64,000 nt of DNA from Bacteroidota bacterium (GTDB lineage: Bacteria; Bacteroidota; Bacteroidia; Bacteroidales; JACABE01): positions 1 to 64,000 of the forward strand of contig JAPLDQ010000034.1 of the NCBI GenBank assembly GCA_026391675.1, read 5' to 3'. The notes below the pieces were generated by a model. That model was not told the DNA's origin and did not search any database. It was given only the letters and a program-made list of their open reading frames with translations. This document shows, one piece after another, positions 1 to 64,000 of the stretch. A program made the translations under genes and the position numbers. Position 1 is the stretch's first letter. The number at the start of each line of letters is the position of its first letter.

Positions 1-1501
1 GAGTCCCGATAATATGATGAACATTGGTATCAATTGACGCATGTAAGTTTGCTGAACCACCTAAACAAATTGTAGTATCAGGTCCTGCTCGGGCAAAATC
101 ACAGAACACGGTAACTAAAACCGAATCTTTTACGGTCTTTAGACAAGCATCTTTTACAGTTATATTATACTGTGTAGTGGCATTAAATGTAGGATTAACA
201 ATGGCTGTATTTCCCGCACCATTACTCCAGTTATATTGATAGGGTGTAATACCATGTTGAGCAACAACAGAAAGTGGTGTGGTATTATAACATAAGGTAG
301 TATCACCATAAGCCACTGCAGTCAGCGAATCGTAATTGAGGATATTAAATCTGAGGGTATCAGGATAACAGGAATTTATTTCCTGATAAACTATTACTAT
401 AGTTTCGGTAGGTTCAGGAATATGATCCCAGATTGGAGCAATAACCAACTGAACAGAATCAGAACCTGTTGGTATTATCAACATATTGGGTAACAATGGA
501 TAATCAACACCATTAGTAGCAGTACCACTTACAGATTTAATCTGAATATTTTTAGGATAAGGGGCAGGATAAGGTAATTTAAAAGTTAAAATAATATTAT
601 TGCAACCTTCTATTGCATCATGTGTAGAAGCTGTTGGCAATGAAAAGGTAGTATCAACAGCTATCAATGGGCTGCTAAAACTGTTGGCTTCGAAAAAAAC
701 ACCAGAATCCCAAACCGGATCCTGAACATCAGCAATTGCCATTTTTAAATGATATGAAGTACAGGGAATAACCAAAGCCCATGCTGTAAGGACAGTTGTA
801 AAGCCATCATATTGTATTGCAGTACCTCCGCAATTATTAACATAATAATTACAATTTGTACAAATACCGGTTGTTTGATTGGTAGGGCAACCGGGAAAAT
901 ATCCGTTATTTACATTATTTATACAAACAACAGTATTTGTTCCCGGTATTAATGCGATATTTTTATTTACATAATTAGGGCCGGTAGGATTCATTCCTGT
1001 AATAAAAAACCCGAATACATCATTTACTGATTGATTTACAAATTCGGGATACTCTTCAGAGGCAAATACATATCTGAATTTTATGGTATCAGAAAGAGGA
1101 ATAAAATCAAATTCCAATGTTGCACAATCATAAATTGTTCCGGTTGCTATTGCCTGCAATTGAGGATCAGCTATAGTTGTACATCCGGAAATAGCAGACA
1201 TTCCCTGTGCATTATTAGGTCCCTGTGCAACACTTACATGACCTGAACACATTATTAAACCATGAGTTAAACCTAAATTGGTTGGGCCTGATGTACTAAA
1301 GGTTCCAATTGCATTACAACTAATAGTGGATAAAGATCCATTAAATTTAACATTGGATACAGTTACACCAGTACCAACCAAATTGTTTTGCACTAAAAGC
1401 TGAGGAGTCATTCCTGATGCAGATAAAGTTGTTAACTGAGCCTGTATCTGAGCATTAAAAAGTATTAAACTACATATAAAAAGTATTTTTTTAAAGCTCA
1501 T
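1..1501 (-). CDS. Choice-of-anchor L domain surface protein (C-terminus cut by window edge)
   Basis: This is an open frame read on the minus strand from an ATG at 1501 to the left edge with no stop, so only about the first 500 residues are visible. The N-terminus is a signal peptide (hydrophobic run ending near IQAQL). The next about 220 residues match the choice-of-anchor L domain; the diagnostic stretch FRYVFASEEYPEFVN is present, followed by an NDVFGFFITG segment. Beyond about residue 270 come Calx-beta-like and PKD/SprB-like segments (for example YNWSNGAGNTA, TQYNITVKD). In Bacteroidota such proteins are usually very long, secreted by T9SS and end in a gliding-motility-type or type A sorting domain; that end lies outside this window, so the secretion route is inferred. 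It is divergent from the M20 peptidase. Confidence 0.85.
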   Translation of the reverse strand, partial: MSFKKILFICSLILFNAQIQAQLTTLSASGMTPQLLVQNNLVGTGVTVSNVKFNGSLSTISCNAIGTFSTSGPTNLGLTHGLIMCSGHVSVAQGPNNAQGMSAISGCTTIADPQLQAIATGTIYDCATLEFDFIPLSDTIKFRYVFASEEYPEFVNQSVNDVFGFFITGMNPTGPNYVNKNIALIPGTNTVVCINNVNNGYFPGCPTNQTTGICTNCNYYVNNCGGTAIQYDGFTTVLTAWALVIPCTSYHLKMAIADVQDPVWDSGVFFEANSFSSPLIAVDTTFSLPTASTHDAIEGCNNIILTFKLPYPAPYPKNIQIKSVSGTATNGVDYPLLPNMLIIPTGSDSVQLVIAPIWDHIPEPTETIVIVYQEINSCYPDTLRFNILNYDSLTAVAYGDTTLCYNTTPLSVVAQHGITPYQYNWSNGAGNTAIVNPTFNATTQYNITVKDACLKTVKDSVLVTVFCDFARAGPDTTICLGGSANLHASIDTNVHHIIGT

Positions 1502-1645
1502 ATCTTTTTTTTCCGATAAGACGAAAAATGTACTTTAAAGACAAGCCTCAATTTCAAAAGGTTGCCTGATATTTTAAGGAAAAGTAAAGTTTTTTAATTA
1601 ATTTTCATACTTTTACCATCACAAAATTATTAAATTATAAAAACG

Positions 1646-3016
1646 ATGAATCATATCAATCAATACATTAGTGAAAATAAAGAGCGGTTTCTGGAAGAAT
1701 TATTTGCATTAATCAGAATTCCATCTATCAGTTCCTTATCTGAAAATAAAGCTGATATGCTTAAAGCTGCAGAATACTGGAAATTAAGCTTACTGAATGC
1801 CGGAGCTGATAAAGCTGAAATAATAGCTACTGAAGGCAACCCTGTTGTATATGGTGAAAAAATTATTGATAAAAATCTGCCAACCGTATTGGTTTATGCA
1901 CATTACGATGTTATGCCAGTTGACCCTATTGAATTGTGGAATTCGCCACCATTTGATCCCCAGATAGTTGACGGAAAAATAGTTGCACGTGGCGCTGATG
2001 ATGATAAAGGACAATCTTTTATGCATGCCAAAGCATTTGAACTCATGGTTAAAACAAATACTTTGCCATGTAATGTAAAGTTTATGATAGAAGGTGAAGA
2101 AGAAATCGGATCTCCCAGTCTTCCTGCATTCTGCGAACAACATAAAGAAATGCTGAAAGCTGATATAATTCTTGTGTCGGATACAGGTATGATAGCACAG
2201 GATATTCCTTCAATTACCACAGGACTTAGAGGTTTAAGCTATATGGAAGTTGAAGTTACAGGTCCGAACAGGGATTTGCATTCCGGAATTTTTGGAGGTG
2301 CTGTTGCTAATCCTGCAAATATTCTGGCTAAAATGATAGCTTCATTACATGATGAAAACAATCATATCACTATCCCAGGGTTTTATGATGATGTGATGGA
2401 AATCAGCATGGAAGAAAGAAATGAAATGGCAAAGGCACCTTTTAATCTGGATAATTATAAAAAAGCGCTGGATATTAACAGCGAATGGGGAGAAAAAGGT
2501 TTTAGCACTACTGAAAGAACAGGAATAAGACCAACGCTGGATATCAATGGTATATGGAGTGGTTATACCGGTGAAGGTGCAAAAACAGTTCTTCCTTCAA
2601 AAGCAACTGCTAAAATTTCTATGCGTCTGGTTCCCAATCAGAACAATGAAAAAATAAGTGAGTTGTTTGAAAAACATTTTAAAGCTATTGCACCTGAATT
2701 TGTAAAAGTAAAAGTTACTGCTTTACATGGAGGACAAGCTTATGTTTCACCTATTACTATGCCGGCATATAAAGCAGCAGAAAAAGCTTATACTGAAACA
2801 TTCGGAAAAAAACCTGTACCTACCCGGAGTGGAGGAAGTATTCCTGTTATCGCTGATTTTGAAAAAATACTGGGAATTAAATCAATTTTGATGGGATTTG
2901 GATTAGAATCGGATGCAATCCATTCACCCAATGAGAATTATCCATTATTTAATTTCTATAAAGGCATAGAAACCATACCATATTTTTATAAATACTTTGT
3001 TGAACTTAATAAATAA
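1646..3016 (+). CDS. M20 family dipeptidase
   Basis: A 456-residue cytoplasmic zinc peptidase of the M20/M25/M40 family, closest in style to CNDP-like dipeptidases. No signal peptide is seen. The first metal-site motif is HYDVMP (H86, D88), the bridging aspartate lies in the ARGADDDKG segment (about D119), and the catalytic base with its metal ligand lies in EGEEEIGSP (E152/E153), followed by SDTG (D179). The bacterial-exopeptidase dimerisation domain follows, with the conserved GGSIP and HSPNE segments near the C-terminus. Full length for the family. It would hydrolyse dipeptides or short peptides; exact substrate unknown. It is divergent from the anchor-L gene and followed by an unrelated beta-barrel gene after about 70 bp. 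Confidence 0.92.
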   Translation: MNHINQYISENKERFLEELFALIRIPSISSLSENKADMLKAAEYWKLSLLNAGADKAEIIATEGNPVVYGEKIIDKNLPTVLVYAHYDVMPVDPIELWNSPPFDPQIVDGKIVARGADDDKGQSFMHAKAFELMVKTNTLPCNVKFMIEGEEEIGSPSLPAFCEQHKEMLKADIILVSDTGMIAQDIPSITTGLRGLSYMEVEVTGPNRDLHSGIFGGAVANPANILAKMIASLHDENNHITIPGFYDDVMEISMEERNEMAKAPFNLDNYKKALDINSEWGEKGFSTTERTGIRPTLDINGIWSGYTGEGAKTVLPSKATAKISMRLVPNQNNEKISELFEKHFKAIAPEFVKVKVTALHGGQAYVSPITMPAYKAAEKAYTETFGKKPVPTRSGGSIPVIADFEKILGIKSILMGFGLESDAIHSPNENYPLFNFYKGIETIPYFYKYFVELNK

Positions 3017-3085
3017 AGTTTATAATTTACAACTAATTTCAATTCAAATTGTTAATTAGTAAACATATTAAAATCTGATTTACAC

Positions 3086-3586
3086 ATGAAAAAAGTATTT
3101 TTAATTTTTGGATTTTTATTTTTAACATCCGGAATTTTTGCACAAGGGAACGTTAATAAAGGTCAAACTCAAATTAATGCCGGCATTGGCTTCTCAAATT
3201 GGGGGTTACCTATTTATGTAGGGTTTGACTATGGAGTTCATCCTGATATTTCATTAGGGGCTGAATTATCTTATCGCTCATTTAGCGAAGATTTTTATTC
3301 AATAAAATACTCCCATACCGTAATTGGTATTCTTGGAAATGCTAATTATCACTTCAACAGAATTTTAAATATTCCATCATCCTGGGATTTTTATGCCGGT
3401 TTAAATATTGGGTTTGTAAGTTATAGCAGTTCAAGTGGATATGGAGGATCCGGTAGTTCAGGCTTGGGTATAGGAGCTCAAATTGGCGGAAGATATTATT
3501 TTTCTAAAAAATTCGGTTTAAATATTGAATTTGGTGGCGGGAATAGATTTTCTCAAGGGAAATATGGAATAACTTATAAATTATAA
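3086..3586 (+). CDS. Small outer-membrane beta-barrel protein
   Basis: A 166-residue protein with a clear signal peptide (MKKVFLIFGFLFLTSGIFAQ, cleavage after FAQ). The mature part is made of alternating hydrophobic/polar strands rich in Gly, Tyr and Ser (for example VGFDYGVHPDISLGAELSY, GLGIGAQIGGRYYFS), the pattern of an OmpA/OprF-like or porin-like eight-stranded barrel. A Ser/Gly-rich loop lies near residues 112-130. No catalytic motif is visible. Probably an outer-membrane protein of unknown role. It converges on rsmI. Confidence 0.75.
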   Translation: MKKVFLIFGFLFLTSGIFAQGNVNKGQTQINAGIGFSNWGLPIYVGFDYGVHPDISLGAELSYRSFSEDFYSIKYSHTVIGILGNANYHFNRILNIPSSWDFYAGLNIGFVSYSSSSGYGGSGSSGLGIGAQIGGRYYFSKKFGLNIEFGGGNRFSQGKYGITYKL

Positions 3587-3614
3587 GGTTTTAAGATTTA
3601 TTTTTATTTATAAT

Positions 3615-3645
3615 GAAGGGAAATGGTTTAAGACCGTTTCCCTTC
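3615..3645 (-). terminator. Hairpin at the convergent 3' ends of the barrel gene and rsmI
   Basis: The arms GAAGGGAAA and TTTCCCTTC pair perfectly, with three further pairs (one G-T) towards a 7-base loop. The stem overlaps the last codons of rsmI and is followed on the minus strand by an AT-rich tail, so it may terminate either gene. The U-tract is imperfect. Confidence 0.5.
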
Positions 3646-4302
3646 AACTATTATTACAATCTCTCCTTTTATAACTTTTTCTTTAAAATAATTGTAAACC
3701 TCTGTTAATGTTCCTCTTTGATTTTCCTCGTATATTTTTGTCAGCTCGCGCGAAACACTAACCAAACGTTCGCCTCCAAATATTTCAATAAATTGTTCGA
3801 GGGTTTTAAGTAATCGATGAGGTGATTCATAAAAAACTATGCTGGTTTCAATTTCTGATAAAGTTTTCAGTCTGGTTTGACGCCCTTTTTTTACCGGAAG
3901 AAAGCCTTCAAATAAAAATTTATCGCAGGGCAAACCGGAATTTACCAAAGCAGGAACAAATGCTGTTGCTCCGGGTAAACATTCAACATCAATCTGATGT
4001 TTAAGGCATTCCCGGACAATTAAAAATCCGGGATCAGAAATGCCTGGAGTACCTGCATCTGTAACTAAAGCCATTATTTCACCGGACTGTAAACGATTGA
4101 CAATGCTTCCCAATGATTTATGTTCATTAAACTGATGAAAAGCAATCATACGGGTTTGTATATTATAATGTTTAAGTAAAATAGTTGTTTTTCTAGTATC
4201 TTCTGCCAGAATAAAATTTACTTCGTTGAGTACTTTTAATGCACGTAACGTAATATCTTCCAGATTACCTATGGGTGTTGGTACTAAATATAATTTTGAC
4301 AT
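3628..4302 (-). CDS. rsmI: 16S rRNA (cytidine(1402)-2'-O)-methyltransferase RsmI
   Basis: A 224-residue SAM-dependent tetrapyrrole-methylase-fold enzyme that 2'-O-methylates C1402 in the decoding centre of 16S rRNA. Diagnostic motifs are PTPIGNLEDIT (residues 8-18), AEDTRKT (34-40) and TDAGTPGISDPG (81-92), followed by the LPGATAFVPAL segment. It is slightly shorter than the E. coli protein because the C-terminal extension is missing, which is usual in Bacteroidota. The gene stands alone between two plus-strand genes. Confidence 0.95.
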   Translation of the reverse strand: MSKLYLVPTPIGNLEDITLRALKVLNEVNFILAEDTRKTTILLKHYNIQTRMIAFHQFNEHKSLGSIVNRLQSGEIMALVTDAGTPGISDPGFLIVRECLKHQIDVECLPGATAFVPALVNSGLPCDKFLFEGFLPVKKGRQTRLKTLSEIETSIVFYESPHRLLKTLEQFIEIFGGERLVSVSRELTKIYEENQRGTLTEVYNYFKEKVIKGEIVIIVEGKRS

Positions 4303-4393
4303 ATAATGCTTATTTTTAAATCCTTTTTATTTGAGCATAAAATTACTGAAATAAAAATTATGAAAGCAATGTATATTTTGTAAAAAAATTGTT

Positions 4394-4401
4394 TAATTTT
4401 G
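4394..4401 (+). promoter_or_regulatory. Candidate -7 box (TAATTTTG)
   Basis: It matches the Bacteroidota TAnnTTTG -7 consensus 32 bp before the lipoprotein start. No well-spaced -33 TTTG is seen, so this is weak. Confidence 0.3.
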
Positions 4402-4432
4402 ATTTTCAATAGAACATAAATTTCTACACAGA

Positions 4433-4819
4433 ATGGAAAAGTTTAAAACTTTATTATTTATCGCTTTTGTAGCACTAACGATATTTGCCTGCAGTAAGAC
4501 AGAAGATCCTATTAATAATGATAATAATATAATTATTCCTAATTTCTTTTCGCCTGACAGAGAAGGATACCTTCATGAATGGAAAGTTCAGGATACATTG
4601 AATTTAATTGACAATAGTGCTTTTTCTGCAAAAGTTTATGATACAGGGCATAGAATAGTTTTTATTAAATTTGACAAAAACATAGCCTGGTTGGGTAAAA
4701 GAAATGATACAGCAAATTGTGATACGGGATATTATTATTATATTGTACAATATAAATCTTGGACCGGAATAAGCAAATTCAGAACAGGTACTGTTTTTCT
4801 TTCAAGAAAAAACCCATAA
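4433..4819 (+). CDS. Small lipoprotein of unknown function
   Basis: A 128-residue protein with a type II signal peptide: a basic start, a hydrophobic segment and the lipobox IFAC with the acylated cysteine at C20, followed by SKTED. The mature part contains aromatic, beta-rich sequence (YYYYIVQYKSW) and no recognised domain. Likely anchored in the outer or inner membrane. It ends 6 bp from the convergent SDR gene. I do not recognise the family. Confidence 0.7.
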   Translation: MEKFKTLLFIAFVALTIFACSKTEDPINNDNNIIIPNFFSPDREGYLHEWKVQDTLNLIDNSAFSAKVYDTGHRIVFIKFDKNIAWLGKRNDTANCDTGYYYYIVQYKSWTGISKFRTGTVFLSRKNP

Positions 4820-4825
4820 TAAACA

Positions 4826-5848
4826 TTACTCATTCAGCGTTTTATAATCCCTTACATACAACTCACAAGTATCTTTAATACTTTTATCAATTGAAATAAA
4901 TTCAAAAGATAAGACCTGTTTCAGTTTCTCAGCTGAATAAAAATATTTATTCTGAGACGTATTTACCGTTTCTTTAGTAATTAACGGTTGGGTATTAAAC
5001 AGCAAACTCTTCAGTTTTTCATATCTCCAGGCTAAGTTCAACAACAAAATTCCGGCATTATTTTGAGGTGGTTTTTTATTAAATGCCAGCATTATTTTGG
5101 TAAAAATATCCTTATAACTTAAATTTTCTGTTGAAACAATATATCGCTGGTTTACAATATTGCTGTTCATTAATTTATACATTACCCTGGCAACATCTTT
5201 TACATCAACGTATCCATTCACACCTTCGGTATAAAAACTGTTCCCTTTCCACATGGTTTGAAAAATCTTTGAACTGCCTTGCTCCCATTCTCCGGGACCT
5301 AAAATTACAGAAGGATTTACGATTACTGCATTCAAACCTTCTTCAATACCACGCCATATTTCTCTTTCTGCTGCATTTTTACTCTTTGAATAGTTTGAAT
5401 TCTTTTCTGAATTTTTCCATGCTGTTTCTTCGGTAATTAATGCTCCGCTTTCTGATCTGCCAATTGCTGCAATAGAACTGACATAACAGAGTTTTTCAAT
5501 TTTATGTTTTAAAGCCAGATTTACAATATTGGCTGTTCCTTCAACATTTGTTCTGAACATCAGGTCTTTATAACTTGGATCAAAGGAAACAACTGCTGCA
5601 CAATGATAAACTTTAGTGATATTCTGCATGGCATTATCTAAAGATACATAGTCGTTAACATCAGCGCATATCCATTCAACTCTTGATAAATATTGCTTAT
5701 AATCAGGCGTATAATAAGAGAATATCTTTTCAATAAGTTTCAAATTACTGCTTTCCCGTTTTATAGCTCTTACATTTTCATTATTATTAAGCAATTCAAA
5801 TAGTAAATGTGCACCCAAAAAACCTGTACCACCGGTAACCAATATCAT
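4826..5848 (-). CDS. NAD-dependent epimerase/dehydratase (extended SDR)
   Basis: A 340-residue Rossmann-fold protein of the extended short-chain dehydrogenase class. The cofactor motif TGGTGFLG is at residues 5-12. The YxxxK catalytic pair is Y153/K157 (YSKSK), with the upstream serine in YVSSIAAIG (about residues 122-130). Substrate is not predictable; relatives act on nucleotide sugars, dihydroflavonol-like compounds or sterols. It lies 8 bp downstream of feoAB on the same strand, so the two may be co-transcribed, but no functional link to iron is evident. Confidence 0.85.
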   Translation of the reverse strand: MILVTGGTGFLGAHLLFELLNNNENVRAIKRESSNLKLIEKIFSYYTPDYKQYLSRVEWICADVNDYVSLDNAMQNITKVYHCAAVVSFDPSYKDLMFRTNVEGTANIVNLALKHKIEKLCYVSSIAAIGRSESGALITEETAWKNSEKNSNYSKSKNAAEREIWRGIEEGLNAVIVNPSVILGPGEWEQGSSKIFQTMWKGNSFYTEGVNGYVDVKDVARVMYKLMNSNIVNQRYIVSTENLSYKDIFTKIMLAFNKKPPQNNAGILLLNLAWRYEKLKSLLFNTQPLITKETVNTSQNKYFYSAEKLKQVLSFEFISIDKSIKDTCELYVRDYKTLNE

Positions 5849-5856
5849 AGCATTAA

Positions 5857-8376
5857 TTATTTTAAGAAAATACTACCAATCTGAAAAACCAAAAAAGAAA
5901 TAAACCAAGCTAAAACTGTTGTATAAAAAGCCAAAAATAAAGCCCATTTAATCCCTCCGGCTTCTTTTTTTACGGCAGCAAACACTGCTACACAAGGAAA
6001 ATAAATCAATACAAACAGTAAAAATGAAAATCCCACCAAAGGTGAAAATACATTTTTATCTTTATTTTTGCCCGTTTTATATGTTTCGTTTTTAAGTTTA
6101 CTTATCAATGCTGTAGAATGTTCATCTGCTTTATCATCTGCCTGATATATAACGCCCATGGTACTTACTACAATTTCTTTTGCAGCTACTCCGGCTAATA
6201 AGCTAACACTCATTTTCCAGTCAAAACCCAAAGGACGCATTACCGGTTCCACAAAATGACCTATTTTCCCAATAAAAGAATTTTCCTGACGGTATGACTC
6301 CTCTTCAAGTACCAGCTTATTAATTTCAAGATCTTTTTGTTTATTTAAATCAGCTGTGTCTTTGGATAAGGATGTAGCAACTGAAGCAGCATAGGTTTGC
6401 TCTAGCTTTTTTATTTTTAAACTATACATTTCTTCCTTATCGGTTTTACGCGGGAAATAACCTAAAGCCCAGATAATAATAGAAGCAAATAAAATAACAC
6501 CACCCATTTTTTTTAGATATTGACCACTTTTATGCCATACATGTTTATAAGTGGCCCTTAAGGTTGGTATCCTGTAGGGTGGAAGTTCCATAACAAAAGG
6601 AACATCTTTTGATTTAAAAACAAATTTGCTGAAAATAATGGCAACAAGAATGGCGAGTAAGATTCCGATCATATAAATCGAAAATAATACAGTTCCTGCG
6701 TATTCTGCAAATATTGCGCTGGTAATAAGGATATATACCGGTAAGCGTGCGCTGCATGACATAAACGGATTAATAAGTATCGTTAAAATACGATCGCTTT
6801 TATTTTCTAGTGTCCGTGTTGACATTATGGCAGGAACATTACATCCGAATCCCATAATTAATGGAATAAATGACTTGCCATGCAGTCCGATTTTATGCAT
6901 CAGTTTATCCATAATAAAAGCTGCTCGTGCCATATAACCGGTATCTTCCATTACCGATATAAACAAGAATAAAATCAGGATATTGGGTAAAAAAACAATT
7001 ACTCCTCCTACTCCATGTACCATGCCATTAATCAGTAAATCCTTTAACATGCCATCAGGCATCCATTTCTGAAAAGAACTTCCTGTTAATTTAACCAGAT
7101 CTTCAATCCACCTTACAGGATACTCACCCAATTTAAACGTAGATTGAAACATAACCCATAAAAAGAAAAGAAATATCGGGTAACCCCATATTCTATGTGT
7201 CAGAACATCATCTATCTTTTTTGTTGTGGTGGGAACATCAGTAATAGTAGTTTTGAAATGAAATGTTTCTTTAAGTGCACCAGCAATAAATCCGTAACGG
7301 GCATCAGCCACCAATGTCTCAGAATCTTCGCTGTATAAGTTTTCCAGACGGGTGGTTTCTTTTTTAAGTACATCAGCCATAGCAAAATAATTATCCCAGT
7401 TTACTATAACATTGTTTGCCCATTCATCCTTTTCCAATAATTTTATCGCTAAAAAGCGGGATGAAATTTTATCGGTTAAGGATTTATTCTTTTTAATTTC
7501 TTCCTGAATATTTTTAATTGAATCCTCTACATTTGCACCATAATTAATATGTATGTGCCTGACTGTAGGTTCTTTATCTTCATAAACTTCAATAACTTTA
7601 TTGAACAATTCTTTTACACCTTTACCTTTAGATCCAACAGTAGGTATCATTGGAATACCAATCATTTTACCTAAATGTATATAATCAAATTCATTACCCG
7701 TTTCCTCAAGTTCATCAAACATATTCAATGCAATAACTACCTTGATATCCATATCTATCAACTGAGTAGAAAGGAATAAATTACGTTCAAGATTTGATGC
7801 ATCAATTACATTAATTACAACATCAGGTCTTTCGTCGAAAATAAACTTTCTAACATAAAGTTCTTCAGGTGTATAGGCAGAAATAGAATAGGTCCCCGGC
7901 AAATCTGTCAGGTTAAAATGGTAATCATTAAATTTAAAATCTGCTGATTTTGCATCGATTGTAACACCACTATAGTTACCAACATGTTCTTTGGAATTGG
8001 ATGCAAAATTAAAAAGTGAGGTTTTCCCGGAATTAGGATTACCAACCAGCGCTATATCAATAGTGTTCCCTTTTTCTTTTGCTGATGTTTTTAAAATATC
8101 ATCATTGGTAACACCTTCATAATGATGTAAGGAATGAAATGATGCGGTATCAGATTCAGTTATCATTTCAATGAGCGATGCTTCGCTACGCCTGAGGGAT
8201 ATAGCATAGCCCATTATCTTATATTCTACAGGATCTTTTAATGGTGCAGATTTTACAACTTCAACTTTTCTGCCTTTTACAAATCCCATCTCGGTGATTC
8301 TGTTTCGGAATGCACCTCTTCCCTTCACTTTAGTGATAATGCCAGATTCTCCTTGTTTTAAATCATTTAAAGTCAT
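5857..8376 (-). CDS. feoB: FeoA-FeoB fused ferrous iron transporter
   Basis: An 839-residue inner-membrane Fe(II) importer. Residues 1-72 are a FeoA (SH3-like) domain fused in front of FeoB. The G-protein domain follows: G1 GNPNSGKT (112-119), G3 DLPG (158-161), G4 NMFD (218-221). Next come a helical GDI-like segment and the membrane part with two Gate domains, including the conserved PFMSCSARLPVY segment that contains the pore cysteine. Between membrane helices of the second half is a charged, coiled-coil-like soluble insert of about 60 residues (KKLEQTYAAS region). FeoA-FeoB fusions are common in Bacteroidota. Transcription probably starts at the promoter described upstream. Confidence 0.95.
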   Translation of the reverse strand: MTLNDLKQGESGIITKVKGRGAFRNRITEMGFVKGRKVEVVKSAPLKDPVEYKIMGYAISLRRSEASLIEMITESDTASFHSLHHYEGVTNDDILKTSAKEKGNTIDIALVGNPNSGKTSLFNFASNSKEHVGNYSGVTIDAKSADFKFNDYHFNLTDLPGTYSISAYTPEELYVRKFIFDERPDVVINVIDASNLERNLFLSTQLIDMDIKVVIALNMFDELEETGNEFDYIHLGKMIGIPMIPTVGSKGKGVKELFNKVIEVYEDKEPTVRHIHINYGANVEDSIKNIQEEIKKNKSLTDKISSRFLAIKLLEKDEWANNVIVNWDNYFAMADVLKKETTRLENLYSEDSETLVADARYGFIAGALKETFHFKTTITDVPTTTKKIDDVLTHRIWGYPIFLFFLWVMFQSTFKLGEYPVRWIEDLVKLTGSSFQKWMPDGMLKDLLINGMVHGVGGVIVFLPNILILFLFISVMEDTGYMARAAFIMDKLMHKIGLHGKSFIPLIMGFGCNVPAIMSTRTLENKSDRILTILINPFMSCSARLPVYILITSAIFAEYAGTVLFSIYMIGILLAILVAIIFSKFVFKSKDVPFVMELPPYRIPTLRATYKHVWHKSGQYLKKMGGVILFASIIIWALGYFPRKTDKEEMYSLKIKKLEQTYAASVATSLSKDTADLNKQKDLEINKLVLEEESYRQENSFIGKIGHFVEPVMRPLGFDWKMSVSLLAGVAAKEIVVSTMGVIYQADDKADEHSTALISKLKNETYKTGKNKDKNVFSPLVGFSFLLFVLIYFPCVAVFAAVKKEAGGIKWALFLAFYTTVLAWFISFLVFQIGSIFLK

Positions 8377-8448
8377 GACAGATTTTTAAAACAAAATACT
8401 AAGTGCAGATGAAATAAGTGAACATCATAAACCACCGGATTATTTGTG

Positions 8449-8480
8449 CAAATATAATGACTATTACACAATTATGCAAA
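8449..8480 (-). promoter_or_regulatory. Bacteroidota-type promoter of feoAB
   Basis: On the minus strand TTTG (8480-8477) is followed after 20 bp by TATATTTG (8456-8449), an exact match to the -33/-7 arrangement of Bacteroidota housekeeping promoters. It predicts a leader of about 65 nt before the feoAB ATG. It is the best-spaced promoter in the window. Confidence 0.65.
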
Positions 8481-8512
8481 TAATTTAGAACTATTTTAAA
8501 TTAAAAATGCAA

Positions 8513-10237
8513 TTAATTGATGATTAATTTTTTAACAGATAGCAATTGATTATTTTTTTGAAGTTTAACAAAATAAATCCCTTTTGCAAATCCGCTGAGA
8601 TCAATTGTTTGTATATTATTTTTGGAAGTGATAGTATTTCTATAAATACATTTTCCACATACATCAATTAACTCCAAAGTTGAATTTTCAACTGTATTTT
8701 TATTAAAACTAACAATTACAGTATTTTGAGCTGGATTGGGAAATAAGGAGATCAGATTATTATCTTCAATATCCTGAATATTAACATAAAGCGGAACCAG
8801 CTTAACATCTTTTGTAAGTGATGATTTATTAGAAACTGCAACATTAATTGTTTTGGAATAATAACCGGATGATGAGTATGTAACATTATAATTTCCGGTA
8901 TAAATCGGTCGGAAATAGCTTCCTAAAGGTAAGACTGAATAAACATGAGAACTATCCATATCATGCCCCTGAATAAATATTTTAGCTTTCAAAGGATTAC
9001 CGGTAACACTGTCAGTCACAATACCTTTAATTCCATACATACCCTGTTCTATATAATTCAGGAAAGAATGATAACAATAATTCCAGTAAGTTGGTAATGT
9101 AGAAGCTGCAGGTGGTTGACCGGAAGTTAATTCAATTGTAACTTCCCTGCAATGTTTATAATAATTCATGTAATCCTGTCTGCCACCGGTTATTGTATAC
9201 CATGCATAACCGTTAGTAACACCATTTCCCATATCATTAAAATAAGTTGAAGGACTATACAGATGAATGGTATCTGCAAATTCACGGCCTACATAATTCC
9301 ACCATGTACTGTCAGCATGCCCCTTTGCCCAGGTATCCCAGGGATAATTAAACAGTTCAGAGCCATCATGAAAATTGGCTGACATCGTAAATTGTATGCT
9401 ATCTGCCAATGCCATAAAAGCCATTGTTTCCGGTTGCCATGCATTTCCATCAGGATGCTGTCCGGCCTGTGGATCAGGATAATTTCTGTTTAAATCAATA
9501 TTATTGCCATTGTAGCGCTGAGCCATTGCTATTGAGGAATTTCCACCTTTAAATGCACCATCAGGATTTGCTAAAGGACAAATCCAGATTTCTGTATTGT
9601 TAACAATATTGGTAATCCGGCTATTGCTACCATAATTACTTAATAAATAATCAATGAGATGAAGCATTAAAACATAACCTGAAAGTTCATTTCCATGAAT
9701 AGATGACGTATAAAGAATTTTAGGCTCATTTTCAGTTACATCCGGATTATCAGATATCTTTACAAAAAGTAATTTTCTTCCACTTGTTAAAGTTTTTATG
9801 CTAAATGTTCTGCATAAATTTGGATAGTTTAACTGAAATCTTGTCATCAGACTATCGTAAGTAGTATAGGTAGGATATGCATCCCAAGCATCAATCTGTT
9901 TTGAATTCAAATTATCAAGCATTTTAATATTATCAACATTGATATCAGAATTAATAAGCTGAAAATTGTAATTGAGTTGCAGAAACTTTGCAAATTCAGC
10001 CTGGTTGGCATAAGCATAGACTTGATTCCCAACAACCTTATCTATTGAAATAATAGTTGTTAATTTACTTATTTCTTCTTTTGAAGTGATGGAAAATTTA
10101 AAATGAAATTCGGTTTTGTTTGCAATAATTTTTCCAATATTATCATTGCCGGAATTATTGTTTTGAGCAATTACAGTAACTACTGAAAATACTGATATTA
10201 CAAATATGCTTAGTGTTAAAACAAATAGTTTTTTCAT
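8513..10237 (-). CDS. Secreted M14 zinc carboxypeptidase with T9SS sorting domain
   Basis: A 574-residue exported metallopeptidase. The signal peptide ends near VIAQ (residue 25). The M14 catalytic domain has the zinc ligands H181 and E184 (HGNE) and H290 (NFHDG), the substrate-carboxylate site RNYP (251-254) and the catalytic glutamate in TIEL (about E369). A carboxypeptidase-regulatory-like beta-sandwich follows (about 402-470). The last about 85 residues are a T9SS type A sorting domain (SLFPNPAQN ... GIYFVKL). It is expected to be secreted across the outer membrane and to trim C-terminal residues from extracellular peptides. Confidence 0.93.
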   Translation of the reverse strand: MKKLFVLTLSIFVISVFSVVTVIAQNNNSGNDNIGKIIANKTEFHFKFSITSKEEISKLTTIISIDKVVGNQVYAYANQAEFAKFLQLNYNFQLINSDINVDNIKMLDNLNSKQIDAWDAYPTYTTYDSLMTRFQLNYPNLCRTFSIKTLTSGRKLLFVKISDNPDVTENEPKILYTSSIHGNELSGYVLMLHLIDYLLSNYGSNSRITNIVNNTEIWICPLANPDGAFKGGNSSIAMAQRYNGNNIDLNRNYPDPQAGQHPDGNAWQPETMAFMALADSIQFTMSANFHDGSELFNYPWDTWAKGHADSTWWNYVGREFADTIHLYSPSTYFNDMGNGVTNGYAWYTITGGRQDYMNYYKHCREVTIELTSGQPPAASTLPTYWNYCYHSFLNYIEQGMYGIKGIVTDSVTGNPLKAKIFIQGHDMDSSHVYSVLPLGSYFRPIYTGNYNVTYSSSGYYSKTINVAVSNKSSLTKDVKLVPLYVNIQDIEDNNLISLFPNPAQNTVIVSFNKNTVENSTLELIDVCGKCIYRNTITSKNNIQTIDLSGFAKGIYFVKLQKNNQLLSVKKLIIN

Positions 10238-10281
10238 CTAACTTCTGATTTATTGCTGTAAAATTAATAAATAATTCACAA

Positions 10282-10995
10282 CTATGTGATTAATTGCTTT
10301 GACTTTTCGATAAACAACAGACTTCCGCCATCAAACAATGGTCCGTCATAAAGTTCAATTATTTGAAATCCAGCGTTTTCAATAAATGATCTGATGTTTT
10401 TGCTTTCATTGATATAACTGAGATTTCCTATTATAAACAATTTATTTTGATAAATTCCGCAACAACCTCCAAAAAAGCCGTTTTTAAAATCTGGTAATAT
10501 TATGTTTTCGGGATTTACATACAAGATTGATATTCCTGAAACTAAATTCAATGTTTTATAAATTCCTTCATCAGAAGTTATAAAATGATGTTCTCCTAAA
10601 GGAAGCAAATTACACCTTGTATAAGACTGTTTTACTGTAATTTGCGTCTTGGTATTACAGTTATTTTTTATAATTTCATCCGTATATTTTGTATTATGGA
10701 TAAGAAATTCTTTTGTTATAACAGCATTATAAAAAGTAGTATCCGGATATTTTAATCCAACATTCTGATTTCCAATAATAAATCTAATATTATTTGCTTT
10801 AAATATTTCAATTAAATTTGAAGTTGTATTAGGTGCAACAATCAAATTATCAGGTGTTTGACAACAGAAAATATCTGGGTGAGAAGAAATAGCATTATAT
10901 GTAACAGTATTTTTTTCTAATTCAATTACCTGACCATATAATGCCAGTTTATTTTTTGCTGCATCAGGAATTCCCGGGTCAATTAATATGTGCAT
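10282..10995 (-). CDS. GME-fold-like protein (resembles DUF6873)
   Basis: A 237-residue soluble protein. The segments YNAISSHPDIFCC, NLIVAPNT, FFGGCCGIYQNKLFIIG and DGGSLLFIEK resemble the repeated beta-beta-alpha-beta layout of guanidino-group-modifying (pentein) enzymes, in particular the uncharacterised DUF6873 family. The paired cysteines in GGCCG and the late DGGS are plausible active-site positions, but I cannot assign a reaction. Its start overlaps the end of the upstream Elp3-like radical SAM gene by 17 bp, so the two are probably co-expressed. The family call is from memory of motif style and is moderate. Confidence 0.5.
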   Translation of the reverse strand: MHILIDPGIPDAAKNKLALYGQVIELEKNTVTYNAISSHPDIFCCQTPDNLIVAPNTTSNLIEIFKANNIRFIIGNQNVGLKYPDTTFYNAVITKEFLIHNTKYTDEIIKNNCNTKTQITVKQSYTRCNLLPLGEHHFITSDEGIYKTLNLVSGISILYVNPENIILPDFKNGFFGGCCGIYQNKLFIIGNLSYINESKNIRSFIENAGFQIIELYDGPLFDGGSLLFIEKSKQLIT

Positions 10996-11989
10996 AAAAA
11001 TCTCTTTCGTTTAAATTGCAGTCTCTCATAAATTTTACATTTTTATAGCTTTTTTCCAGCATTATTTTATTAAAAGCATGATATCCTATAGCAAAATTAA
11101 ACATTTTGGGAGCAACAAATATTGTAATATTTTTGTTTTTATCCGGATTTTTAGCATACACAATCAATTGGTCTTTCCAGAGTTCAGTTTCAACCAATTC
11201 TCTGATTGACGGGTTTAAAGGACCCGCGATATAGGCATCACTTTGCAGATCTTCAGAAGGATGTAAGCCTATTCTTATAATTCTGATCTTTGCATTTTCA
11301 AATATAGGAATTATACTTTTTATTGCAATTATACTTTCAGATAAACTTAATGCTTTGTATTTATTTTCCAGATAAAGTGTTTCAAGTTTTGTACCTTTAA
11401 TAACAATGGTCGGATAAATTCTTGTATTTGTTGCACCAAATTCTACAATTTTTTTAGCAGTTTGTATTGTCTTTTCAAGGGTATCTCCGGGTAAACCTAT
11501 CATCATCTGCAAACCTAAATCAAATCCATTTTCAATAATCAGTTGAGCTGCTCTTTTAACATCATCCACACTATGCCCTCTTTCAGAAAGTTGAAGCACC
11601 TCATCATCAAGGGATTGAGCGCCCAATTCAATTGTTTTTACATGATAATCTTTTAATAATTTGAGTTTATTAATGTCAATATAATCAGGTCTGGTTGATA
11701 AACGAACAGAATTTACAGATCCTTGTTTTATATATATTTGAACACTTTGTAAATACTTCTTTTGTTCATCAATTGGTATTCCGGTAAAGCTTCCGCCAAA
11801 AAAGCCGATTTCAACTTCAGCATTTTCTTTTACTATTGTAGAAAGATGGTTTTCAATAGTTTGCCTGACATCATTAATGGAAGGTATTTTTTTCATACCG
11901 GAAATTTTGCTTTGGTCACAATATATACATCTGTTCGGACATGCAAGTTCCGGTATAAAAATAGGTATCGTATAGTGTTTTATCTGCAT
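10979..11989 (-). CDS. Elp3-like radical SAM protein (no acetyltransferase domain)
   Basis: A 336-residue radical SAM enzyme. The [4Fe-4S] cluster motif is CPNRCIYC (C17, C21, C24). Downstream motifs GFFGGSFTGIP, VRLSTRPDYID and ELGAQSLDDEVL follow the Elp3 radical SAM core closely. The C-terminal GNAT domain of true Elp3 is absent, so this is the short class often labelled elongator complex protein 3-like. Substrate unknown; tRNA modification is possible by homology but not shown. The coding sequence runs 17 bp into the following GME-fold-like gene. Confidence 0.8.
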   Translation of the reverse strand: MQIKHYTIPIFIPELACPNRCIYCDQSKISGMKKIPSINDVRQTIENHLSTIVKENAEVEIGFFGGSFTGIPIDEQKKYLQSVQIYIKQGSVNSVRLSTRPDYIDINKLKLLKDYHVKTIELGAQSLDDEVLQLSERGHSVDDVKRAAQLIIENGFDLGLQMMIGLPGDTLEKTIQTAKKIVEFGATNTRIYPTIVIKGTKLETLYLENKYKALSLSESIIAIKSIIPIFENAKIRIIRIGLHPSEDLQSDAYIAGPLNPSIRELVETELWKDQLIVYAKNPDKNKNITIFVAPKMFNFAIGYHAFNKIMLEKSYKNVKFMRDCNLNERDFYAHIN

Positions 11990-12002
11990 TATTCCTGATA
12001 TA

Positions 12003-12038
12003 AAAAAGTCTCATACTTCGCTGAAGTATAAGACTTTT
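12003..12038 (-). terminator. Rho-independent terminator of the wza-wzc pair
   Basis: A long stem (arms AAAAGTCT and ATACTTC with their complements, one internal mismatch, 3-base loop) lies 21 bp past the wzc stop. Read on the minus strand it ends in a run of six T, a classical intrinsic terminator. Confidence 0.85.
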
Positions 12039-12059
12039 ATAAATATTTTTTAATTTAAA

Positions 12060-14531
12060 CTAAAACTTCTTTAATCTTTTAAGTAATGATTTCTTTTGTA
12101 CTTTTTTATTGTCATCTGAATAATAACCATAACCATAGCCATAACCATAGCCGGAACCATAACCATAGCCATAACCGTAGCCGGAACCATAACCGTAACT
12201 TGTTGAGCTTAAATCCATACGAATATCATTTACCAGAATATTAAATTTACCAACATTACGCTTTTGAATATCATTAATGATTGATGCAAAAACTTTTTTG
12301 TTTGTAAAGTTCTGTCGTGTAACAAAGACATTGGCGTCAGAATATTTCATCAGTAAATAAGCATCTGTAATTAATCCAACCGGAGGTGTATCAATAATTA
12401 TATAATCATACATTTCTTTTAGCTTTGCGAATAGTTCATCATTTTTTTCAGAAGCAATAAGTTCAGTAGGATTGGGTGGAATCGGACCGGCCATAATAAT
12501 ATCAAGATTAGGCACATAAGATTTTTGAATGATATTTTCTAAAGTGCTTTTTCCTATTAAATATGAACTTATACCTTCGGTATTGGTAAGTGAAAAATCC
12601 TGATAAATTTTTGGTTTACGCAAGTCAAAACCCATAAGCAGAACTCTCTTACCATACAAAGCAAAAATAGATGCCAGATTAATAGCAACAAAGGTTTTTC
12701 CTTCACTTACCATAGTTGATGTAATCATTATTGTTTGCTTTTCGGCACCTTTTGCAATAAACTGCAAATTAGTTCTTACAGCTCTGAACGATTCAGCAAT
12801 TGAAGATTTTGGAGAATCAAGAACAACCGTAGTACTATCTTTATCATTGTGAAGCGTATGTCCGATAATTGGAAAAGATGTAATCTTCTCAATATCCGAT
12901 TTTTCGATAATAGTATTATTTAAAAAGTCTTTAACAAATAAATAAATTAAAGGAATGAGTATTCCTAAAATAAAAGCAATAACATAGTTAAATGAAGTTT
13001 TTGGATAAACTTTCTCAGCATTTCTGGCTTTATCTATGATTTTATTATCAGGAATATTTGAAGCTTTTGAGATGGCAGATTCTGCTCTTTTTTGTAATAA
13101 ATACGTATAAATTTCGTCGTTAACTTTAAATTTTCTTTGAATATTAATCATTCTTCTTTCAGTGGCAGGCAATTTATTTAATTCAGTATTTACCAGATCA
13201 GTTCTTTTATCTATCTCTCTGATGCTGATATTGGACATGTTGACAATATTTTTAATATTCTCTGCCAATGATTTTTTAAGATTGTTTATTTTAATATCTA
13301 ATGCAACCATATCTTTATTGGTTGGATAAGATGATAAATTTGTCTTTTCTTTTTCTGCAGTAGTTTTTATTAATTCTTCCACTAATTTACCTAACAAAGG
13401 ATCATCAATTCCCATTGTGGATGGGGCAACGGTAACACTATTGCTGTTAATGTAATCCATAAGACTTTGATAATACTTAGCTTTTAAGGATTGCATTGCT
13501 TTTTGGTTGTCTAATAGTGATAATTTATCTAAAATAATCTTGGATTCATCCGTAATATTCATTATTTTATTGGTTGTTCTGAAATCCTGCAATTGATTTT
13601 CAACAACATGCAATGAATCAGTAATACCTGAAAGTTGCATATCAATAAACCCAATGGTATTTGAGGCTGTCTGGTTTTTTTCTTCTAAATCACTATTGAT
13701 ATAAGCAGTTGTAAGTGCATTAATAAAATCAATTGCTTTCTGTTTGTTTCTGTTTTTAAAGGAGATTGCTAATACCGTTGCTTCTTTATTTATAGGTTCA
13801 ATTTTTAAATCAAGAAACTGAGCTGTTAATTGGTTAATGTCATTAATAGAAAACATATAATTTTTACCATTATTAACATTCCCTTTATATTTGGGCGTTA
13901 AAAGCACTTTAAAATTTAAATAATCATCTTTATAAGTTTCCCCAAAATATAATGTTTTTTTAACTTTGCGAATATTAACTTTTTCTTCTAAAGCTTTTTC
14001 TTCTCTGAAATTAAATAAAGTTGCATCGTTTTGTTCAGGAATCTCTATTTCGAATTTCTCGTTTGAGAGAATTTTCAATGACATTTGTACACCGACCAAC
14101 TGATTATAAGCAGTATCAATAATTACTTCAAAAGGATTTTCTTTATAAATTTCAACTGTTTTAAAACTGGCTTCTTCAAAATATGAAACATGAAAATTAA
14201 GTTGTTTAACAGCTTTATTTGTAAGTGTATAGGATTGTAAAACACCTATTTCATTCTGAACATTTTTTTGAGAGCCAAACAGCATTAATCCTTTCATTAA
14301 ATCATTTCCGCCACCGCCTTTTTTATCATCTTTTATCAACACTGTTGATTTAACTTCATAAACAGGTATTGAATATTTATTAAAAACAAATGCCAATAAT
14401 AAAGTTAAAACAATTGATATTGCAAAATAATGCCAATTTGATAACACCTTGAAAAGGATTAACATTATATCAACTTTATCTTCGTGTTCTGTTTGTTGCT
14501 GTAAATTATTATTTATCTGATTTTGATCCAC
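12060..14531 (-). CDS. Wzc-type tyrosine autokinase, polysaccharide co-polymerase
   Basis: An 823-residue inner-membrane protein controlling capsule or exopolysaccharide chain length and export. The N-terminal Wzz domain follows a first membrane helix (about residues 33-53); a long helical periplasmic region runs to the second helix near 515-535. The cytoplasmic BY-kinase domain has Walker A in TSTMVSEGKT (about 602-616), Walker A' in VLLMGFDLRKPK and Walker B in YIIIDTPPVG (about 710). The C-terminus (about 777-803) is a Gly-Tyr repeat with many tyrosines, the usual autophosphorylation cluster, here unusually regular. It lies 31 bp downstream of the Wza-like gene and ends at a strong terminator. 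Confidence 0.95.
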   Translation of the reverse strand: MDQNQINNNLQQQTEHEDKVDIMLILFKVLSNWHYFAISIVLTLLLAFVFNKYSIPVYEVKSTVLIKDDKKGGGGNDLMKGLMLFGSQKNVQNEIGVLQSYTLTNKAVKQLNFHVSYFEEASFKTVEIYKENPFEVIIDTAYNQLVGVQMSLKILSNEKFEIEIPEQNDATLFNFREEKALEEKVNIRKVKKTLYFGETYKDDYLNFKVLLTPKYKGNVNNGKNYMFSINDINQLTAQFLDLKIEPINKEATVLAISFKNRNKQKAIDFINALTTAYINSDLEEKNQTASNTIGFIDMQLSGITDSLHVVENQLQDFRTTNKIMNITDESKIILDKLSLLDNQKAMQSLKAKYYQSLMDYINSNSVTVAPSTMGIDDPLLGKLVEELIKTTAEKEKTNLSSYPTNKDMVALDIKINNLKKSLAENIKNIVNMSNISIREIDKRTDLVNTELNKLPATERRMINIQRKFKVNDEIYTYLLQKRAESAISKASNIPDNKIIDKARNAEKVYPKTSFNYVIAFILGILIPLIYLFVKDFLNNTIIEKSDIEKITSFPIIGHTLHNDKDSTTVVLDSPKSSIAESFRAVRTNLQFIAKGAEKQTIMITSTMVSEGKTFVAINLASIFALYGKRVLLMGFDLRKPKIYQDFSLTNTEGISSYLIGKSTLENIIQKSYVPNLDIIMAGPIPPNPTELIASEKNDELFAKLKEMYDYIIIDTPPVGLITDAYLLMKYSDANVFVTRQNFTNKKVFASIINDIQKRNVGKFNILVNDIRMDLSSTSYGYGSGYGYGYGYGSGYGYGYGYGYYSDDNKKVQKKSLLKRLKKF

Positions 14532-14562
14532 TTTAATAATTTTTTAAATTTAGAAATAATAA

Positions 14563-15357
14563 TTATTTTTTAAGTAATGCATAAATTGTAACAATAGTTG
14601 AAACAGTAGAAAGTACAACTGCCCAGGGGAAAGTTTCAAATCCCATAGATTTTGCTGTTTTATTAGGTTCAATATATATAATATCATTTGGTAAAATATG
14701 ATATTCTTCCTTTAAAAGTAAATCTCTGTCCGTTAAATTAATCAAACTTACTTTATCGCCTTTTTCTGTTTTCCGGATAAGCATTACTCTGGCACGATTG
14801 CCATAAACTGTTAAATCTCCTGCTTTTGCAATGGCTTCTAAAATATTTACTTTATCCTGATAAAAATAGTAAACACCCGGCATTTTAACATCGCCCAAGA
14901 TGCTAACCCTATAGTTTGCTAACTTTACTGTAACTGAAGCATCTTTAATAAATTTTGAAATAGTTTTTTGTATTTCCTTTTGAGCATCTGAAACCGTAAG
15001 ATTTTTAACATAAACATTGCCTACCAATGGGAAATTTACAGTTCCGGAATCACTGATAGTAAAACTATTCAAATAAATACCTAACTCATTTTGAAATTGA
15101 TACGAGTTGGAAGCATTGGTTTCTGTATTAAAGAAATCTGACTTATCAGGATTAATACTGCTGACTTTTACAAAAAGCATATCATTGGGTCTTAACCGGT
15201 AATCAAGGCCTTTATTTGCATATTCATTATTCAGATTATTTGCTTTTTCCTGTAAATAAATCAGTTTTTTCTGAGATGTACAAGATGAGAAAATAATCAT
15301 TATCGAAATAATGACGATAAAGCTTAAATTTTTCTTGCTGCTATTTCTTTCTTTCAT
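14563..15357 (-). CDS. Wza-like polysaccharide export lipoprotein
   Basis: A 264-residue outer-membrane lipoprotein. The lipobox is FSSC with C26 as the lipidated residue. Poly_export and SLBB domains follow: YRLRPNDMLFVKV, then DSGTVNFPLVGNVYVKNLT and the SLBB-type segment VSILGDVKMPGVYYFY. A hydrophobic C-terminal segment (WAVVLSTVSTIVTIYALL) matches the transmembrane helix of Wza-family channels. It forms an operon with the Wzc-like kinase directly downstream, giving a minimal export pair; glycosyltransferases are not in this window. Confidence 0.93.
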   Translation of the reverse strand: MKERNSSKKNLSFIVIISIMIIFSSCTSQKKLIYLQEKANNLNNEYANKGLDYRLRPNDMLFVKVSSINPDKSDFFNTETNASNSYQFQNELGIYLNSFTISDSGTVNFPLVGNVYVKNLTVSDAQKEIQKTISKFIKDASVTVKLANYRVSILGDVKMPGVYYFYQDKVNILEAIAKAGDLTVYGNRARVMLIRKTEKGDKVSLINLTDRDLLLKEEYHILPNDIIYIEPNKTAKSMGFETFPWAVVLSTVSTIVTIYALLKK

Positions 15358-15408
15358 ACTAGTATGATTTAATAATTCATTATAGGTTCAATTTTAACAA
15401 ATTGACTG

Positions 15409-15416
15409 CAAAAGTA
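15409..15416 (-). promoter_or_regulatory. Candidate -7 box (TACTTTTG) for the wza-wzc operon
   Basis: A TAnnTTTG match on the minus strand about 50 bp before the Wza-like start. No clear -33 TTTG at the expected distance. Confidence 0.4.
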
Positions 15417-15520
15417 ATATTTTTTTACTTATAATCAGCTATAATCTTATGTATTACTTCATTCAATCACTAAAAGAATTCATCTTTTTTAAAGAAAATT
15501 AGTATTGAATTACTTTAAAT

Positions 15521-16849
15521 TTAAGAGATTAAAACTGCTTCTCCGATTAATGTAGCTGAAGTACAGTCTGTTATTTTAATATTTACATAATCAGCAATAT
15601 TATAATCTTCTTTTGGAAAAACAACCACTTTATTCTGACTGTTTCTTCCCGAAAGTTTAAGTTTTGATCTTTTTGAAATACTGTCCGCCAGAACTTTAAA
15701 TGTTTTTCCAATATCATTTTTATTACTTGCCAAAGATAAATGCTTTTGTAACTCAATTATTTCTTCCAGCCTTTTGCTTTTAATATGATCAGGAACATCA
15801 TCTTTAAATCTTTTAGCAGCCACAGTATCCGGTCTTTCTGAGTATTTAAACATAAATGCATAATCAAACCCAACCATTTGCATTAAGCTAAGTGTATCCT
15901 GATGATTTTCATCAGTTTCGCCACAAAAACCGGCAATTATATCAGTAGAAACTGCACAGTCAGGAATAATGGTTTTAATTGCTTCTATTCTGTTCATGTA
16001 CCATTCGCGGGTATATTTCCTGTTCATTTTCTTAAGTACTTCGCTGCTGCCGGATTGTACAGGCAAATGTATCGCTTTACAGATATTTTCATATTTTGCA
16101 ATAATATGTAATAACTCATCTGAAATATCCTTTGGATGGGAAGTAGCAAAACGAACCCTCAATAAAGGATTAATTAAAGCTATACTTTCCAGCAATTTGG
16201 TAAAATTAAAGGATTTGTCGTCTTCCCACTGGTAAGAGTTTACATTCTGACCAAGCAGGGTAATTTCGCGATAGCCTTTCTGAAAAAGATCTTTTGCTTC
16301 ATTAATAATTGTTTCGGGACTTCTGCTGCGTTCTTTCCCTCTTGTATAGGGCACAACGCAATAGGTGCAAAAATTTTCGCAACCCCGCATAATTGAAATA
16401 AATGCGGAAATACCATTGTTGTCTAATCTTACAGGTTCTATTTCTGCATAAGTTTCTTCTTCAGAAAGTATAACATTGGCAGCTTTTTGTCCGGAATCAA
16501 CAGTATTTAAGAGATTTGGCAAATCCCTATAAGCATCAGGACCAACAATCAAATCCACAGCTTCTTCATTAAAAATCTGTTCTTTCAAACGTTCAGCCAT
16601 GCATCCTAATAAGCCAATCTTTAAATCAGGATTATTTTTTTTATATGATCTTAATTCTCTTAATCTTCTGTTAACTCTTTGTTCAGCATTATCGCGAATT
16701 GAGCAGGTATTCAGAAAAATAACATTTGCTTCTTTTATTTCAGTTGTTAATTGGTAATCTATTGATTTCATGATAGAACCCACGATTTCACTGTCCGAAA
16801 AATTCATCTGGCAACCATAGGTTTCTATAAAAACTTTCTTTTGACTCAC
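15521..16849 (-). CDS. miaB: tRNA-2-methylthio-N6-dimethylallyladenosine synthase MiaB
   Basis: A 442-residue methylthiotransferase that converts i6A37 to ms2i6A37 in tRNAs. The N-terminal UPF0004 domain provides three cluster cysteines, C13 (ETYGCQMN), C49 (NTCSIR) and C83 (GCMAER). The radical SAM motif is C157, C161, C164 (RGCENFCTYCVVPYTRG). A C-terminal TRAM domain is seen in the last about 65 residues. Length and motif order fit MiaB rather than RimO or MtaB. Divergent from topA. Confidence 0.96.
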   Translation of the reverse strand: MSQKKVFIETYGCQMNFSDSEIVGSIMKSIDYQLTTEIKEANVIFLNTCSIRDNAEQRVNRRLRELRSYKKNNPDLKIGLLGCMAERLKEQIFNEEAVDLIVGPDAYRDLPNLLNTVDSGQKAANVILSEEETYAEIEPVRLDNNGISAFISIMRGCENFCTYCVVPYTRGKERSRSPETIINEAKDLFQKGYREITLLGQNVNSYQWEDDKSFNFTKLLESIALINPLLRVRFATSHPKDISDELLHIIAKYENICKAIHLPVQSGSSEVLKKMNRKYTREWYMNRIEAIKTIIPDCAVSTDIIAGFCGETDENHQDTLSLMQMVGFDYAFMFKYSERPDTVAAKRFKDDVPDHIKSKRLEEIIELQKHLSLASNKNDIGKTFKVLADSISKRSKLKLSGRNSQNKVVVFPKEDYNIADYVNIKITDCTSATLIGEAVLIS

Positions 16850-16962
16850 TTTAAATCTTTTTTGTTAAAAACAATTACATAAACAAAAATTCAAATATTT
16901 TGTTAATTAATAATTATAAATATTTTAATATCAATTATTTAAATATCTTATTTTGAATGATG

Positions 16963-16970
16963 CAAAAGTA
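16963..16970 (-). promoter_or_regulatory. Candidate -7 box (TACTTTTG) upstream of miaB
   Basis: A TAnnTTTG match on the minus strand inside the AT-rich 230-bp divergent region between miaB and topA; it would give a leader of about 105 nt. No -33 partner seen. Confidence 0.3.
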
Positions 16971-17079
16971 ATTAAAATTGCTGAATTTTAAAAGATTAAG
17001 CATAAATCAAAAAAATAATTCATGCTATTAAATTTTTATTGTTTTATTTTGTGCCCTTAAAATTAATTAAATTAAGATT

Positions 17080-19641
17080 ATGTCGAAAAATCTTGTAATC
17101 GTTGAGTCACCTGCAAAAGCAAAAACTATTGAGAAATTTTTAGGAAATGATTTTGTTGTAAAATCAAGTTTTGGTCATGTCAGAGATTTGTCGAAAAAAA
17201 CCATCAGTATTGATATTGAACATAATTTTCAACCACAATATGAAATTTCTCCCGATAAGGTTAAAGTTGTAAGTGAATTGAAAAAACTTGCTAAAAGTGC
17301 TGAAACGGTATGGCTTGCATCCGATGAAGACCGTGAGGGAGAGGCTATTTCGTGGCATCTGATGGAAGCATTGGATTTAAAAGAAAACAAAATAAAACGT
17401 ATTGTTTTTCATGAAATTACTAAAACAGCCATATTAGAAGCTGTTGAAAATCCCCGTTCTATTGATATTAACCTTGTAAATGCACAACAAGCCCGCAGAG
17501 TGCTGGACAGATTGGTTGGTTATGAGCTTTCACCGGTGCTATGGAAAAAGGTGAAACCTGCATTATCTGCAGGCCGTGTTCAATCGGTTGCAGTAAGATT
17601 AATTGTTGAAAGAGAAGACGAAATCAGAAATTTTACTTCCAATTCTTTTTTCAGGGTCATCGGTATCTTTGATATTAAAAATTCAGATAAAAACATAAGT
17701 ATATCAGCTGAACTCTCGCAACGATTTGATAATAAACAAGATGCTATAAAGTTTTTAAATGATTGTATAAATGCAAATTTCACTGTAGCTGATGTAGAAA
17801 CAAAACCTGCAAAAAAATCACCTGCTCCTCCATTCACTACTTCTACTTTACAACAGGAAGCCAGTAGAAAATTAGGTTTTCCTGTTGCTAAAACCATGGT
17901 GGTTGCTCAACAATTATACGAATCAGGATTTATAACCTATATGAGAACCGATTCTGTTAACCTTTCAAACATGGCATTAGCAATGGCAAAAAAGGAAATT
18001 GAACACTTATATGGTGAAGATTATGTAAAAATCCGTAAGTACACTACCAAAACCAAAGGTGCTCAGGAAGCACACGAAGCTATTCGCCCAACCTATCTTA
18101 ATAATCAATCTATAAATGGTGATGCTTCGCAAAAACGCTTATATGATTTAATCTGGAAACGCACCATAGCTTCACAAATGAGTGAAGCCTTACTTGAAAA
18201 AACCAATATTACGATTGAAAATGACAAAAGAAAAGAAAATTTTATTGCCAGAGGTGAAGTGATAAAATTTGACGGTTTTTTAAAGGTATATTTAGAATCA
18301 AGTGATGACGAAGATGATGAAAATCAAAAAGATATATTACCTCCAATAAAAAAAGGTGAAAAGCTTACATTGAATGAATGTAATGCAACCCAAAGTTTTA
18401 CGCAATATCCGCCAAGATATACTGAAGCCAGTTTAGTTAAAAAACTTGAAGATTTAGGTATTGGCAGGCCATCAACTTATGCACCAACAATTTCTACGAT
18501 TCAGAAGCGCGAATATGTTGTAAAAGAAGACAGAGACGGCGTAATCAGAAAATTTGATGTAATAACTTTAAAAAATAAATCCATAAAAGAGATCGTAAAA
18601 TCTGAAAAAACAGGTTTTGAAAAAAATAAATTATTCCCTACCGATATTGGTTCGATAGTTAATCGTTTTTTAGTTCAGCATTTCGAAACCATATTAGATT
18701 ATAATTTTACTGCAAAAGTGGAGAAAGATTTTGACGAAATTGCCGAAGGTCAGATTGTATGGAATGATATGATTAAAAGTTTTTATATTCCGTTTCATAA
18801 AAATGTTGAAAAAACAATGATTGAATCGGAAAGAGCAAAAGGTGAAAGATTATTGGGTATAGATCCGAAAACAAAAAGAAATGTTTATGTAAGAATCGGG
18901 CGTTTTGGAGCGATGGCTCAGATTGGAGAAGCCAAGGAAGATGAAAAACCAAGTTTTGCCGGATTAAAAAAAGGACAAAGTCTCGATACCATTACCCTTG
19001 AGCAGGCACTTGAACTATTTAATCTGCCAAGAACTGTCGGAACTTTTGAAGATGCTGAAATGGTAGTTTCTATTGGCAGATTTGGCCCCTATGTTCGTCA
19101 TGATGCTAAATTTTATTCTTTAACAAAAACTGATGATCCATACGAGGTTAGTGAGGAAAGATGCATAGAAATAATTAAAGCAAAACGGATTTCAGATAGT
19201 GCAAAAGCAGAAATTTCTAAACATTTTCCAAAAGTACTGGGAGAATATGAAAAAGTGGAAGTTATTGTTAATATCGGGAGATATGGACCTTATATCACAT
19301 ATAATACTACGAATTTCCCTATTCCAAAATCACTGGATATTTTAAAATTGAATTTAGCTGAAGCTATTGAATTTATTCAGGGTAAGAAAAGTAAAAATGC
19401 AGAAAGAATCATCAAAGAATTTCCTGAAAATTCTGATGTAAAAGTGCTTAACGGAAGATATGGTGCTTATCTTAAAGTTGGAAAAGACAACTTTAAAATT
19501 CCGGGTGGGAGGGAAGCAAAAGATTTAACACTGGCTGAATGTTTAGGTATAGCGAAGGATAACGCAAAACCGGGAAAGAAAACCACATCCAAAAAGACAA
19601 GTGCTAAAAAAGCAGTCAGTAGTAAGACAAAAAAGAAATAA
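17080..19641 (+). CDS. topA: DNA topoisomerase I
   Basis: An 853-residue type IA topoisomerase that relaxes negative supercoils. The N-terminal TOPRIM domain begins VESPAKAKTIEKFLG and includes the acidic cluster in SDEDREGEAISWHL. The catalytic tyrosine is Y287 in ITYMRTDSV. GRVQSVAVRLIVERE precedes it. Instead of zinc ribbons the C-terminal half carries repeated topo C-terminal repeats (motifs of the type GRFGPYV, GRYGPYI, GRYGAYL), then a Lys-rich tail (about 835-853) likely to bind DNA or RNA polymerase. This arrangement is usual in Bacteroidota. sufS follows after 11 bp. Confidence 0.97.
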   Translation: MSKNLVIVESPAKAKTIEKFLGNDFVVKSSFGHVRDLSKKTISIDIEHNFQPQYEISPDKVKVVSELKKLAKSAETVWLASDEDREGEAISWHLMEALDLKENKIKRIVFHEITKTAILEAVENPRSIDINLVNAQQARRVLDRLVGYELSPVLWKKVKPALSAGRVQSVAVRLIVEREDEIRNFTSNSFFRVIGIFDIKNSDKNISISAELSQRFDNKQDAIKFLNDCINANFTVADVETKPAKKSPAPPFTTSTLQQEASRKLGFPVAKTMVVAQQLYESGFITYMRTDSVNLSNMALAMAKKEIEHLYGEDYVKIRKYTTKTKGAQEAHEAIRPTYLNNQSINGDASQKRLYDLIWKRTIASQMSEALLEKTNITIENDKRKENFIARGEVIKFDGFLKVYLESSDDEDDENQKDILPPIKKGEKLTLNECNATQSFTQYPPRYTEASLVKKLEDLGIGRPSTYAPTISTIQKREYVVKEDRDGVIRKFDVITLKNKSIKEIVKSEKTGFEKNKLFPTDIGSIVNRFLVQHFETILDYNFTAKVEKDFDEIAEGQIVWNDMIKSFYIPFHKNVEKTMIESERAKGERLLGIDPKTKRNVYVRIGRFGAMAQIGEAKEDEKPSFAGLKKGQSLDTITLEQALELFNLPRTVGTFEDAEMVVSIGRFGPYVRHDAKFYSLTKTDDPYEVSEERCIEIIKAKRISDSAKAEISKHFPKVLGEYEKVEVIVNIGRYGPYITYNTTNFPIPKSLDILKLNLAEAIEFIQGKKSKNAERIIKEFPENSDVKVLNGRYGAYLKVGKDNFKIPGGREAKDLTLAECLGIAKDNAKPGKKTTSKKTSAKKAVSSKTKKK

Positions 19642-19652
19642 TAATTAACAAA

Positions 19653-20870
19653 ATGTTAGATATAAACAAAATACGACTTGATTTTCCTATCCTGAAACAA
19701 AAAGTATATGGTAAACCCCTGGTGTATTTTGATAACGGAGCAACTACCCAAAAGCCTCAGTGTGTTATAGATGCAATTGTAAAATATTATACTGAGGAAA
19801 ACAGTAATATTCACAGAGGCGTACATTTTCTGAGCCAAACGGCAACTGTAGCACATGAAAATGCGCGGGAATCAGTACGGGAATTTATCAACGCAGCGCA
19901 TGCACATGAAATTATTTTTACGCGTGGCACTACCGAAAGCATTAATCTGGTAGCTAGTTCTTTTGGTAAAAAGTTTATTCAAAAAGGTGATGAAGTGCTC
20001 ATTTCTGCAATGGAACATCATTCTAATATTGTTCCCTGGCAATTGATCTGCGAAGAGAAAGAAGCTGTTTTAAAAGTAATTCCTTTTCATAAAAATGGAG
20101 AATTGGATATAGCTGCTTTTGAAAATCTTATCTCTGAAAGAACTAAAATTATTGCTGTTACCCATGTTTCAAATGCCCTGGGTACTATCAATCCTGTTAA
20201 AGAAATTATTAAAACAGCACATGCAAAGGATATTCCTGTATTGATAGATGGTGCTCAGGGAATTGCCCACACCAGTGTTGATGTACAGGACCTGGATTGT
20301 GATTTTTATTGTTTTTCGGCACATAAGCTCTATGCCCCAATGGGAATAGGTGTTTTATACGGTAAGGAAAAATGGCTGAATGCTATGCCTCCTTACCAGG
20401 GAGGCGGCGAAATGATACAAACCGTTACATTTGAAAAAACAACATATAACGAACTGCCATTCAAATTTGAGGCAGGAACACCAAGTGTTGGAGACGTATT
20501 GGGATTGGCAGCTGCTTTGGAATATATTATTTCAATTGGGATGGATAATATTGCAGCTTACGAGAATGATCTGCTGGAATATGCCAGCAGTGAACTATTG
20601 AAAATTGAAGGGATTCAAATTATAGGTACAGCAAAGCACAAAGCTGCTGTTCTTTCTTTTTTAATCGACAATATTCACCCTTACGATGCCGGAACTATTA
20701 TTGACCGCTTTGGTGTGGCTGTTAGAACAGGACATCATTGTGCCCAGCCTGTTATGGATATTTTAGGGATTCCGGGAACAATCCGTGCTTCTTTTGCGTT
20801 TTATAATACAAAGGAAGAAATTGATGTTTTAATCAGCGCTGTAAAGAAGGTGAAAGAAATGTTTGCATAA
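19653..20870 (+). CDS. sufS: Cysteine desulfurase SufS
   Basis: A 405-residue PLP enzyme of the group II cysteine desulfurases that removes sulfur from cysteine for Fe-S cluster assembly. The PLP lysine is K225 in FSAHKLYAPMG. The persulfide-forming cysteine is C363 in RTGHHCAQP. The N-terminus IRLDFPILKQKVYGKPLVYFDNGATTQKP is typical of SufS. sufE follows after 21 bp and a sufT-like gene later, so this is a partial suf cluster; sufBCD are not in the window. Confidence 0.96.
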   Translation: MLDINKIRLDFPILKQKVYGKPLVYFDNGATTQKPQCVIDAIVKYYTEENSNIHRGVHFLSQTATVAHENARESVREFINAAHAHEIIFTRGTTESINLVASSFGKKFIQKGDEVLISAMEHHSNIVPWQLICEEKEAVLKVIPFHKNGELDIAAFENLISERTKIIAVTHVSNALGTINPVKEIIKTAHAKDIPVLIDGAQGIAHTSVDVQDLDCDFYCFSAHKLYAPMGIGVLYGKEKWLNAMPPYQGGGEMIQTVTFEKTTYNELPFKFEAGTPSVGDVLGLAAALEYIISIGMDNIAAYENDLLEYASSELLKIEGIQIIGTAKHKAAVLSFLIDNIHPYDAGTIIDRFGVAVRTGHHCAQPVMDILGIPGTIRASFAFYNTKEEIDVLISAVKKVKEMFA

Positions 20871-20891
20871 ATGCATTAATAATATTTTAAA

Positions 20892-21323
20892 ATGACTATA
20901 CAAGAAATTGAAAATCAGATTATAGAAGAGTTTGAAAACTTCGAGGACTGGATGGATAAATACAATTATGTAATTGAATTGGGAAGAGAATGTCCGAAAA
21001 TTGATGAAAAAAATAAAATTGACAATAATTTAATTGTCGGTTGTCAGTCCCGTGTATGGCTTAGTGCTGAATTTATTGATGGTGTAATCATTTATAAAGC
21101 TGATAGTGATGCTGTTATAACTAAAGGTATTGCATCATTGCTTATTCGTGTTTTATCCAATCAGAAACCACAGGATATTATTGATGCAAAACTTGATTTT
21201 ATTAATTATATTGGCTTAAAAGACCACCTTTCTCCTACACGCTCCAATGGATTGTTGTCGATGATAAAGCAAATGAAATTGTATGCACTGGTTTTTCAAA
21301 CAAAAACGATGAATGATAAATGA
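20892..21323 (+). CDS. sufE: SufE sulfur acceptor
   Basis: A 143-residue protein that accepts persulfide sulfur from SufS and passes it to the SufBCD scaffold. The acceptor cysteine is C51 in IVGCQSRVWL, on the expected loop. Length and the N-terminal EIENQIIEEFENFEDW helix fit SufE. Directly downstream of sufS, same strand. Confidence 0.95.
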   Translation: MTIQEIENQIIEEFENFEDWMDKYNYVIELGRECPKIDEKNKIDNNLIVGCQSRVWLSAEFIDGVIIYKADSDAVITKGIASLLIRVLSNQKPQDIIDAKLDFINYIGLKDHLSPTRSNGLLSMIKQMKLYALVFQTKTMNDK

Positions 21324-21480
21324 TGAATGATGAATGCAAAGAAAGAAAATGTATTACTTACAAAGTCATTTGCTTTTGAAATTGAAATCAACTGCTTTTG
21401 AACTATTAAAAATTATAAAAAGCACCATATTAACTGTAAAGTAAAAAATTCATAATTCATAATTCATAACTTATAACTAA
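21308..21480 (+). repeat. Low-complexity tandem repeats between sufE and the sufT-like gene
   Basis: The spacer starts with copies of ATGAATGAT-type units, overlapping the last sufE codons, and ends with three copies of AATTCAT(A) before ACTTATAACTA. The two ends are roughly complementary (GATGAAT versus ATTCAT). No gene is seen in it. Confidence 0.5.
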
Positions 21481-21484
21481 TGAC

Positions 21485-21808
21485 ATGGAACTAAAAGAAA
21501 AACAATTAATGTTGGAAGAAGCTGTTATAAATGTCCTGAAAACTATTTATGACCCTGAAATTCCTGTAAATATATTTGATCTGGGCTTGATTTACGAAAT
21601 AATAATCAGCGAAAATCTTGCCGTTAAGGTAATTATGACGCTAACATCTCCAAATTGCCCGGTTGCCGAGAGTTTACCTGTTGAAGTAAAGGAAAAACTC
21701 AACGGGATTGAAGGTGTTTCAGCTGCCGAAGTTGAAATCGTGTTTGAACCGACCTGGGATAAGGATATGATGTCGGAAGAAGCAAAGCTTGATTTAGGAT
21801 TTTTATAG
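21485..21808 (+). CDS. sufT: SufT/DUF59 iron-sulfur assembly factor
   Basis: A 107-residue MIP18/DUF59-family protein. Core motifs are YDPEIPVNIFDLGLIYEI, LTSPNCPVAESLP (with the conserved cysteine) and VEIVFEPTWDKDMMSEEAK. Such proteins act in maturation of Fe-S proteins and commonly sit in suf operons of Bacteroidota. It has no fused domain. The symbol is applied by context; a PaaD-like role cannot be excluded from sequence alone. Confidence 0.85.
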   Translation: MELKEKQLMLEEAVINVLKTIYDPEIPVNIFDLGLIYEIIISENLAVKVIMTLTSPNCPVAESLPVEVKEKLNGIEGVSAAEVEIVFEPTWDKDMMSEEAKLDLGFL

Positions 21809-21819
21809 AAAATTAAACC

Positions 21820-23352
21820 TTAAAGTTCAAACCACAAACTGTTTTCTCCATAGTTTTCGACTACCCTGCTATCATTAGGATAATGGAAAGTATTCAGTAA
21901 ATCAGCTATTTCCTGTTTAAGGACAATAATCGCATTTTCAATCAAATCTTTACGGAATCCTTTTTCGCCAAGGGAAATAACATGTTCCATTGCCTGAACC
22001 CTGCTGACTACCCTTCCAAAATCGACCAGTTTACGCTGAGATAAAGGATGACTTAATTCAAAATTAAGCATATCTTTAAGTTTTTCGAGGGCCTGAGGAG
22101 TAAAGTGCTGAAAAAACAAGGAAACTTTCTTTTGTTTATCTGTTTTCATTCGTTTTATCACAGCATCAGCAATTTGATGGTATAAAATATCGTTAGAACC
22201 TTCGAAAATCTGGAAAGGACGACTGTCAACCAATGATCTGCCGGCAAAATGATTTATTTTATACCCTTTGGCGCCAACCAATTGAAGTAATGATTGAGCG
22301 GCTTCATGCATGATATCAGAAGTTATCGTTTTTGTAATATTGGCTTCCAATCCCAAACCTGATAAATCATTTTCTATTCCGGCTATTTTTGCAGACTTTA
22401 AACAAAATGCAGATAAAATAGTATAATTAGCCTGTAAACGGGATAAACGATGCTGCACCTGATCATAATCAAATAAGTTCTTTTTACCCACTAAACGGGT
22501 ATTTGCATGAATAATGGCTTCGTCAAGAATTCTTTTTACAAAACCCAGACCCATTGCAGGGAACTGAAACCTGCTTCTATGCAATAAATCAAGTAACATC
22601 TGAACTCCGGAAGTATGTGGTATAAGTCTTTGTTCTTCCGGAATATATACATCAATATTATTTCTGCCGTAAGGGATTTGATATAAGCCCAGGTTCTCAA
22701 AATATTCTTCAACTTTTATTTTTTGCTTGGGTGCATTGACATCACATAAAAATATATCAATATCACGCATTAAACTGCCTGATTCTGAACGTTTTCTGGC
22801 AGTCAACAACCAAAAATCTGCCATACCGGTAAGTCCGGCCCAGTGTTTTTTTCCCTTTAAATGATAAAAGCCGTCTTTTTCATAAAAAGAAGTAAGCATA
22901 CTTAAAGCATCACTACCAAAATTTGGTTCTGTTATCATTAAGCCTCCCATACAACTGTTGTTCAGAAACTGTGTAAAAACCCTACGCTTAACATTATCCT
23001 GTCCGTACTTTGCAAGTGGCTGAATAAACAAACCGTTATTTATACCCAGCATCAGCGAAAGTGCCAGGGATTCATAGGATGCTGCCGAAATAAAAGTAAT
23101 ATTCTCTTTTATGCTACCTCCAAGTCCTCCAAACTCTTTAGGAATAAGGAGAGCCAAAGGATTTCCCGACATTAATTCCTTTAATACGGCAGGAGGTAAT
23201 CCTCTCGTACTGCTAAAACTATCAATTTTATCATCTTCATGGAAGGCACGATGCATGCTTTCTTTAAATTCTTTTAATAATTGAGGAAATGTTTTTACTG
23301 AAGGATTAATGTTTTCAGTATCTTTTTTTGCTGATTGGTGAAGTTGCGGCAT
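21820..23352 (-). CDS. Acyl-CoA dehydrogenase family protein
   Basis: A 510-residue flavoprotein of the acyl-CoA dehydrogenase superfamily. Visible features are the N-terminal helical domain, the flavin-binding loop MITEPNFGSDALS, the middle beta domain (YHLKGKKHWAGLTGMADFWLLTA) and the C-terminal helical domain with FEGSNDILYHQIAD, the usual position following the catalytic region. Compared with ordinary 380-residue members it carries an extra C-terminal helical segment of about 100 residues. Substrate unknown. Single gene, convergent with sufT, divergent from nothing nearby (minus-strand genes continue upstream). Confidence 0.88.
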   Translation of the reverse strand: MPQLHQSAKKDTENINPSVKTFPQLLKEFKESMHRAFHEDDKIDSFSSTRGLPPAVLKELMSGNPLALLIPKEFGGLGGSIKENITFISAASYESLALSLMLGINNGLFIQPLAKYGQDNVKRRVFTQFLNNSCMGGLMITEPNFGSDALSMLTSFYEKDGFYHLKGKKHWAGLTGMADFWLLTARKRSESGSLMRDIDIFLCDVNAPKQKIKVEEYFENLGLYQIPYGRNNIDVYIPEEQRLIPHTSGVQMLLDLLHRSRFQFPAMGLGFVKRILDEAIIHANTRLVGKKNLFDYDQVQHRLSRLQANYTILSAFCLKSAKIAGIENDLSGLGLEANITKTITSDIMHEAAQSLLQLVGAKGYKINHFAGRSLVDSRPFQIFEGSNDILYHQIADAVIKRMKTDKQKKVSLFFQHFTPQALEKLKDMLNFELSHPLSQRKLVDFGRVVSRVQAMEHVISLGEKGFRKDLIENAIIVLKQEIADLLNTFHYPNDSRVVENYGENSLWFEL

Positions 23353-23534
23353 TTTTGATGCAATAAAATTAAAAAAACTTGCAGTTGTTTACAAACTACA
23401 ATTCTAACTGTACAAATTAAACAAGCTATTGTTAATTTTGTTTTGAGGAAATTACTTTTAAAGTGTATATTTTGAAATAATTAGAAGTTTCTATGGTATA
23501 AAAAGTGAAATCATACAAAACCATAAAATCTGTC

Positions 23535-24377
23535 TTATACAATTTCAGCTAACTTAAAGGTATCTTTTACTCTGACTCCTTTTTCTGTATTTTGCAAGGT
23601 GCAGCATTCGTTAGGTAAGTCGTGGCCAAAAAAGAGGATATAATTATTTTCCAGGGCTTCTTTATAAAAATTTGCTTTTTCCTCCATGCTAATCAAAGGA
23701 CGGATATCGTAACTTGGAATATAAGCCAGCGGAATATGCGCCACTGATGCAATAAAATCAGCAGTAAAAACTATGGTTTTCCCATTAAAGTTTATATATG
23801 GAATTACCTGAGCTTCAGTATGACCAAAATAAAAATTTACGTTAATATTCGGGAATAATTCTCCTTCAAGATCAATAAAACATAAGTGACCGCTATTAAG
23901 CAAGGGTAATAAATTTTCTTTGAGATAGGAAGCTTTTTCGCGGCTATTGGGATGCATTGCCCAATCCCATTGTTTCCGGCTAACATGAATGTTGGCATTT
24001 GGAAAAGTAAGCTCAAAACCTGTTCTGTCACTATTGTATTTTGCAGCACCTCCGCAATGGTCGAAATGCAGATGTGTCAGCACAATATCAGTAATATCTT
24101 CGGGTTTAAATCCTGCATTCGACAAGGATTTCAGCAAAGTATCATCGCCATTCAGATAAAAATTACTTAGGAATTTTTCATCCTGCTTATCACCGATTCC
24201 TGTATCGAACAAAATAATTCTGTCTTCATCAACAACTAAAAGTGAACGGATAGATGTATTACACAGATTGTTCTCATCAGCAGGATAAATATTTTCCCAA
24301 ATTACTTTGGGTACTACACCAAATACGGCACCTCCGTCAAATTTGGCATAACCGGTTTCTATTGAAAATAGCTGCAT
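23535..24377 (-). CDS. MBL-fold metallohydrolase
   Basis: A 280-residue metallo-beta-lactamase-fold protein. The metal motif THLHFDH (H102, H104, D106, H107) is complete; a further ligand histidine is seen in FYFGHTEAQVIPY and the last in FFGHDLP. The overall arrangement resembles lactonase or quorum-quenching-like hydrolases of this superfamily but the substrate is not predictable. Its start codon overlaps the stop of the T9SS plug gene by one base (TAATG), indicating translational coupling. Confidence 0.88.
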   Translation of the reverse strand: MQLFSIETGYAKFDGGAVFGVVPKVIWENIYPADENNLCNTSIRSLLVVDEDRIILFDTGIGDKQDEKFLSNFYLNGDDTLLKSLSNAGFKPEDITDIVLTHLHFDHCGGAAKYNSDRTGFELTFPNANIHVSRKQWDWAMHPNSREKASYLKENLLPLLNSGHLCFIDLEGELFPNINVNFYFGHTEAQVIPYINFNGKTIVFTADFIASVAHIPLAYIPSYDIRPLISMEEKANFYKEALENNYILFFGHDLPNECCTLQNTEKGVRVKDTFKLAEIV

Positions 24378-25705
24378 TAATTTCTGTCGTTTATTGAATT
24401 TAATTGGCGGAAACCTATTAATTTATCATATTGTTCGCCATTTTGCCTGTAATAGACAAAAATAAAATAATCATTTTCCGTTTCGGCATGATTGCCTTCT
24501 ACAAATGTATCATCCAGCTTTTTATCAGGATGCTGTAATATATACATATAGTTATAATAGCCCTGTTTTACATAAACGCTGCCTTCATAGGCGCGGTTTT
24601 TGTAATTATATGTCATTTTTGAATCATCATCTAATTTCCAGTTGGTAAGTGCGCCATAAATGAATATATATCCTTCAACAGTAGGAATATCATAAGGTAA
24701 GGAAAAATGGACATACGTATAATCAGCTTCCACTTCACTGTCTTTAGTGTTGTCAACTTTTATAACACGTTTACCGTTGATATCATCTTCTGTTTTATAT
24801 ACCTTGAACCTGCGGGCTATATCATTATGCAGATATACCTGATTGGCCCTGTCTTCATAAGCAATATGATTTATCCGCATTGAATTGTATTTCAAACTTT
24901 TAATATCAAAATTCCGGTATTCATTACATCCATTAAAGGTATTGCCTTCCTCATAATCATAATCCAGTTCATTGCCTTTAACAAGGTGTGGCTTTAAATT
25001 ACAGATAGCATTATCAGGACGCATATTCTGGAAAATCTTTACTTTTAAATTCTGTGAAGGATTATTAATATTAAAATTATTGCAAACAATGTTAAAATCA
25101 ACTTCCTGTTTATATTTTTTATCATTCAGTAAAGTGGCATCTTTAATTTTTCCATTGATATTAACTTTTTGCTCCATTACAAAGAAACGTTTAATTATCA
25201 ATGTATTATCCGGATTATTTTCGTTGTAAATTCTGATTATATAATTACCCGATTTGGTAATTTTCATTGTTTCTTTCGGAAAAATCAGATTATAATGAAT
25301 ATATGTTTGAATTGTGTTGACAGATAACTTAAAATCCGTAATATTGTCTTCATAAAAGCCATCCAGGTATTGATTCTGTGGCAATTCAGATGGTTTCCAG
25401 TCGGCATCACATTGTAAAAGGGTATATTTATATCTCCTGACATCTTCGCCGAATTCGTCAAAGGATAAACTAATGGTTTCATCTGTGTTCAAACTTATGA
25501 TGGGAATTGCCATTTCCCACCCGGTTTTATGAATCAGCACCGTTTGGATGTTTTCATCGTTAATGCTGTCTTCAATAACAGGTATAACAGGAATTTCAAT
25601 TTTTATTTTGGGAAGACTGTCTACAACTTTATACGTTGTGTCTTGCGCATATGCGCCTCTCCAAAAAGTAAAAGCAATGAATATGAATATGATTTTTAGT
25701 TGCAT
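24377..25705 (-). CDS. T9SS plug protein (DUF5103 family)
   Basis: The protein belongs to the DUF5103 family, whose member closes the SprA translocon from the periplasmic side in the type IX secretion system. Family signatures visible are YKYTLLQCDADWKPSELPQ, YLDGFYEDNITDF, NTIQTYIHYNLIFP and SGNYIIRIY, with a second beta-sandwich domain to the C-terminus. I start it at the ATG at 25705, which opens a proper signal peptide (MQLKIIFIFIAFTFWRGAYA); the longer frame from 25777 adds 24 residues that hide the signal peptide and overlap the transposase gene. 442 residues as called. Confidence 0.85.
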   Translation of the reverse strand: MQLKIIFIFIAFTFWRGAYAQDTTYKVVDSLPKIKIEIPVIPVIEDSINDENIQTVLIHKTGWEMAIPIISLNTDETISLSFDEFGEDVRRYKYTLLQCDADWKPSELPQNQYLDGFYEDNITDFKLSVNTIQTYIHYNLIFPKETMKITKSGNYIIRIYNENNPDNTLIIKRFFVMEQKVNINGKIKDATLLNDKKYKQEVDFNIVCNNFNINNPSQNLKVKIFQNMRPDNAICNLKPHLVKGNELDYDYEEGNTFNGCNEYRNFDIKSLKYNSMRINHIAYEDRANQVYLHNDIARRFKVYKTEDDINGKRVIKVDNTKDSEVEADYTYVHFSLPYDIPTVEGYIFIYGALTNWKLDDDSKMTYNYKNRAYEGSVYVKQGYYNYMYILQHPDKKLDDTFVEGNHAETENDYFIFVYYRQNGEQYDKLIGFRQLNSINDRN

Positions 25706-25736
25706 TTTCCTTATTTTAAAAGTGATTGCCCTGGTT

Positions 25737-26477
25737 TTAGCAGGACTTCCGGTCATCCAGTGCTGGTTTAAGTCCAAATTCTTTGGTTCTCATTTTATTG
25801 ATTAATTTCCCGTTTCTTAGTTCAAGATGGTCCATATAAGATGAAAACTCCCAATCTTCAACTTTATCAACAAATCCGGCTGCTTTGGGGTTTAAATGGA
25901 TATAATTAAAGCAAACTTGCGGATATTCCTTTTCTAAATCAGCTGTTTTCATATGCGCACCCTGAGATGTATTATAAAAAGAAGGAGTAATTCCCTTAGT
26001 TTTTGTAAGACATTCCGCTTTACAATATTTCCTGAATAAAGACCCACTGTTAAGTTTCTGCTTATTAACTGCTTGTGTATATGATCGCATTAAAAGACCT
26101 ATTGATTGATTAAAATCTCGTTTCCTGACAATGATGGTCTCTCTTGAAGAGAGGCTATCATTGTTAATATTAAAATTGGAATCAAAAGTGATAGCCTCAC
26201 TATAAGTGAGACTATCACTTATGGCAACCTCCAAAGTATGAACATAAACCATCAAATGAAAATGATTTGGCATCAAACACCATGCCAGAATATCTGCATG
26301 AGGTTGAATATATGTGCCAAGTTTCTTTAAAAAATAGAGATAATTTTCCCGTGAAAAGAAAATTTTTTGTTTATTATTTCCTTGATTATAAATGTGATAT
26401 ATTTGATGTTGTTCGAAAATCATAGGTTTTAAATTTGATATTTTGAGTGATAGCCTCTCTTGAAGAGAGACCATCAC
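25737..26477 (-). CDS. REP-associated tyrosine transposase (RAYT) with in-frame palindromes
   Basis: A Y1 (IS200-like) transposase of the RAYT class, 246 residues in the longest frame. HUH motif MPNHFHLMV (H72, H74), catalytic tyrosine Y133 in RSYTQAVNKQ, and the GSLFRKYCKAE segment are all present, so it may be active. The true start is probably M19 (ATG at 26423, MIFEQHQIYHIYNQGNN); the first 18 codons coincide with a REP-like palindrome. Two further palindromes of the same family lie inside the frame and encode SDSLTYSEAIT and NDSLSSRETII between the HUH and Tyr parts (about residues 87-116). It lies 5 bp after the stop of the FAD-protein gene. Confidence 0.85.
   Translation of the reverse strand: MMVSLQERLSLKISNLKPMIFEQHQIYHIYNQGNNKQKIFFSRENYLYFLKKLGTYIQPHADILAWCLMPNHFHLMVYVHTLEVAISDSLTYSEAITFDSNFNINNDSLSSRETIIVRKRDFNQSIGLLMRSYTQAVNKQKLNSGSLFRKYCKAECLTKTKGITPSFYNTSQGAHMKTADLEKEYPQVCFNYIHLNPKAAGFVDKVEDWEFSSYMDHLELRNGKLINKMRTKEFGLKPALDDRKSC
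26128..26164. repeat. REP-like palindrome 1, inside the RAYT gene
   Basis: Left arm ACAATGATGGTCTCTCTT, right arm complementary except for two positions that are both G-T wobbles on the plus strand. It is the same sequence family as palindromes 2 and 3, in inverted orientation relative to palindrome 3. Confidence 0.85.
26186..26220. repeat. REP-like palindrome 2, inside the RAYT gene
   Basis: Arms AAGTGATAGCCTCAC and GTGAGACTATCACTT pair with one mismatch around a 5-base TATAA loop. It shares AGTGATAGCCTC with palindrome 3. Confidence 0.85.
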
Positions 26478-26478
26478 T
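26446..26478. repeat. REP-like palindrome 3, at the 5' end of the RAYT frame
   Basis: AGTGATAGCCTCTCTT pairs with AAGAGAGACCATCACT allowing two wobbles. It lies between the FAD-protein stop and the likely real RAYT start, the usual position of a REP next to its RAYT. Confidence 0.85.
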
Positions 26479-26482
26479 TTTG

Positions 26483-27739
26483 TTAATCTTTCTTCAAAAT
26501 TTCTTCCGCCATCAGATAACCATGTGCGGTTGCATATATAATAGAACGTGTATATCCCGAACAGTCACCGATAAATTTTAAGTTCAGTAATTTTTCGTTG
26601 TCAAGCAAATTGGAATAAAATTTAATTTCAGGTGCATAAACCAAATTATCAGGATAGGCAATTCCCGGAATTACCTCATTCAGGGTTTCAATAAAATCAA
26701 TAATGCTTTCGATGATACGGCGCGGAAAAGCAAGATTTATATCACCCAGTATATATTGTGATTCGGGCATTGTTGGTTGTATACGATATAAATTTTTTGT
26801 CCTTTTGGAGTTTTTAAAATGATCGTAGGTCTGAAGTATAACTTTTCCTTTACCGGCAAGCAGATTGGAAAGCTTGGCTATGTGAGAACCATAACCGATC
26901 GGATTATTAAACGGCTCAGTTAGCTGTATGGTAACCAGAATGGCAAAATTGGTATTGCGGCTTTTATCTTTCATCTTGGCATGGCCATTAACTGTAACAA
27001 AGTCATCATAATTTTCAGTAACGACAAAACCTGATGGATTATTACAAAAACTGCGGACCATATAGCCTGTTTTGCTCTTATATTTTACCTTAAACTCATA
27101 CATTTCCTTATTTATCTCATCTACTATATGATTGGGGACTTCGTAACGTATGCCCAGATCCACTTTTGTATTATCCAGAATTAATTCGGGATGATTTTTA
27201 AGAATTGAACCTATCAGTTTATGACCGCTCCGTCCCACAGCAACAACCACTTTATCAAAAGCTTCATCGTACTCATTTACATAACATTTATCGTCTTTAA
27301 TATTGACTGACTGAATATTTTCTTCAAATCTGAAACTAATATTTTTAAAGTTTTTAAAGTTTTCGTAAATATTATACAAGACCATTTTCAGCTGATCAGT
27401 ACCCAGATGATAAAAATCAGATGAAACCGGTAAAAATCCTTTTTCATAGAATTTCTTAAAATAATTGCTGTTGGTAAACGACTGACCTGTTTCAACCTGT
27501 TTATCCTCGGTGTTATCAATATAAAAATCAACCAATTTCTTTTGCAGGGCCAGATCAATATGCATATCACCACCCATTTCGGAAGATACAAAAAGCTTGC
27601 CATCTGCTCTGATTCCTGAAATACTTGATGAATAAATATCCTTACTTTTTTCAAATACCACAATTTCATGCCCTTCTGTTTTCATTCTTTCGATAAAACC
27701 TATGGCTGCTGCGCCGAATCCTATGACTGCTATCTTCAT
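26483..27739 (-). CDS. FAD-dependent dehydrogenase-like protein (COG2509 type)
   Basis: A 418-residue Rossmann-fold flavoprotein. The dinucleotide motif is VIGFGAAAIG (residues 4-13) followed by an acidic residue at the end of strand 2 (VVFEKSK). The VVVAVGRSGH segment and the C-terminal FIGDCSGYTRSIIYATAHG segment are characteristic of the uncharacterised COG2509 FAD-dependent dehydrogenases. Function unknown. It lies 27 bp downstream of mtnA on the same strand. Confidence 0.8.
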   Translation of the reverse strand: MKIAVIGFGAAAIGFIERMKTEGHEIVVFEKSKDIYSSSISGIRADGKLFVSSEMGGDMHIDLALQKKLVDFYIDNTEDKQVETGQSFTNSNYFKKFYEKGFLPVSSDFYHLGTDQLKMVLYNIYENFKNFKNISFRFEENIQSVNIKDDKCYVNEYDEAFDKVVVAVGRSGHKLIGSILKNHPELILDNTKVDLGIRYEVPNHIVDEINKEMYEFKVKYKSKTGYMVRSFCNNPSGFVVTENYDDFVTVNGHAKMKDKSRNTNFAILVTIQLTEPFNNPIGYGSHIAKLSNLLAGKGKVILQTYDHFKNSKRTKNLYRIQPTMPESQYILGDINLAFPRRIIESIIDFIETLNEVIPGIAYPDNLVYAPEIKFYSNLLDNEKLLNLKFIGDCSGYTRSIIYATAHGYLMAEEILKKD

Positions 27740-27766
27740 TTGTCTTTTTGTTTTTATGCTTAAATT

Positions 27767-28804
27767 TTACAATACCATATTTTTTATAATCGATTTCTCA
27801 GCCGGAAAAATACCTCTTTCGGTAATAAAACCGGTTATATACGATGCCGGTGTAACATCAAATGCAGGATTATAGGCTGAACTGCCCGGTGAGCACACCA
27901 GTATCCTTGTTAGTTCATTGTTCTCATTTAAACCAGTCTGATACAGCACCTCATCTTCAGAACGTTCTTCAATTATGATATCATCACCTGATTTACAATG
28001 AATATCAAAGGTTGAAAGCGGAGCGGCAATATAAAAAGGAATACCAAAAGTTTTGGCAATGATGGCCTTTTCAAAAGTTCCTATTTTATTGGCTGCATCA
28101 CCATTGGCTGCAATGCGGTCGGCACCTGTTATCATAATGTCTATTTTTCCTTTTGAAGCCAGATAAGCTGCGGCATTATCGGGAATTATGGTATGCGGGA
28201 CATTTTCGTTGTGCAATTCCCATGCAGTAAGCCTTGCACCCTGACTACGCGGTCGGGTTTCATCAACATAGACAAACACATTTTTAGATTCCCTGTGTGC
28301 CTGGTAAATGGGTGACAGTGCACTTCCATAATCTGAAAAAGCCAGCCAGCCGGCATTACAATGCGTTAGTATTTTTGAATTCCTTTTTATTAAGGCGTTA
28401 CCATGAATACCTATCAATTTTCCGGCTTCTGCATCCTCATCTGCTATCTGTTGGGCTTCCGAAACAGCTTTTACTGCTGATTTACAACCAGCCAGAAAAA
28501 CACGCTCAGTAGCATAGAAAAGGTTTCTTGCTGTTGGGCGGCTTGCTTCTATTTCTTTTTTTGCATTTTCAGCAAATTTAATATCTCCCTTTGCTTCAAT
28601 AAAGGCTTGTGCCATAGCATAAGCAGCTGCTACACCGATAGCACCGGCACCTCTGACTATCATGGTCTTTATGGCTTCAATGCTTGCCTGATAATTTTTT
28701 GCTTCGTGCAATTCAAACTGAAAAGGCAGGAGATTCTGATTGATCATGATTACCTTATCGTTTTCCATCCAAATGGTACGGTAGTGCTTGCCGTTTACAT
28801 TCAT
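27767..28804 (-). CDS. mtnA: S-methyl-5-thioribose-1-phosphate isomerase MtnA
   Basis: A 345-residue isomerase of the methionine salvage pathway converting methylthioribose-1-phosphate to methylthioribulose-1-phosphate. Diagnostic segments are RGAGAIGV (51-58), the catalytic cysteine C149 in THCNAG and the catalytic aspartate D229 in ITGADRIAANGD. Length is normal. No other mtn genes are nearby, so the salvage route may be partial or dispersed. Confidence 0.95.
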   Translation of the reverse strand: MNVNGKHYRTIWMENDKVIMINQNLLPFQFELHEAKNYQASIEAIKTMIVRGAGAIGVAAAYAMAQAFIEAKGDIKFAENAKKEIEASRPTARNLFYATERVFLAGCKSAVKAVSEAQQIADEDAEAGKLIGIHGNALIKRNSKILTHCNAGWLAFSDYGSALSPIYQAHRESKNVFVYVDETRPRSQGARLTAWELHNENVPHTIIPDNAAAYLASKGKIDIMITGADRIAANGDAANKIGTFEKAIIAKTFGIPFYIAAPLSTFDIHCKSGDDIIIEERSEDEVLYQTGLNENNELTRILVCSPGSSAYNPAFDVTPASYITGFITERGIFPAEKSIIKNMVL

Positions 28805-28888
28805 TATTAATGAGTTAAAATATTAATCTGTTTTTTGAATTATTTTTTAAAAGTAAGGAAAAAACATGAATGCTGAGAATGTAATTAT

Positions 28889-30307
28889 CTATTTTTTCAC
28901 CATGTTTTTATAATGATAATAGCGGTCCAAGACCTCATTTACAAAACGATAGGTTTCGTATCCACGGGAATAACCAAATTTTACAGCAGTATCATTATAA
29001 AATTTGGGTTTCGACATCAGCCTGATGTAAACTTCCACATTATTGGTCCATATATTGGGATTCTGACCGTATTTTTTACAAAGATTACGGGCATCCATAA
29101 TATGATCAAATCCTGCATTGTAGGCTGCCAGCGTAAATTTTATGCGTTCATCGGGTTTAGTTATTTCTTTTGGCAACAATTTGTCCAGCAATCTTATTAA
29201 TCTGACTCCCCCTTTAATTTGATCAGCTACTGAGGATTTTTCTGTTATTCCAAATTTGTAAGCAGTTCCGGGCATCATTTGCATTACACCAAATGCACCC
29301 GACCAGCCCACCAGATTGGGCTGAAAATTAGATTCCTGATAAATAAGGGAAGCCAGCAAACGCCAGTCCCAGCCAATCATATGACTGTGCTTTTTTATTG
29401 CGGCATCAAATTTTGAGATTTTGTGTCTTTTTATGGTATATAATTCATTGTGTACTATGCCTATTGTTCTTGAATTCCGGTAATAGGTATCGTATATCTT
29501 TTTATAAGCAGCTGTCGTTAGAAATTCACTGAGCCAGTTATTTAAAATCACTAAAAAATCTTCAGATTCCTGACGGACAGCCCAGCCCAGGCTTTGTTTT
29601 CCATCTATAGGCAGGTTTATATCCAGATTGTTAAAATAGGTAGTATTGACCTGGGCAAAATTCTCATCAGATACGGCATAATCGATAATACCGTTGGCTA
29701 CCTGTTCAATCAGCTGTTCGGTTTCATTGGTATCACTTTCAATAATATTGATTTTCTGTTTGATCTCTTCCTGTACTTTCTGCAACTGATCAAAATGAAT
29801 GCTGTTTTTCTGCACATATACCGTTTTGCCAGCCAGATCCGATAAATTCTTAATTACAAAAGTATTCTTCAGCTTTTCATCCTTTGTTTTTTCAGGATTT
29901 CGCTGTATTAATACTTCCCTGGTCTGAAAAATGGGTATTGTAAAATTTACAATCCTCCTGCGATGTTCATTGATCGTGATATTTTCGGCAATCAAATCGC
30001 ATTTGCCAACAGCCAGCAAGCCAGCAGTTGAAGCAATATCATTGGCAACAATAATTTCAAGTTTTACTCCTAAATAATGGGCGAATGCATTGAGCAATTC
30101 CAGCTGAAATCCCATCGGATAGCCTTTATATATAAAGTAATCAACTGAATTGGTATTGGTGGTGGCAATGAGTGTGCCTCTTTTTTTAATGATTTTCAGT
30201 AAATTTTCCTTCGCTTTTACTTTTTCTTTAATTTCGGCATTGTGGCAGGAGACCACAGCGAAAAGAAACAGGAATAAAAATATTTTTTTTAGCGATTTAT
30301 ACTTCAT
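28889..30307 (-). CDS. MltF-like membrane-bound lytic transglycosylase lipoprotein
   Basis: A 472-residue envelope lipoprotein: signal peptide with lipobox VVSC, lipidated at C21. Residues about 40-280 form a periplasmic substrate-binding (SBP_bac_3) domain, and the C-terminal part is an SLT lysozyme-like domain with the catalytic glutamate in YQESNF (about residue 324) and the GAFGVMQMMPGTA and AAYNAG motifs. This two-domain layout is that of MltF, which cleaves peptidoglycan glycan strands. No operon partner is obvious. Confidence 0.92.
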   Translation of the reverse strand: MKYKSLKKIFLFLFLFAVVSCHNAEIKEKVKAKENLLKIIKKRGTLIATTNTNSVDYFIYKGYPMGFQLELLNAFAHYLGVKLEIIVANDIASTAGLLAVGKCDLIAENITINEHRRRIVNFTIPIFQTREVLIQRNPEKTKDEKLKNTFVIKNLSDLAGKTVYVQKNSIHFDQLQKVQEEIKQKINIIESDTNETEQLIEQVANGIIDYAVSDENFAQVNTTYFNNLDINLPIDGKQSLGWAVRQESEDFLVILNNWLSEFLTTAAYKKIYDTYYRNSRTIGIVHNELYTIKRHKISKFDAAIKKHSHMIGWDWRLLASLIYQESNFQPNLVGWSGAFGVMQMMPGTAYKFGITEKSSVADQIKGGVRLIRLLDKLLPKEITKPDERIKFTLAAYNAGFDHIMDARNLCKKYGQNPNIWTNNVEVYIRLMSKPKFYNDTAVKFGYSRGYETYRFVNEVLDRYYHYKNMVKK

Positions 30308-30324
30308 GCAAAAAAATTAATCCA

Positions 30325-30332
30325 CAAATATA
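30325..30332 (-). promoter_or_regulatory. Candidate -7 box (TATATTTG) for the MltF-like gene
   Basis: A TAnnTTTG match on the minus strand 18 bp before the ATG; no -33 partner at the usual spacing. Confidence 0.3.
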
Positions 30333-30411
30333 AACAAATTGAATCCAAAATCTATTATTGATTAATATACTGTGAATTAAGTTGAAAGAATGTTAATAAA
30401 AAACCGGAAAA

Positions 30412-32211
30412 TCAAACTTCAGCAATTTCTTTCCAATCGCCGTTTTGTTTTATCAGTCCAATAAGCTTTTCAATAGCTTCGGTTTCCGGGATATTCTTTT
30501 CAACAAGATTTTTGCCTTTGTAAAGGCTTATTTTTGCGGCGCCGGCACCCACATAGCCATAATGTGCATCGGCCATTTCGCCCGGACCGTTTACAATACA
30601 GCCCATTACTGCTATTTTAAGTCCTTTCAGATGTGAAGTGCGTTCTTTTATTGATTTCAGGGCAGCCTGTATGTTGAATTGGGTTCTGCCGCAGGACGGA
30701 CATGCAATAAACTCTGTTCTTGTTATCCTTACACCGCTCGCCTGCAGTATTGCAAATGAAGTTGCTGTAATTTCTTCATCTGAAAAATTTGGATTTTCCA
30801 GCCAGATTCCATCACAGAAACCATCATGCAATAATGCTGAATAATCGGCTGCAGCCTGTATCTGAAAGCATTCTTTGTCCTGACAATGATAGGTTCTTTT
30901 TACAATAACAGGCATTTGTATGTTGGCTTTCAACAATTGAGCAAAGAAAAGTCTGTGGTTTTTTATGCCTTCACCTTCAAATGCTGTAATAAAAATCAGG
31001 TTTTTCTGATTTTTGAGAGATTCCTTTAATGCATTATCCTTAAAATCCAAGGATTGCGGATTTGTAAGTATAATAAAACGGATATTTTCGTCATTTTTTA
31101 TTTCATCCGGCTGATTCCATGCTGAAATAAGTTCAAATTCCTGCATTGTGCCATTGTTTTTAATCTTATTCCCGCCAATGCTGTAATCAGCTTTCCCGCC
31201 TGCGTCCTTTGCAAATACGGCAACAGGCATAAATCCTCCTATATTATCAATACATTGAGACGTTCTTCTTGCATAGCGGTAAGGATCTACAGGATATTCC
31301 GTTTGCTGAACTTCTGTTTCTTCCTTTATTTCCCTGTTTTTATAATAATCAATTATCTTTCGGGCTACAGGAATTTCCAATTCCGGCTCTTCGGTAAGCG
31401 AAACCCTTATGGTGTCGCCAATTCCATCTTCCAGTAATGCACCAATGCCACCTGCCGATTTAATACGGCCGTCTTCAGCATCCCCGGCTTCGGTAACACC
31501 CAGATGTATGGGATAATTCATGCCTTCTTCCTTCATAGTAGCTACAAGTAAACGGGTGGAGGCAATCATAACTTTTACATTGCTCGATTTCATGGATAAA
31601 ACCAGGTTTCTGAAATCAAACTGCTCACAAATACGAATAAATTCCATGGCGGATTCCACCATACCCTTTGGGGTATCTCCATAGCGGTTTAATATCCTGT
31701 TCGAAAGCGAACCATGATTGCTGCCCAGGCGTAGCGCCGTTTGATTTTTTTTGCAAATCTCTATCAGTGGAAACAAACGTTCAGCTATCCGCTGCAACTC
31801 ATCCCTGTATTCCTCTTCGCTAAATTCAAATTTATCCGTATTCCGGTCAACATAATTCCCGGGATTGATACGCACTTTTTCCACAATAGCCGCAGCCACC
31901 TCAGCTGCTTTGGGATTAAAATGGATATCTGCAATTAAAGGTGTAGTAAAACCCCTTATATATAATTCGTTTTTGATTACAGCAAGATGCTCTGCTTCTT
32001 TAATTCCGGGTGCTGTAATACGTACATACTCACAGCCGGCTTCTATCATGCGGATGGATTGCTCAACCGTGGCCAGCGTATCCATGGTAGCCGTATTGCA
32101 CATGGATTGTATGCGGATGGGATTACTGCCGCCCAAAGCCGTGTTGCCAATCTTAACTTCTCTGCTGAAAAAGCGCTGGCAGGAATAGGGATTTTCGGTA
32201 AATTGAAACAT
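30412..32211 (-). CDS. ispG: 4-hydroxy-3-methylbut-2-enyl-diphosphate synthase IspG (large form)
   Basis: A 599-residue Fe-S enzyme of the MEP isoprenoid pathway. The N-terminal TIM-barrel has the IQSMCNT and ADIHFNPKAA segments. The C-terminal cluster domain has CPSCGRTQFN (about residues 503-512) and GCIVNGPGE (about 537). Between them is the extra central domain that makes the protein about 200 residues longer than the E. coli form, as in Chlamydia, plants and Bacteroidota. Immediately downstream of a radical SAM gene on the same strand (27 bp). Confidence 0.96.
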   Translation of the reverse strand: MFQFTENPYSCQRFFSREVKIGNTALGGSNPIRIQSMCNTATMDTLATVEQSIRMIEAGCEYVRITAPGIKEAEHLAVIKNELYIRGFTTPLIADIHFNPKAAEVAAAIVEKVRINPGNYVDRNTDKFEFSEEEYRDELQRIAERLFPLIEICKKNQTALRLGSNHGSLSNRILNRYGDTPKGMVESAMEFIRICEQFDFRNLVLSMKSSNVKVMIASTRLLVATMKEEGMNYPIHLGVTEAGDAEDGRIKSAGGIGALLEDGIGDTIRVSLTEEPELEIPVARKIIDYYKNREIKEETEVQQTEYPVDPYRYARRTSQCIDNIGGFMPVAVFAKDAGGKADYSIGGNKIKNNGTMQEFELISAWNQPDEIKNDENIRFIILTNPQSLDFKDNALKESLKNQKNLIFITAFEGEGIKNHRLFFAQLLKANIQMPVIVKRTYHCQDKECFQIQAAADYSALLHDGFCDGIWLENPNFSDEEITATSFAILQASGVRITRTEFIACPSCGRTQFNIQAALKSIKERTSHLKGLKIAVMGCIVNGPGEMADAHYGYVGAGAAKISLYKGKNLVEKNIPETEAIEKLIGLIKQNGDWKEIAEV

Positions 32212-32238
32212 GAATCTTATAAATTCGTTATTGCATGT

Positions 32239-33561
32239 TTAATGCTGTGCCAATAAATTCAGGTCTCCGGCTACTTTTATGTTGATTTTTAATATATCGT
32301 CGGCTGTAACGGTCTGTTTTCCGGACAGTTCAAGGTATTCCTGAATCAGGCGTGCCAAAAGAACACTTGCCGTACAGGGATGTGTAAATGTTTTATAATA
32401 TGATTTGTAAGGGTTGTACAGCAAATCGATAAAATCAAATGCTTTATGCGAAGTAAAAGCCTGAGAAACCTCATCATTAAAGCTGTTTATAACTTCAAAC
32501 AGGCTCTGTGTGTGAATATTGCCAAGGTTATTCATGCCAACCCCATACATACAGGATCTTACTCCACCATCAGGTGCTATAGTAAGCATACTCGGCTGAT
32601 AGAAACCTTTGGTTTTGCAAAGGCTCTTCAATATGAGATCTTTCAGAGGGATTTTATTTGCAGCGCTGTTGGCTTCTGTATTTGCACCACCCATATCCAC
32701 CAGTTCCATGCTAATGGGTGTCATAAATTTAAGCTCTGAAATCGATAATTCTGTCTTCAGCTTGTCAATAAATGCTGTAAGCTGCGTATTAGTGGTTTCT
32801 GTTGAAACCAGTTCATAGTGCAGACCGTTATTTTCGCAGGCTTCAACAACCGAAAAAACATGTTTTTCGCCCAGCATATCTTTATATATCCGGCTGTCGA
32901 AACTTAAAGCCAACTGACTTAAACCGCTTTTTTTGAGTGTTTTAATCAATGCCAGAGGTGTAGCAAAACGCTGATCGCCGGCTTTGAACAATATTTTATT
33001 TCCCCAGTACAAATTGGTAAACAATCGTGTGGGAATACCATAGCTTGCAGCATAACGTATCAGTTCAAAAATATCAACATTGGCCAGTAAGGCTTCACCG
33101 CCTGTAAAATTGATACCGTTTTCGATTAGTCCGGCAAAATAAGCATCAGCAATTATACTTTTAATCTTTTCAAAAGATAGTTCCTTGTTCTTAAAATTAC
33201 TTCTGATATTGGAAAGTATGCAGTGGGGACAATTGGAATTGCAGTTATAGGTAAGTTCGAGATTTATGGCTTCAACATGAGCTAATGGAAAATGCTGATA
33301 AGCAGCTTTAAATTCTTCTGCTTTGGCTTTAAACTCAGTCTTTTTAATTTCAACTGTTTTTATTAAGCCCAATGCTTCCAGCTTGCTGAAGTTTTTATCC
33401 GACAAAACCTCAGTACAAGGCAATAATCCGTCATAATACAATTGGAACAAACACTGATTCAGTTTTTCATTATGAATACCGGCCAAATCCAGTCTGTTCC
33501 TGAGTAAGTCTTTCTTAATCAGGTTGCAGCAAAGGTTTGTCAACTGTATGGCTTGTATCAT
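32239..33561 (-). CDS. Radical SAM protein with SPASM-like C-terminus
   Basis: A 440-residue radical SAM enzyme. The cluster motif is CNSNCPHC (C107, C111, C114), preceded by an N-terminal helical domain of about 95 residues. NFTGGEALL follows as the SAM-binding GGE-type motif. The C-terminal part has TIAPDGGVRSCMYGVGMNNLGNI, the layout of SPASM-type proteins, but only a few cysteines are visible, so the auxiliary cluster may be incomplete. Substrate unknown; no small peptide substrate gene is visible next to it. It lies upstream of ispG on the same strand. Confidence 0.8.
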   Translation of the reverse strand: MIQAIQLTNLCCNLIKKDLLRNRLDLAGIHNEKLNQCLFQLYYDGLLPCTEVLSDKNFSKLEALGLIKTVEIKKTEFKAKAEEFKAAYQHFPLAHVEAINLELTYNCNSNCPHCILSNIRSNFKNKELSFEKIKSIIADAYFAGLIENGINFTGGEALLANVDIFELIRYAASYGIPTRLFTNLYWGNKILFKAGDQRFATPLALIKTLKKSGLSQLALSFDSRIYKDMLGEKHVFSVVEACENNGLHYELVSTETTNTQLTAFIDKLKTELSISELKFMTPISMELVDMGGANTEANSAANKIPLKDLILKSLCKTKGFYQPSMLTIAPDGGVRSCMYGVGMNNLGNIHTQSLFEVINSFNDEVSQAFTSHKAFDFIDLLYNPYKSYYKTFTHPCTASVLLARLIQEYLELSGKQTVTADDILKINIKVAGDLNLLAQH

Positions 33562-33583
33562 TTTTCAACGCTTCTTCAGTTTA

Positions 33584-33591
33584 CAAACCTA
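33584..33591 (-). promoter_or_regulatory. Candidate -7 box (TAGGTTTG) for the radical SAM-ispG genes
   Basis: A TAnnTTTG match on the minus strand 22 bp before the ATG; no clear -33. Confidence 0.3.
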
Positions 33592-33700
33592 CGAAATATT
33601 TTTGAAAAATTAGGATTGTTCTAAATAAAAAACATATATCATTGAATTTTAGTAAATTGAAAAATCACATCTTGCATAAATATTTAAGTCAAAAAATTAA

Positions 33701-33708
33701 TACTTTTG
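33701..33708 (+). promoter_or_regulatory. Candidate -7 box (TACTTTTG) for the secreted protease
   Basis: A TAnnTTTG match 16 bp before the TTG start of the protease. The short distance supports a start no further upstream. Confidence 0.35.
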
Positions 33709-33724
33709 TAAAAAATACCTTCAA

Positions 33725-35614
33725 TTGAAAAGAACAGCCTTCATCATCTATTTTTCATTTGCCATGCTGCTTTTAATGCAGGCATTTTCGCTTAAAAGTC
33801 AGATCAGCATTGGTGGTATTCCTTGCAGTTTTGAATATAATTTTAGTAAAGCTGCAATTCCAACTGTAGCAATCAGCAAACCCAATATCACTCAATTATT
33901 GCTGGAAGATAATATAGCTGCAAAAAATGGAGAAGCCTACCGTATGGGAATTTTATTGCCTGTTAACAAAGGCATACACAATAGCGGAAGCTGGACAAAT
34001 CTGAAAAATGGAGATAAAATCTGGCAATTAAGGGTTCAAAGCAAAGATGCGCTGGCCACAGCCTTTTATTTTGATAGCTTTTATTTACCCAAAGGCAGTA
34101 AATTATTTGTATATAACGACGACAGAGCCAGTCTTATCGGGGCATTTACAGCCAATAACAATCACAAAAGTGGCATGTTTGCTACAAGTCTGATATTGGG
34201 CGATGCAGCCATACTAGAATATTATCAGCCATTTTCGGTAACTGATACGGTAATACTTAATATTGCTGAAATAAACTATGCCTACAGGGGTGTAAATAAT
34301 TACAAATATGGCTTCGGTTCATCCGAATCCTGTGAAGTCAATATGAATTGTGCTGAAGGAAACAACTGGCAACTGGAAAAGAAAGGCGTTTGCCGTATTA
34401 ATATCCGTAAAAGCGGCGGCACTTACTGGTGCACGGGTTCTTTGGTAAACAATACACTGCAGGATTATACACCTTATCTGCTCACTGCCGACCATTGCGG
34501 CAACGGTGCTTCTGCATCAGATATTGCACAATGGATGTTTTACTTCAATTATGAAGCGACTTCGTGCAGCAATCCTTCTTCGGAAGGCGGTTTGGCTGCA
34601 CAAAGCATGACAGGTGCAATTAAAATCGCTAATGGAGGCAATTCAGGCAATACAGGCAGCGATTTCTTTTTGCTTAAGTTAAATAACAATGTCCCGGATG
34701 CTTACAATCCATGCTTCCTGGGTTGGGACAGAAGTGGTGATTCAAGTCTGACGGGAGTTTCTATTCATCATCCTGCCGGAGACATAAAGAAAATAAGTAC
34801 TTATACAGTACCTCTGGTGACAGCTGCCTATCAAACGGCATTATCGCACTGGAAGGTTTACTGGAGTGCCACAGCAAACGGTAACGGAGTAACCGAAGGC
34901 GGTTCATCCGGTTCTCCGATTTTTAATGCTTCGGGCAGGATTATAGGGACCTTAACCGGAGGTCAGTCCGATTGCAGTAATCCCACAGGCGAAGATTATT
35001 ACGGAAAATTCGACTGGCACTGGGATAAAGACGGCAGTACTGCTGCAGAACATCTGAAAGAATGGCTGGATCCATCGGGCAGCAATGTAAAGCAGCTAAA
35101 CAGTATTTTATACAAAAAAGTCGATTTTGAAGCCAATACCACGCTTGTAAAATTGGGCTCAAGTGTTAATTTTACAAATAAATCAATAGGTGGTCCGTTT
35201 TTATATCAGTGGTCTTTCGAAAACGGAACACCGGCAACATCAATATCAGAAAACCCAATCAACATCAGCTTCCCGGCTATTGGATTCTATGATGTATCGC
35301 TTAAAGCAAGTAATATTGATACAGTAATTAATCTTACAAAAACTGATTACATCCGGGTTTGGGACGATATTAAGATTTATGTTACAAATTCAAACTCACA
35401 TTTATGGGTTGATTTAGGTAATAATCTCTATACATATTTCAATCTTTATGTTTTTGATGTCAGTGGTAAAAAACTTCTGGCTTTTGAAAACAATACGATA
35501 AATCAGAATACTTATAGTTTTAACCTCAACTGCCTGAGCAGTGGGGTATATTTTATTCGAATAAATTCAAATCTGGGAACCTATAATAAAAAAATTGTAA
35601 TTATCAGGCCCTGA
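33725..35614 (+). CDS. Secreted Lys-C-like serine protease with PKD and T9SS-type C-terminus
   Basis: A 629-residue exported trypsin-fold protease. The frame opens at a TTG; no in-frame ATG gives a full signal peptide, so TTG is the probable start. Catalytic triad: H257 (LTADHCG), D313 (GSDFFLL) and S395 (GGSSGSP). The many cysteines (WCTGSL, ADHCG, TSCSNP) fit disulfides of lysyl-endopeptidase-like enzymes. A PKD domain spans about 475-545 (NFTNKSIGGPFLYQWSFENG). The last about 75 residues (FDVSGKKLLAFE ... GVYFIRI) resemble a T9SS sorting domain. Expected to act outside the cell. Confidence 0.9.
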   Translation: MKRTAFIIYFSFAMLLLMQAFSLKSQISIGGIPCSFEYNFSKAAIPTVAISKPNITQLLLEDNIAAKNGEAYRMGILLPVNKGIHNSGSWTNLKNGDKIWQLRVQSKDALATAFYFDSFYLPKGSKLFVYNDDRASLIGAFTANNNHKSGMFATSLILGDAAILEYYQPFSVTDTVILNIAEINYAYRGVNNYKYGFGSSESCEVNMNCAEGNNWQLEKKGVCRINIRKSGGTYWCTGSLVNNTLQDYTPYLLTADHCGNGASASDIAQWMFYFNYEATSCSNPSSEGGLAAQSMTGAIKIANGGNSGNTGSDFFLLKLNNNVPDAYNPCFLGWDRSGDSSLTGVSIHHPAGDIKKISTYTVPLVTAAYQTALSHWKVYWSATANGNGVTEGGSSGSPIFNASGRIIGTLTGGQSDCSNPTGEDYYGKFDWHWDKDGSTAAEHLKEWLDPSGSNVKQLNSILYKKVDFEANTTLVKLGSSVNFTNKSIGGPFLYQWSFENGTPATSISENPINISFPAIGFYDVSLKASNIDTVINLTKTDYIRVWDDIKIYVTNSNSHLWVDLGNNLYTYFNLYVFDVSGKKLLAFENNTINQNTYSFNLNCLSSGVYFIRINSNLGTYNKKIVIIRP

Positions 35615-35621
35615 GAAATAA

Positions 35622-35932
35622 TGTGTTAATTCGGTGATGCGGTAATGCGGTAATTTACCTGAACGCTAATGATGCGATTTGTTATTAATTAACGCTGATC
35701 TTTGATAGTGGATAAAAACTGTAAGTATTCCAAATAATTTAAGTATTCTAAGTACTTCTTTCGTTACTTCTGCATTGCTTACCAGTCCCACCGCTATTTA
35801 AAAAGCTTGATCCAGCACGTGCGGGAGTATTTGAGGAAAGTCCGGCTTCGTAGTGAGATTAATGCATTTAGTTAGATACTTTATTCAGGTGCAGTTTCAT
35901 CATCGTATTACCGCATCACCGAATTAACACAT
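35622..35932. repeat. MITE-like element bounded by 26-bp inverted repeats
   Basis: Both 26-bp arms match perfectly, separated by 259 bp with no open frame of note. The layout resembles a non-autonomous element or a decayed insertion sequence. No target-site duplication is evident. Confidence 0.55.
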
Positions 35933-36042
35933 CAAAATCACATTTTTCACCTCATCTTTTCAACTTGTTCTTCATTTCGGTATTAACAATGGATTGTTCA
36001 TTTATAATCAATTTCCTGTCAGCAGACTTGCCGGCTTTAGCT

Positions 36043-36050
36043 TAATTTTG
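36043..36050 (+). promoter_or_regulatory. Candidate -7 box (TAATTTTG)
   Basis: A TAnnTTTG match 27 bp before the 926-residue protein; no good -33 element. Confidence 0.3.
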
Positions 36051-36076
36051 AATGTTCGAAAAAGTCCATAAATTTT

Positions 36077-38857
36077 ATGAAAATTCAAAAATCCACCATC
36101 TATATCGCAGTGTTTTCAATCATTGCTGTCATTATATTGGGTTCAGCCTATAATTATTACCGCAAGCTAAAACAACCCATAGCGCCTGCAGTTACGGCCA
36201 TTCCACAGGATGCGCTTGTATTTGCTGAATTCAACAATATTGTTGATTGCTGGAACAACAACAATAAATCGAATCAAATTTGGCTGGGCCTGCAAAAAAT
36301 GCCATTTTTCAATAAAGCCAATGCTGATATTTCGTTTATTAACAATATGATTAATTCCAGTTTTGACATCAGAACGATTTTATCTTCCAATAAATCTTAT
36401 TTATCTCTTCATCAAATTAACAGTGATAGTTTAGCTTTGCTTTTTTTATGTAATCTGACGCCAACTTTTGATAATTCCGATATCAAAAAGCTGTTGAAAA
36501 ACGCAGGAATTACAGCTATAAACCATAAAAAATTCAAGGGTGAAAGTATTTATGATGTAAAAGCCAGTCCTTCAGCCCGGTCGTATTATTACAGTATTTA
36601 CAAAGGTGTATTTTTTGGCAGTTTTTGTGAACAACTCATAGAGAAATGCATTCTTCAGCTTGACAACAGAAATTCGTTTATGGATGATGAAAATTTTGCC
36701 TTGCTTAAAACTACAGCCGGTAAAAAGGTGGATGCCAATATCTATATTAATTATTCAAATCTGGCAGCATATTTAAGCGCTTATGCAAACAAAACTTCAG
36801 GTGGAAGTCTGCTGCAATTAGCTGATTTTGCAAGATGGACAGAATTGGATGTTTTTGTAAAAAGCAATCAGTTACTGTTAAATGGCTACACCAATGCAGC
36901 CGGCAAAAAGCCGTCTTATTTAAGTATTTTTGCAGATGAATCAACTCAGGATGTGCAGATAACAAAGATTTTACCTCAAAATACCATCTTATTTTCTGAA
37001 GTTAGTTTTCATAATTTTGCCACCTATGCAGCCAATTATAAAAAATACCTGAAAGAAAATGACAGCCTTGCTTCCTACGAAAAAGAAATTTCCAGCTTAA
37101 ACAGCTTGGCAAAATGCAATGTTTTCGACAATTTTAATCAATGGATGGGCAATGAGTTTGCTGTTGCCATTTTACATGATGATGGCAATATAGCTGAAAA
37201 TACTTTTGTAATTTGCCGCACCACTGACGGTATGCTCGCAGATTCATGTTTACAGGCTTTTTCATATCCCGCACCAGCTGTAATTGATAAGAAAAAGAAT
37301 GATAAAACTGAAAAAACAGATAAAAACAAACTCCAGCTCCCTGTCATGCTGAAATTAATGCTGGGCGGGGCTTGTCCTGTCTTTAGCGAATGCTGGTACG
37401 AAGTTGCCGGCGATTTTGTGATTTTTGCATCCAGCAAAAAAGCATTGAATAATTATAAAGATGCCATCAGTTCAGTTGGCATACTTGCCGCATCGAAGGA
37501 TTACACAGATTATGCAGCCAATATACCCAATAAATCGAATATTTATGCTTACATCAACCTCGATCTGGCGGCACAATACCTGATGACTTTGTTAAAACCT
37601 TCAACCGTAACTAATTTCAGAAGCACATTTCCTGTTTTGCAGGGATTCCAGAAGCTTTCATTACAAATTAGTGCCGATGAAAAGCGGTTTTATACCAGCA
37701 TTAATTTAAAATATAAAGGGAATGACAAAATAAAACCCATTGAAGTGCTTAATCCAGTTGTTAACACCGTAGTTGCACCTGCGGAACCACAAGCTGTTGC
37801 CACAAATGGAAGCAGTCTGGATGCTGAAATGATTGCACAGCCTTATATTGTAAAGAACACAACAGAAAACAACAACAGTATCATAGCTTTTGACGCTTCC
37901 AATAAAATGTATATGCTGACAAAGGATGGCACAGTTAAATGGAAAACAACTATTGATGGCAAGCCAAAAAGTGATGTATTTGAAGTTGATGCGCTGAAAA
38001 ATAATAAGATACAATATCTTTTCAATACCGAAAACAGTATATATCTGGTTGATGCTAAAGGAAATAAAATGGATGGTTTTCCTGTAAAACTAAGTAATAA
38101 AGCAAGTTCAGGCTTATGCCTGATAGATTATGAGAAAAAAAGGGATTATCGTATTGTTTTAGCCTGTAACGACAAACGCCTTTATTCCTACAACATTAAA
38201 GGCGAACTGATTAAAGATTTCAAATCAGCAGCAAGCAGAGAAATAGTGGAAACACCGCCACAACACATTATTTTCGGTGGCAAAGACAATATCATTGTCA
38301 GTGATAAATCAGGAAATATGCAGATACTTGACCGTAAAGGCAACGAACGCCTGAAACTTAAAACCGCTGTTGTTAAAAATCCTGCTTCAAAATTATATTA
38401 TGATGGTAAATATCTGATTACGAATGATAAAAGCAATAAACTGTATTATATTTCTACCGAAGGCAAAGTGGAAACAAAGACATTTAAAAACATAATAGCT
38501 CCATCCTGTTTTGTGTATGAAGATTTTAATAATGATGGTACCAAGGATTTTATTTTTCTGTCGGCCAACGAACTGAAAGTTTGCAAAAAAGACGGAACTA
38601 TCATTTTCAGCTATAAATTTAATGCCAGTGTTTTACCTTTGCTTCAGTTTTTTGCCAATACCAAAAAAGGCAATTTGATGGTAGTTTTAGGGAAGGATAA
38701 TAAACAGATTTATGTTTTCAATAAAAAAGGCCTGATGGATGAATCTGCAGCATTTAAAGGGCAATATTTAACAGACATAGCTCCATTGGCTGATAAAAAC
38801 CAATTAAACCTGGTCAGTGGATTTGGTAATAAATTATTGAAATACACGTTTAAATAA
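36077..38857 (+). CDS. Membrane-anchored large protein with C-terminal beta-propeller-like half
   Basis: A 926-residue protein I cannot name. Residues about 9-28 form a single N-terminal membrane anchor, leaving the rest periplasmic. Residues about 40-560 look like a DUF3352-type region (an opening PQDALVFAEFNN, and FASSKKALNNYKDAI later). From about 600 to the end there are repeated blade-like segments (DGTVKWKTTIDGKPKSD, LACNDKRLYSYNIKGELI, NDGTKDFIFLSANELKVCKKDGTIIFSY) typical of PQQ-like or FG-GAP propellers. A PAP2 phosphatase gene starts 7 bp after the stop, so they are probably one operon. Confidence 0.75.
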   Translation: MKIQKSTIYIAVFSIIAVIILGSAYNYYRKLKQPIAPAVTAIPQDALVFAEFNNIVDCWNNNNKSNQIWLGLQKMPFFNKANADISFINNMINSSFDIRTILSSNKSYLSLHQINSDSLALLFLCNLTPTFDNSDIKKLLKNAGITAINHKKFKGESIYDVKASPSARSYYYSIYKGVFFGSFCEQLIEKCILQLDNRNSFMDDENFALLKTTAGKKVDANIYINYSNLAAYLSAYANKTSGGSLLQLADFARWTELDVFVKSNQLLLNGYTNAAGKKPSYLSIFADESTQDVQITKILPQNTILFSEVSFHNFATYAANYKKYLKENDSLASYEKEISSLNSLAKCNVFDNFNQWMGNEFAVAILHDDGNIAENTFVICRTTDGMLADSCLQAFSYPAPAVIDKKKNDKTEKTDKNKLQLPVMLKLMLGGACPVFSECWYEVAGDFVIFASSKKALNNYKDAISSVGILAASKDYTDYAANIPNKSNIYAYINLDLAAQYLMTLLKPSTVTNFRSTFPVLQGFQKLSLQISADEKRFYTSINLKYKGNDKIKPIEVLNPVVNTVVAPAEPQAVATNGSSLDAEMIAQPYIVKNTTENNNSIIAFDASNKMYMLTKDGTVKWKTTIDGKPKSDVFEVDALKNNKIQYLFNTENSIYLVDAKGNKMDGFPVKLSNKASSGLCLIDYEKKRDYRIVLACNDKRLYSYNIKGELIKDFKSAASREIVETPPQHIIFGGKDNIIVSDKSGNMQILDRKGNERLKLKTAVVKNPASKLYYDGKYLITNDKSNKLYYISTEGKVETKTFKNIIAPSCFVYEDFNNDGTKDFIFLSANELKVCKKDGTIIFSYKFNASVLPLLQFFANTKKGNLMVVLGKDNKQIYVFNKKGLMDESAAFKGQYLTDIAPLADKNQLNLVSGFGNKLLKYTFK

Positions 38858-38864
38858 ATAAAAA

Positions 38865-39449
38865 TTGATAGAAAGTCTCATACATCTGGATAAACAACTG
38901 TTTCTGTTTCTCAACAGCCTGCATAACTCATTTTTTGACATTGTTATGCTGGGTTTGAGCAGTAAAACACTATGGATACCCATGTATGCTTACTTTTTAT
39001 ACCTCATCATAAAACAATATAAAAAACAAAGCTGGATTATTATTCCAGTAATTATTTTGAGTGTTGCTTTAGCTGATTCATTATCGGTGGTAATGTTCAA
39101 GAATGTATTTATGCGCTTACGGCCTTCGCACAATCCTGCGTTTGAAGGAATAATCCATATTGTAAACGGCTATAAAGGCGGCGATTATGGCTTTGTTTCA
39201 TCCCATGCAGCCAATACATTTGCTTTAGCTATCTCATTAATGCATTTTTTAAAATTAAAATTCCGCCTTTTCCCAGTCTTTATTATAAGTTGGGCTGCAC
39301 TGGTAAGTTACAGCCGCATCTATCTGGGTGTGCATTACCCTGCAGATGTATTGTGCGGCGCATTATTCGGCAGTTTGATTGCCTTTATATTATTAAAATT
39401 GTATGCTTATCTGATGAATCGTCAGCAAGCTGAAACCAGAATAAAATAG
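38865..39449 (+). CDS. PAP2-family phosphatase
   Basis: A 194-residue integral membrane phosphatase. The three motifs are complete: KNVFMRLRP (K79, R86, P87), SSHA (H114) and SRIYLGVHYPAD (R151, H157, D161). Several hydrophobic helices surround them. Such enzymes dephosphorylate lipid phosphates, for example undecaprenyl pyrophosphate or phosphatidylglycerophosphate; which one is unclear. The frame starts at a TTG that lies directly after the previous gene; no ATG alternative keeps the first helix. Confidence 0.9.
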   Translation: MIESLIHLDKQLFLFLNSLHNSFFDIVMLGLSSKTLWIPMYAYFLYLIIKQYKKQSWIIIPVIILSVALADSLSVVMFKNVFMRLRPSHNPAFEGIIHIVNGYKGGDYGFVSSHAANTFALAISLMHFLKLKFRLFPVFIISWAALVSYSRIYLGVHYPADVLCGALFGSLIAFILLKLYAYLMNRQQAETRIK

Positions 39450-39811
39450 AGATTTTTATGTCGTTATTTTAAAAGGAGATTTTATCAAAAGTCTTTGTGA
39501 AACTCTAAATTTTCTTTGTGTAACTCTGTGCAAATTATTAAATATTTATTACACAGAGAATTAATGAGAAGTCACAGAGTTACACAGAGGTTGATATGCA
39601 AGTAAATTAAACTTTTGAGACAGCCTATTTAGGAGAAGTCGGTATAGAATTTTTCGTTCTTTTTTTTCATGAAAAAAGAACATAAAAAATATTAAGTAAG
39701 TCCTAAAGAATTATGCTTAATCCTGAGCATTTCGTTTGTTTCCAAGAAATATGCAGATAAACAAGGGTTTTAGTCCAAATCCTAAATATTTACCTTGTCA
39801 ATAGATAATTT
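39450..39811. other. Gene-free 362-bp segment with a dispersed repeat and a palindrome
   Basis: It contains copy 1 of the element of about 110 bp (39514-39625) and an AT-rich palindrome GTTCTTTT...AAAAGAAC at 39656-39681 that could act as a weak terminator. I see no gene. Confidence 0.6.
39514..39625. repeat. Dispersed intergenic repeat, copy 1
   Basis: Shares a 46-bp block with one mismatch (39553-39598) with copy 2, plus weaker similarity on both sides (ACTCTGTG before; CTTTTGAGA.AGCC after). Inner arms TTGTGTAACTCTGTG and CACAGAGTTACACA pair, so it can form a long hairpin. Confidence 0.75.
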
Positions 39812-40975
39812 CTAAAATAAAAAGCTAAGCATAAGTCCGGCAGCAATGGCACTTCCGATAAGTCCGGCAACATTTGGACCCATTGCATGCATCAATAAAT
39901 GATTGGTTTTATCGTATTCCAACCCAATAAGCTGCGAAACCCTGGCGCTGTTCGGAACAGCAGATACACCTGCATTACCGATCAACGGATTCATCTTATT
40001 TTCTTTTCTCAAAAACAGATTAATAATTTTCACAAACATTACGCCTCCAATAGTGGCAATTATAAATGCAGCGGCACCTATTGCCAGAATTCCTAATGAT
40101 TTTAATGAAAAGAATGTTGTGGCCTGTGTGCATGCACCCAGGGTTAATCCTATCAGAATTGTAACAATATCAATAAGAGGACCTTTTACGGTATCAGCCA
40201 GCCTTTTGGTAACAGTACTTTCCTTGAGTAAATTACCAAAGAAAAGCATTCCTAATAAGGGCAAACTGGCAGGAACCAAAAATGTGGTAAGCAACAATCC
40301 AACAATCGGAAACAATATTTTTTCCTGTTTAGAAACCTGACGCGGTGGCTTCATCCTGATGAGTCTTTCTTTTTTAGTAGTAAGCAATCGCATAACAGGA
40401 GGCTGAATAAGCGGAACCAATGCCATATAGGCATAAGCCGAAATAGCTATTGCTCCTAAAAGCTCCGGGGCTAATTTTGATGCAAGAAAAATAGAAGTAG
40501 GACCGTCAGCAGCACCAATAATACCTATTGCACCGGATTCTACTGGCGTAAATCCAAAAAACAATGCAGCGGCATATGCAGCAAAAATACCTATTTGAGC
40601 AGCTACACCAATCAATATTAATTTGGGATTTGATATCAATGCCGAAAAATCCGTCATTGCACCGATGCCCAGAAATATCAGAGAAGGATAAATGCCATGA
40701 ATTAAGCCGGAATAGAGATAATTCATAACACTTCCGCTTTCAAAGATTCCAATTTTTAAACCGGGGAAAAAAGGAATATTACCAACCAAAATACCAAAAC
40801 CAATCGGAATCAGCAGCATAGGCTCATATTCCTTAACAATGGCAAGAAAAATAAGGGCCAGCCCGATTACAATCATTACAAGGTGACCCGGTGTTAAGTT
40901 AGCAAAGGCTGTATATTGAAAGAACTGCTGTAAGTGTTCCGTCAGAAAACTTATAAAATCATGAGATTCCTGCAT
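39812..40975 (-). CDS. mmdB: Sodium-translocating decarboxylase beta subunit (MmdB/OadB)
   Basis: A 387-residue integral membrane subunit with about nine to ten hydrophobic helices. It matches the OadB/MmdB/GcdB family that decarboxylates carboxybiotin and exports Na+. Conserved segments seen are GAADGPTSIFLASKLAP, SAYAYMALVPLIQPPVMRLLT and NPLIGNAGVSAVPNSARV. It is the last gene of the mce-mmdA-oadG-carrier-mmdB operon, 4 bp after the carrier gene, which identifies the substrate as methylmalonyl-CoA rather than oxaloacetate. Confidence 0.94.
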   Translation of the reverse strand: MQESHDFISFLTEHLQQFFQYTAFANLTPGHLVMIVIGLALIFLAIVKEYEPMLLIPIGFGILVGNIPFFPGLKIGIFESGSVMNYLYSGLIHGIYPSLIFLGIGAMTDFSALISNPKLILIGVAAQIGIFAAYAAALFFGFTPVESGAIGIIGAADGPTSIFLASKLAPELLGAIAISAYAYMALVPLIQPPVMRLLTTKKERLIRMKPPRQVSKQEKILFPIVGLLLTTFLVPASLPLLGMLFFGNLLKESTVTKRLADTVKGPLIDIVTILIGLTLGACTQATTFFSLKSLGILAIGAAAFIIATIGGVMFVKIINLFLRKENKMNPLIGNAGVSAVPNSARVSQLIGLEYDKTNHLLMHAMGPNVAGLIGSAIAAGLMLSFLF

Positions 40976-40979
40976 AATG

Positions 40980-41423
40980 CTATTCTCCTATTATGATTAA
41001 AATGTCACCTTCCATAACATTATCGCCCTTGGCAACTTTTATGGCAACAACTTTTCCGTCCTTATCAGATTCAATGTTATTTTCCATCTTCATTGCTTCC
41101 AGTGTTATAACTTTTTGTCCGGATTTTACCTGATCTCCTTCCTTAACATAAATATCAAGGATTACACCAGGCAGTGGTGATTTAATATTTCCTCCTCCTT
41201 TAGGTGAAGAAGGACTACTTGTTTTTGCAACAGAAGGATGTGAATCTGTTGATGGTATTGAAACAGAACGCATCAGTTTTGGAGTTTTACTTTGCTTGAT
41301 TTCTCTGTCCAACACAACTTCATAAGGTGTGCCGTTAACTTCAATCTGAGCAATATTATCCTCAACATCATTAATATCAACTTCATATTGATTGCCACTT
41401 ATGGTGAATTTAAATTTTTTCAT
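40980..41423 (-). CDS. mmdC: Biotin carboxyl carrier subunit of the decarboxylase
   Basis: A 147-residue biotinyl-domain protein. The biotinylation motif is EAMKMEN with K112 as the acceptor lysine, in a standard biotinyl fold (about residues 78-147). A Pro/Ser/Gly-rich linker (about 50-78) joins it to an N-terminal beta domain. It would carry CO2 from MmdA to MmdB. Confidence 0.94.
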   Translation of the reverse strand: MKKFKFTISGNQYEVDINDVEDNIAQIEVNGTPYEVVLDREIKQSKTPKLMRSVSIPSTDSHPSVAKTSSPSSPKGGGNIKSPLPGVILDIYVKEGDQVKSGQKVITLEAMKMENNIESDKDGKVVAIKVAKGDNVMEGDILIIIGE

Positions 41424-41449
41424 TTTTAATTTTATTTAGGCTTAATAAA

Positions 41450-41968
41450 TTAATTATCATTATGTCTATGGCGTATACCATAAATTTTTGAACTCCAGGG
41501 AGAATATGTTCTTGCAACTTTTTCCATGGTAATAATGGTTCTTTCTTCATCATGAAATTGTGACTGATATAAATGCAATGCCATGGCTATCGCAGCAAAA
41601 ACTTCACCGGATTCATTTTCATTAATTTTAGCTGCTTCTTCTGTTTTTCCCTGTTTTTGTAATGATTTTTTTCTTGTACCGGATGTATGTAAATGTCCTA
41701 TAATTTTGAAAATTAAATATAGAAAAATTAAAGCGACAAAAACTATAGCCATTACTATTATAGTCATACCGAAACCTAACGGATCTGATGTTGCAAAATC
41801 ATTTGCTGCATTTGGCTTTTCAGATGCGGCTGTTGTAATTATTGTTTTCTCAATCAATACAACAGAATCTTTTTTAATAACATTGGTTTTTTCAACTGCA
41901 TAAACATTTGACATTAAAGCTATTAAAACTGCTACGATTAATGCTGTATACAATTTTCTTTTATTCAT
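41450..41968 (-). CDS. mmdD: OadG-like small membrane subunit of the decarboxylase
   Basis: A 172-residue protein with an N-terminal signal-like hydrophobic segment and one strong membrane helix (about residues 67-90, FGMTIIVMAIVFVALIFLYLIF). The cytoplasmic tail contains the GEVFAAIAMALHLYQ segment found in Bacteroidota OadG-family proteins and ends in a His-rich tip (YGIRHRHNDN), a possible metal-binding element. It is longer than the usual OadG of about 85 residues. Placement between mmdA and the carrier supports the call. Confidence 0.8.
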   Translation of the reverse strand: MNKRKLYTALIVAVLIALMSNVYAVEKTNVIKKDSVVLIEKTIITTAASEKPNAANDFATSDPLGFGMTIIVMAIVFVALIFLYLIFKIIGHLHTSGTRKKSLQKQGKTEEAAKINENESGEVFAAIAMALHLYQSQFHDEERTIITMEKVARTYSPWSSKIYGIRHRHNDN

Positions 41969-42000
41969 TATTGTATAATTTTAATATTGATATGTAATGG

Positions 42001-43560
42001 TTATAAAGGTAAATTATCATGTTTTTTGGGTGGATTTACATCCTTTTTGGTTGCCAGGGATTGTAAAGCCCGTATAACCCTGAAACGTGTATTGCGGGGT
42101 TCAATTACATCATCTATGTATCCATATTTAGCTGCATTGTAAGGATTTGCAAATTTGTCCTTATACTCTTCCTCATTTTTACGGATAAATTCAGCTCTTT
42201 CCTTCTCATCTTCAATTGCAGCAATTTGCTTGGATTTCAATACTTCAATGGCACCTTTTGGTCCCATAACAGCAATTTCTGCAGTAGGCCAGGCATAATT
42301 GATGTCGCCACGCAGATGTTTTGAACTCATTACATCATAAGCTCCACCATAGGCTTTGCGTAATATAACTGTAATTTTAGGAACTGTTGCTTCACCATAG
42401 GCATACAATAATTTGGCACCATTGCTGATGATTCCGCCATATTCCTGGGCTGTTCCCGGGAGGAAACCCGGAACATCCACCAGGGTTAAGATAGGGATAT
42501 TAAATGCATCGCAGAATCTAACAAATCTGGCTGCTTTACGTGAAGCATTAATATCGAGTACACCAGCAAGATAACTTGGCTGATTGGCCACAATACCAAC
42601 TGATACACCATTAAATCTGGCATAACCGATTACAATATTCTGGGCAAAATTCCGGTGAATTTCAACAAATTCATTATAATCGGAAATGGCATGAATTACA
42701 TCTTTTACATCGTAAGGTTTATTGGGATTTTCAGGAATTATATAATTCAAAGTGTCTTCCAGCCGATGGATAGGGTCATCACAGGGAGCCAATGGTGCTT
42801 CTTCCAGATTATTCTGTGGTAAATAACTCAGCAGTTTACGTATCATCAGTATACCTTCCTGTTCATCTTCTGTTACAAAATGAGTTACGCCTGATTTTGA
42901 ACCATGTACAGAAGCTCCACCCAGTTCATCTTCGGTAACCACTTCGCCGGTAACGGTTTTAACAACTTTTGGACCGGTAACAAACATATAACTGTTCTTC
43001 TTGGTCATAAAAATAAAATCCGTTAAAGCAGGAGAATAAACAGCTCCTCCGGCACAGGGTCCGAAAATGGCAGAAATCTGAGGAATAACACCTGATGCCA
43101 TTATGTTGCGCTGAAATATTTCGGCATAACCGCCCAGGCTCTTCACACCTTCCTGAATACGGGCTCCGCCACTGTCATTAATTCCAATAACAGGTGCACC
43201 TACTTTCATGGCTTTATCCAGTAATTTACATATTTTTTGCGCATAAGCTTCTGATAATGAACCGCCAAAAACAGTAAAATCCTGCGAAAAAACATAAACC
43301 AGTCTTCCGTCTATGGTTCCGTATCCGGTAACCACACCATCAGACATATAGCTTTCGTTTTCAAGGCCAAAATCATGACAATTATGTGTAACAAACATAT
43401 CAAATTCTTCGAAACTTCCTTCATCCAGCAACATATCAATGCGCTCTCTTGCTGTAAATTTTCCTTTTTTATGCTGGGAATCAATCCGCTTTTGACCGCC
43501 TCCCAATTTTGCCAGCACTCTTTTGTCGAGTAGTTCTTTTATTTTATCCTCAATAGCCAT
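42001..43560 (-). CDS. mmdA: Methylmalonyl-CoA decarboxylase alpha / acyl-CoA carboxylase beta chain
   Basis: A 519-residue carboxyltransferase with two crotonase-like halves. Visible are [49 protein letters not shown] in the N-half and [23 protein letters not shown] and [15 protein letters not shown] in the C-half. By itself it could be a propionyl-CoA carboxylase beta chain, but the adjoining mmdB, oadG-like and carrier genes and the lack of a biotin carboxylase gene point to the decarboxylase. It sits 16 bp downstream of mce. Confidence 0.94.
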
Positions 43561-43576
43561 CGGTAATAGTATAATG

Positions 43577-43990
43577 TTATTTATTGTTTTTATTCTCGCA
43601 TAATTCTGTTAAAACGCCAAAAGTTGATTTGGGATGCAAAAAAGCAATATCCAAACCTTCAGCACCTTTTCTCGGTAACTTATCAATTAACTGTATCCCT
43701 TTTGATTCCGTTTCTTCAAGGGCGTTTTCAAGGTTTTTTACTGCAAAGGCAAGGTGATGAATTCCTTCACCTTTCTTTTCAATAAATTTGCCGATAGGCC
43801 CTTCTGCATCTGTTGATTCAAGTAATTCTATCTTGGTTTGACCTACCATAAAAAAAGCAGTTTTTACTTTTTGTTCTTTTACTTCTTCAACTGCATAACA
43901 GCGTAGTCCGAATACAGATTCATAATATGAAATTGCTGCATCAAGGTTTTTAACGGCTATGCCAATGTGCTCAATGTGTGTTAGTTCCAT
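43577..43990 (-). CDS. mce: Methylmalonyl-CoA epimerase
   Basis: A 137-residue VOC-fold enzyme that interconverts (R)- and (S)-methylmalonyl-CoA. Metal-ligand candidates are H8 (IEHIGIAV), the histidine in GIHHLAF (78/79) and E129 (VLTELCE). Gene order with mmdA and mmdB is typical of the succinate-propionate pathway. First gene of the operon. Confidence 0.95.
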
Positions 43991-44029
43991 TTTATTTATG
44001 TTTTTTTGATTTTATTGTTAATTAATTCA

Positions 44030-44037
44030 CAAAAGTA
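44030..44037 (-). promoter_or_regulatory. Candidate -7 box (TACTTTTG) for the mce-mmd operon
   Basis: A TAnnTTTG match on the minus strand 39 bp before the mce ATG; the -33 region lacks a clear TTTG. Confidence 0.35.
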
Positions 44038-44083
44038 ATTTTTTTTTTAATATTAAATATTAGTTTTTTGCTTTAATTTTAAA

Positions 44084-44091
44084 TAAATTTG
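44084..44091 (+). promoter_or_regulatory. Candidate -7 box (TAAATTTG) for the DUF2231 gene
   Basis: A TAnnTTTG match 43 bp before the ATG, with a TTG only 13 bp upstream (shorter than usual). Confidence 0.3.
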
Positions 44092-44134
44092 TAAAGAAAT
44101 ATTATCAGAACGAAATATTAATAAAATTATAATT

Positions 44135-44563
44135 ATGTTCGATACAAATCACTTCCATCCAATGTTCGTTCATTTTCCAATTGCATTAATAACAGTAGGA
44201 TTTTTAGCAGACGTTTTATATTTGGTTTTCAAAAAAGAACATTGTTTATCAAAAACAGGATTTTACCTAATGGCATTAGGTGCATTAGCTGCAATTGCTG
44301 CTGTTTTTACCGGTGAATTTTTCACTTCAGATTTACAGGGAGAAGCGGGAAAAATACAGGACAAACATGAATTATTTGCCCAGATAACAATGTATGTAAT
44401 TATAGTGGCTACTGCTTTGCGGGTTTATTTTACAGCTATCAAAAAAGATGAGACCAAGTTTAAATGGCTGATTTTTGTAATGTATGCCATTGCAATGATT
44501 TCGGTGAGCATAACCGGGTATTTAGGCGGTACTTTGGTATATAATCATTTAATCCATATATAA
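44135..44563 (+). CDS. DUF2231 membrane protein
   Basis: A 142-residue protein with four hydrophobic helices. The N-terminus has the HPMFVHFPIALI motif that characterises DUF2231, including the paired histidines that could bind a metal or haem. A KHELFAQITM segment lies in the middle loop. Function unknown. It ends in front of a strong terminator. Confidence 0.82.
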   Translation: MFDTNHFHPMFVHFPIALITVGFLADVLYLVFKKEHCLSKTGFYLMALGALAAIAAVFTGEFFTSDLQGEAGKIQDKHELFAQITMYVIIVATALRVYFTAIKKDETKFKWLIFVMYAIAMISVSITGYLGGTLVYNHLIHI

Positions 44564-44583
44564 AATTCATATTTAATTTCAAT

Positions 44584-44622
44584 ACTTAAAAGGCAGAATT
44601 AAATTAATTCTGCTTTTTAAGT
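44584..44622 (+). terminator. Terminator after the DUF2231 gene
   Basis: A 17-bp stem, arms ACTTAAAAGGCAGAATT and its complement with one G-T pair, and an AAATT loop. The T-run lies within the 3' arm, so it can also act on the other strand. Confidence 0.75.
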
Positions 44623-44833
44623 ATATGCTTGATGCTATCTCAAAGAGAAACAAATATCTAGAATATTTTTCCGAAACTTATCAACAATGCCGAAAACCGA
44701 ATGGCTTTTTTAGTATTTTTACCAAAGCCGAATAAAACCATTTTAAAAAATTAATCTTCTGAATTTCAAAATTTTAATTTTTTATTCAATAAAATTTCGC
44801 TGTCTTTTTCAATCAATTTATCAAAACTGAATA

Positions 44834-47800
44834 ATGTCAGATTTTACACATTTACACGTTCACACCCAATACTCCATCCTAGACGGGGCTGCTAAGGTAA
44901 AACAACTGATAGCCAAAGCCAAAGCCCTTGAAATGAAAGCACTTGCCATTACAGACCATGGTAATATGTACGGTACACTTGAATTTTTCAATGAAGCTAA
45001 GGCTCAGGGTATCAAACCTATAATTGGTTGTGAAATGTACGTTGCAGAAGGAAGCCGTTTTGAAAAGAAAGGCAGAGAGGACCGCAGTGGATTTCACCTG
45101 ATATTACTGGCAAAGAACAAAACAGGCTATCAGAATCTGGCGCGTTTGTGCTCCATGGGATTTAAAAAAGACAGTTTTTATTACACACCCCGTATTGATA
45201 AAGCTTTATTAAAACAATACAACGAGGGATTGATAGCATTAACAGCCTGTCTGGGCGGAGAAGTACCTTATTATATCATGAACAGCGGATTTGAAAGGGC
45301 TTCTCAGACGATACAGGAATACATCGATATTTTTGGTGAAAATTTTTACCTTGAGCTGCAAAACCATGGTTTGCCCGAGCAAAAAATGGTTAATGAAATG
45401 ATGCAGAAACTGGCCCATAAATTTAATTTGAAATTCGTTGCAACCAATGATGTTCATTTTATCAATGCCGAAGATTCCCAACCTCATCATATCCTGATTT
45501 GTTTAAATACTGGTAAAGACTTTGATGATGCTTCTGCCATGCATTATTCAGGTCAGGAATTCCTCAAATCAAAGGATGAAATGCAGGCATTGTTTACAGA
45601 ATATCCTGAAGCAATAGGCAATACACAGGAAATTGTAGATTTAATTGAGGATTATGAACTTAAGCGTGATGTGATATTACCTGTTTTCCCTTTACCTGAA
45701 GGCTTTGGTACTGAAATGGAATTTTTACGCTATCTTTCTTTTAAAGGTGCTGAAAAAAAATATCCTGAAGTAACTGAAGAGGTTACCAAAAGGCTTAATT
45801 TCGAGTTATGTGTGATTGAATCCATGGGCTTTCCCGGCTATTTTCTGATAGTTCAGGATTTTATCAATAAAGCACGTGAAATGGATGTTATGGTGGGTCC
45901 GGGCAGAGGTTCTGCCGCAGGTTCTGTAGTTGCATTCTGTATCGGAATCACCAATGTTGACCCTATAAAATACAACCTGCTTTTCGAACGTTTTCTCAAT
46001 CCAGAAAGGGTTTCAATGCCCGATATTGACGTGGATTTTGATGACGAAGGAAGAGACCGCGTTTTAAAATATGTGGTTGATAAATATGGTGAAGACAAGG
46101 TGGCACAGATTGTTACCTTCGGAACCATGGCAGCCAAATCATCCATACGTGATGTAGCCAGGGTATTAAGACTCCCTCTTCAGGAATCGGACCGGCTGGC
46201 AAAATTGGTACCTGAAACACCCGGAATAAGCCTCGACAGGGCTTTTAAAGAAGTAAAAGAACTGGATGATGCCCTCAAAAACGGAGATCCTCTGATTAAG
46301 AAAACACTGGAGTTTGCCCGTATTCTTGAAGGTTCAGCACGTCATACCGGTACACATGCCTGTGGTGTTATTATCGGCCCTGACGACCTGATGAATTACA
46401 TACCCCTCAGTACTTCCAAAGATTCCGATTTAATGGTTTCGCAATACGAAGGTCATTCAATTGAATCTGTGGGCATGCTTAAGATGGATTTTCTGGGTTT
46501 AAAAACCCTTTCCATTATAAAGTCAGCCATCGAAAACATTAAGAAAAGACATGGCTTAAAAATTAATATCGATGATATTTCCCTTGAAGATGAACTCACC
46601 TTTGAACTCTATCAGAAAGGCGAAACAGTAGGCACTTTCCAGTTTGAGTCGGATGGAATGCGTGGCTATCTTAAGGACTTAAAACCAACCAACATCGAAG
46701 ACCTTATTGCCATGAATGCCCTGTACCGTCCGGGTCCCATGGATTTTATCCCAACCTTTATCAACCGTAAACTGGGCAAGGAAAAAGCAGAATATCCCCA
46801 CCCCATGCTGGAGGAAATCCTGAAACCTACCCACGGTATTATGGTTTATCAGGAGCAAATCATGCAAACAGCCCAGATCATGGGAGGTTACAGCCTCGGA
46901 AAAGCAGATGTGTTGCGCCGGGCCATGGGAAAGAAAAAGGCAGAAGTTATGAAAGCCGAGCAGAAGGCTTTTGTGGAAGGAGCTGTTAAAAAAGGAATCG
47001 AAGAAAAGAAAGCGGCAGAGGTATTTGAAGTTATGGAACGATTTGCCCAATACGGCTTTAACCGTTCACATGCTGCAGCTTATTCGCTGGTAGCTTATCA
47101 GACAGCCTATCTCAAGGCCCATTACCCTGCCGAATATATGGCCGCCGTATTAACCCATAACCTCAACGATTTAAAGAAAATCACCTTCTTTATCGATGAA
47201 TGCAACCGCCAACGCATCCCTGTACTTGGGCCCTGCATCAACGAAAGTGTGCTTGATTTTACCGTTAACAAAAAAGGTGAAATCCGTTTTGGTATGGCTG
47301 CCATTAAAGGGGTTGGTGAAGCTGCAGTAAAGGCTATCATTGAAGAACGGGATAAAAATGGTTTTTATAAAAATATTTTCGACCTTGCCAAAAGAGTAAA
47401 TCTGAAGGCTGTAAACAAACGCAGCTTTGAAGCATTGGCTTATGCAGGTGCTTTTGATACTTTTGAAGATACCCACCGTGCCCAGTATTTCTACCAGGAA
47501 AAATCAGATGATGTTAACTTTCTGGAAAAAGTTATCAGGCATGCATCTCAATACCAGAGTGGGATGAACTCCTCACAGCAATCAATGTTTGGCGATACGG
47601 AAGAAACCGAAGTACAGGATCCGCCAATGCCGGATGTTGCACCCTGGTCACGGATAGAACAGCTGAAAAAAGAAAAGGAAATTGCCGGTTTTTATCTTTC
47701 GGGACATCCGATGGACGATTTTAAGCTCGAACTTGAAAATTTCTGTAATATAGAAATTGAACAACTGAATGATGATTTAAAATCATTGCGTGGCAGAGAA

Positions 47801-48295
47801 CTTAAATTTGCAGGTATTATTTCCATTGTATCACACCGTACTACAAAAACCGGTAAACCTATGGGCTCGTTTACGATTGAAGATTATAACGGCAGTACCA
47901 ATATGGCCCTTTTTTCTGATGATTATCTTAAATTTAAACATTTTCTGATTGAAGGTGCCTCTGTTTATGTGAAAGCTACGGTACGCAACCGCTATAATTC
48001 AGATGATCAGTTTGAAATAAAAATTAACCATATTACCTTGTTGGTAGAAGTTATTGAACACTATGCCAGCAAATTAAGTATGAAACTTCCCCTTACCGAA
48101 GTAAATCAGCATTTTATTGATGAACTCAAATCAAAAATTAAAAAGAATAAGGGAAAATGTAAACTGCAGATAGAGCTTACTGATACCGATGAAAAGAAGA
48201 GTATTATGTTTTTTGCACGGAATACAGGGGTTGATGCAGCTAATTTTACCAAAGCCTTTAGCGAGAATAAAGAGATTGGATTTAAACTGGAGTAA
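44834..48295 (+). CDS. dnaE: DNA polymerase III alpha subunit DnaE
   Basis: An 1153-residue replicative polymerase. The N-terminal PHP domain begins THLHVHTQYSILDGA and carries ITDHGNMYG. The polymerase catalytic aspartates lie in MPDIDVDFDDEGRD, with GRGSAAGSVVAF just before. The tandem HhH region (HACGVII, RSHAAAYSLVAYQTAYLK) and a C-terminal OB-fold follow. The length is typical of Bacteroidota DnaE1. Single gene. Confidence 0.97.
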   Translation: MSDFTHLHVHTQYSILDGAAKVKQLIAKAKALEMKALAITDHGNMYGTLEFFNEAKAQGIKPIIGCEMYVAEGSRFEKKGREDRSGFHLILLAKNKTGYQNLARLCSMGFKKDSFYYTPRIDKALLKQYNEGLIALTACLGGEVPYYIMNSGFERASQTIQEYIDIFGENFYLELQNHGLPEQKMVNEMMQKLAHKFNLKFVATNDVHFINAEDSQPHHILICLNTGKDFDDASAMHYSGQEFLKSKDEMQALFTEYPEAIGNTQEIVDLIEDYELKRDVILPVFPLPEGFGTEMEFLRYLSFKGAEKKYPEVTEEVTKRLNFELCVIESMGFPGYFLIVQDFINKAREMDVMVGPGRGSAAGSVVAFCIGITNVDPIKYNLLFERFLNPERVSMPDIDVDFDDEGRDRVLKYVVDKYGEDKVAQIVTFGTMAAKSSIRDVARVLRLPLQESDRLAKLVPETPGISLDRAFKEVKELDDALKNGDPLIKKTLEFARILEGSARHTGTHACGVIIGPDDLMNYIPLSTSKDSDLMVSQYEGHSIESVGMLKMDFLGLKTLSIIKSAIENIKKRHGLKINIDDISLEDELTFELYQKGETVGTFQFESDGMRGYLKDLKPTNIEDLIAMNALYRPGPMDFIPTFINRKLGKEKAEYPHPMLEEILKPTHGIMVYQEQIMQTAQIMGGYSLGKADVLRRAMGKKKAEVMKAEQKAFVEGAVKKGIEEKKAAEVFEVMERFAQYGFNRSHAAAYSLVAYQTAYLKAHYPAEYMAAVLTHNLNDLKKITFFIDECNRQRIPVLGPCINESVLDFTVNKKGEIRFGMAAIKGVGEAAVKAIIEERDKNGFYKNIFDLAKRVNLKAVNKRSFEALAYAGAFDTFEDTHRAQYFYQEKSDDVNFLEKVIRHASQYQSGMNSSQQSMFGDTEETEVQDPPMPDVAPWSRIEQLKKEKEIAGFYLSGHPMDDFKLELENFCNIEIEQLNDDLKSLRGRELKFAGIISIVSHRTTKTGKPMGSFTIEDYNGSTNMALFSDDYLKFKHFLIEGASVYVKATVRNRYNSDDQFEIKINHITLLVEVIEHYASKLSMKLPLTEVNQHFIDELKSKIKKNKGKCKLQIELTDTDEKKSIMFFARNTGVDAANFTKAFSENKEIGFKLE

Positions 48296-48582
48296 AAGCA
48301 ATTATTTATTTTCTACCCTTTTTGTGAGTTTTTCAAAAAGTTTGACTTTACTTTTTTGTTACATCTTTTAACAAACTTATTTTATTCAAAACTGTTTGTT
48401 TTATGATGTGGCTATATCAAAATTCACTGTGAACCTCAAAATATACTCTGTGTAAATTTTTAAATAATTATTAAACAGAGAATTAATGAGAAGTCACAGA
48501 GTTACACAGAGGTTAATATGTTACTAAATCATCCTTTTGAGAAAGCCTCTTAAAATAAAATTAAAAAATATAATATAATACT
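48296..48582. repeat. Intergenic segment with copy 2 of the dispersed repeat
   Basis: Copy 2 spans about 48427-48552; the core block is 48475-48520. It has the same orientation as copy 1. There is also a T-rich stretch after dnaE but no convincing terminator stem. No gene is seen. Confidence 0.7.
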
Positions 48583-49479
48583 ATGAAAACTTATGTAATA
48601 TGCGGAGCCAGTGGTCATATCGGGAATCCATTGGCAAAAGAACTGCTGGCCAAAGGTCAGCATGTTAAAGTAATCGCCAGAAACGCCGATAAATTAAAGG
48701 AATTGGTTTCATTAGGTGCCGATGCTTTAATAGGAGATGTGAATGATGTAAACTTCTTAAGCTGCTCTTTTAGCGGAGCTGATGCCGTTTTCTGCCTGCT
48801 GACACCCGATATGCATGCAGCTGATGTAAGGAAAGAACAAAATCTGATAGCTGAAAATTATCTGGAAGCAGTTAAAATAAACAAAATAAAAAATGTGGTC
48901 TTACTCAGCAGTGTAGGTGCCCATTTACGCAATGGTGCCGGTATTGTTGACGGATTGGGTTATCTGGAAGAATTATTCCTTCAATTGAAAGATTGTAATG
49001 TGTTGAATCTCCGTCCTTCATACTTTATGGAAAATACACTCGGAATGATTGGCACAATCAAACATATGGGAATTGCAGGAAATCCGATAAATGGAGATAC
49101 AAAATTCCCTATCGTTGCAACCAAAGACATAGCTGCGGTAGCTGCAAAAAGACTGCTGGATTTGAATTTTTCAGGAAATACCACAGAATTTGTTTTAGGT
49201 GCAAAAGACTATAGTTACAATGAAATGACTGCAATAGCAGGCAAAGCCATTGGCAAACCGGATTTGGAATATGTATTGTTTTCATACGAAGACGCTGCAA
49301 AAGGAATGGCAGCTTCAGGATTTTGCGGTGCAGATGCTGCCCGCTTAATGACAGATCTTGCCAGAGCCATTAATGATGGCACTTTACTGAAAGGACATCA
49401 GAGAACAGCCGCCAATACCAGCCCAACTTCTTATGAAGACTTTGTACCGACTTTTGCCTGGGTTTATCAGAACAGCTAA
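48583..49479 (+). CDS. NmrA-like NAD(P)-binding protein
   Basis: A 298-residue atypical SDR with the cofactor motif GASGHIG at residues 8-14, then VIARNADKLKEL and FCLLTPDM. The layout (no YxxxK pair in the normal place) fits NmrA/HSCARG-like NAD(P)H-binding proteins, which act as quinone-oxidoreductase-like enzymes or redox sensors. Precise role unknown. It ends in front of a strong terminator. Confidence 0.85.
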   Translation: MKTYVICGASGHIGNPLAKELLAKGQHVKVIARNADKLKELVSLGADALIGDVNDVNFLSCSFSGADAVFCLLTPDMHAADVRKEQNLIAENYLEAVKINKIKNVVLLSSVGAHLRNGAGIVDGLGYLEELFLQLKDCNVLNLRPSYFMENTLGMIGTIKHMGIAGNPINGDTKFPIVATKDIAAVAAKRLLDLNFSGNTTEFVLGAKDYSYNEMTAIAGKAIGKPDLEYVLFSYEDAAKGMAASGFCGADAARLMTDLARAINDGTLLKGHQRTAANTSPTSYEDFVPTFAWVYQNS

Positions 49480-49498
49480 AAAGAATGTATTTAATAAT

Positions 49499-49538
49499 AA
49501 AAAAGCTGTCAGTATTTTAAACACTGACAGCTTTTTTT
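49499..49538 (+). terminator. Rho-independent terminator after the NmrA-like gene
   Basis: AAAAGCTGTCAGT pairs with ACTGACAGCTTTT around a 9-base loop, and is followed by a run of T. Classical. Confidence 0.9.
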
Positions 49539-49906
49539 ATAATTTAATGGATTCAATGATGATAATCAATTAATTAAATCATGACATAATCTAATGTCCT
49601 TTTTGCCCGTTAGGGCATAAATATCAATAAAAAAAGGAGAAAGAAATCAGGCTATTGTCCGTAGGACATTAATAATTAAAGAAATAAAAAATGCATGTTG
49701 ATTCCCTACGGGAAAATAATCCATTCGCCGAATTTTTTCTATTGATATTATTTTCCTACGGAGAAAACTAAAAAACTAAAGAAATGGATATAAATGCCAT
49801 TAAAATTAAAACATATTTCTTTTGTTCTTAAACACATTTTTTTATTTAATTATAAAAATCTCAATCTCTTATTTGCAGACACCCAATAACTCAATAACTT
49901 ATTAAC
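49539..49906. other. Gene-free segment with a cluster of short palindromes
   Basis: Short palindromes GCCCGTTAGGGC (49605-49616), TGTCCGTAGGACA (49656-49668), TTCCCTACGGGAA (49702-49714) and the imperfect TTTTCCTACGGAGAAAA (49751-49767), each with a GTA/TAC-type loop. ATATCAATA occurs in inverted orientation near 49621 and 49740. No gene is seen; the last part is AT-rich and runs into patatin's 3' end. Confidence 0.6.
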
Positions 49907-50779
49907 TTATTTTCTAATAACCATCTCAGCGGCATGCCTGCCAATTTCCACCAACTCTTCCGCCTTGTAAAAATCGAACATTTCACAGGAATATCTTGAT
50001 ATATTTATCATAATATCAGGGGGATATTTTTCCAGATTTGCCTGGGCTATATGCTCCGTCATTAAGTTGAGGGTCTTGCTGATCAGGTTAAAATAACCGA
50101 GTTTTTCATTATGAATTTCGGGTTCGGGATGGTTCTTATATAACTGCTGCTGAAAAGCTTTAATCTTTTTCATGTATACGGATTCCGTAGCTACGATTTC
50201 TTTTTTTAACAGCTTTGGTTTATAAATTGGAATGTCGGCGTTAACATTAACTGCTATCAGCAAATCACCCACACTTCTAAGTGCATGGTTTACAGGAATA
50301 TTATTCAAAATGCCCCCATCAATCAATAAAGTGCTGCCCAAACTTACCGGTGTAAAAACAGTTGGGATGGAAATGGAAGCCCGTATGGCATCAAAAATGC
50401 TTCCTTTGGTAAAGATCACCTCTTCCTTTTTCAGCAAATCTACTGCCACAGCAGCATATAAAAGGGGAAGCGCTTCTATATTTTTATCAGGGATAAACTC
50501 CTTTAAGGTTTTAATCACCCTGTCGCCTTTAATCAGACCTTGCGAAGTAAAGCTGAAATCAACCAGCTTAAACACCTTGATTTTATCGAGGGTAAACAAC
50601 CAGGCTTTAAATTCATCCAGTTTCCCCAAAGCATAAATACCTCCAACAAGCGCTCCCATTGAAGTTCCACAGATGGAAACAATCTCAAAGCCCTGTTTTT
50701 CGAGCGCTTCAATAACGCCGATATGGGCTATCCCCCTCGCTCCGCCTCCGGATAAAACCAATGTAACTTTTTGTTTCAT
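49907..50779 (-). CDS. Patatin-like phospholipase
   Basis: A 290-residue hydrolase of the patatin/RssA type. The oxyanion motif GGGARG is at 11-16, the nucleophile S40 in GTSMG, and the catalytic aspartate D154 in IDGGILNN. No signal peptide and no C-terminal barrel, so it is cytoplasmic or membrane-associated. Lipid acyl hydrolase activity is expected; regulation is not visible. Confidence 0.93.
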   Translation of the reverse strand: MKQKVTLVLSGGGARGIAHIGVIEALEKQGFEIVSICGTSMGALVGGIYALGKLDEFKAWLFTLDKIKVFKLVDFSFTSQGLIKGDRVIKTLKEFIPDKNIEALPLLYAAVAVDLLKKEEVIFTKGSIFDAIRASISIPTVFTPVSLGSTLLIDGGILNNIPVNHALRSVGDLLIAVNVNADIPIYKPKLLKKEIVATESVYMKKIKAFQQQLYKNHPEPEIHNEKLGYFNLISKTLNLMTEHIAQANLEKYPPDIMINISRYSCEMFDFYKAEELVEIGRHAAEMVIRK

Positions 50780-50950
50780 GTTGTATTAATACTTTTTCTA
50801 ATTCTAAAGTTCCGAAGCTTGCTGTCAGGCGGGGAGTGTAAAGTTCATTTCCTTTCAAACCGCAAAATTATTCAATTACTAGTTGTTTATCTCTTTTGTT
50901 GTTAAACCCCCGGTTGCAGCATGCTGCTGTTGTAACAAGTACACTTATTG

Positions 50951-51187
50951 TTATTTGTTTATCTGAAAAAATCCTTTTATTATTGGCTTTGCTTTATTTA
51001 CGTCATGTTCCTTAATAAATAAATCAACTGAGTATCTTGTCCCTGTTGCAAATCCAGCAGTAACACTTGAATTAAAATCATTTTGAATTATACTTGATAT
51101 TCCTAATTTTTCCAATTCATCTTTGAGCAGATTAACTGTTATTTCTGACCCTGTATATATTCGAATTAAATTATTATTTTCTTCCAT
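50951..51187 (-). CDS. DUF2007 family protein
   Basis: A 78-residue protein. The opening RIYTGSEITVNLLKDELEKLGISSIIQND and the later VDLFIKEHDVNKAKPIIKGF follow the small ferredoxin-like fold of the DUF2007 (putative signal-transducing) family. No catalytic motif. Isolated gene. Confidence 0.75.
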   Translation of the reverse strand: MEENNNLIRIYTGSEITVNLLKDELEKLGISSIIQNDFNSSVTAGFATGTRYSVDLFIKEHDVNKAKPIIKGFFQINK

Positions 51188-51429
51188 ATAAAATATTTTA
51201 TTATTTTATTTAATTATCAAGGTAACATTTATTAAGCTTATCTGAAATTAATTCTTTTAAATTTAGCATTTATGTTGATTTATTCCTCAGAACAAATATA
51301 ATATAGTTTAAGCTAATAAATCATTAAAAGCAGATATTATTTCAAATATCATATACTGCTAATAATTCCTGAAATAAAAACCTTATCATTGTCTTGATTG
51401 TTAGTATTCCCAAAATGCTAAGAAATATT

Positions 51430-51437
51430 TACCTTTG
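51430..51437 (+). promoter_or_regulatory. Candidate -7 box (TACCTTTG) for the U32 peptidase gene
   Basis: A TAnnTTTG match only 14 bp before the ATG at 51452. It would give a very short leader. Confidence 0.35.
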
Positions 51438-51451
51438 CAAAAAAATTGAAT

Positions 51452-52708
51452 ATGACAAAACACGACATTGAAATCATGTCGCCCGTTGGCTCTTACGAGG
51501 CATTGATGGCAGCCATACAGGGCGGTGCCAATGCGGTTTATTTTGGGGTCGGGCAACTGAACATGAGGGCAAAGTCTTCCAATAATTTCAGCATTGAGGA
51601 TTTAATAGAAATTTGCAGGATTTGCAAAGAAAACAATATCAAATCTTATCTTACAGTAAATACCATCATCTACAATCACGAAACCGACGAAATGCGGACA
51701 ATAGTGGATGCTGCAAAGAAATATGGCGTCACTGCCATTATTGCTTCGGATATGGCGGTAATCGGCTATGCCAGCAGCATCGGTATGGAAATTCATATCT
51801 CCACCCAATGCAATATCACCAATATTGAAGCGGTAAAATTTTATGCAAAATTTGCTGATGTTATGGTTACTGCCCGCGAACTGAGTTTGCAGCAGGTGGC
51901 TGATATCTGCAGAATTATTGAAGACGAACAGATAAAAGGACCCAATGGTGAACTCATCAAAATCGAAGTTTTCGCTCACGGGGCCTTATGCATGGCTGTT
52001 TCAGGTAAATGCTACCTCAGCCTTGATAACCTTAATTCTTCTGCCAACCGCGGTGCCTGCCTCCAGGTTTGCCGCAGACCTTATCATGTAACTGATAAAG
52101 ACGGAGGTATTGAACTGGAGGTTGACAATGAATACATTATGTCGCCCAAGGATTTGAAAACCATAGATTTTCTGGATAAAATCCTCAAAGCCGGCGTAAG
52201 GGTACTCAAAATAGAAGGCCGTGGCCGTTCACCGGAATACGTAAAAACGGTGACCCAATGTTACCGCGAAGCTGCTGATGCTTATTTTGACGGAACATAC
52301 ACTGAAGAAAATATTGCATTATGGACGGCACGACTGGAATCCGTTTACAACCGCGGTTTCTGGGATGGTTATTATTTAGGCCGCAAAACAGGTGAATGGA
52401 CCAAAGGACATGGCTCTCAGGCAACAAAAAGGAAAGTTTATGTCGGCAAGATTACCAATTATTTCGCCAATTTAAAAGTTGCAGAAGTTAAAATTGAAAC
52501 CCACTCATTACAGCTGGGCGACGAAATACATATCATTGGCCCTACTACAGGAGTTTATGAAGATAAAATCAGCGAAATCCGTGTTGAACTGCAGGCAGTT
52601 AACGAAGCAGTTAAGGGCATCAGTTGCTCCATCCCGGTAAATGATGTGGTAAGAAGGCAGGATAAATTGTATAAGATAGTGGATAATTTGGAAGACGGTG
52701 AGTTTTAG
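51452..52708 (+). CDS. U32-family peptidase / RNA hydroxylation protein
   Basis: A protein of about 418 residues in the collagenase-like U32 family. The N-terminus IMSPVGSYEALMAAIQGGANAVYFG, the STQCNITN and VTARELSLQQVADI segments, FAHGALCMAVSGKCYLS and the cysteine-rich NRGACLQVCRRPY motif are all seen; the last provides the Fe-S-type cysteines. Members such as TrhP and RlhA are now linked to tRNA or rRNA hydroxylation rather than proteolysis. I choose the ATG at 51452 over a TTG two codons earlier. Confidence 0.88.
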   Translation: MTKHDIEIMSPVGSYEALMAAIQGGANAVYFGVGQLNMRAKSSNNFSIEDLIEICRICKENNIKSYLTVNTIIYNHETDEMRTIVDAAKKYGVTAIIASDMAVIGYASSIGMEIHISTQCNITNIEAVKFYAKFADVMVTARELSLQQVADICRIIEDEQIKGPNGELIKIEVFAHGALCMAVSGKCYLSLDNLNSSANRGACLQVCRRPYHVTDKDGGIELEVDNEYIMSPKDLKTIDFLDKILKAGVRVLKIEGRGRSPEYVKTVTQCYREAADAYFDGTYTEENIALWTARLESVYNRGFWDGYYLGRKTGEWTKGHGSQATKRKVYVGKITNYFANLKVAEVKIETHSLQLGDEIHIIGPTTGVYEDKISEIRVELQAVNEAVKGISCSIPVNDVVRRQDKLYKIVDNLEDGEF

Positions 52709-52794
52709 TTATTGGTTATTGGGTTATTAAGTTATTAAGTTAATAGGTTAATATTGTATAAAAATAGGATAAAAAACAGAAGTGAAAAATTATA

Positions 52795-53640
52795 ATGCAA
52801 TTATTTAATTTCCATACCCACACACATTACTGCGATGGCAGCGCCGAACCGGAAGCTTATGTAAAACAAGCTATTCAGCTTGGCTTTAGTACGCTTGGGT
52901 TTTCAGGACATGCACCCATTCCGTTCAAAAACGAATTTGCCATCAAAGAAGTGGAATTGCAGAATTATTGCGAAAGCATACGGAGTTTAAAAACTAAATA
53001 CGCTGACAAAATCAAGATTTATCTTGCGCTCGAAATAGATTATATCCCTGGTTTTACAAAAGATTTTTCAGCATTCAATACTGAATGCAAGCTTGATTAT
53101 ACCATAGGTTCTGTACATCTGGTTGTAAATCCCGAGAACAACATCCGCTGGTTTATTGATGGTGGAAATACCGACACCTATGATAATGGCCTGCAGCTTG
53201 CATTTCACAATGATATCAGAACAGCCGTTAAAGCCTATTATCATCAGATCAATAGTATGATACTTACTCAAAAGCCTGATATTATCGGCCATTTCGATAA
53301 AATAAAGATGAACAACAAAAACAGGTTTTTCACCCAGAATGAAAAATGGTATATGGATTTGGTGATGGAATCCCTTGATATTATAAAATCACAACAAAGT
53401 ATTGTTGAGGTTAATACCAGAGGCTTGTATAAAAAGCGTTCTGATGAGCTTTTCCCAAGCCTGCCTATCTTAATGGAAATGCAGCGACTGAACATTCCGA
53501 TTACCATTAGTGCCGATGCCCATAAACCTGAAGAACTGGATTTGCTTTTTCAAGAAACAGCCGGCCAGCTTAAAGAAATCGGATATGCTAACGTCATGGT
53601 CTTTGATGGTAAAGCCTGGAATGAAGTGGCAATAAAATAA
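52795..53640 (+). CDS. PHP-domain phosphatase (histidinol-phosphatase-like)
   Basis: A 281-residue PHP-fold metallophosphatase. The metal motif HTHTH is at 7-11, followed by GFSGHAPIPF, EIDYIPG, GSVHLV, IGHFDKIK and VEVNTRG/ISADAHKP, the usual set of ligands in the HisK (histidinol phosphate phosphatase) family. No his operon genes are nearby, so another phosphate ester could be the substrate. The B12 riboswitch begins about 50 bp after its stop. Confidence 0.85.
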   Translation: MQLFNFHTHTHYCDGSAEPEAYVKQAIQLGFSTLGFSGHAPIPFKNEFAIKEVELQNYCESIRSLKTKYADKIKIYLALEIDYIPGFTKDFSAFNTECKLDYTIGSVHLVVNPENNIRWFIDGGNTDTYDNGLQLAFHNDIRTAVKAYYHQINSMILTQKPDIIGHFDKIKMNNKNRFFTQNEKWYMDLVMESLDIIKSQQSIVEVNTRGLYKKRSDELFPSLPILMEMQRLNIPITISADAHKPEELDLLFQETAGQLKEIGYANVMVFDGKAWNEVAIK

Positions 53641-53672
53641 TCATAAAAAAACATTTCTATTAAATAAATTCC

Positions 53673-53680
53673 TATTTTTG
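53673..53680 (+). promoter_or_regulatory. Candidate -7 box (TATTTTTG) of the B12 operon
   Basis: A TAnnTTTG match 8-10 bp before the riboswitch; position predicts a transcript start at the first riboswitch base. No distinct -33 TTTG. Confidence 0.5.
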
Positions 53681-53687
53681 CATTGAA

Positions 53688-53850
53688 TTGGTTTCCACAA
53701 TGGAATCAAAAGGGAAACGGGTGCAAGTCCCGTACAGTTCCCGCTGCTGTAAGCGCTGTTATTTTTTCAACATTCTTGCCACTGTCCGCATATTAAGGAT
53801 GGGAAGGCGTTTGGAAAAAGCGTAAGTCAGAAGACCTGCCTGTTCAAAAC
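53688..53850 (+). ncRNA. Cobalamin riboswitch
   Basis: The conserved elements occur in order: AAAAGGGAAACGGGTGCAAG, then CCCGCTGCTGTAAGCGC (the B12 box region), AGGATGGGAAGGCG, and finally AGTCAGAAGACCTGCC. These identify the adenosylcobalamin-type element that usually lowers expression of uptake or synthesis genes when corrinoid is bound. The first gene of the B12 uptake locus starts about 125 bp downstream. A stem and U-run near 53890-53915 may be part of the expression platform, but I cannot assign the switch mechanism. Confidence 0.96.
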
Positions 53851-53973
53851 GAATTATTCAAAGCTTTCGGGTAAAAAGCAAGAATGAAACTGATAGTCGC
53901 ATCTATTTTTTTCAGTCAAAATTTTCCGAAGTTTTTGAGTTTATTTATTTATCATATTAAACTTTAAAAACAA

Positions 53974-54984
53974 ATGACAAAAAATTATTCTTTTATGTTA
54001 TTGATAGCATGTCTATTGCTATTCATGAGTGCTAATCCGGCAAAATCTCAAACAACCGCTACTTTTGATAATTTATCACTTACTCCCAACTCATTCTGGA
54101 ATGGAAGTGACAATAGCGGCGGATTTACCAATGCAGGATATTTTTTCGAAAACAGCTATACTGATTATGGCGGAGGAATGTACGCCTGGTATGGATTTGC
54201 CTATTCCAATATGAGCGATACCATTACAACAGGATATACCAATCAGTTTTCGGCTATTTGTGGCAAAGGGGCTTTGAATTCAGTTAATTATGCAGTTTCC
54301 TATGTTAATTATGACTGGGCCAATAATTATGCGATGCAACCCAATATGATACGTTTTTCCAGTCCTAAAACTATTAGCGGAATTTATGTTACAAATAATA
54401 CCTACGCATATTATTCTATGTTAAATGGTGACGGAACGCTGGCAAAAAAATTCGGCGGAAGCAGCGGTAATGACCCCGATTGGTTTAAACTGCAGATAAA
54501 AGGCTATCATAATGGAAATATAACAGATAGCGTAAATTTCTATCTGGCCGATTTTCGTTTTGCAAACAATTCTCAGGATTACATTGTTAAAACATGGAAA
54601 TGGGTCGATTTGTCGACGCTTGGAAGTATCGACAGTCTTAGCTTTGGTTTGCTGTCATCAGATAACGGAGCCTATGGAATGAATACTCCTGCATATTTTT
54701 GTATGGATAATTTTAACGGAAGTGTTGTATCTGTAAAAGAAACTTCTGATAAAACAGTCAGCATTTACCCTAATCCCTGCTCAGATTACCTTCATATCAA
54801 TTTAATTATGGATAATAATTCAACTAAACTGTCTTTAACTGATATTTCGGGCAAGGAAGTACTCAGTAAATTTATTACGTCAGATGAAATTGATATGGAT
54901 TTATCATCATTATCAAAAGGAATTTATTTTGTAAAAATTGTAAACGAAAAATCCAGCTATTTCAACAAAATAATTAAAAATTAA
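53974..54984 (+). CDS. DUF4465 protein with T9SS sorting domain (B12 locus)
   Basis: A 336-residue exported protein. Signal peptide to about residue 26 (ANPAKSQ). Residues about 30-255 match the DUF4465 beta-sandwich: SFWNGSDNSGGFTNAGYFFEN, WYGFAYSNMSDTIT and SVNYAVSYVNYDW. The last about 75 residues are a T9SS type A sorting domain (SIYPNPCSDYL ... GIYFVKI). It is the first gene behind the B12 riboswitch, with the next gene only 3 bp away. A role in surface corrinoid binding is an inference from this position. Confidence 0.88.
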   Translation: MTKNYSFMLLIACLLLFMSANPAKSQTTATFDNLSLTPNSFWNGSDNSGGFTNAGYFFENSYTDYGGGMYAWYGFAYSNMSDTITTGYTNQFSAICGKGALNSVNYAVSYVNYDWANNYAMQPNMIRFSSPKTISGIYVTNNTYAYYSMLNGDGTLAKKFGGSSGNDPDWFKLQIKGYHNGNITDSVNFYLADFRFANNSQDYIVKTWKWVDLSTLGSIDSLSFGLLSSDNGAYGMNTPAYFCMDNFNGSVVSVKETSDKTVSIYPNPCSDYLHINLIMDNNSTKLSLTDISGKEVLSKFITSDEIDMDLSSLSKGIYFVKIVNEKSSYFNKIIKN

Positions 54985-54987
54985 AAG

Positions 54988-55992
54988 ATGCAAAAAAACT
55001 TATATATCCTTGTTTTTCTTTTGTTTACTCTTCAGTTATGGGCACAATATCCACCTGCTGCCGGGCAAATTGGTTCAACTGCAATTTCAAAAGATACCAA
55101 TATTTTTATTGAATGGGCAAACAGCTGTTCGATTTCAAGAGGTTATATAAATATCAGCGATAGCAGTTTTGAAGATCCTGATAATCCGGGAACAAACAGA
55201 GCTTCTTACGGTAATGCTTCAGATGCTTGCGGTATAGCTGATAATAATGCGGTAAGCCTTGGTGATCATGGCATGGCTGTACTCAGCTTTGCACATCCCA
55301 TCGCAAATGGCCCGGGATTTGATTTTGTTGTTTTCGAAAATTCCTTTGATGATAATTATCTCGAACTTGCTTTTGTTGAAGTGAGTTCCGATGGGATACA
55401 TTTTGTGCGCTTTCCATCAGTATCCTTAACGCAAACCAATACCCAGATTCAAAGTTTCGGAACGCTGGATGCAACAAAACTGCATAATCTGGCAGGTAAA
55501 TACAGGGTTTTGTACGGTACACCCTTCGATTTAAGCGAATTACAGGACAGTTCAGCTATTGATATCATGCATATTACCCATATAAGGATAGTTGATGTTA
55601 TTGGTTCCATTGCAGAAGCATATTCTACTCATGATTCGCAGGGCCATATTGTCAATGATCCCTTTCCAACACCATTTTGGACAAGCGGTTTCGATCTGGA
55701 TGCAGTAGGCGTTATTAATAATTCAATAAATACCGGTATAGAAGTTAATAATCCGTCAAAAACAGAAATTACCATTTTCCCAAATCCGGCTATTGATTAC
55801 ATAACTATACAAGGTTTGTCATCAACTGTAAATTATATTCAGATTACAGATGCTTACGGAAAAATTGTAAAACAATCCAATTTCAGTTCATCATCAAAAA
55901 TTAATCTTGAAAATATTTCTAAAGGATTGTATTGCATATTATTATATGAAAATAATAAATTGTTGAAATCCATTAAGTTTTTAAAAAAATAG
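54988..55992 (+). CDS. T9SS-exported surface protein of the B12 locus
   Basis: A 334-residue exported protein. The signal peptide ends near WAQ (residue 19). The middle part contains GFDFVVFENSFDDNYLELAF and VEVSSDGIHFVRFPS, a pattern seen in cell-surface proteins of Bacteroidota B12 loci, but I cannot name the domain. A T9SS type A sorting domain occupies about 255-334 (TIFPNPAIDY ... GLYCILL). It is co-transcribed with the DUF4465 gene. The B12 link is by gene context only. Confidence 0.8.
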   Translation: MQKNLYILVFLLFTLQLWAQYPPAAGQIGSTAISKDTNIFIEWANSCSISRGYINISDSSFEDPDNPGTNRASYGNASDACGIADNNAVSLGDHGMAVLSFAHPIANGPGFDFVVFENSFDDNYLELAFVEVSSDGIHFVRFPSVSLTQTNTQIQSFGTLDATKLHNLAGKYRVLYGTPFDLSELQDSSAIDIMHITHIRIVDVIGSIAEAYSTHDSQGHIVNDPFPTPFWTSGFDLDAVGVINNSINTGIEVNNPSKTEITIFPNPAIDYITIQGLSSTVNYIQITDAYGKIVKQSNFSSSSKINLENISKGLYCILLYENNKLLKSIKFLKK

Positions 55993-56018
55993 AATTATAT
56001 CTGAATGATTATATTAAG

Positions 56019-56097
56019 AAATCTGCCAGATTTGTAGCATATAGATTAATGAAAACTTGCAATTTTTAGTAAATAATCAGATAAAAATCTGGTAAAT
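56019..56097. repeat. RAYT-flanking module 1
   Basis: Opens with AAATCTGCCAGATTT (56019-56033) and ends with a degenerate inverted copy (56085-56097). Inner bases resemble module 3 (AGCATATA, GAAAAC, GTAAATAA, AGATAAAAATCTGG). Confidence 0.85.
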
Positions 56098-56118
56098 GGA
56101 AAGGAAATTGATACTAAA

Positions 56119-56200
56119 AAATCTGCCAGATTTAAAGTAATTATATTTGTTGAAACTTTTAATTATTCAATAAGGAAAAAAATAAAAAACTGGCAGATTT
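56119..56200. repeat. RAYT-flanking module 2
   Basis: Opens with AAATCTGCCAGATTT (56119-56133) and closes with an inverted copy with one change (56186-56200). Length 82 bp; the interior differs from modules 1 and 3. Confidence 0.85.
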
Positions 56201-56217
56201 GAAAAAGAACAAAAACA

Positions 56218-56856
56218 ATGAAAACAAAAAATACTGTTGCATTAGAAGCAGAAAATTTCTATCATATTTATAATCGGGGAAATAATGGTGAAAGTCTTTT
56301 CTTCCATGCTGATAATTATAAGTTTTTTTTAGTAAAATTAAATGATTATTTAGCTGATTTCTTAATAATCCATGCATTTTGTTTGTTAAATAATCATTTC
56401 CATTTACTCGTTGAAATTAAGCATGAAGATGTCATCAAAGAAGAAATAAAACTAAAAAGAGAACATAATAAATTAAAAGTTTATCTTGAAAATTCAGTTG
56501 AAGTTATAGTAAGTAAACAATTTCAATTCTTTTTTATTTCTTACGCAAAATCAATAAATAAAATGCGTGAAAGACATGGAAGTCTTTTTGAAAAACCATT
56601 TAAGAGAAAGTGGGTAATGAATAAAGAATATTATAAAAATATGATGTACTATATTCATAGAAATATGATTTTTCATGGATATGATGTTGATTATAAAGAT
56701 TATCCATGGAGTTCTTATTCTAAAATATTAGAAGAGCGAAAATCAAATCTCCCAAAATCTTATATTTTAAAACATTTTACCAGTAAAGAGAACTTTATTG
56801 ATTTTCATAGCAATGGTAATGATTTGGAGCCATTTATGGATGCAATTATAGATTAA
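56218..56856 (+). CDS. REP-associated tyrosine transposase (RAYT) within the B12 operon
   Basis: A 212-residue Y1 transposase. HUH motif NNHFHLLV (H60, H62) and catalytic tyrosine Y109 in ISYAKSINK, followed by RHGSLFEKPFKRK. The frame begins EAENFYHIYNRGNN, the usual RAYT opening. It is flanked by three palindrome-bounded modules of about 80 bp, two upstream and one downstream. It shares the fold but little sequence with the other RAYT, and its palindromes are different, so the two represent separate lineages. It separates the T9SS surface genes from btuB. Confidence 0.9.
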   Translation: MKTKNTVALEAENFYHIYNRGNNGESLFFHADNYKFFLVKLNDYLADFLIIHAFCLLNNHFHLLVEIKHEDVIKEEIKLKREHNKLKVYLENSVEVIVSKQFQFFFISYAKSINKMRERHGSLFEKPFKRKWVMNKEYYKNMMYYIHRNMIFHGYDVDYKDYPWSSYSKILEERKSNLPKSYILKHFTSKENFIDFHSNGNDLEPFMDAIID

Positions 56857-56867
56857 ACATAATTACA

Positions 56868-56949
56868 AAATCTGCCAGATTTGAAGCATATATATTCGAG
56901 AAAACATGCTATTTTACTGTAAATAAATAGATAAAAATCTGGCAGATTT
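56868..56949. repeat. RAYT-flanking module 3
   Basis: Opens with AAATCTGCCAGATTT (56868-56882) and closes with the exact inverted copy AAATCTGGCAGATTT (56935-56949). 82 bp, closely similar to module 1. btuB starts 20 bp later. Confidence 0.88.
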
Positions 56950-56969
56950 GGAAAGAAAAAACTTAAAAA

Positions 56970-58904
56970 ATGAGGTATCGTTTAATTTTAGTAGTTTTTT
57001 TGTTCGTTCAGCTATTATTACTGAATGTTCAGGGCTATTCCCAGAAATTGAAAGATACACTCACCATAACTGGTGTCACCATTTCCGAAAAACGCTTAAA
57101 TCCTTTACAGGGACTTAAAACCAGCAAAATAGATTCGCTTACTATACAAAATCAGATAGCTTCTTCTCTTTCTGATTTACTATCATTACATTCATCTGTT
57201 TTTATGAAAACTTACGGACAAGGAGGCTTGTCAACCGCTTCTTTCAGAGGTACATCAGCTTCACATACCCCTGTATTATGGAACGATGTTGCGATAAATT
57301 CACCGATGCTGAGTCAAATGGACTTTTCGATGCTTCCTGTTTTTTTTATGGATGATATTCAGTTGCTGTTTGGAGGCAGCTCGCTGATAAATAATAGTGG
57401 AGGACTTGGTGGCAGCATCAACATCGAAAATAAAATTTCAAAAGATAAACTCAAAGTGAGCTATATACAGCAAATTGGAAGTTTTTCATCGTATGGATCA
57501 TACCTGGATATTGCAATAGGAAATGGGAATTTTAATAGCCGGAGTCGTATTATGTATCACACAGCTGCCAATGACTTCAGTTTTAAAAACAATACAGCCG
57601 GCAACGGAGAATATCCCATAGAAATCAGAAAAGATGCCGGATTTAAACAATATGGGTATTTGCAGGAATTCTATTTTCAGACAAAACAAAATGATGAAAT
57701 CGGCATAAGATTCTGGTTACAGCAAAATGACAGGGATATCCCCCAACCATTGGTTGTATTCCCTATTGAAGAAAATGAACATCAAAAAAACAAGCTTTTC
57801 CGTGGAAGTGCCAACTGGAAACATTATCAGGGAAAAGGAAAACTCGAATGCAATATAGCCTATGTGTATGATTACCTGAACTATACTAACAAAATTGCCT
57901 TCATAAATTCAGATAACCGAAGTAATACATTGGCAGCAAATCTTAAATACCGCTATGCCATTTCGAATTTAACAACTTTAAATACAGGTATTTCCAATGA
58001 TTATTACCGTATCAATTCAAATAATTATGATGGCATCAAAACACGCAATCAACTATCAGTATTTGCAGGAATTACCTCAACATTATGGAAACGTTTGGAT
58101 GTAAATGCTGCACTGCGAAAAGAAATTACCGATAAAACTTTTCAACCCGTTTTACCTTCCTTTGGAATTGATTATCATTTACTTAAAAATAATTCGTTTA
58201 TCCTTAAAGCACATATTTCAAGGAATTATCATCTGCCATCACTCAACGATTTGTACTGGTCACCCGGTGGAAATCCTGACCTTTTACCCGAAAGTGGGTT
58301 GTCAATGGAAAGCGGTATAAATTATACTATTGCAAAACAAAAGCATTTTCAGCTGAACACTGAAATCTGTTATTTCTATACCCGTATAACTGACTGGATT
58401 TTATGGCAACCCGACCCTGTTTTCAGGTATTGGACACCCATGAATCTGAAAGAAGTAAGTTCGCAGGGGATGGAATATAATGCCACATTGCAATATCAGC
58501 TAAATTCAGTTATTTTCAGGTTGAATGCCATGTATTCCTATACATCGGCACATAATCTGAAACCTATAAACCAAAACGACAATACGGTTGACAAACAATT
58601 GATTTACACACCTATGCATGCCTGTAATACAAACTTAAGATGTGATTGGAAACAATATTTTTTAGCAATAACAACGCATTATACCGGCAAACGGTTTACC
58701 AATACTTCCAACACCCGCTATATGCCTGCTTATCAGCTGACTGATCTGTCATTAGGATTAATTTTCCCTTTAAAAAATAGCAGTTTATCGGCACAACTCA
58801 ATGTAAATAATCTGTTTGACATAGATTATCAGGCGATTGCATGGCAGCCTATGCCTGGTAGCAATATGGAAATACTGTTAAAATATAATTTTCTGAAAAA
58901 ATGA
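56970..58904 (+). CDS. btuB: BtuB-like TonB-dependent corrinoid receptor
   Basis: A 644-residue outer-membrane receptor. Signal peptide ends near GYSQ (residue 25). The plug domain covers about 30-150 (SSLSDLLSLHSSVFMKTYGQGGLSTASFRG, SSLINNSGGLGGSINIENK), with the rest a 22-strand-type barrel ending in an aromatic-terminated strand (LKYNFLKK). Substrate is assigned from context: a B12 riboswitch upstream and a BtuG-like lipoprotein overlapping by 4 bp (ATGA). No separate TonB, btuCDF or synthesis genes follow; they must lie elsewhere. Confidence 0.9.
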   Translation: MRYRLILVVFLFVQLLLLNVQGYSQKLKDTLTITGVTISEKRLNPLQGLKTSKIDSLTIQNQIASSLSDLLSLHSSVFMKTYGQGGLSTASFRGTSASHTPVLWNDVAINSPMLSQMDFSMLPVFFMDDIQLLFGGSSLINNSGGLGGSINIENKISKDKLKVSYIQQIGSFSSYGSYLDIAIGNGNFNSRSRIMYHTAANDFSFKNNTAGNGEYPIEIRKDAGFKQYGYLQEFYFQTKQNDEIGIRFWLQQNDRDIPQPLVVFPIEENEHQKNKLFRGSANWKHYQGKGKLECNIAYVYDYLNYTNKIAFINSDNRSNTLAANLKYRYAISNLTTLNTGISNDYYRINSNNYDGIKTRNQLSVFAGITSTLWKRLDVNAALRKEITDKTFQPVLPSFGIDYHLLKNNSFILKAHISRNYHLPSLNDLYWSPGGNPDLLPESGLSMESGINYTIAKQKHFQLNTEICYFYTRITDWILWQPDPVFRYWTPMNLKEVSSQGMEYNATLQYQLNSVIFRLNAMYSYTSAHNLKPINQNDNTVDKQLIYTPMHACNTNLRCDWKQYFLAITTHYTGKRFTNTSNTRYMPAYQLTDLSLGLIFPLKNSSLSAQLNVNNLFDIDYQAIAWQPMPGSNMEILLKYNFLKK

Positions 58905-59971
58905 TGCCTAAACTAAATTATGCTATCCCGTTTTTGTGTGTTTTATTGCTGTTTTCATGCAGCAAGGATAAGGAATTTGGTGAAGTAAATACCGAAAATA
59001 CAGATTATATTTATGGCAAGGGTGTTTTTATTGTGAACGAAGGCAATTACACCAATGGCAACGGCTCCGTTTCCTTTTATAATTTTTATACCCATAAGAT
59101 ATATAACGGAATATTTGAAACCGTTAATAAGCGTCCATTGGGCGATGTGCCTGTATCCATGGAAATTATAAATGGGTTAATCTATATTACGGTTAACAAT
59201 TCAGCTAAGCTTGAGGTAGTGAGTCCAGATGATTTTAAATCTGTTAAAACAATTACTGGTATGACTTCGCCTCGTTTTATTCTTCACATCAGTAATAAAA
59301 AAGCCTATATTTCCGATCTCAGAAGTAATTATATCAGCGTACTTAATTTGGAAACCAATACGATAAGCAAAAAAATATGGTGCGGCAAATCTACCGACAG
59401 AATGCTGAAATACAATAACAGGGTATTTGTCTGCAACTGGTCGGAATATTACATACAAGCACCTAATAATACAATTCAGGTCATTGATTGTGATAATGAT
59501 ATACTGATTGATTCTGTAAAAGTAGGAAAAGAACCCAACAGCATGGTTATTGATAATCAAAACCATCTATGGGTGCTCAGCAGCGGAGGTTATAACAATG
59601 AAGAAATCCCGGAACTCAACTGTATCAATGTAAATACCCTGCAAATCGAAAAAAAGATACTGTTTGCCAGCAAATACCTTTCTCCTTCAAGTCTGAGTAT
59701 CAATCAAAACAGGGATAGTTTATGGTATATCAACACCCATATTTACGCGATGTCAATCCTTGATAATCAATTACCGGCATTGCCGCTTATAATTAAGAAA
59801 ACCCGCAATTTTTACAGCATGGATGTTAATCCTCAGCAAAAAGAACTGATTATTTCAGATGCCATAGATTACAATCAGAATGGTTATGTGTATCGCTTTT
59901 CAATGAATGGAAATGTAATAGACTCTCTCAGAGCCGGAATTATCCCGGGATATTTCTGTTTTACGAAATAA
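58901..59971 (+). CDS. btuG: BtuG-like surface B12-binding lipoprotein (beta-propeller)
   Basis: A 356-residue lipoprotein; lipobox LFSC with lipidated C20. After a short acidic linker come seven-blade-style repeats (GKGVFIVNEGNYTNGNGSVS, NNSAKLEVVSPDDFKSV, NKKAYISDLRSNYISVLNLE, VKVGKEPNSMVIDNQNHLWVLS), the pattern of the YncE/DUF5074 propellers. In Bacteroides, BtuG is a surface lipoprotein with very tight B12 binding that works with BtuB. Overlap of the btuB stop and this start supports translational coupling. Confidence 0.87.
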   Translation: MMPKLNYAIPFLCVLLLFSCSKDKEFGEVNTENTDYIYGKGVFIVNEGNYTNGNGSVSFYNFYTHKIYNGIFETVNKRPLGDVPVSMEIINGLIYITVNNSAKLEVVSPDDFKSVKTITGMTSPRFILHISNKKAYISDLRSNYISVLNLETNTISKKIWCGKSTDRMLKYNNRVFVCNWSEYYIQAPNNTIQVIDCDNDILIDSVKVGKEPNSMVIDNQNHLWVLSSGGYNNEEIPELNCINVNTLQIEKKILFASKYLSPSSLSINQNRDSLWYINTHIYAMSILDNQLPALPLIIKKTRNFYSMDVNPQQKELIISDAIDYNQNGYVYRFSMNGNVIDSLRAGIIPGYFCFTK

Positions 59972-60006
59972 ATCGGCGTTTTAAAGTAAGAATTTAACGG
60001 CAGTAC

Positions 60007-61143
60007 TTAGTACCACTTAAAAAATTTCACACCTGTAATAAAAAACAATATCCCTGTTATGGAAAGAAGAAGACTATGGATAAAGATTTCAGCAAATCCG
60101 GCACCTTCAATAAAAATACTTCTGATATCATCCGCCATAATGGTTAGTGGAAATTTCTGAATTATGGGAATAAACCAGTCAGGGAAATTGTGATAACTGA
60201 AGAAAATTCCTGAAAGTATCATCATAGGCATTACAACTACATTGATTAGTGCATTGCCGATTTCTGTTTTTGAAGTATTGCTCGAAATAAATACTGCTAA
60301 GCCCGAAAAAGCAATATTTCCGGCAAGGAAAACAGTTATAAGTGCAGGGATATTTCCCTGAATATGAATACCAAATGCAATATGTGCAAACAAAAACAAT
60401 AATGCAGCTTCTATAAAATTCATTGCAAAACGGACCGTTATGATTGAAATCAGGAAATATGATTTTTTCATGGGAGTTGATACCAATCGCCGCAATAATT
60501 TCTTCGACCTTCTTTCGATTATTGTATAACTTATTCCCCACATGGATGACATCATAACGCCCATAGCCAGAAGTCCGGGAATTAAAAAATCGATGTAACG
60601 GGTTCCTTCCAGCGTCAGTAATTTGATATTATCGGTATTTTCTTCTGAAATATAGGATTGGGCTGGGAAAAATTTGGTAAGTTTAATATACGTCAGTTGT
60701 GCATCCGGATTGCTTGGATCGAAAGAGTATAAAATCCCGTTGTTTTTTTCTTCCATTACCACATTGATTCTGCCTCTTTTTAAAGCTACGATGGCATCTT
60801 TCCAGTTGGTTTCCTGAAAAAGAAAAATACTGTTGCCCAATTTTTCATTTTTTATTTTGTATGAATAATAGGTAATATTTTCATTGGCATGATATTCTTT
60901 TGTAGTATAAAGAAGCAGGAATTTTTTTATGGTGCTGCTGTCGTTGGACAGACTGTTATTGCTATTGATAATGCCAACTTTTCTTATCACATCCTGTTTG
61001 GCACTGAATGCCGCACCCAAGCCAATAGACATCAGAATAGGAAATATAATACCCCAGAAAAGTACGGCAGGTTCACGCATTAATTCGCGAAAATTAGCTC
61101 CGATAAGCATTAAAAGTTGTTTTCCTTTAAATATATTATTCAT
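60007..61143 (-). CDS. ABC-2 type transporter permease
   Basis: A 378-residue inner-membrane subunit. One N-terminal helix (about 25-45), a periplasmic domain of about 150 residues, then five further helices (from about 190) with the ABC2 membrane pattern (LIPGLLAMGVMMSSMWGISYTIIERRSKKLLRRL). Such permeases with an ATPase partner export drugs, lipids or ions; substrate unknown. Its start overlaps the ATPase gene by 8 bp. Confidence 0.9.
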   Translation of the reverse strand: MNNIFKGKQLLMLIGANFRELMREPAVLFWGIIFPILMSIGLGAAFSAKQDVIRKVGIINSNNSLSNDSSTIKKFLLLYTTKEYHANENITYYSYKIKNEKLGNSIFLFQETNWKDAIVALKRGRINVVMEEKNNGILYSFDPSNPDAQLTYIKLTKFFPAQSYISEENTDNIKLLTLEGTRYIDFLIPGLLAMGVMMSSMWGISYTIIERRSKKLLRRLVSTPMKKSYFLISIITVRFAMNFIEAALLFLFAHIAFGIHIQGNIPALITVFLAGNIAFSGLAVFISSNTSKTEIGNALINVVVMPMMILSGIFFSYHNFPDWFIPIIQKFPLTIMADDIRSIFIEGAGFAEIFIHSLLLSITGILFFITGVKFFKWY

Positions 61144-62053
61144 CTAAATGTCTTCCTGTTAAAGATGTAAACAAATCATCCAGCGATTTTCTCCTGATTT
61201 CCAGATTTTTAAGATGTAAATTATTTTTTTCAAGTAAAGCTAAAAATGAAATCATATCTTTTTCAATATCATTTAAATACACTGTGCCCTGTTGTGTATT
61301 ATTATTCCAGCGAATTTCAGAAAAAGCTTCATCATCATCTATTGAATCATAAATACCCTCAAGCGTAAATTCTACAGTTTTACTTCCATTTTCATCATTT
61401 AACAATTGATCCAACGTGCCTTCTTTTAAGATGCTTCCATTGTTCATGATAATAATATAGTCACACAATTGTTCTGCTTCTTCCATATAATGCGTGGTAA
61501 GCAGGAGTGAAGTGTTGGATTGCTTTTTCAGTTCAAGTAATATTCGCCAGATATCTCTTCTTGCATTAGGATCAAGTCCGGTAGTGGGCTCGTCAAGAAT
61601 AAGTACTTTTGGGTGGTTAAGTAGTGCAATGCCCAAAGCAAGCCGTTGACGCTGGCCACCGGAAAGATTTACCACATAGGATTTTCTCTTTTCTTCCAGA
61701 TTAATAAGTTGAATGACTTCGGTAACTCTTGCTTTTTTTTCACCGTAAAAACTGGCAAATAATCTCAGGGTTTCCTGTACGGTCAGTTTATCAATAAAAT
61801 GTGTTTCCTGAAGCGAAAGCCCGATCAGATGATGCAATTCATCTTCATTTCCTTTCCAGGTTTTCCCTGAAATAAGAATTTCGCCCTTATCTGGTTTCTG
61901 AATGCCTTCAATCATTTCCACCATGGTTGTTTTTCCTGCACCGTTCGGACCTAATAAAGCAACAAATTGACCCTGTGCAATACTCAGGCTGATACCTTTT
62001 ACAGCATCTACATTTTTAAATGATTTGTAAACCTCACGCGCTTGAATAATCAT
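61136..62053 (-). CDS. ABC transporter ATP-binding protein
   Basis: A 305-residue ATPase. Walker A GPNGAGKT (35-42), signature LSGGQ (130-134), Walker B LILDEP (151-156), H-loop in TTHYMEEAE. A C-terminal regulatory extension (about 215-305) follows. First gene of the two-gene exporter operon, with the permease overlapping at its 3' end. Confidence 0.95.
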   Translation of the reverse strand: MIIQAREVYKSFKNVDAVKGISLSIAQGQFVALLGPNGAGKTTMVEMIEGIQKPDKGEILISGKTWKGNEDELHHLIGLSLQETHFIDKLTVQETLRLFASFYGEKKARVTEVIQLINLEEKRKSYVVNLSGGQRQRLALGIALLNHPKVLILDEPTTGLDPNARRDIWRILLELKKQSNTSLLLTTHYMEEAEQLCDYIIIMNNGSILKEGTLDQLLNDENGSKTVEFTLEGIYDSIDDDEAFSEIRWNNNTQQGTVYLNDIEKDMISFLALLEKNNLHLKNLEIRRKSLDDLFTSLTGRHLDE

Positions 62054-62066
62054 GGTAGCCTTTTTG

Positions 62067-62098
62067 CAAAATTATAGTTTTCTTTCAAAAATAATCAA
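62067..62098 (-). promoter_or_regulatory. Promoter candidate for the ABC exporter
   Basis: On the minus strand TTG (62098-62096) is followed after 21 bp by TAATTTTG (62074-62067). A second possible -7 box, TATTTTTG, lies at 62093-62086, so the exact one is uncertain. Confidence 0.45.
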
Positions 62099-62262
62099 TA
62101 CTATTTCAGTCTTTTAACTAAATTGTGAATGACTGATAATTAAATCCTGATAAGTTTATTGTAAACAAAAAAATTCAGGAATAGTTAATGTCATCAAATA
62201 AAAAAATTGCACCCAAATTCATTTTTAAACGTATAAAAAGAAAAAATAGCTTTTTATACACA

Positions 62263-62289
62263 TTGAATAAAAAAAAATTAATACTTTTG
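62263..62289 (+). promoter_or_regulatory. Promoter candidate for the beta-barrel gene
   Basis: TTG (62263-62265), 16 bp, then TACTTTTG (62282-62289); leader about 33 nt. Spacing slightly short. Confidence 0.5.
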
Positions 62290-62327
62290 AATAAAATTTT
62301 GAAATCTTACAAACAACACCAAATCAT

Positions 62328-63062
62328 ATGAAAAAAATATTTATTTTCTTCACGTTAACGATTCTTTTCGTTCAATTTAGTAAAGCTCAGATGAGCTATA
62401 CTCCTGATGAACTGAATATTAATTCTCCCAATGAAATTATGGTATATAAAAAATACATGGAAGGTAAAACCTATTTGGGATTACAAGCCGGTCTTTCAAT
62501 TCCGTTCAGCGATTATGGAAAAAATATCGGAGCCGGTATGGGATTTGGCATGCAAGCCAGGTATTTTATTTCAGACCATTTTGCTTTTGGTGCAAGTTTT
62601 AATTATTACCATTCAAAAATGACAGACTCCTATTTGAATAATATGGATACATTGTTTACCCGTGTTACCTGGGATGATACAACCGGTCTTAAAGTTGTTT
62701 CTGTGGGTGGTGCTTCAACTTTATATCCTTTTACCGTTAACCTGGAATATTATTTTTCACCTATGAAGAGGTTTAAACCTTATGTAGGATTGGGATTAGG
62801 TTTTTATGTAATTAATAATGCGCTTGAAATTACAACAAACAAGGAAAAGTCGCAATATTTCAGAGATATGGAAACACAATATAGCGGAACTGCATTAACA
62901 TCAAGTTTTGGATTTACGCCTTATGCAGGATTTATGGTTGATTTTAACGAATTGATAAGTATGAATTTTGAGATGAAATACAATCAGATTTTTTCAGATC
63001 CGGTATGTTCTTCATTAACCTTCAATATTGGTTTTCAGTTTAATTTGGGTTATAAATATTAG
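62328..63062 (+). CDS. Outer-membrane beta-barrel (porin-like) protein
   Basis: A 244-residue protein. The signal peptide ends in SKAQ (about residue 21). After a short linker the sequence alternates strand-like segments rich in aromatic and Gly residues (TYLGLQAGLSIPFSDYG, GMGFGMQARYFISDHFAFGASFNYY, YVGLGLGFYVINNA) and ends with FNIGFQFNLGYKY, a typical terminal strand. Related to OmpA-like/PorT-style barrels; no role can be assigned. It is followed by a strong terminator. Confidence 0.8.
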   Translation: MKKIFIFFTLTILFVQFSKAQMSYTPDELNINSPNEIMVYKKYMEGKTYLGLQAGLSIPFSDYGKNIGAGMGFGMQARYFISDHFAFGASFNYYHSKMTDSYLNNMDTLFTRVTWDDTTGLKVVSVGGASTLYPFTVNLEYYFSPMKRFKPYVGLGLGFYVINNALEITTNKEKSQYFRDMETQYSGTALTSSFGFTPYAGFMVDFNELISMNFEMKYNQIFSDPVCSSLTFNIGFQFNLGYKY

Positions 63063-63083
63063 TAAAGACACACAAGATATCAA

Positions 63084-63118
63084 AAGACGGATTGCTTATC
63101 ACAATCCGTCTTTTTTTT
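63084..63118 (+). terminator. Rho-independent terminator after the beta-barrel gene
   Basis: AAGACGGATTG pairs perfectly with CAATCCGTCTT around a 7-base loop, and is followed by a T run. Classical. Confidence 0.92.
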
Positions 63119-63139
63119 AAAATTTTATTTGAATAAGAT

Positions 63140-63147
63140 TAATTTTG
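63140..63147 (+). promoter_or_regulatory. Candidate -7 box (TAATTTTG) for the DUF4271 gene
   Basis: A TAnnTTTG match 14 bp before the ATG, downstream of the terminator; no good -33 element. Confidence 0.3.
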
Positions 63148-63160
63148 CAAAAAAAATTTA

Positions 63161-64000
63161 ATGCAGTCAGATAGCAATACATATTATTCAATGCATGACT
63201 CTACCAATGCATCAGCTGTGTTTTTTAAACCAATTCACACTAAAATTATCAGTAAGTCTGATTCTTTACAACTTCAGGCAGACTCATTAAATTTAAAGTA
63301 CTTTTTCACTTATCATAATACGCATTTTTCTGTAAAAAAAGACAGCATTTTCGAGCCCACAAGAGCATCAATGCTTACAGCCAATCAATTACATGCTGCT
63401 GCAGTTAAACCTTTGGCAAATGTACAATACACTACAGACTGGATTATTATTATTTTTATATTGAGTTTTTCACTCTTTGCCTGGATATTAAGTTTTTCCA
63501 GAAAACGATTAAAGCAGATTTTTAAAGCAACATATGCCAACAGAACAATAAATCAGCTCATCAGAGATGGCGATTTGTTTAAAGAAAGATTAGCTTTTCC
63601 TTTTATAATTATTTACTTTTCAGTTTTTAGTCTTTTTATTTTTCAATGCGCACATTTTTTTCTTAATCTAAAACAATGGGGCTTTTTTTCATTGTCCTTT
63701 TATATCAGGATTCTTTTTATTATTATTGCCTTACACTATGTAAAACAATTTGTTACAAAATTTATTGGTAATCTTTTTAAAAATAATAATACGGCTTATA
63801 TATATCAATTGAATGATTTCGTTTTTAAAATCATTATCGGAATTTTTTTATTGCCTGCATTACTTTTTTCGATTTATTCTGCTTCCGTAATAAGCTCATT
63901 TACAACTTATTTATGCATAATTTTTGTTGTTGTTTTATATATCTTTAAACTCTTCCGTGCGGCTTTAATAGGACTAAGTTATTCAAAATTTTCTCATTTC
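63161..64000 (+). CDS. DUF4271 membrane protein (C-terminus cut by window edge)
   Basis: An open frame of 280 codons running off the right edge without a stop. After a soluble N-terminal part of about 100 residues come at least five hydrophobic helices (WIIIIFILSFSLFAWILSF first). The NRTINQLIRDGDLFKERLAFP segment matches the DUF4271 signature. Function unknown; in Bacteroidota this family often sits beside the uroporphyrinogen-III synthase gene, which would be beyond this window. Confidence 0.82.
   Translation, partial: MQSDSNTYYSMHDSTNASAVFFKPIHTKIISKSDSLQLQADSLNLKYFFTYHNTHFSVKKDSIFEPTRASMLTANQLHAAAVKPLANVQYTTDWIIIIFILSFSLFAWILSFSRKRLKQIFKATYANRTINQLIRDGDLFKERLAFPFIIIYFSVFSLFIFQCAHFFLNLKQWGFFSLSFYIRILFIIIALHYVKQFVTKFIGNLFKNNNTAYIYQLNDFVFKIIIGIFLLPALLFSIYSASVISSFTTYLCIIFVVVLYIFKLFRAALIGLSYSKFSHF

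Follow-up and report, generated by a model that had tools for sequence, protein, structure and literature searches.

The window analyzed here is a stretch of 64,000 nucleotides from a Bacteroidota bacterium (assembly GCA_026391675.1, contig JAPLDQ010000034.1, positions 1 to 64,000). It carries a gene for a REP-associated tyrosine transposase (RAYT), accompanied by three palindromes, with the following layout:

26483-27739, open reading frame of the upstream gene (from the ORF list), its stop adjoining the leader REP side
26446-26478, no strand assigned, leader REP, between the upstream stop codon and the RAYT ATG, with the same asymmetry as REP A
25737-26423, minus strand, RAYT gene, 228 aa from the conserved ATG
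26256-26267, minus strand, HUH motif NHFH (residues 53-56, counted from the ATG), in which N53, H54 and H56 do not vary among 48 sequences
approx. 26115-26228, minus strand, variable insert from β3 to helix αC in the AlphaFold model, about residues 66-103
26187-26219, minus strand, internal REP A, in frame, encoding SDSLTYSEAIT (residues 69-79 from the ATG)
26130-26162, minus strand, internal REP B, in frame, encoding NDSLSSRETII (residues 88-98 from the ATG)
25887-25904, minus strand, Y motif YIHLNP, with Y174 invariant in 48 sequences and aligned with YIYINP of PDB 4er8

The reading frame is open over 25737-26477 (minus strand) from a GTG at 26477, a total of 246 aa, with the conserved methionine 18 codons further in. 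This methionine, at ATG 26423, is invariant in alignments of 11 and of 48 sequences, which places the third palindrome most likely in the 5′ leader, outside the RAYT frame, if this ATG is the start. The original prediction had this palindrome overlapping the 5′ end of the frame; that would hold only for a start at GTG 26477, and not from the invariant ATG.

The protein had been predicted to be a RAYT, and the database matches agree. NCBIfam model NF047646 (REP-associated tyrosine transposase) matches it below its cut-off (E 1.2e-11, 44.7 bits vs. a cut-off of 80), and E. coli TnpAREP (PDB 4er8) is its best match in the PDB, both by sequence (E 3.7e-4) and by fold. In a Foldseek search with the predicted structure 4er8 came top (E 9.7e-7, probability 1.00, TM 0.49/0.67), in keeping with a TnpAREP fold of the HUH/Y1 type, and it was the sole PDB match, at E up to 1, for a profile of 48 relatives. 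The two proteins are nevertheless far apart in sequence (13% identity in the structural match). NF047646 matches 48/48 members of the family at E up to 0.01, while PF01797 matches 27/48 and gives the window 17.3 bits vs. a cut-off of 23; the window ORF alone found no match among family models at 0.001. Both the HUH motif and the single-tyrosine motif with NP that characterize RAYT/TnpAREP proteins are present (NHFH and YIHLNP), and Y174 is probably the catalytic tyrosine. The insert appears in the AlphaFold model as a low-confidence loop closed by strands at residues 65-68 and 100-103, with a pLDDT of about 55-57 at residues 71-90 and 70 at residues 91-100, vs. a mean of 87.

The three palindromes belong to one family, each 33 nt long with two 15-nt arms and a 3-nt loop, and start with AGTGATAG or AATGATAG as judged by eye. 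Their proximity and relatedness, the placement of two of them in the RAYT frame after NHFH and before YIHLNP, and the two peptides that these encode were all correctly described in the original prediction. REP A pairs at 14/15 positions, the lone exception, at stem position 9, being T.G when read on the coding strand. REP B pairs at 13/15, with A.C and C.A mismatches on the coding strand and an asymmetry opposite to that of A. Two REPs that lie inverted and close together make up a REPIN. Going by the orientation of their letters, A and B form just such an inverted pair, resembling a REPIN set within a coding sequence. Searched with a 27-nt family pattern at a tolerance of 3 mismatches, the window yielded only these three palindromes (6 matches with both strands counted), and 100 dinucleotide-preserving shuffles of it yielded none.

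In the 4.04-Mb genome, the same pattern (at most 3 mismatches in 27 nt) occurs at 11 places, 3 in the window and 8 elsewhere, vs. 0 for a reversed control pattern. The genome search for other copies that had been proposed thus returned 8 of them, none overlapping an ORF of at least 80 aa, and the observation withstands the refuting condition attached to that search. The 8 copies are not all independent, since some have short common flanks and are located near the end of a contig or on one of 4.5 kb. The palindromes are therefore REP-like, as first suggested: a repeated palindrome of 20-40 bp, mostly extragenic and near a RAYT gene. Classical REPs, in the opening lines of an abstract, run to more than 100 copies, whereas this family is low in number. 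Of 59 genomes, 2 contained the 33-nt pattern: it occurs at 10 places in the window's own genome and, with 2-3 mismatches, at 3 places in another genome of the genus. On contigs C20, C22 and C39 of the window's genome (loci L009, L010, L011, L015 and L017), like letters flank the family copies, TTTCA or CCTCA before and CTTTCAG after; the palindrome there perhaps sits within a longer repeat.

We then compared the insert among homologues, taking the best 80 of 447 loci from named genomes, removing 4 with stop codons and adding the window, for a total of 77 genes, and counting an element where at least 13/15 positions paired. In this set, 61/77 genes carry an element in the insert loop, two units being present in 8 of the 61, window included; an element is likewise present in each of the 4 homologues removed because of stop codons. 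The original prediction had proposed looking for homologues that lack residues 87-116; what most of them have there, 61/77 with the window counted, is a palindromic unit in other letters. Nor do these homologues, or the subclass 2.4 described by Quentin et al. 2018 (PMC6006769; passages of the paper), bear out the view that in-frame REPs of its own would make a RAYT unusual. Among the 69 elements found in these 77 genes, 68 lie in the β3-αC insert and 1 elsewhere, and 63 of the 68 are in codon phase 0; with random use of the open phases, this phase would account for 36.5 of 61, vs. 56 seen. REP A shares its position and phase with the elements of most of these homologues. Synonymous codon permutation (200 rounds) left a mean of 0.47 and a maximum of 4 of the 77 genes with a palindrome, which rules out a coincidence of codon use.

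The remaining 16/77 genes lack an element at 13/15 pairs, some of them having weaker remnants of 11-12 pairs. Two element-less genes show repeated half-units: in L066 (match 771-1535) the insert consists of 3 left half-palindromes followed by 3 right halves, all in frame, and in L089 (match 1933-2613) a half-palindrome is repeated in tandem, in frame, in the insert. Presence and absence showed no phylogenetic clustering on the tree (14 changes vs. 14.7 in shuffles), which leaves gains and losses indistinguishable. In L065 (match 3001-3606), a palindrome occupies the same loop in another codon phase and encodes another peptide, which argues that not every internal copy stems from one insertion. 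For L050, an origin of the second unit by tandem duplication at the DNA level was unsupported (a local score of 14.0 was matched by 220/500 shuffles); its spacer KVRTINESVG stands alongside KNRTLNDSIG, a likeness that is suggestive by eye only.

The pairing of the elements is held while their letters change. With one phase-0 element taken per locus (56 elements), mean pairwise identity was 0.57 and yet 14.1/15 positions paired, compared to about 8/15 expected under neutral drift in a star-tree simulation at like identity. In 31 homologue pairs with at least 75% protein identity, changes had hit both sides of the stem at 129 positions and a single side at 18, the more similar pair of elements being taken where a locus had two; the homologue pairs overlap and cannot be treated as independent. 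In L058/L060, L088/L108 and L079/L080, the elements jump by at least 4 paired changes. The opposite is seen in L100/L111, where the element is 97% identical and third codon positions are 59% identical (0.97 vs. 0.59). The mismatch at stem position 9 is common to internal (36/63) and flanking (43/87) copies.

The internal elements also resemble the copies that flank their own gene. The best match to an internal element had a median of 29/33 in the gene's own flanks, vs. 20 in those of other loci, and matches of at least 28/33 were found for 38/61 own flanks vs. 208/4636 comparisons with other loci (41/68 elements when all those in the insert are counted). The second internal element of L050 is identical (33/33) to a copy just downstream of the L050 gene. 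The signal is incomplete, 11/61 elements being without an own-flank match of 24/33, and weaker against near relatives: 29/68 elements match their own flanks better than those of all five nearest relatives, and 18/61 better than those of all 76 other loci. The cleanest test is the comparison of sister genes within one genome. In 4 genomes that encode two or three RAYTs, all elements (11/11) had their best match in own flanks, by margins of 2-12 letters. The REP inside the G001 gene, however, has near matches, with 2-3 mismatches, at 3 places in the window's genome, which indicates that REP families are not strictly bound to a locus. Two further RAYT genes in the window's genome, L003 (contig C40) and L005 (contig C42), likewise have in-frame palindromes in this loop, but in another codon phase, together with flanking copies. 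These palindromes represent two other families, which occur at 3 and 6 places in the genome.

Taking the place, phase, repeat family, intact pairing and own-flank match as observed, we think it likely that the locus is a REPtron, in which a domesticated single-strand transposase (RAYT/TnpAREP) gene is accompanied by REPs of its own and contains a tolerant slot that is kept cognate by overwriting or by selection. In this reading, the disordered surface loop from β3 to αC would accept extra residues, and since a REP of 33 nt corresponds to eleven codons, its insertion would keep the frame. In the window, the slot would hold two inverted copies, with a third in the leader. RAYT action, or recombination among REPs, may insert copies in the slot and overwrite them, and copies that cannot be bound or that break the protein would be lost. 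The slot would in this way follow the REP currently in use by the locus. A more speculative extension, which we put forward tentatively, is that the loop is a dedicated REP slot, holding a built-in cognate tag that changes together with the specificity of the enzyme, provides a seed REP on transfer and possibly serves in self-regulation. The signature of such a tag would be a fixed place and phase, two-sided changes and a paralogue-specific match to own flanks.

An alternative that we regard as possible, if rather unlikely, is that the internal element is a functional site, at which the RAYT would attach to the gene or transcript that encodes it and so hold down its own expression or activity, with pairing and cognate letters under selection. 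Pairing that stays intact as letters change, the conservation of the L100/L111 element relative to third codon positions, and the retention by internal copies of the position-9 mismatch of the flanking family are all consistent with this; however, overwriting by neighboring copies would look alike, and the 16/77 genes without an element at 13/15 pairs speak against it, though some have weaker ones. Also against it, the asymmetric ones among 60 elements have no clear strand preference as a group (the template strand gives the better fold in 18 and the coding strand in 11, the other 31 being symmetric); a role as an mRNA hairpin is unsupported for the same reason. We consider it quite improbable that the element is a passive relic; in that case, a REP would have entered a tolerant loop long ago and been passed down since with no further role. 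The shared place and phase of 63/68 elements would fit a single ancestral insertion, the loop is predicted to be disordered, and the region is described in passages of Quentin et al. 2018 (PMC6006769) as peripheral and probably of little effect on activity. However, the pairing of a relic should have decayed to about 8/15 rather than the 14.1 seen, two-sided changes outweigh one-sided ones (129 vs. 18), and the letters track own flanks in 11/11 same-genome tests. Slightly less probable still is selection on the eleven residues as protein with the palindrome as a by-product of codons: T..S spacing at residues 5 and 7 is shared by 38/56 encoded peptides, but synonymous permutation keeps the peptide and abolishes the palindromes, flanking copies outside the frame have the same palindrome, and the region is of low confidence in the AlphaFold model.

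The arrangement observed here, REPs in frame within a RAYT gene, is of a kind known since 2018. In the passages of Quentin et al. (PMC6006769) that deal with TnpAREP subclass 2.4 (Bertels group 4), in-frame REPs, generally between HuH and Y, are its unique and predominant feature; REPs also flank the gene, the β3-αC insert is variable and Bacteroidetes are among the hosts. The window's RAYT has the defining trait, a β3-αC insert holding in-frame REPs, and its NHFH fits the NH[IFV]H motif in Table 1 of that paper. It differs in having GSLFR in place of WQ and YIHLNP in place of YIxNNP, and its REP, with the letters read by eye, shows neither the GT[AG]G foot nor the double foot of subclass 2.4 REPs. 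Its sequence thus suggests a RAYT that works like subclass 2.4 without being a strict member by motif letters and foot. For subclass 2.2, to which 4er8 belongs, the same table lists no β3-αC insert, whereas the window has one. Rickettsia palindromic elements and REPs in other genes (passages of Di Nocera et al. 2013, PMC3733652) similarly lie in frame and add a peptide; they occur in genes of no relation to them, repair genes for example, whereas the REPs described here lie in the gene of their own presumed transposase and always in one loop. What the present data add is the measured retention of pairing and the paralogue-specific flank match; the main-text passages of PMC6006769, PMC3733652, PMC8266576 and PMC2817692 contain no statement of such a match, which is said of those passages and not of the literature at large.

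RAYTs and REPs are thought to co-evolve, and their pairing is usually inferred from neighborhood. A REP inside the gene offers a physically linked partner for its RAYT, and sister RAYTs in one genome, as in Sunxiuqinia dokdonensis DH1 and in the window's genome, amount to natural specificity swaps. Should the slot prove functional, the coding sequence of a transposase would contain the substrate on which that transposase acts.

The window also contains a second, distant RAYT-like gene (L004, 56233-56607, plus strand, in a 217-aa open frame), flanked by repeats that have AATCTGCCAGATTT in common, with a partner arm at a distance of about 50 nt.
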